Positions 1 through 9,805 of a DNA stretch of 9,805 nucleotides are shown here, piece by piece. Numbering within the stretch: the first letter of the stretch is position 1; the number at the start of each line of letters is the position of its first letter. Source of the DNA: Candidatus Sumerlaeota bacterium (lineage in GTDB: Bacteria > CG03 > SLGR01); the NCBI GenBank assembly GCA_007136585.1, contig SLGR01000021.1, positions 1-9,805 of the forward strand. The letters run 5' to 3'. The translations under genes and the position numbers were made by a program. The notes under the pieces are model-generated. The model did no database searches and was not told where the DNA came from. It saw only the letters and a program-made list of their open reading frames with translations.

Positions 1-1
1 C

Positions 2-931
2 ATAATGGTATCAATAAAGGTCCTTGCCATTGAAAAAGGCGCCGGTATCCAGGCTCTGGTAAATACACTGGCTGTATTTTTGGTCCCGTTTATAGGGGCC
101 CTGACCCCTATGCTTATACGGAACATCTTTATCTCGGGTACGCCTCTTTTCCCTTTCTTTGCCGGAAAAGAAGGTTTTTCTCTCCCTCTCCCTGGTATGG
201 GGCATATCTGGAACCTGCCTTTTTCCGGGGAAGTTGATATAGGCAGCTTTTTTTATTTCGGCCCTGTTTTCCCGGTCCTGCTTCCGGGGATTATTCTTGT
301 AAGGGAGTTCGGAAGGACCATAAGGGTATTCTTTACATATACTCTTTTATACCTTGGTTTTTTTATCCTTACGGGGCGCCACCTGGCCTCCCTTTACGCC
401 CTCTTTCCTTTTCTGGGGATAATATCAGCCTATACGGCGGTTAACCTTTTCGGGCAGAAAAAGTACCTTTACCAGTTCACGGTAGGGTCTTTCCTTCTTG
501 CCCTGGCTGTGAATTTTTATACTGTCTGGCCCCGTCTTAATATCAATGACGGAGTGAGCATAACCCTGGGACATATGCCCCGGGAGGAGTTTCTGCATGA
601 GAACCTTGATCCTTACGGGGCTTACCGGTTTATAAATACCGAGACCCCTCAGGGTTCCCGGATCCTGGTCTCGGGGGATGAGAGGACCCTTTATATAGAA
701 AGAGAGGTTCTTGTTTCGGGAAGGTTCTCCCTGGACCCGCTTGCTGAGTACCTTGAACGCGGAGGGGGAGCTCCGGAAACCATTGAGCTTCTCAGGGGAG
801 ACGGTATTACGCATATACTCCTGAACCTGTCCGCGCCTTATTCCGGTAAATACGCATCTGAAGCCGGAAGGCTTATTGAGAAACTGAACAAGGTTTTTAC
901 AGGCGGAGGGTTTGCTGTTTATGAGCTCTGA
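2..931 (+). CDS. Membrane glycosyltransferase-like protein (GT-C / GT39 type), C-terminal part, 5' truncated by window
   Basis: The frame is open to the left edge. The ATG at 5 is probably internal, because the visible 308 residues look like the second half of a GT-C glycosyltransferase. About five hydrophobic segments are visible (roughly residues 18-38, 82-100, 107-125, 127-147 and 155-174), followed by a soluble domain of about 130 residues. The stretch [14 protein letters not shown] resembles the 'RN.. .GNP.FP' luminal loop of PMT/ArnT-like proteins. The tail ([15 protein letters not shown], then GITHILLN) resembles the C-terminal domain often seen in such proteins, where a strand-rich domain ends in 'ITHILV'. 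Family members transfer sugars from polyprenyl-phosphate donors at the outer face of the cytoplasmic membrane. The catalytic N-terminal acidic motif is outside the window, so donor and acceptor cannot be inferred. The gene overlaps the next one by 11 nt, suggesting co-transcription. Confidence 0.7.
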
Positions 932-1376
932 GAATCTCTTTGAACTTAGAAAGCGCTCCCCGTTTCCCATCCCGACAGTTGATATAATCATCAACCTTAA
1001 CGGCAGTATAGTTCTTGTAAAACGGAGATACCCGCCTCTTGGCTGGGCCCTCCCCGGAGGGTTCCTTGATAAGGGGGAGAGCCTTGAGGAGGCGGCCCTC
1101 CGCGAGGCCCGCGAGGAGACCGGCCTGGAGCTTGAAGGGCTCAGGCAGTTCCGAGTCTATTCCGACCCTTCAAGGGATCCCAGGTTTCATACTGTTACAA
1201 CTGTCTTTACAGCTTCGGGCAGGGGAGAGCCCGGGGCCGGGGATGATGCCGCATCAGTTGCGGTTTTCGGCCGGGATGAGCTTCCCGAAAAAATGGCTTT
1301 TGACCACAGGGATATACTACAGGATTATTTTTCTTCTAATACGGGGCGTGGGTGTTCAGGGGGTGGAAAAAAATAA
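921..1376 (+). CDS. Nudix hydrolase, ADP-ribose pyrophosphatase-like
   Basis: This 151-residue protein has a complete Nudix box at residues 47-69. It begins GFLDKGE and ends REAREETGL, matching GX5EX7REUXEEXGU with every catalytic Glu present. These residues bind the divalent metals that hydrolyse an X-linked nucleoside diphosphate. The segment after the box, [17 protein letters not shown] (80-96), resembles the 'DPGRDPRGH' stretch of ADP-ribose pyrophosphatases, so ADP-ribose is the likeliest substrate; other nucleotide sugars remain possible. I chose the ATG at 921 rather than the TTG at 912 because GGAGGG at 905-910 sits 10 nt before 921. The start lies inside the end of the upstream glycosyltransferase-like gene, consistent with translational coupling. 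The C-terminus is a low-complexity Gly/Lys tail, and the stop codon lies within the stem of the terminator. Expected to be cytosolic, acting in nucleotide housekeeping. Confidence 0.88.
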
Positions 1377-1409
1377 CGCCGGTATTGGGGGGTAACACCG
1401 GCGTTATTT
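1371..1409. terminator. Bidirectional rho-independent terminator between convergent genes
   Basis: The arms AAATAACGCCGGT (1371-1383) and ACCGGCGTTATTT (1397-1409) are perfectly complementary over 13 bp with a 13-nt loop. On the + strand the stem is followed by TTTAAATTTT, and on the - strand it is followed by a run of T (complement of the A-run at 1367-1373). It can therefore end both the Nudix transcript (+) and the operon ending with udp (-). The Nudix stop codon (1374-1376) is inside the left arm. Confidence 0.88.
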
Positions 1410-1423
1410 AAATTTTACATCAA

Positions 1424-2167
1424 TCAGGTCCTGCTGTCAAGTATCTTTACAGCTTCAATAGCCACCCGGATAGCTTCGTCAATTCCCACTTTCTTCTCAA
1501 TAGGTTTATCCTCATAGGTTTTTCCGATTATGGCCAGGACCTCACCGGCCATTGTTTTCTTCAGATGGGAAACGATAAATATGGCGGAGCTCTCCATTGA
1601 GGTGGCAAGGACATGCGAGCGGTACCAGGCCTCCCAGCGCTGCCTGTGGTACTCGGCTATAGGGAGGTCATTGTTTCCTTCTGTATAGAAGGCGTCCTTG
1701 CAGTGAACTATCCCCGGATGAGCCCTTACATTTAATTTTTCCGCTGCCTCTATGAGCGCGTTAGTAACCCTTATATCCGCTACCGCGGGAAACGATAGGG
1801 GCACATACTGCCGGGAGGTCCCGTCTTCCCTTACAGAGGCGGTTGATATAACGACATCCCCCAGATCCACTTCCTTCTGCAGAGACCCCGCTGTCCCCAC
1901 CCTTATGAAAACCTCCGCCCCGACTTCAACCAGTTCCTCCACACAGATGGCGGCGGAAGGGCACCCAATGCCGGTGGAGGTGGCGGAGAGCTTTATTCCG
2001 TCAACTGTTCCCGTATACGTGCAGTACTCCCTGTTATTTGCGACCTCTTCAGCGTTATCAAAATACCCCGCGATTTTTGAGACCCTTCCCGGGTCTCCGG
2101 GAAGGAGAACATATTTTCCGACATCACCCTTCCTTAGACCCACATGGTACTGAATATCACTTTCCAT
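1424..2167 (-). CDS. udp: Uridine phosphorylase (PNP/UDP family)
   Basis: This 247-residue protein is close in length to E. coli Udp (about 253). It is expected to catalyse the reversible reaction uridine + Pi = uracil + ribose-1-phosphate in the cytosol as a trimer-based hexamer. Visible family motifs are LLPGDPGRV (21-29, phosphate site), STGIGCPSAAICVEEL (64-79), FIRVGTAG (87-94, phosphate-binding Arg and base/ribose loop), LGDVVISTASVREDG (102-116) and ATSMESSAIF (188-197), whose Met-Glu contacts ribose. SFPAVAD (125-131) also matches the uridine phosphorylase branch. An AAAGGA ribosome binding site lies about 8 nt before the ATG at 2165-2167. It is the last gene of the operon, 41 nt after the cyclase-family gene and ahead of the shared terminator. 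This placement suggests it supplies free pyrimidine base to the operon, although a generic salvage role is also possible. Related nucleoside substrates such as deoxyuridine cannot be excluded. Confidence 0.88.
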   Translation of the reverse strand: MESDIQYHVGLRKGDVGKYVLLPGDPGRVSKIAGYFDNAEEVANNREYCTYTGTVDGIKLSATSTGIGCPSAAICVEELVEVGAEVFIRVGTAGSLQKEVDLGDVVISTASVREDGTSRQYVPLSFPAVADIRVTNALIEAAEKLNVRAHPGIVHCKDAFYTEGNNDLPIAEYHRQRWEAWYRSHVLATSMESSAIFIVSHLKKTMAGEVLAIIGKTYEDKPIEKKVGIDEAIRVAIEAVKILDSRT

Positions 2168-2208
2168 AATATTATCCTTTCTTTAAATCTCCGGTATTCC
2201 TTAAACCT

Positions 2209-2973
2209 CTAAAACTCAAATGCAGCTATACGGCATATGCACGATTCAAGCTCCACTGCCCTCCAGGGGAAGGCTCCTATCCATATTCGCCTGTTATTCA
2301 GCTCATCTATATCCCCTCCCAGGTTCTCCGCGTGAACTATCCCCGCCGGGAAAAGCTTAAGGTGCATTACCTGATAATACTCCTTCTGCGGGAATACCTC
2401 TTCCCAGGGCCTCCCCAGCTTCTCCTGCGCCTCTTCGAAGAGTCCCGGGTGCCAGTCCTTCAGGATGGTATTCATGGGGTGGTCGGCGGATCCGCAGTCA
2501 ACTCCTATCCACTTAAACCCCATCTCCAGGGCCCATTTGTAGAAATCCGGGGAAGGGCCCGGGTGTTTAACGAAGTACCTTAGTTCATCCGACCCCTCCT
2601 GGTCCCAGGCGTACCTGTGATAACCCGTATTTATAACGAGAATATCGCCTTTTCTGATCTCCGCTTTGGAGGTAAGCATATCAGGGGAGTAGAGGCTGTA
2701 ATCTTCAACCTCGCCGGAGATATCCACAACCACTCCCTCGCCGCACCACTCCTCAAGCGGAGTATCGCCTATTGAACGTCCCGAGGCATGGAAGTGTATC
2801 TCCCCGTCCATATGTGTGCCGACATGGTTGGAGGTCTTTATGAGCTGCCCGTTGGCCCCCTGACCCATATGCGCCCCGGCTATCCTCTTGAAGTACTGTA
2901 TGCCCAGCGGCATATAGCTCGGCCAGGGCGGTGTATGAACGCTCAGCCTCTGGGTAAGATCGTAAATTTTCAT
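2209..2973 (-). CDS. Cyclase-family metal-dependent hydrolase (PF04199; kynurenine formamidase / isatin hydrolase-like)
   Basis: This 254-residue protein carries the family signature HVGTHMD (50-56, HxGTHxD), whose His and Asp residues bind the metal (Mn or Zn in characterised members). Other conserved pieces are HPGPSPDF (137-144), the second metal-site region VDCGSADHP (158-166) and AENLGGDID (215-223). Known relatives hydrolyse amides or open lactam rings, for example N-formylkynurenine and isatin; the name 'cyclase' comes from a polyketide protein. There is no signal peptide, so the enzyme should be cytosolic. The start is secure, with AAAGGAG about 6 nt before the ATG at 2971-2973. It lies 14 nt after the amidohydrolase gene and upstream of udp. 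In this context I infer ring opening of a cyclic ureide or imide made by the neighbouring amidohydrolase. No tryptophan-catabolism gene is nearby, which argues against a kynurenine role. The substrate is not determinable from sequence. Confidence 0.85.
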   Translation of the reverse strand: MKIYDLTQRLSVHTPPWPSYMPLGIQYFKRIAGAHMGQGANGQLIKTSNHVGTHMDGEIHFHASGRSIGDTPLEEWCGEGVVVDISGEVEDYSLYSPDMLTSKAEIRKGDILVINTGYHRYAWDQEGSDELRYFVKHPGPSPDFYKWALEMGFKWIGVDCGSADHPMNTILKDWHPGLFEEAQEKLGRPWEEVFPQKEYYQVMHLKLFPAGIVHAENLGGDIDELNNRRIWIGAFPWRAVELESCICRIAAFEF

Positions 2974-2987
2974 CCTAAGCTCCTTTC

Positions 2988-4250
2988 TCAGTTAATATAC
3001 AGTTTCTTCTCGGTCCTTGTAGTTGCGGCTACCCGGCCCCTGGAGATAACGTAAAGGCGGTCCGCCAGGTTCCTGAACGCTTCCTGAACGGTTTCCGCAT
3101 CAAGTATATTGATATCGGCCGGGTTCCCTTCGGATATGCCGTAATTCTCCAGCCTCATAAGGGCGGCGCTGTTGAAAGTGGGCATATCAAAGAGGGTCTC
3201 TATCTCCCGGGGGAGGGTGAACTGGGCCGCGTGGGCCGTTATCATCCCTACCTCAAGGAGGTCCTCCCTCCCCCAGGTGGGGTAGAAGGTATCCTTGAGA
3301 CAGTCCTGTCCGTAAGCCACGTTAACCCCGGCTTCAATCAGCTCTTTTACCCGGGTAATGCCCCTTCTTCTCGGCTCCCTGTCAGAGCGCCCCTGCAGCA
3401 TAAGGTTCGTAGCCGGGTTTGTTATCATATTTACCCTGGCTTCCCTGACCAGTTTTATAACCTTCCCGGCGTAGCTCTCATCGTAGGCCGCCAGGGCGCA
3501 GGTGTGCCCGGCGGTTACCCGGCCGTGGTACTTCTCTTTTATGGTTTTGGCAGCCAGATACTCGAGAGTCCTTGCCCCGGGGTCGTCCGTCTCGTCAACA
3601 TGCATATCTATATCAGCGTCAAAATTCCGAGCAAGCTCAAAACAGAGGTCTATATGTTTTCTTGAATCTTCCGGGGTGAGTTCGTTGTAGGGCATACCCC
3701 CCACGACGTCGGCCCCTTTTTTCATCGCTTTCTTCATAAGTTTAAGGGTCCCGGGGTCTTTCAGTATCCCCTCCTGAGGAAAGGCGGTTATCTGTATATC
3801 CGCCGTATGGGAGTATCTCTTCCGGGTCTCCAGGAGCCCCTCCAGCCCCTTAAGCTCAACTATGGTATCTATATCAACGTGTGTCCTGAACTTTGTGACT
3901 CCGCCCAGGATTCCCATCTCTATGACACGACCCGCCCTCCGGGCGACCTCGTCCGGGTCGTACTCTTTTTTCTTCTCCCAGATTATCTCTATGGCTTCGT
4001 TAAGCGTCCCGCTCTTATTTGCGCGGACCTCTTCAGATATAAGGGCCTTATCCATATGCAGGTGAGGGTCTATGAACGAAGGCGCGGCAAGTTTTCCTCC
4101 TGCGTCTATGACCTGAGCGCCACCGTCCGCCTCCGCGGGGATATCACCCGAGCCTGCGGGGAGTATCTTTTCTATATGACCGTTATTAACCAGTATGGTT
4201 ACATTATATTTCTTATCCCTGAGCCTGGCGTTTTTTATTATCATATCCAT
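2988..4250 (-). CDS. CodA-like amidohydrolase (cytosine deaminase family, substrate uncertain)
   Basis: This 420-residue protein is similar in length and along its whole length to E. coli cytosine deaminase CodA (about 427). Metal ligands and catalytic residues are visible: H63 and H65 (DPHLHMD), Q159 (FPQEGI), H217 and E220 (DMHVDETDD), H249 (TAGHTC) and D316 (YGQDC). The RRRGITRVKE segment (294-303) is also CodA-like. Two substrate-pocket positions differ: CodA has D314 after the metal Asp, where this protein has C317, and CodA W319 corresponds to F322. The fold and hydrolytic deamination chemistry are well supported, but cytosine as substrate is not; creatinine, isoguanine or triazine-like rings are used by relatives. 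The gene starts 3 nt after allG ends. The ribosome binding site is weak (GGAG about 12 nt before the ATG at 4248-4250), and a second ATG lies two codons in. It is followed 14 nt later by the cyclase-family gene, consistent with successive reactions. Confidence 0.85.
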   Translation of the reverse strand: MDMIIKNARLRDKKYNVTILVNNGHIEKILPAGSGDIPAEADGGAQVIDAGGKLAAPSFIDPHLHMDKALISEEVRANKSGTLNEAIEIIWEKKKEYDPDEVARRAGRVIEMGILGGVTKFRTHVDIDTIVELKGLEGLLETRKRYSHTADIQITAFPQEGILKDPGTLKLMKKAMKKGADVVGGMPYNELTPEDSRKHIDLCFELARNFDADIDMHVDETDDPGARTLEYLAAKTIKEKYHGRVTAGHTCALAAYDESYAGKVIKLVREARVNMITNPATNLMLQGRSDREPRRRGITRVKELIEAGVNVAYGQDCLKDTFYPTWGREDLLEVGMITAHAAQFTLPREIETLFDMPTFNSAALMRLENYGISEGNPADINILDAETVQEAFRNLADRLYVISRGRVAATTRTEKKLYIN

Positions 4251-4253
4251 AAA

Positions 4254-5642
4254 TTAACTTATCTCCATTTCTTCCAGAGCCTTTGAAAAACATTCAAACG
4301 GAGCTCTCAGCAGCCCGGCACCCACCTGACCTATGCCGGGTTCCTTATGGGCTATACCCGTATTTATAACCGGGGAGATCCCTTTCTCAAGGACTTTCAG
4401 TATATCTATCCCCGTGGGGGTTCCCGCAAAATCCAGCTGAGGTATCTGGAACCGCGTACTCCTTCCGTGTGTTATGAGCCCCATTTCCTTTGTGTATCTC
4501 AGAGCATCCGAAGGGGTGCCCCCTACAAACTTCACTATGGCCGGAGCAGCAGCCATAGCGAACCCTCCTATCCCGGCCACCTCGCTTATGGTAGAGTCAC
4601 CTATATCGGGGTTGGCGTCAGCGCTGGAGAAACCCGCAAAGAAAAGCCCTTCGGGCATCCCGGCCGGCGCGGTAAACCATTTTTCAGCGCACCCGGCCAC
4701 CCGTATCCCTATCTCGGTCCCGTTCCGGGCCATAGCCGAGAGTATGGTTGAGTTTTCAAGGCCGAGTATTGAATCAGCCGACGCCTTACAGGCAGCCATT
4801 GAGAGGTTGAGGTAAAAATGCGGGTTGGAAGCTATAAAATCAAAAATATCACCAACCAGGGAGGTCTCTTTCTCCGTCCTCAGTATAAGCGGTGTTAACT
4901 CCTTTAAGAGTATCCCTGTAGCGGCCACGTTTCTGTTATGGCATTCGTCCCCCATCTGCAGGGCCTGGGCCGTGATATTGGAGACGTTTATTCCGTCTTT
5001 TGCTGATCTTACGGCCCTTCCAAGGGCAGGTCCCAGGATATTCTGCATCCATCTTAGCCTCTCAATGACTTCTTCGCTGCAGGCCCCGAAACGAAGAACC
5101 TTTCCCAGACCCTCGTTAAGCGAGCAGAAGGCTGTATTTCCGAAACTCCGGTTTTTTACAGCCCATACGTACATTGACGGGGAGAGAACCCCTGCCATGG
5201 GGCCCACCGCGTTATGGTGATGGCACGGAGAGAAACGTATCTCCCCGCCGGCCAGGATATCAAAAGCCTTACGGGTATCCGGAGCCCAGCCTTCATAGAC
5301 GCAGGCCCCGGCCATCGCCCCGCGCATCGGCCCGCACATTTTCTCCCAGCTGACCGGAGGTCCGGCATGGCAGAGAACCTTCCCGTTTAGGCCCTCCACA
5401 GCTTCGGAGGCTCTGAGAACATCAAAGAGGACCGGTTCCGAAGTATTTAGGCGTTTAAGGGCCTCGTCGTTTGCCCTGGCTGTTTTTGCGGATCCGGCGA
5501 GTTCTTCAAGTTTCTCCGTGAGCTCCTTCGGACAGGCAGGAGGTCTCCAGTCAAGCTGAATAAACCTGACCCCGGTCCTGCGGAAAGTTTCGGCGAACCT
5601 TTCCAGCCCTATGTTTATTACCGCGGGTCTCTTAAAGCTCAT
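4254..5642 (-). CDS. allG: DUF1116 protein, AllG/YlbE-like subunit of oxamate carbamoyltransferase-type enzyme
   Basis: This 462-residue protein is recognised as the DUF1116 family by PPVSWEKMCGPMRGAMAG (95-112), the His-rich FSPCHHHNAVGPMAG (137-151), and QMGDECHNRN (229-238). The HHH triad and GDECHNRN are strongly conserved in the family and are candidate catalytic or ligand residues. In E. coli the homologue (YlbE, renamed AllG) is required with AllF and AllH for oxamate carbamoyltransferase, which interconverts oxalurate + Pi and oxamate + carbamoyl phosphate. Its ATG (5640-5642) overlaps the stop of allF in an ATGA arrangement, so the two are probably translationally coupled and made in matching amounts. 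It is longer than E. coli YlbE by roughly 40 residues. No signal peptide or membrane segment is evident. Family assignment is firm; the actual ureido substrate here is inferred only from context. Confidence 0.85.
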   Translation of the reverse strand: MSFKRPAVINIGLERFAETFRRTGVRFIQLDWRPPACPKELTEKLEELAGSAKTARANDEALKRLNTSEPVLFDVLRASEAVEGLNGKVLCHAGPPVSWEKMCGPMRGAMAGACVYEGWAPDTRKAFDILAGGEIRFSPCHHHNAVGPMAGVLSPSMYVWAVKNRSFGNTAFCSLNEGLGKVLRFGACSEEVIERLRWMQNILGPALGRAVRSAKDGINVSNITAQALQMGDECHNRNVAATGILLKELTPLILRTEKETSLVGDIFDFIASNPHFYLNLSMAACKASADSILGLENSTILSAMARNGTEIGIRVAGCAEKWFTAPAGMPEGLFFAGFSSADANPDIGDSTISEVAGIGGFAMAAAPAIVKFVGGTPSDALRYTKEMGLITHGRSTRFQIPQLDFAGTPTGIDILKVLEKGISPVINTGIAHKEPGIGQVGAGLLRAPFECFSKALEEMEIS

Positions 5643-7114
5643 CTCGCCCCCTTCACCGTCTCGGCCGCGAACGCCGCGGCCTTTGCGCTGGATGAAAAGA
5701 GAAAGACCCCGTGTTTCTTAAGAGTTTCCGTCTGTCTGTCAAGGCCCTGTGGGTCGCCCCGGGTTCCGCAGACAGAGGCTGCCAGCACCCTGCCGGCGGG
5801 TATTTTTCCCAGGGTTTCTTCCATAGCTCCGGCAGGGTCGGGGTGCGCCCCGTGCCCCAGTACTATATCAAAGAGTATCAGTGAGATGGTTTCCGCGCCA
5901 GCTTCTTTTAAGAGCGCGGTGTTTCTCTGAGCGGGGTCTATCATTGGATGGGGTTTTCCCCTGGTAAACTCGTCCGCCCCGAAATCCGTCAACTTTACGC
6001 CTTCGCCCTCAGGGGTTACCCCGAGCATATTTATAACAGCAGCAGCTTCGTCTTTGAGAGAGCCTCCGCAGAAGAACCCTCTTATGTTTTTCGGGTTTCC
6101 GGTGCTGGAAGCTTTTAGGGCCGCCTCCCTGACCTCCCGGGTTACAGGGTTATACCCTGAGGGGTTTCTTCCCGCTGAAAGATGGCAGGCCGCCTTGGCG
6201 GTCTCTTCCAGGGTGGAAGTAAAATACAGGTTCCCGGAATTTTTCTCCCCCGGCTTTTCAAGGAAACAAATCACCGCGGGTTTTCCGGTCTCCGAAGCTT
6301 TTTGGATTATCTTTCCGGCAACCCCGGGGTGGGGGGGTTTCGATATTACGACTATTACGCGGGTCGCCGGATCGCCTGATAACCTCTCAAGAGCGGATAT
6401 CATTGAGAGACCTCCCACCTCAAGACTGAGGTCTCTTCCCCCGGTCCCGAGGGCATGGGTTATCCCGCGCCCGGACTCGGCTATAAGGGAGGTTACCTCC
6501 TGAAGACCCGTCCCCGATGCCGCGGCCAGACCTATATCTCCCGGTGGAACCTGGTTTGCGAACCCCAGGGGAACAGAGTTTATTATAGCGGTTCCGCAGT
6601 CAGGCCCCATAAGGAGCAGTCCGAGTTCGGATGCCCTTTTCTTAAGGCTTACTTCTTCTTCAATGCTTACGTTATCTGAAAATATCATACAGTTAAGCCC
6701 GCTCTCAAGGGCCTTTTTTGCCTCCCGAGCGGCATACTCTCCCGGAACGGATATAAGTGCGAAATCCGCATCCGGCATTTCCAGCAGAGCCTCCTTAATG
6801 GTAAGGGGGGTCTCTTCCCCGTCCGGGGAGGTCTCACTCCTCCCCTCAAAACTTTCTTCTATAAGTTTCCGGGCCAGGTTTACAGATGCTGCCGTATCGG
6901 CCTTTACGGCTATAAGAAGGTCCCCGGGCCCGGCTTCTTTTCCGGCATCCGTAAGAAGCCCCGAGTTTTTCAGTATCTCAATATTGGCCGGGGTGCCCAT
7001 CATAAGGGATATATTATTAATCCCGTCTATTGTTTCAGCCTTTGAAGCCGTTTCCATAAGAAAGACCGAATCCCTGTAACTGTTTTTGATTATGATATTC
7101 TCAGTAACGCCCAT
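5639..7114 (-). CDS. fdrA: FdrA/AllF-like acyl-CoA synthetase-fold subunit of oxamate carbamoyltransferase-type enzyme
   Basis: This 491-residue protein has the FdrA pattern, related to succinyl-CoA synthetase subunits. The N-terminal part contains SLMMGTPANIEILKNSGLL (36-54). A Rossmann-like CoA-binding segment follows, with LLLMGPDCGTAIIN (166-179) and IGLAAASGTGLQEV (194-207), then GITHALGTGGRDLS (217-230). The second half resembles the ligase-type domain (LILFDIVLGHGAHPDP region). It is shorter than E. coli FdrA (about 555). E. coli FdrA, renamed AllF, works with AllG and AllH as oxamate carbamoyltransferase in anaerobic allantoin use, giving carbamoyl phosphate for ATP synthesis. The start is supported by AAGGGG about 6 nt before the ATG at 7112-7114, even though this makes the gene overlap the end of allH by 25 nt. 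The stop overlaps the allG start by 4 nt. The older idea that FdrA suppresses protein-export defects does not explain this context. Confidence 0.87.
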   Translation of the reverse strand: MGVTENIIIKNSYRDSVFLMETASKAETIDGINNISLMMGTPANIEILKNSGLLTDAGKEAGPGDLLIAVKADTAASVNLARKLIEESFEGRSETSPDGEETPLTIKEALLEMPDADFALISVPGEYAAREAKKALESGLNCMIFSDNVSIEEEVSLKKRASELGLLLMGPDCGTAIINSVPLGFANQVPPGDIGLAAASGTGLQEVTSLIAESGRGITHALGTGGRDLSLEVGGLSMISALERLSGDPATRVIVVISKPPHPGVAGKIIQKASETGKPAVICFLEKPGEKNSGNLYFTSTLEETAKAACHLSAGRNPSGYNPVTREVREAALKASSTGNPKNIRGFFCGGSLKDEAAAVINMLGVTPEGEGVKLTDFGADEFTRGKPHPMIDPAQRNTALLKEAGAETISLILFDIVLGHGAHPDPAGAMEETLGKIPAGRVLAASVCGTRGDPQGLDRQTETLKKHGVFLFSSSAKAAAFAAETVKGAR

Positions 7115-7794
7115 GCGAACCCCTTAAGCATATATAAGCCGCTTGAATCACCGTAGTTTTTCAGTTTCTGAATTATATTCCGTATCCCGGGGGAATCCCC
7201 GGAAGATGTGCTGTTAATAAGAGCGAGGATATCCTCTCCGGCTCTTTTCCGGAGGGCAAATTCAAGATAATAACGGCTTATCGGTGAGGTCTTTTCTGTA
7301 TGGGGAGAGACCGCAGAGCTTATCATCTGAAAGAGTTCCCGAGAGAAGGCCGCCGCGGCGGAGAGGGCTCCCCCCAGGAAATCGTCGCCGGCAGGGGTAA
7401 GCCCCGGACCCAGCCCCAGAATATCAGCGAAGTTGTTCTCTGAGGCTTTTCGCGTAAGTTCTTCGGAAAAACGATTGTCTGCTTCACTTGTGCATCTTTC
7501 AATAATCTCCGGTATATCGCACTTGCAGGAAAGCGGAAGCTCTCTGATCCGGGAATCCCAGGTTCTGGGAGAGTCTGCCTGGAATACAAAATTTTCAAAA
7601 AGTTCTTTTCCGAAGTTCTCATAACAGATATTTACCGAACCCGGCAGACCTGATCTTCTGCTTGCGAGAGCTGTCAGGAAATTTCCGTTTTTTTCAAGCA
7701 GGCAGGCTGTGGAGTAGAGACTGACCGGAAGAGATCCCGACAGGAGCTCCCGGTCAAGGTGTTTATCCTGTTTAAGAACTTTAAGTTTCAGCAT
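7090..7794 (-). CDS. allH: DUF2877 protein, AllH/YlbF-like subunit of oxamate carbamoyltransferase-type enzyme
   Basis: This 234-residue protein carries the diagnostic DUF2877 motif LGLGPGLTPAGDDFLGG (126-142), where the paired Asp and Gly-rich loop probably contact phosphate or metal. In E. coli the homologue (YlbF, renamed AllH) is the third component of oxamate carbamoyltransferase. It is the first gene of the operon, whereas in E. coli it comes after fdrA and ylbE. Nothing like a Shine-Dalgarno sequence precedes the ATG at 7792-7794. Instead the start overlaps the stop of an 11-codon ORF that has a good ribosome binding site, so translation is probably coupled. An alternative is that a frameshift separates the true N-terminus (beginning at 7823) from the body. 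The end overlaps fdrA by 25 nt. The N-terminal half is poorly conserved, so the exact start is less certain than the family. Confidence 0.82.
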   Translation of the reverse strand: MLKLKVLKQDKHLDRELLSGSLPVSLYSTACLLEKNGNFLTALASRRSGLPGSVNICYENFGKELFENFVFQADSPRTWDSRIRELPLSCKCDIPEIIERCTSEADNRFSEELTRKASENNFADILGLGPGLTPAGDDFLGGALSAAAAFSRELFQMISSAVSPHTEKTSPISRYYLEFALRKRAGEDILALINSTSSGDSPGIRNIIQKLKNYGDSSGLYMLKGFAWALLRIS

Positions 7795-7823
7795 ATTAAA
7801 AGCGGAGTGTCAGTAAGTCTCAT
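7788..7823 (-). CDS. Putative 11-codon leader ORF upstream of and overlapping allH
   Basis: The ATG at 7821-7823 is preceded by GGGAG (7831-7835) with a 7-nt spacer, the best ribosome binding site at the head of the operon. The frame reads MRLTDTPLLIC and stops with TGA at 7788-7790, in the sequence ATGCTGA that also holds the allH ATG (7792-7794). This looks like stop-start reinitiation, with the leader delivering ribosomes to an allH start that lacks its own site. The peptide has no run of one amino acid suggestive of attenuation. It could also be the real start of allH displaced by a frameshift or base-call error. Existence of the ORF is seen; its translation is inferred. Confidence 0.45.
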   Translation of the reverse strand: MRLTDTPLLIC

Positions 7824-7832
7824 AAATAATCT

Positions 7833-7848
7833 CCCGGGAAGAACCGGG
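7833..7848 (-). promoter_or_regulatory. Short GC hairpin covering the leader ribosome binding site
   Basis: In the operon transcript, CCCGG (7848 to 7844) can pair with CCGGG (7837 to 7833) across a 6-nt loop. The 3' arm contains the GGG of the GGGAG ribosome binding site for the leader ORF, so folding would hide part of it. The stem is only 5 bp but all G-C. It may moderate translation, or it may be a chance palindrome. Confidence 0.3.
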
Positions 7849-7880
7849 TTGCGGCCAAATTTTTTTGAACTGTCTGAAAA

Positions 7881-7910
7881 ATAATAGCAAAAAGTTAAAT
7901 CTCCTGTCAA
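7881..7910 (-). promoter_or_regulatory. Sigma-70-type promoter of the allH-to-udp operon
   Basis: On the - strand a perfect -35 TTGACA (7910 to 7905) is followed after 18 nt by TATTAT (7886 to 7881). Transcription would start near 7874, about 50 nt before the leader ORF. It is the only strong promoter seen ahead of the six tightly spaced genes. It faces away from the tmRNA promoter. Confidence 0.7.
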
Positions 7911-7956
7911 AAGAAATCCTGCGGAATTAAGCCGGGTTTCGGGGTTTCTTGACAGG
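7903..7956. repeat. Inverted repeat formed by the two divergent -35 regions
   Basis: CCTGTCAA at 7903-7910 and TTGACAGG at 7949-7956 are exact inverted copies. The similarity continues imperfectly inward (AAGAAA against TTTCTT). Each arm contains the -35 box of one of the two divergent promoters plus two further bases. Centre-to-centre distance is 46 bp, a little over four helical turns. It may be an operator or simply two consensus -35 boxes facing each other. Confidence 0.45.
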
Positions 7957-7977
7957 CCCGCCTGTTTGATTTACTAT
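7949..7977 (+). promoter_or_regulatory. Sigma-70-type promoter of ssrA (tmRNA)
   Basis: TTGACA (7949-7954) and TACTAT (7972-7977) are separated by exactly 17 nt. The start would fall near 7984, giving a precursor with about 28 nt ahead of the mature tmRNA end at 8012, to be removed by RNase P. A strong constitutive promoter is expected for tmRNA. Confidence 0.8.
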
Positions 7978-8011
7978 TAATAAAGACACAGCTTTTTGAT
8001 AACTTAAATAT

Positions 8012-8357
8012 GGGGGCGAAATGGGCTCGACAGGAATTGTAGGGACTTGAGCAGCAGGCAGCGTTTGACGGTAACGCATAAACCGCTCAAAAACAGACGA
8101 AGACGTAAGTCTCGCACTGGCTGCTTAATTTAAAGTAGTCCGCCCAGGCGGCTTAAGCCTAACGGGCTGCCAGGGTGTCATAAAGAAAGGCTGGCTGTTC
8201 AGGCTTCTCCCCGGGTCTGTTCAGTGAGAAAACTGGGGAAAACCTTCCGCTGCGTCTGTTCCGTTACGTTGCGGAAGAAATTAAATCGGAACTAAGCCTG
8301 TAGATACTCGGGTTCCGTGATTTCTGGACGCGGGTTCGATTCCCGCCGCCTCCACCA
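8012..8357 (+). ncRNA. ssrA: tmRNA (transfer-messenger RNA)
   Basis: The gene is about 346 nt with both conserved ends. The 5' end GGGGGCGAAATGGGCTCGAC matches the tmRNA consensus. The 3' end GGACGCGGGTTCGATTCCC gives the T-arm, followed by GCCGCCTCCACCA with an encoded CCA. The acceptor stem is 7 bp (8012-8018 with 8347-8353), and its third pair is G-U, the identity mark for alanyl-tRNA synthetase. Pseudoknot PK1 is visible: GCGTT (8061-8065) with AACGC (8073-8077), and CGGT (8069-8072) with ACCG (8082-8085). A tag frame ending in LALAA and TAA follows at 8126-8128. A later stem is CTTCCGC with GCGGAAG (about 8243-8277). tmRNA with SmpB rescues stalled ribosomes and tags the products for proteolysis. 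It is a one-piece tmRNA and reads divergently from the catabolic operon. Confidence 0.97.
8093..8128 (+). other. tmRNA proteolysis-tag reading frame
   Basis: The frame ending at TAA (8126-8128) reads TDEDVSLALAA from 8093, preceded by AAA and TCA codons. The hydrophobic LALAA end is the usual protease signal. The first translated codon is unclear: no Ala or Gly codon is in frame just after PK1. Candidates are AAA (8090), ACA (8093) and GAC (8096), the last lying 10 nt after PK1, close to the 11 nt of E. coli. Each has A nearby at the -4 position. Confidence 0.75.
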
Positions 8358-8534
8358 ATTTGGAAGCTCGGCATTTTTATGAAGTGCCGGCGAAATTACA
8401 CGTCCTGATTATATCCCGTGACGGTTCAAGTAATCCCGCCATCTCTCTTGGTAGATTTACCAGTGTTGATTTAGTATTTCCGATGAATCAGTTTTACTTT
8501 CTTTTCCCGGTGCTCCCGCTCGTTTACACTCTCT

Positions 8535-8880
8535 TTAATTAACCTTAGTAATTCTGCGGCTGTAAATCCGTAGATGAAAGTATCCGCTGAAAGCGGAGAT
8601 ATATTCAGTCGTTTTATCATTGAACCAGGTTTTGAGAAGTTTCAGCTTGCTCTGAAGGGCGAGGTCTTTTACTCTGAGATATCCTTTTGAGGGTTGGGGG
8701 CAGGGTTTCTTATTTTTGGTGCAGTGGCAGTAATGATCTCCTTTCTGTCTTTCCGATGTATGAGGAAGCCGCATTCTCCGCAGGTTATGAGTCCACGGGA
8801 AAGAAAAGAAGATTTATTCTCCGGTATTTTGTGCGTTTACTGGAACTCTGGTCTTATCCTCTTGCAAAAACTCAGTCAAA
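8535..8880 (-). pseudogene. Degraded serine recombinase, zinc-ribbon C-terminal region
   Basis: On the - strand, one frame reads THKIPENKSSFLSRGLITCG and continues into the first CxxC (codons at 8782 to 8771). It resembles the 'THK..FLF.GLI.CGECG' start of the recombinase zinc ribbon (PF13408). A different frame continues with KGDHYCHCTKNKKPCPQ and GYLRVKDL, matching the second half ('HYYHCTKKK.PCSQ.YIREEDL') with its Cys pair. The two frames differ, so at least one frameshift lies at about 8735-8768. A TAA (8837-8839) also interrupts the first frame upstream. The catalytic Ser domain and most of the protein are missing. It is therefore the 3' remnant of a large serine recombinase from an integrated element, sitting just downstream of tmRNA, a common integration site. 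Assignment rests on motif resemblance, and the boundaries are approximate. Confidence 0.65.
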
Positions 8881-8890
8881 ACTGTACCAT
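8862..8890 (+). promoter_or_regulatory. Weak candidate promoter for rmuC
   Basis: TTGCAA (8862-8867) and TACCAT (8885-8890) are 17 nt apart, each matching four of six consensus bases. A start near 8897 would give a leader of about 48 nt before the rmuC ATG. It overlaps the recombinase remnant. The match is poor enough to be chance. Confidence 0.2.
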
Positions 8891-8944
8891 CTAATCAGTA
8901 TGGCGCAGGCACAGGAACTTTAAACACATACACGAAAAGTTAGA

Positions 8945-9805
8945 ATGGAAATATTATTAATTACACTTATTACAGTTATAGCGTTTGCCGCTGTCATAGG
9001 AGCTTTCCTGGTAAACAGTAAGTCAACTGTATCTTCTCTGGAGAAAAGCATTGAGAGTCTTGGAGAATCGTTAAGAAACGAGTTTTTCCGTAACAGGGAG
9101 GAGCTTTCGGCAAGTTTGAAAAACCTGGGAGATCAGCAGGAAAAGCTTCTGGGAAAGGCGGAAGATAAGCTTGAGGAGATAAGAAAAGATAACAATGAAA
9201 AACTCGAAAAAATGAGGGAGACGGTTGATGAGAAGCTTCATAAAACGCTGGAGGAAAGGTTAGGACAGTCATTCAAGCAGGTGAGCGAAAGGCTGGAGGA
9301 GGTCCATAAGGGCCTTGGAGAGATGCAGACACTTGCTGACGGGGTGGGTGATCTTAAGAAAGTTCTTTCAAATGTTAAGACCAGGGGCATAATGGGCGAG
9401 ATCCAGCTCTCAAATATTCTTGAGCAGATTTTAACCGGTGAACAATACGAAAAGAACGTCCAGGTAAAGGATGATAGCGGACAGCACGTTGAGTTTGCGG
9501 TTAAACTTCCCGGAAAGGATAAAAATGACAAGTGCGTGTGGCTTCCGATAGATTCCAAGTTTCCCCTGGAAGTTTACGGCACTCTTGTCGAAGCGTATGA
9601 CAAAGGGGATGCGGGGGAAATAGAGAAGGCTCAGAAAGACCTGGAAAAAACTATAAAAAAGTGCGCCAGGGATATTTCCGAAAAATATATCTCACCTCCG
9701 GAATCTACTGATTTCGGTATAATGTTCCTTCCTATAGAAGGGCTGTATGCTGAGGTTACAAGATATCCCGGACTTCTTGAGTCACTCCAGAGAAATTACA
9801 AGGTC
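8945..9805 (+). CDS. rmuC: RmuC family protein, N-terminal part, truncated by window end
   Basis: The frame from the ATG at 8945 is open for 287 codons to the window edge with no stop. Residues 1-22 are a single hydrophobic segment (a membrane anchor). Residues about 27-125 are rich in Lys/Glu heptads, a long coiled coil. The RmuC domain follows: VLSNVKTRGIMGEIQLSNIL (140-159), QILTGEQYEKNV (161-172), VEFAVKLPG (182-190), VWLPIDSKFP (198-207) and FGIMFLPIEG. RmuC resembles nucleases of the PD-(D/E)XK type and in E. coli limits recombination at inverted repeats; its biochemical activity is not well settled. E. coli RmuC is about 475 residues, so the C-terminal portion is missing here. No clear Shine-Dalgarno sequence precedes the ATG; the start is chosen because it places the hydrophobic anchor at the N-terminus, as in the family. 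It is separated from ssrA by the decayed region and shows no link to the operon. Confidence 0.92.
   Translation, partial: MEILLITLITVIAFAAVIGAFLVNSKSTVSSLEKSIESLGESLRNEFFRNREELSASLKNLGDQQEKLLGKAEDKLEEIRKDNNEKLEKMRETVDEKLHKTLEERLGQSFKQVSERLEEVHKGLGEMQTLADGVGDLKKVLSNVKTRGIMGEIQLSNILEQILTGEQYEKNVQVKDDSGQHVEFAVKLPGKDKNDKCVWLPIDSKFPLEVYGTLVEAYDKGDAGEIEKAQKDLEKTIKKCARDISEKYISPPESTDFGIMFLPIEGLYAEVTRYPGLLESLQRNYKV

Follow-up and report, generated by a model that had tools for sequence, protein, structure and literature searches.

In the stretch of DNA analysed here (9,805 nucleotides, hereafter the window), the genes of an AllFGH-type carbamoyltransferase are lined up with those of a CodA-like amidohydrolase, a PF04199 cyclase-family hydrolase and a uridine phosphorylase, which raises the question of what compound, if any, these enzymes degrade in common.

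A six-gene operon and its products

The genes form one tight operon on the - strand (positions 1424-7794), in the order allH-allF-allG-codA-like-cyclase-udp, with a promoter and a terminator (Table 1). AllH and AllF overlap by 25 bp and AllF and AllG by 4 bp, while the remaining intergenic gaps, from AllG to Udp, are 3, 14 and 41 bp. The first-pass annotation had described six - strand genes with overlaps or short gaps, a promoter and a terminator, and this description is borne out by the open reading frames, the motif match and the stem. The latter consists of 11 perfect base pairs, a 13-nt loop and a T-rich tail (ATAACGCCGGT...ACCGGCGTTATTTT), and lies outside the loop limit of the automatic scanner. 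As a separate observation, a tmRNA was detected by Rfam and missed by ARAGORN.

Table 1. Features of the operon and their positions in the window
Feature	Position	Strand	Remark
Sigma-70-like promoter, TTGACA-18-TATTAT, TG extension	7910-7881	-	consensus match only
AllH	7090-7794	-	first gene of the operon
AllF/FdrA	5639-7114	-	
AllG	4254-5642	-	
CodA-like amidohydrolase	2988-4250	-	predicted nucleobase deaminase
PF04199 cyclase-family hydrolase	2209-2973	-	distinct subfamily, predicted ring-opening amidase
Udp	1424-2167	-	uridine phosphorylase
Terminator-like stem	~1407-1370	-	sequence read by eye

Pfam and NCBIfam matches back every one of the six gene names, and all three AllFGH subunits are encoded together. 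AllH matches Pfam AllH (PF11392; 73 bits, E 3e-20), AllF exceeds the cut-off of the NCBIfam FdrA model (475.7 vs. 433 bits) and matches the FdrA entry 3dmy of the PDB (E 9e-83), and AllG matches Pfam AllG (PF06545/DUF1116; 313 bits) and PDB entry 3clq (E 7e-129). In E. coli, AllFGH converts the acylurea oxalurate to carbamoyl phosphate (PMC11326118). Were oxalurate also the substrate here, the operon would serve purine/allantoin-type catabolism, with the cyclase acting on a ring that stems from a purine and the CodA-like enzyme deaminating a purine (isoguanine, for example), a reading that we consider unlikely. In its favour, the two larger proteins resemble E. coli AllFG and YahFG to about the same degree (AllF, 40% identity with AllF and 42% with YahF; AllG, 49% with AllG and 46% with YahG), but Udp, which also matches PDB entry 3qpb (E 9e-71), reaches the uridine phosphorylase equivalog TIGR01718 (286.5 bits, cut-off 280.3).

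Concerning the CodA-like protein, its match to PDB cytosine deaminases is strong (E 5e-79), and the alignment retains the metal ligands and the catalytic Glu, His and Asp of CodA (PHLHMD, FPQEG, MHVDE, TAGHT and GQD). Unlike in CodA, the residue following the metal Asp is Cys, and the protein stays below the curated NCBIfam cut-offs for cytosine deaminase (382 vs. 438 and 331 vs. 483 bits). A CodA paralog adjoining a Mo hydroxylase in genomes G003, G004, G005, G006 and G009 was considered as a link between deaminase and hydroxylase and rejected: it lacks the metal His and the catalytic Glu and is only 37-38% identical.

As for the cyclase, it matches Pfam Cyclase (PF04199) with 116 bits and keeps H50, H54, D56 and H60 together with a subfamily signature. 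Its structure model comes nearest to isatin hydrolase, from which it deviates by an rmsd of 2.7 across 220 residues (Z 23.3; 20% identity), and with the kynurenine formamidase (arylformamidase) model TIGR03035 it scores 46.9 bits against a cut-off of 223. Its probable role is ring opening, with an N-carbamoyl acid as the product. Fluorescent proteins among its PDB hits were discarded as spurious.

Conservation and partners of the AllG-linked cyclase

The six-gene order is kept at loci L028, L030 and L032, and L033 lacks the CodA-like gene only, all four belonging, like the window, to one small phylum (MAGs resembling Elusimicrobia, probably CG03 in GTDB). Because it recurs in this way, the order is not due to chance. 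Outside the phylum, the codA-like, cyclase and udp genes accompany AllFGH at L045/L194 and are found together at L195, the AllG of that genome lying on another contig (L214). The first-pass reading had been staked on the cyclase, CodA-like and udp genes being conserved next to allFGH, and they are, both in relatives and outside the phylum.

The cyclase subfamily was found in 39 of the 386 genomes sampled, about one tenth. AllG is present in 37 of these 39 (Fisher p 1e-38), within 10 kb in 28 and mostly side by side, and in 26 of the 27 cyclase-positive genomes outside the phylum (p 4e-30); the search model was derived from cyclases linked to AllG, so the survey may be skewed in their favour. 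The latter association, and the order conserved in the phylum and recurring in unrelated MAGs, make it very unlikely that AllFGH and its neighbours are loosely co-transcribed and act on unrelated substrates, even though for each of Udp, the CodA-like protein and AllFGH there are genomes that encode it separately (G007 and G008 have true CodA-like orthologs at loci of their own).

Xanthine-dehydrogenase-type genes occur at 18 of the 27 cyclase loci outside the phylum (a plain count), and the large subunits of the cluster-linked Mo hydroxylases form one clade. Since the usual partner is thus a Mo hydroxylase, a ring-oxidation step had been missed in the first-pass scheme. The clusters also often carry an NCS2 nucleobase permease, a nitrilase-family amidase and a CoA-transferase. 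Malonate-decarboxylase alpha (MdcA) immediately follows AllG at L083 (815 bits) and L066 (728 bits); it is present in four of the 16 phylum genomes, in three of which the cyclase-linked type of CN_hydrolase (nitrilase-family amidase) comes next.

Several of these partners bear on the oxalurate reading. The xanthine dehydrogenase family itself, the better scores of some cluster NCS2 permeases as xanthine permeases, the class III CoA-transferase, closest to oxalate CoA-transferases, and the glycerate kinase gene preceding AllH in three phylum genomes are all in line with it; glycerate kinase is part of E. coli allantoin metabolism. Relatives also carry purine-type genes elsewhere (SsnA-, YgeW-, YgeY- and XdhD-like). 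On the other side, MdcA suggests malonate rather than oxalate, and allantoin genes were not recognised beside the AllFG-cyclase clusters read. The NCS2 permeases of L201 and L074 are uracil-permease-like.

A reductive route, in which the cyclase would open dihydrouracil to N-carbamoyl-beta-alanine and AllFGH would yield beta-alanine and carbamoyl phosphate, appears still less probable. The CodA-like enzyme and Udp could supply its uracil, and YgeW is known to phosphorolyse an alkyl ureido acid with phosphate (PMC12507026). The oxidoreductase of L045 and L195 is a tungsten-type aldehyde:ferredoxin oxidoreductase, which could be a reductase. Yet nothing resembling a dihydropyrimidine dehydrogenase gene was recognised in the window or in the clusters read. 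Mo hydroxylases are the oxidoreductases linked to these clusters, and MdcA and the amidase are partners ill suited to a route that yields beta-alanine.

A possible route from pyrimidines to carbamoyl phosphate

As a whole, it is likely that a nucleobase ring is opened to an acylurea acid, which is phosphorolysed to carbamoyl phosphate. That the operon encodes the central part of an oxidative (barbiturate) pyrimidine pathway of a phosphorolytic kind is given an even chance. We infer the following reactions for it. Udp would convert uridine to uracil, which the CodA-like enzyme would also form by deaminating cytosine or a similar base that bears an amino group. Uracil would be oxidised to barbiturate by a Mo hydroxylase whose gene lies elsewhere in the genome, and the PF04199 enzyme would open barbiturate to ureidomalonate, as isatin hydrolase opens isatin. 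AllFGH would then transfer the carbamoyl group of ureidomalonate to phosphate, yielding malonamate and carbamoyl phosphate, the latter being used by carbamate kinase to form ATP, while a nitrilase-family amidase would hydrolyse malonamate to malonate and a SucCD-like ligase would produce malonyl-CoA, a step that MdcA or a class III CoA-transferase may take over in other genomes.

Partner genes for several of these steps are present in the same genome. Carbamate kinase, listed in the first-pass annotation as absent and to be sought elsewhere, is indeed absent from the window and is encoded on contig C242 (ArcC-type, 314 aa, 356.8 bits, just under the cut-off of 358.25). Contig C162 carries SucC-SucD followed by the cyclase-linked CN_hydrolase, an arrangement also found in G009, G010, G011 and G014, and the amidase and the adjoining ligase are the candidates for the last two steps. 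MdcA was not found in this genome (88% complete). Of the three Mo hydroxylases, the best candidate is encoded on contig C196; it shares only 49% identity with the one next to AllG at L029, and both are outside the cyclase-linked clade.

The scheme is weakest at the oxidation step and in the exact substrate. The operon has no oxidoreductase, the tungsten-type enzyme of L045 and L195 is of a kind not known to hydroxylate uracil, SucCD and class III CoA-transferases serve other acids too, and the exact uracil-barbiturate-malonate chemistry could equally well prove right or wrong. Several substrates had been named at first, among which the neighbourhoods favour ureidomalonate; ring opening to an N-carbamoyl acid, phosphorolysis by AllFGH and a pyrimidine feed through Udp and the CodA-like enzyme all stay in the scheme as predictions. 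Creatinine, also put forward then, would call on the same enzyme classes (CodA-like to N-methylhydantoin, cyclase to N-carbamoylsarcosine, then phosphorolysis by AllFGH). None of the neighbourhoods examined speaks for it: genes for creatinine or sarcosine were not recognised there, and Udp and the Mo hydroxylase would be left without a reason, making this route extremely improbable.

PF09663 (barbiturase/cyanuric acid hydrolase) was matched in none of the 16 phylum genomes, nor in the control genomes. In archaeal MAGs (L065/L067), the ring opener beside AllFG is a PF09663 protein closest to cyanuric acid amidohydrolase; it was therefore dropped as support for barbiturate and kept as an analogy only, which suggests that AllFGH may serve several acylureas.

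Somewhat short of an even chance, the pathway may be a widespread, undescribed oxidative one in uncultured bacteria, combining a Mo hydroxylase, a new PF04199 'barbiturase' family and AllFGH as ureidomalonate carbamoyltransferase, with ATP gained via carbamoyl phosphate, and malonyl-CoA, in place of urea and malonate. A literature search of incomplete coverage returned no prior description of ureidomalonate or barbiturase with AllFGH or PF04199. If true, AllFGH-type enzymes would have a second role, probably more widespread than allantoin use, and a tightly conserved PF04199 subfamily would receive a function. The carbamoyl group of cytosine and uracil would be kept as an ATP-yielding phosphate instead of being lost as urea, and some uncultured bacteria would thereby have a means of conserving energy from the pyrimidines of dead biomass.

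Comparison with known systems

The E. coli allFGHK system (oxamic transcarbamylase, PMC11326118) shares the three subunits AllF-AllG-AllH and the passage of carbamoyl phosphate to carbamate kinase. Its operon lies with allantoin genes and allK, whereas the present one has the CodA-like, cyclase and udp genes, with the kinase on another contig. The layout had been set apart from the allantoin one, but the closest known layout was overlooked, namely the E. coli yahDEFG-yahI-yahJ cluster, in which contiguous AllH, AllF and AllG homologs are followed by a CodA-family amidohydrolase. That cluster, for which no assigned function was found, has the ankyrin YahD and the carbamate kinase YahI and is without cyclase or udp; neither a kinase nor an ankyrin gene is present in the window, and YahJ is only ~24-30% identical to the CodA-like protein.

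The cyclase has the fold and metal-site motif of isatin hydrolase and kynurenine formamidase (PF04199), but at ~20% identity it belongs to a conserved subfamily of its own, tied to AllFG. The reductive uric acid pathway with YgeW/YqeA (PMC12507026) is likewise an anaerobic nucleobase breakdown with ureido phosphorolysis and a terminal carbamate kinase. It differs in that YgeW is of the OTCase family and in its rings and intermediates, its related genes lying elsewhere in these genomes. The oxidative pyrimidine pathway proceeds through uracil dehydrogenase, barbiturase and ureidomalonase. Its intermediates uracil, barbiturate, ureidomalonate and malonate are those predicted here, whereas the predicted ring opener is a PF04199 enzyme and not one of AtzD/barbiturase fold, and carbamoyl phosphate would be formed by phosphorolysis where the known pathway releases urea.

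The operon and its gene order

The six genes are minimally spaced, with overlaps of 25 and 4 bp followed by gaps of 3, 14 and 41 bp. Together with the gene calls, the promoter-like site and the stem, this spacing therefore confirms the minus-strand operon with promoter and terminator described in the first-pass annotation. Past udp, genes for a NUDIX protein and for a membrane protein follow; neither looks related to the operon. The tmRNA gene, divergent from the operon promoter, was found by Rfam and missed by ARAGORN.

Features of the operon and its upstream region in the window
Feature	Position	Strand	Remark
Compact operon: allH, allF/fdrA, allG, CodA-like amidohydrolase, PF04199 cyclase-family hydrolase, udp	7794 to 1424	-	Family-level matches
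Sigma-70-like site	7910-7881	-	Candidate promoter of operon
Perfect 11-bp stem + T tail	~1407-1370	-	Terminator-like, beyond udp
tmRNA gene	8012-8357	+	Rfam, 145 bits

The window's genome measures 1.88 Mb in 257 contigs (88% complete), the window itself being C138; the collection searched holds 16 genomes of its phylum, 12 of which carry AllG, including all six of good quality. The order H-F-G-COD-CYC-UDP (allH, allF, allG, CodA-like gene, cyclase, udp) is kept in loci L028, L030 and L032, although in L032 the contig ends within allF; L033 keeps it too, except that COD is missing. Beyond the phylum, the arrangements are H-F-PRTase-G-AOR-COD-CYC-UDP (L045/L194), AOR-COD-CYC-UDP (L195), PRTase-G-MoaD-COD-CYC (L050) and G-COD-CYC (L063). 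Hence, the core block is no local accident.

In the COD-CYC-UDP variants from outside the phylum, the place held by a Mo hydroxylase in other clusters is occupied by AOR, a tungsten-type aldehyde:ferredoxin oxidoreductase (L045:10470-12365, L046, L195:2532-4448), or by a MoaD/ThiS-like protein (L050:1918-2196). Thirteen loci (e.g. L045:7896-8978, L047, L029:6546-7631, L051) have between allF and allG a phosphoribosyltransferase-like (PRTase) protein of 320-360 aa, whose PRTase-CE match is weak. In L032:3525-4870, L028 and L030, the interval between udp and its neighbours holds a thiolase gene, with a small gene downstream of it, both convergent to the operon; the window lacks this pair.

Cyclase, AllG and partner genes

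The cyclase subfamily and AllG belong together: with the cyclase-subfamily model and Pfam AllG run on one set of 386 genomes, a high-score cyclase was found in 39, AllG in 49 and both in 37 (Fisher p 1e-38), the cyclase model, built from AllG-linked cyclases, possibly favouring such members. Outside the phylum, AllG is present in 26 of 27 cyclase genomes (p 4e-30), and the two genes lie ≤10 kb apart in 28 of the 37. A conserved protein of ~230-260 aa without Pfam match (L079:11335-12021) recurs beside cyclase/AllFG clusters (homologs in L038, L189, L192, L195, L199, L201, L203); in some cases, genes for a thiolase and for an OB-fold protein of the DUF35 type come after it.

Within the stretches read around the 27 cyclase loci outside the phylum, xanthine-dehydrogenase-type genes occur in 18, a nitrilase-family hydrolase in seven, a class III CoA-transferase in seven and an NCS2 nucleobase permease in five; the permeases of L201 and L074 are clearly nearer uracil than xanthine permease, and three show the reverse. 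The Mo-hydroxylase large subunits linked to the clusters form one clade. The window's genome has three Mo hydroxylases, and that on contig C196 is sister (49% identity) to the one directly after allG in L029.

In five phylum genomes, a CodA paralog (L145:9543-10838, L225, L226, L229, L230) lies directly upstream of a Mo hydroxylase; it is 37-38% identical to the window's CodA-like protein and lacks the metal His and catalytic Glu. At L143:1-5274 (G014), an XdhD-like Mo hydroxylase has a neighbour resembling, by eye, SelD-type selenophosphate synthetase, which suggests a selenium-dependent hydroxylase.

As for acid activation, the gene for MdcA, the malonate decarboxylase alpha subunit, lies directly 3' of allG in two further MAGs and occurs in four phylum genomes, in three of them directly before a nitrilase-family hydrolase of the cyclase-linked type. 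Such a hydrolase also follows SucC-/SucD-like genes in the window's genome, G009, G010, G011 and G014, with 39-49% identity to the cyclase-linked ones. Thus, three unrelated acid-activating enzymes accompany one amidase, one of them from a malonate-specific family. An ArcC-type carbamate kinase, present in nearly all phylum members, is encoded on C242 of the window's genome.

A candidate oxidative pyrimidine pathway

With family-level gene identities, order, conservation, co-occurrence and genomic partners as observed, the operon most likely serves an energy-conserving oxidative pyrimidine pathway, a variant of known pathways, all substrates and reactions of which we infer: Udp would free uracil, the CodA-like enzyme would convert cytosine or a related base, a Mo hydroxylase would oxidise uracil to barbiturate, the cyclase would open this ring to ureidomalonate, and AllFGH with phosphate would yield malonamate and carbamoyl phosphate, from which carbamate kinase would make ATP, while the amidase and a CoA-activating enzyme would turn malonamate into malonyl-CoA. 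The AllFGH step would be chemically conservative, since ureidomalonate shares with oxalurate, the known substrate, an acylurea structure that ends in a carboxylate. The predicted cyclase structure is confident (mean pLDDT 88), and its nearest match is isatin hydrolase, an enzyme that opens a ring amide. The weakest points are the enzyme oxidising uracil in the window's genome, because the operon contains no oxidoreductase and the AOR of the outside variants is not known to hydroxylate uracil, and cytosine as CodA-like substrate, because that protein falls below curated cut-offs and has Cys rather than Asp after the metal Asp.

The strongest rival, an oxalurate/purine function, draws on AllFG being as near to E. 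coli AllFG as to YahFG, on the resemblance of the class III CoA-transferase to oxalate CoA-transferases and on a glycerate kinase gene before AllH in three phylum genomes, but MdcA and Udp weigh against it. A reductive route via dihydrouracil would call for a reductase, and none was recognised in the clusters read. Concerning the first-pass annotation, its operon is real and conserved and its catabolic scheme is right in part; creatinine, one of the alternative substrates, found no support.

Relation to known systems

In the literature searched, which left out most subscription journals, no paper tied barbiturate or ureidomalonate to PF04199 or to AllFGH. The last stage of the reductive uric acid pathway is a similar phosphorolysis of a ureido compound, for which an enzyme unrelated to AllFGH is responsible (PMC12507026). 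Clusters with OTCase-family (YgeW-like) and carbamate kinase genes (L147, L148, L209, L210, L024) point to purine fermentation of the uric acid type among members of the window's phylum; L147/L148 and L024 also have a threonine-synthase-like gene, and L147/L148 YgeY- and SsnA-like genes. Archaeal MAGs (L065, L067:2273-3379) have a gene of the cyanuric acid hydrolase type after allFG, which suggests that other acylureas have AllFGH variants of their own.

Two E. coli loci encode this kind of three-subunit enzyme: one, allFGH, stands alongside the allantoin genes, and the other, yahEFG, with the carbamate kinase YahI and the amidohydrolase YahJ. The yah layout, which the first-pass annotation had not considered, is the closest known to the window's operon. 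In many Bacillaceae, yah-like clusters include genes for an ankyrin protein, a permease, a carbamate kinase and a CDA-type deaminase, which supports a deamination step upstream of AllFGH.
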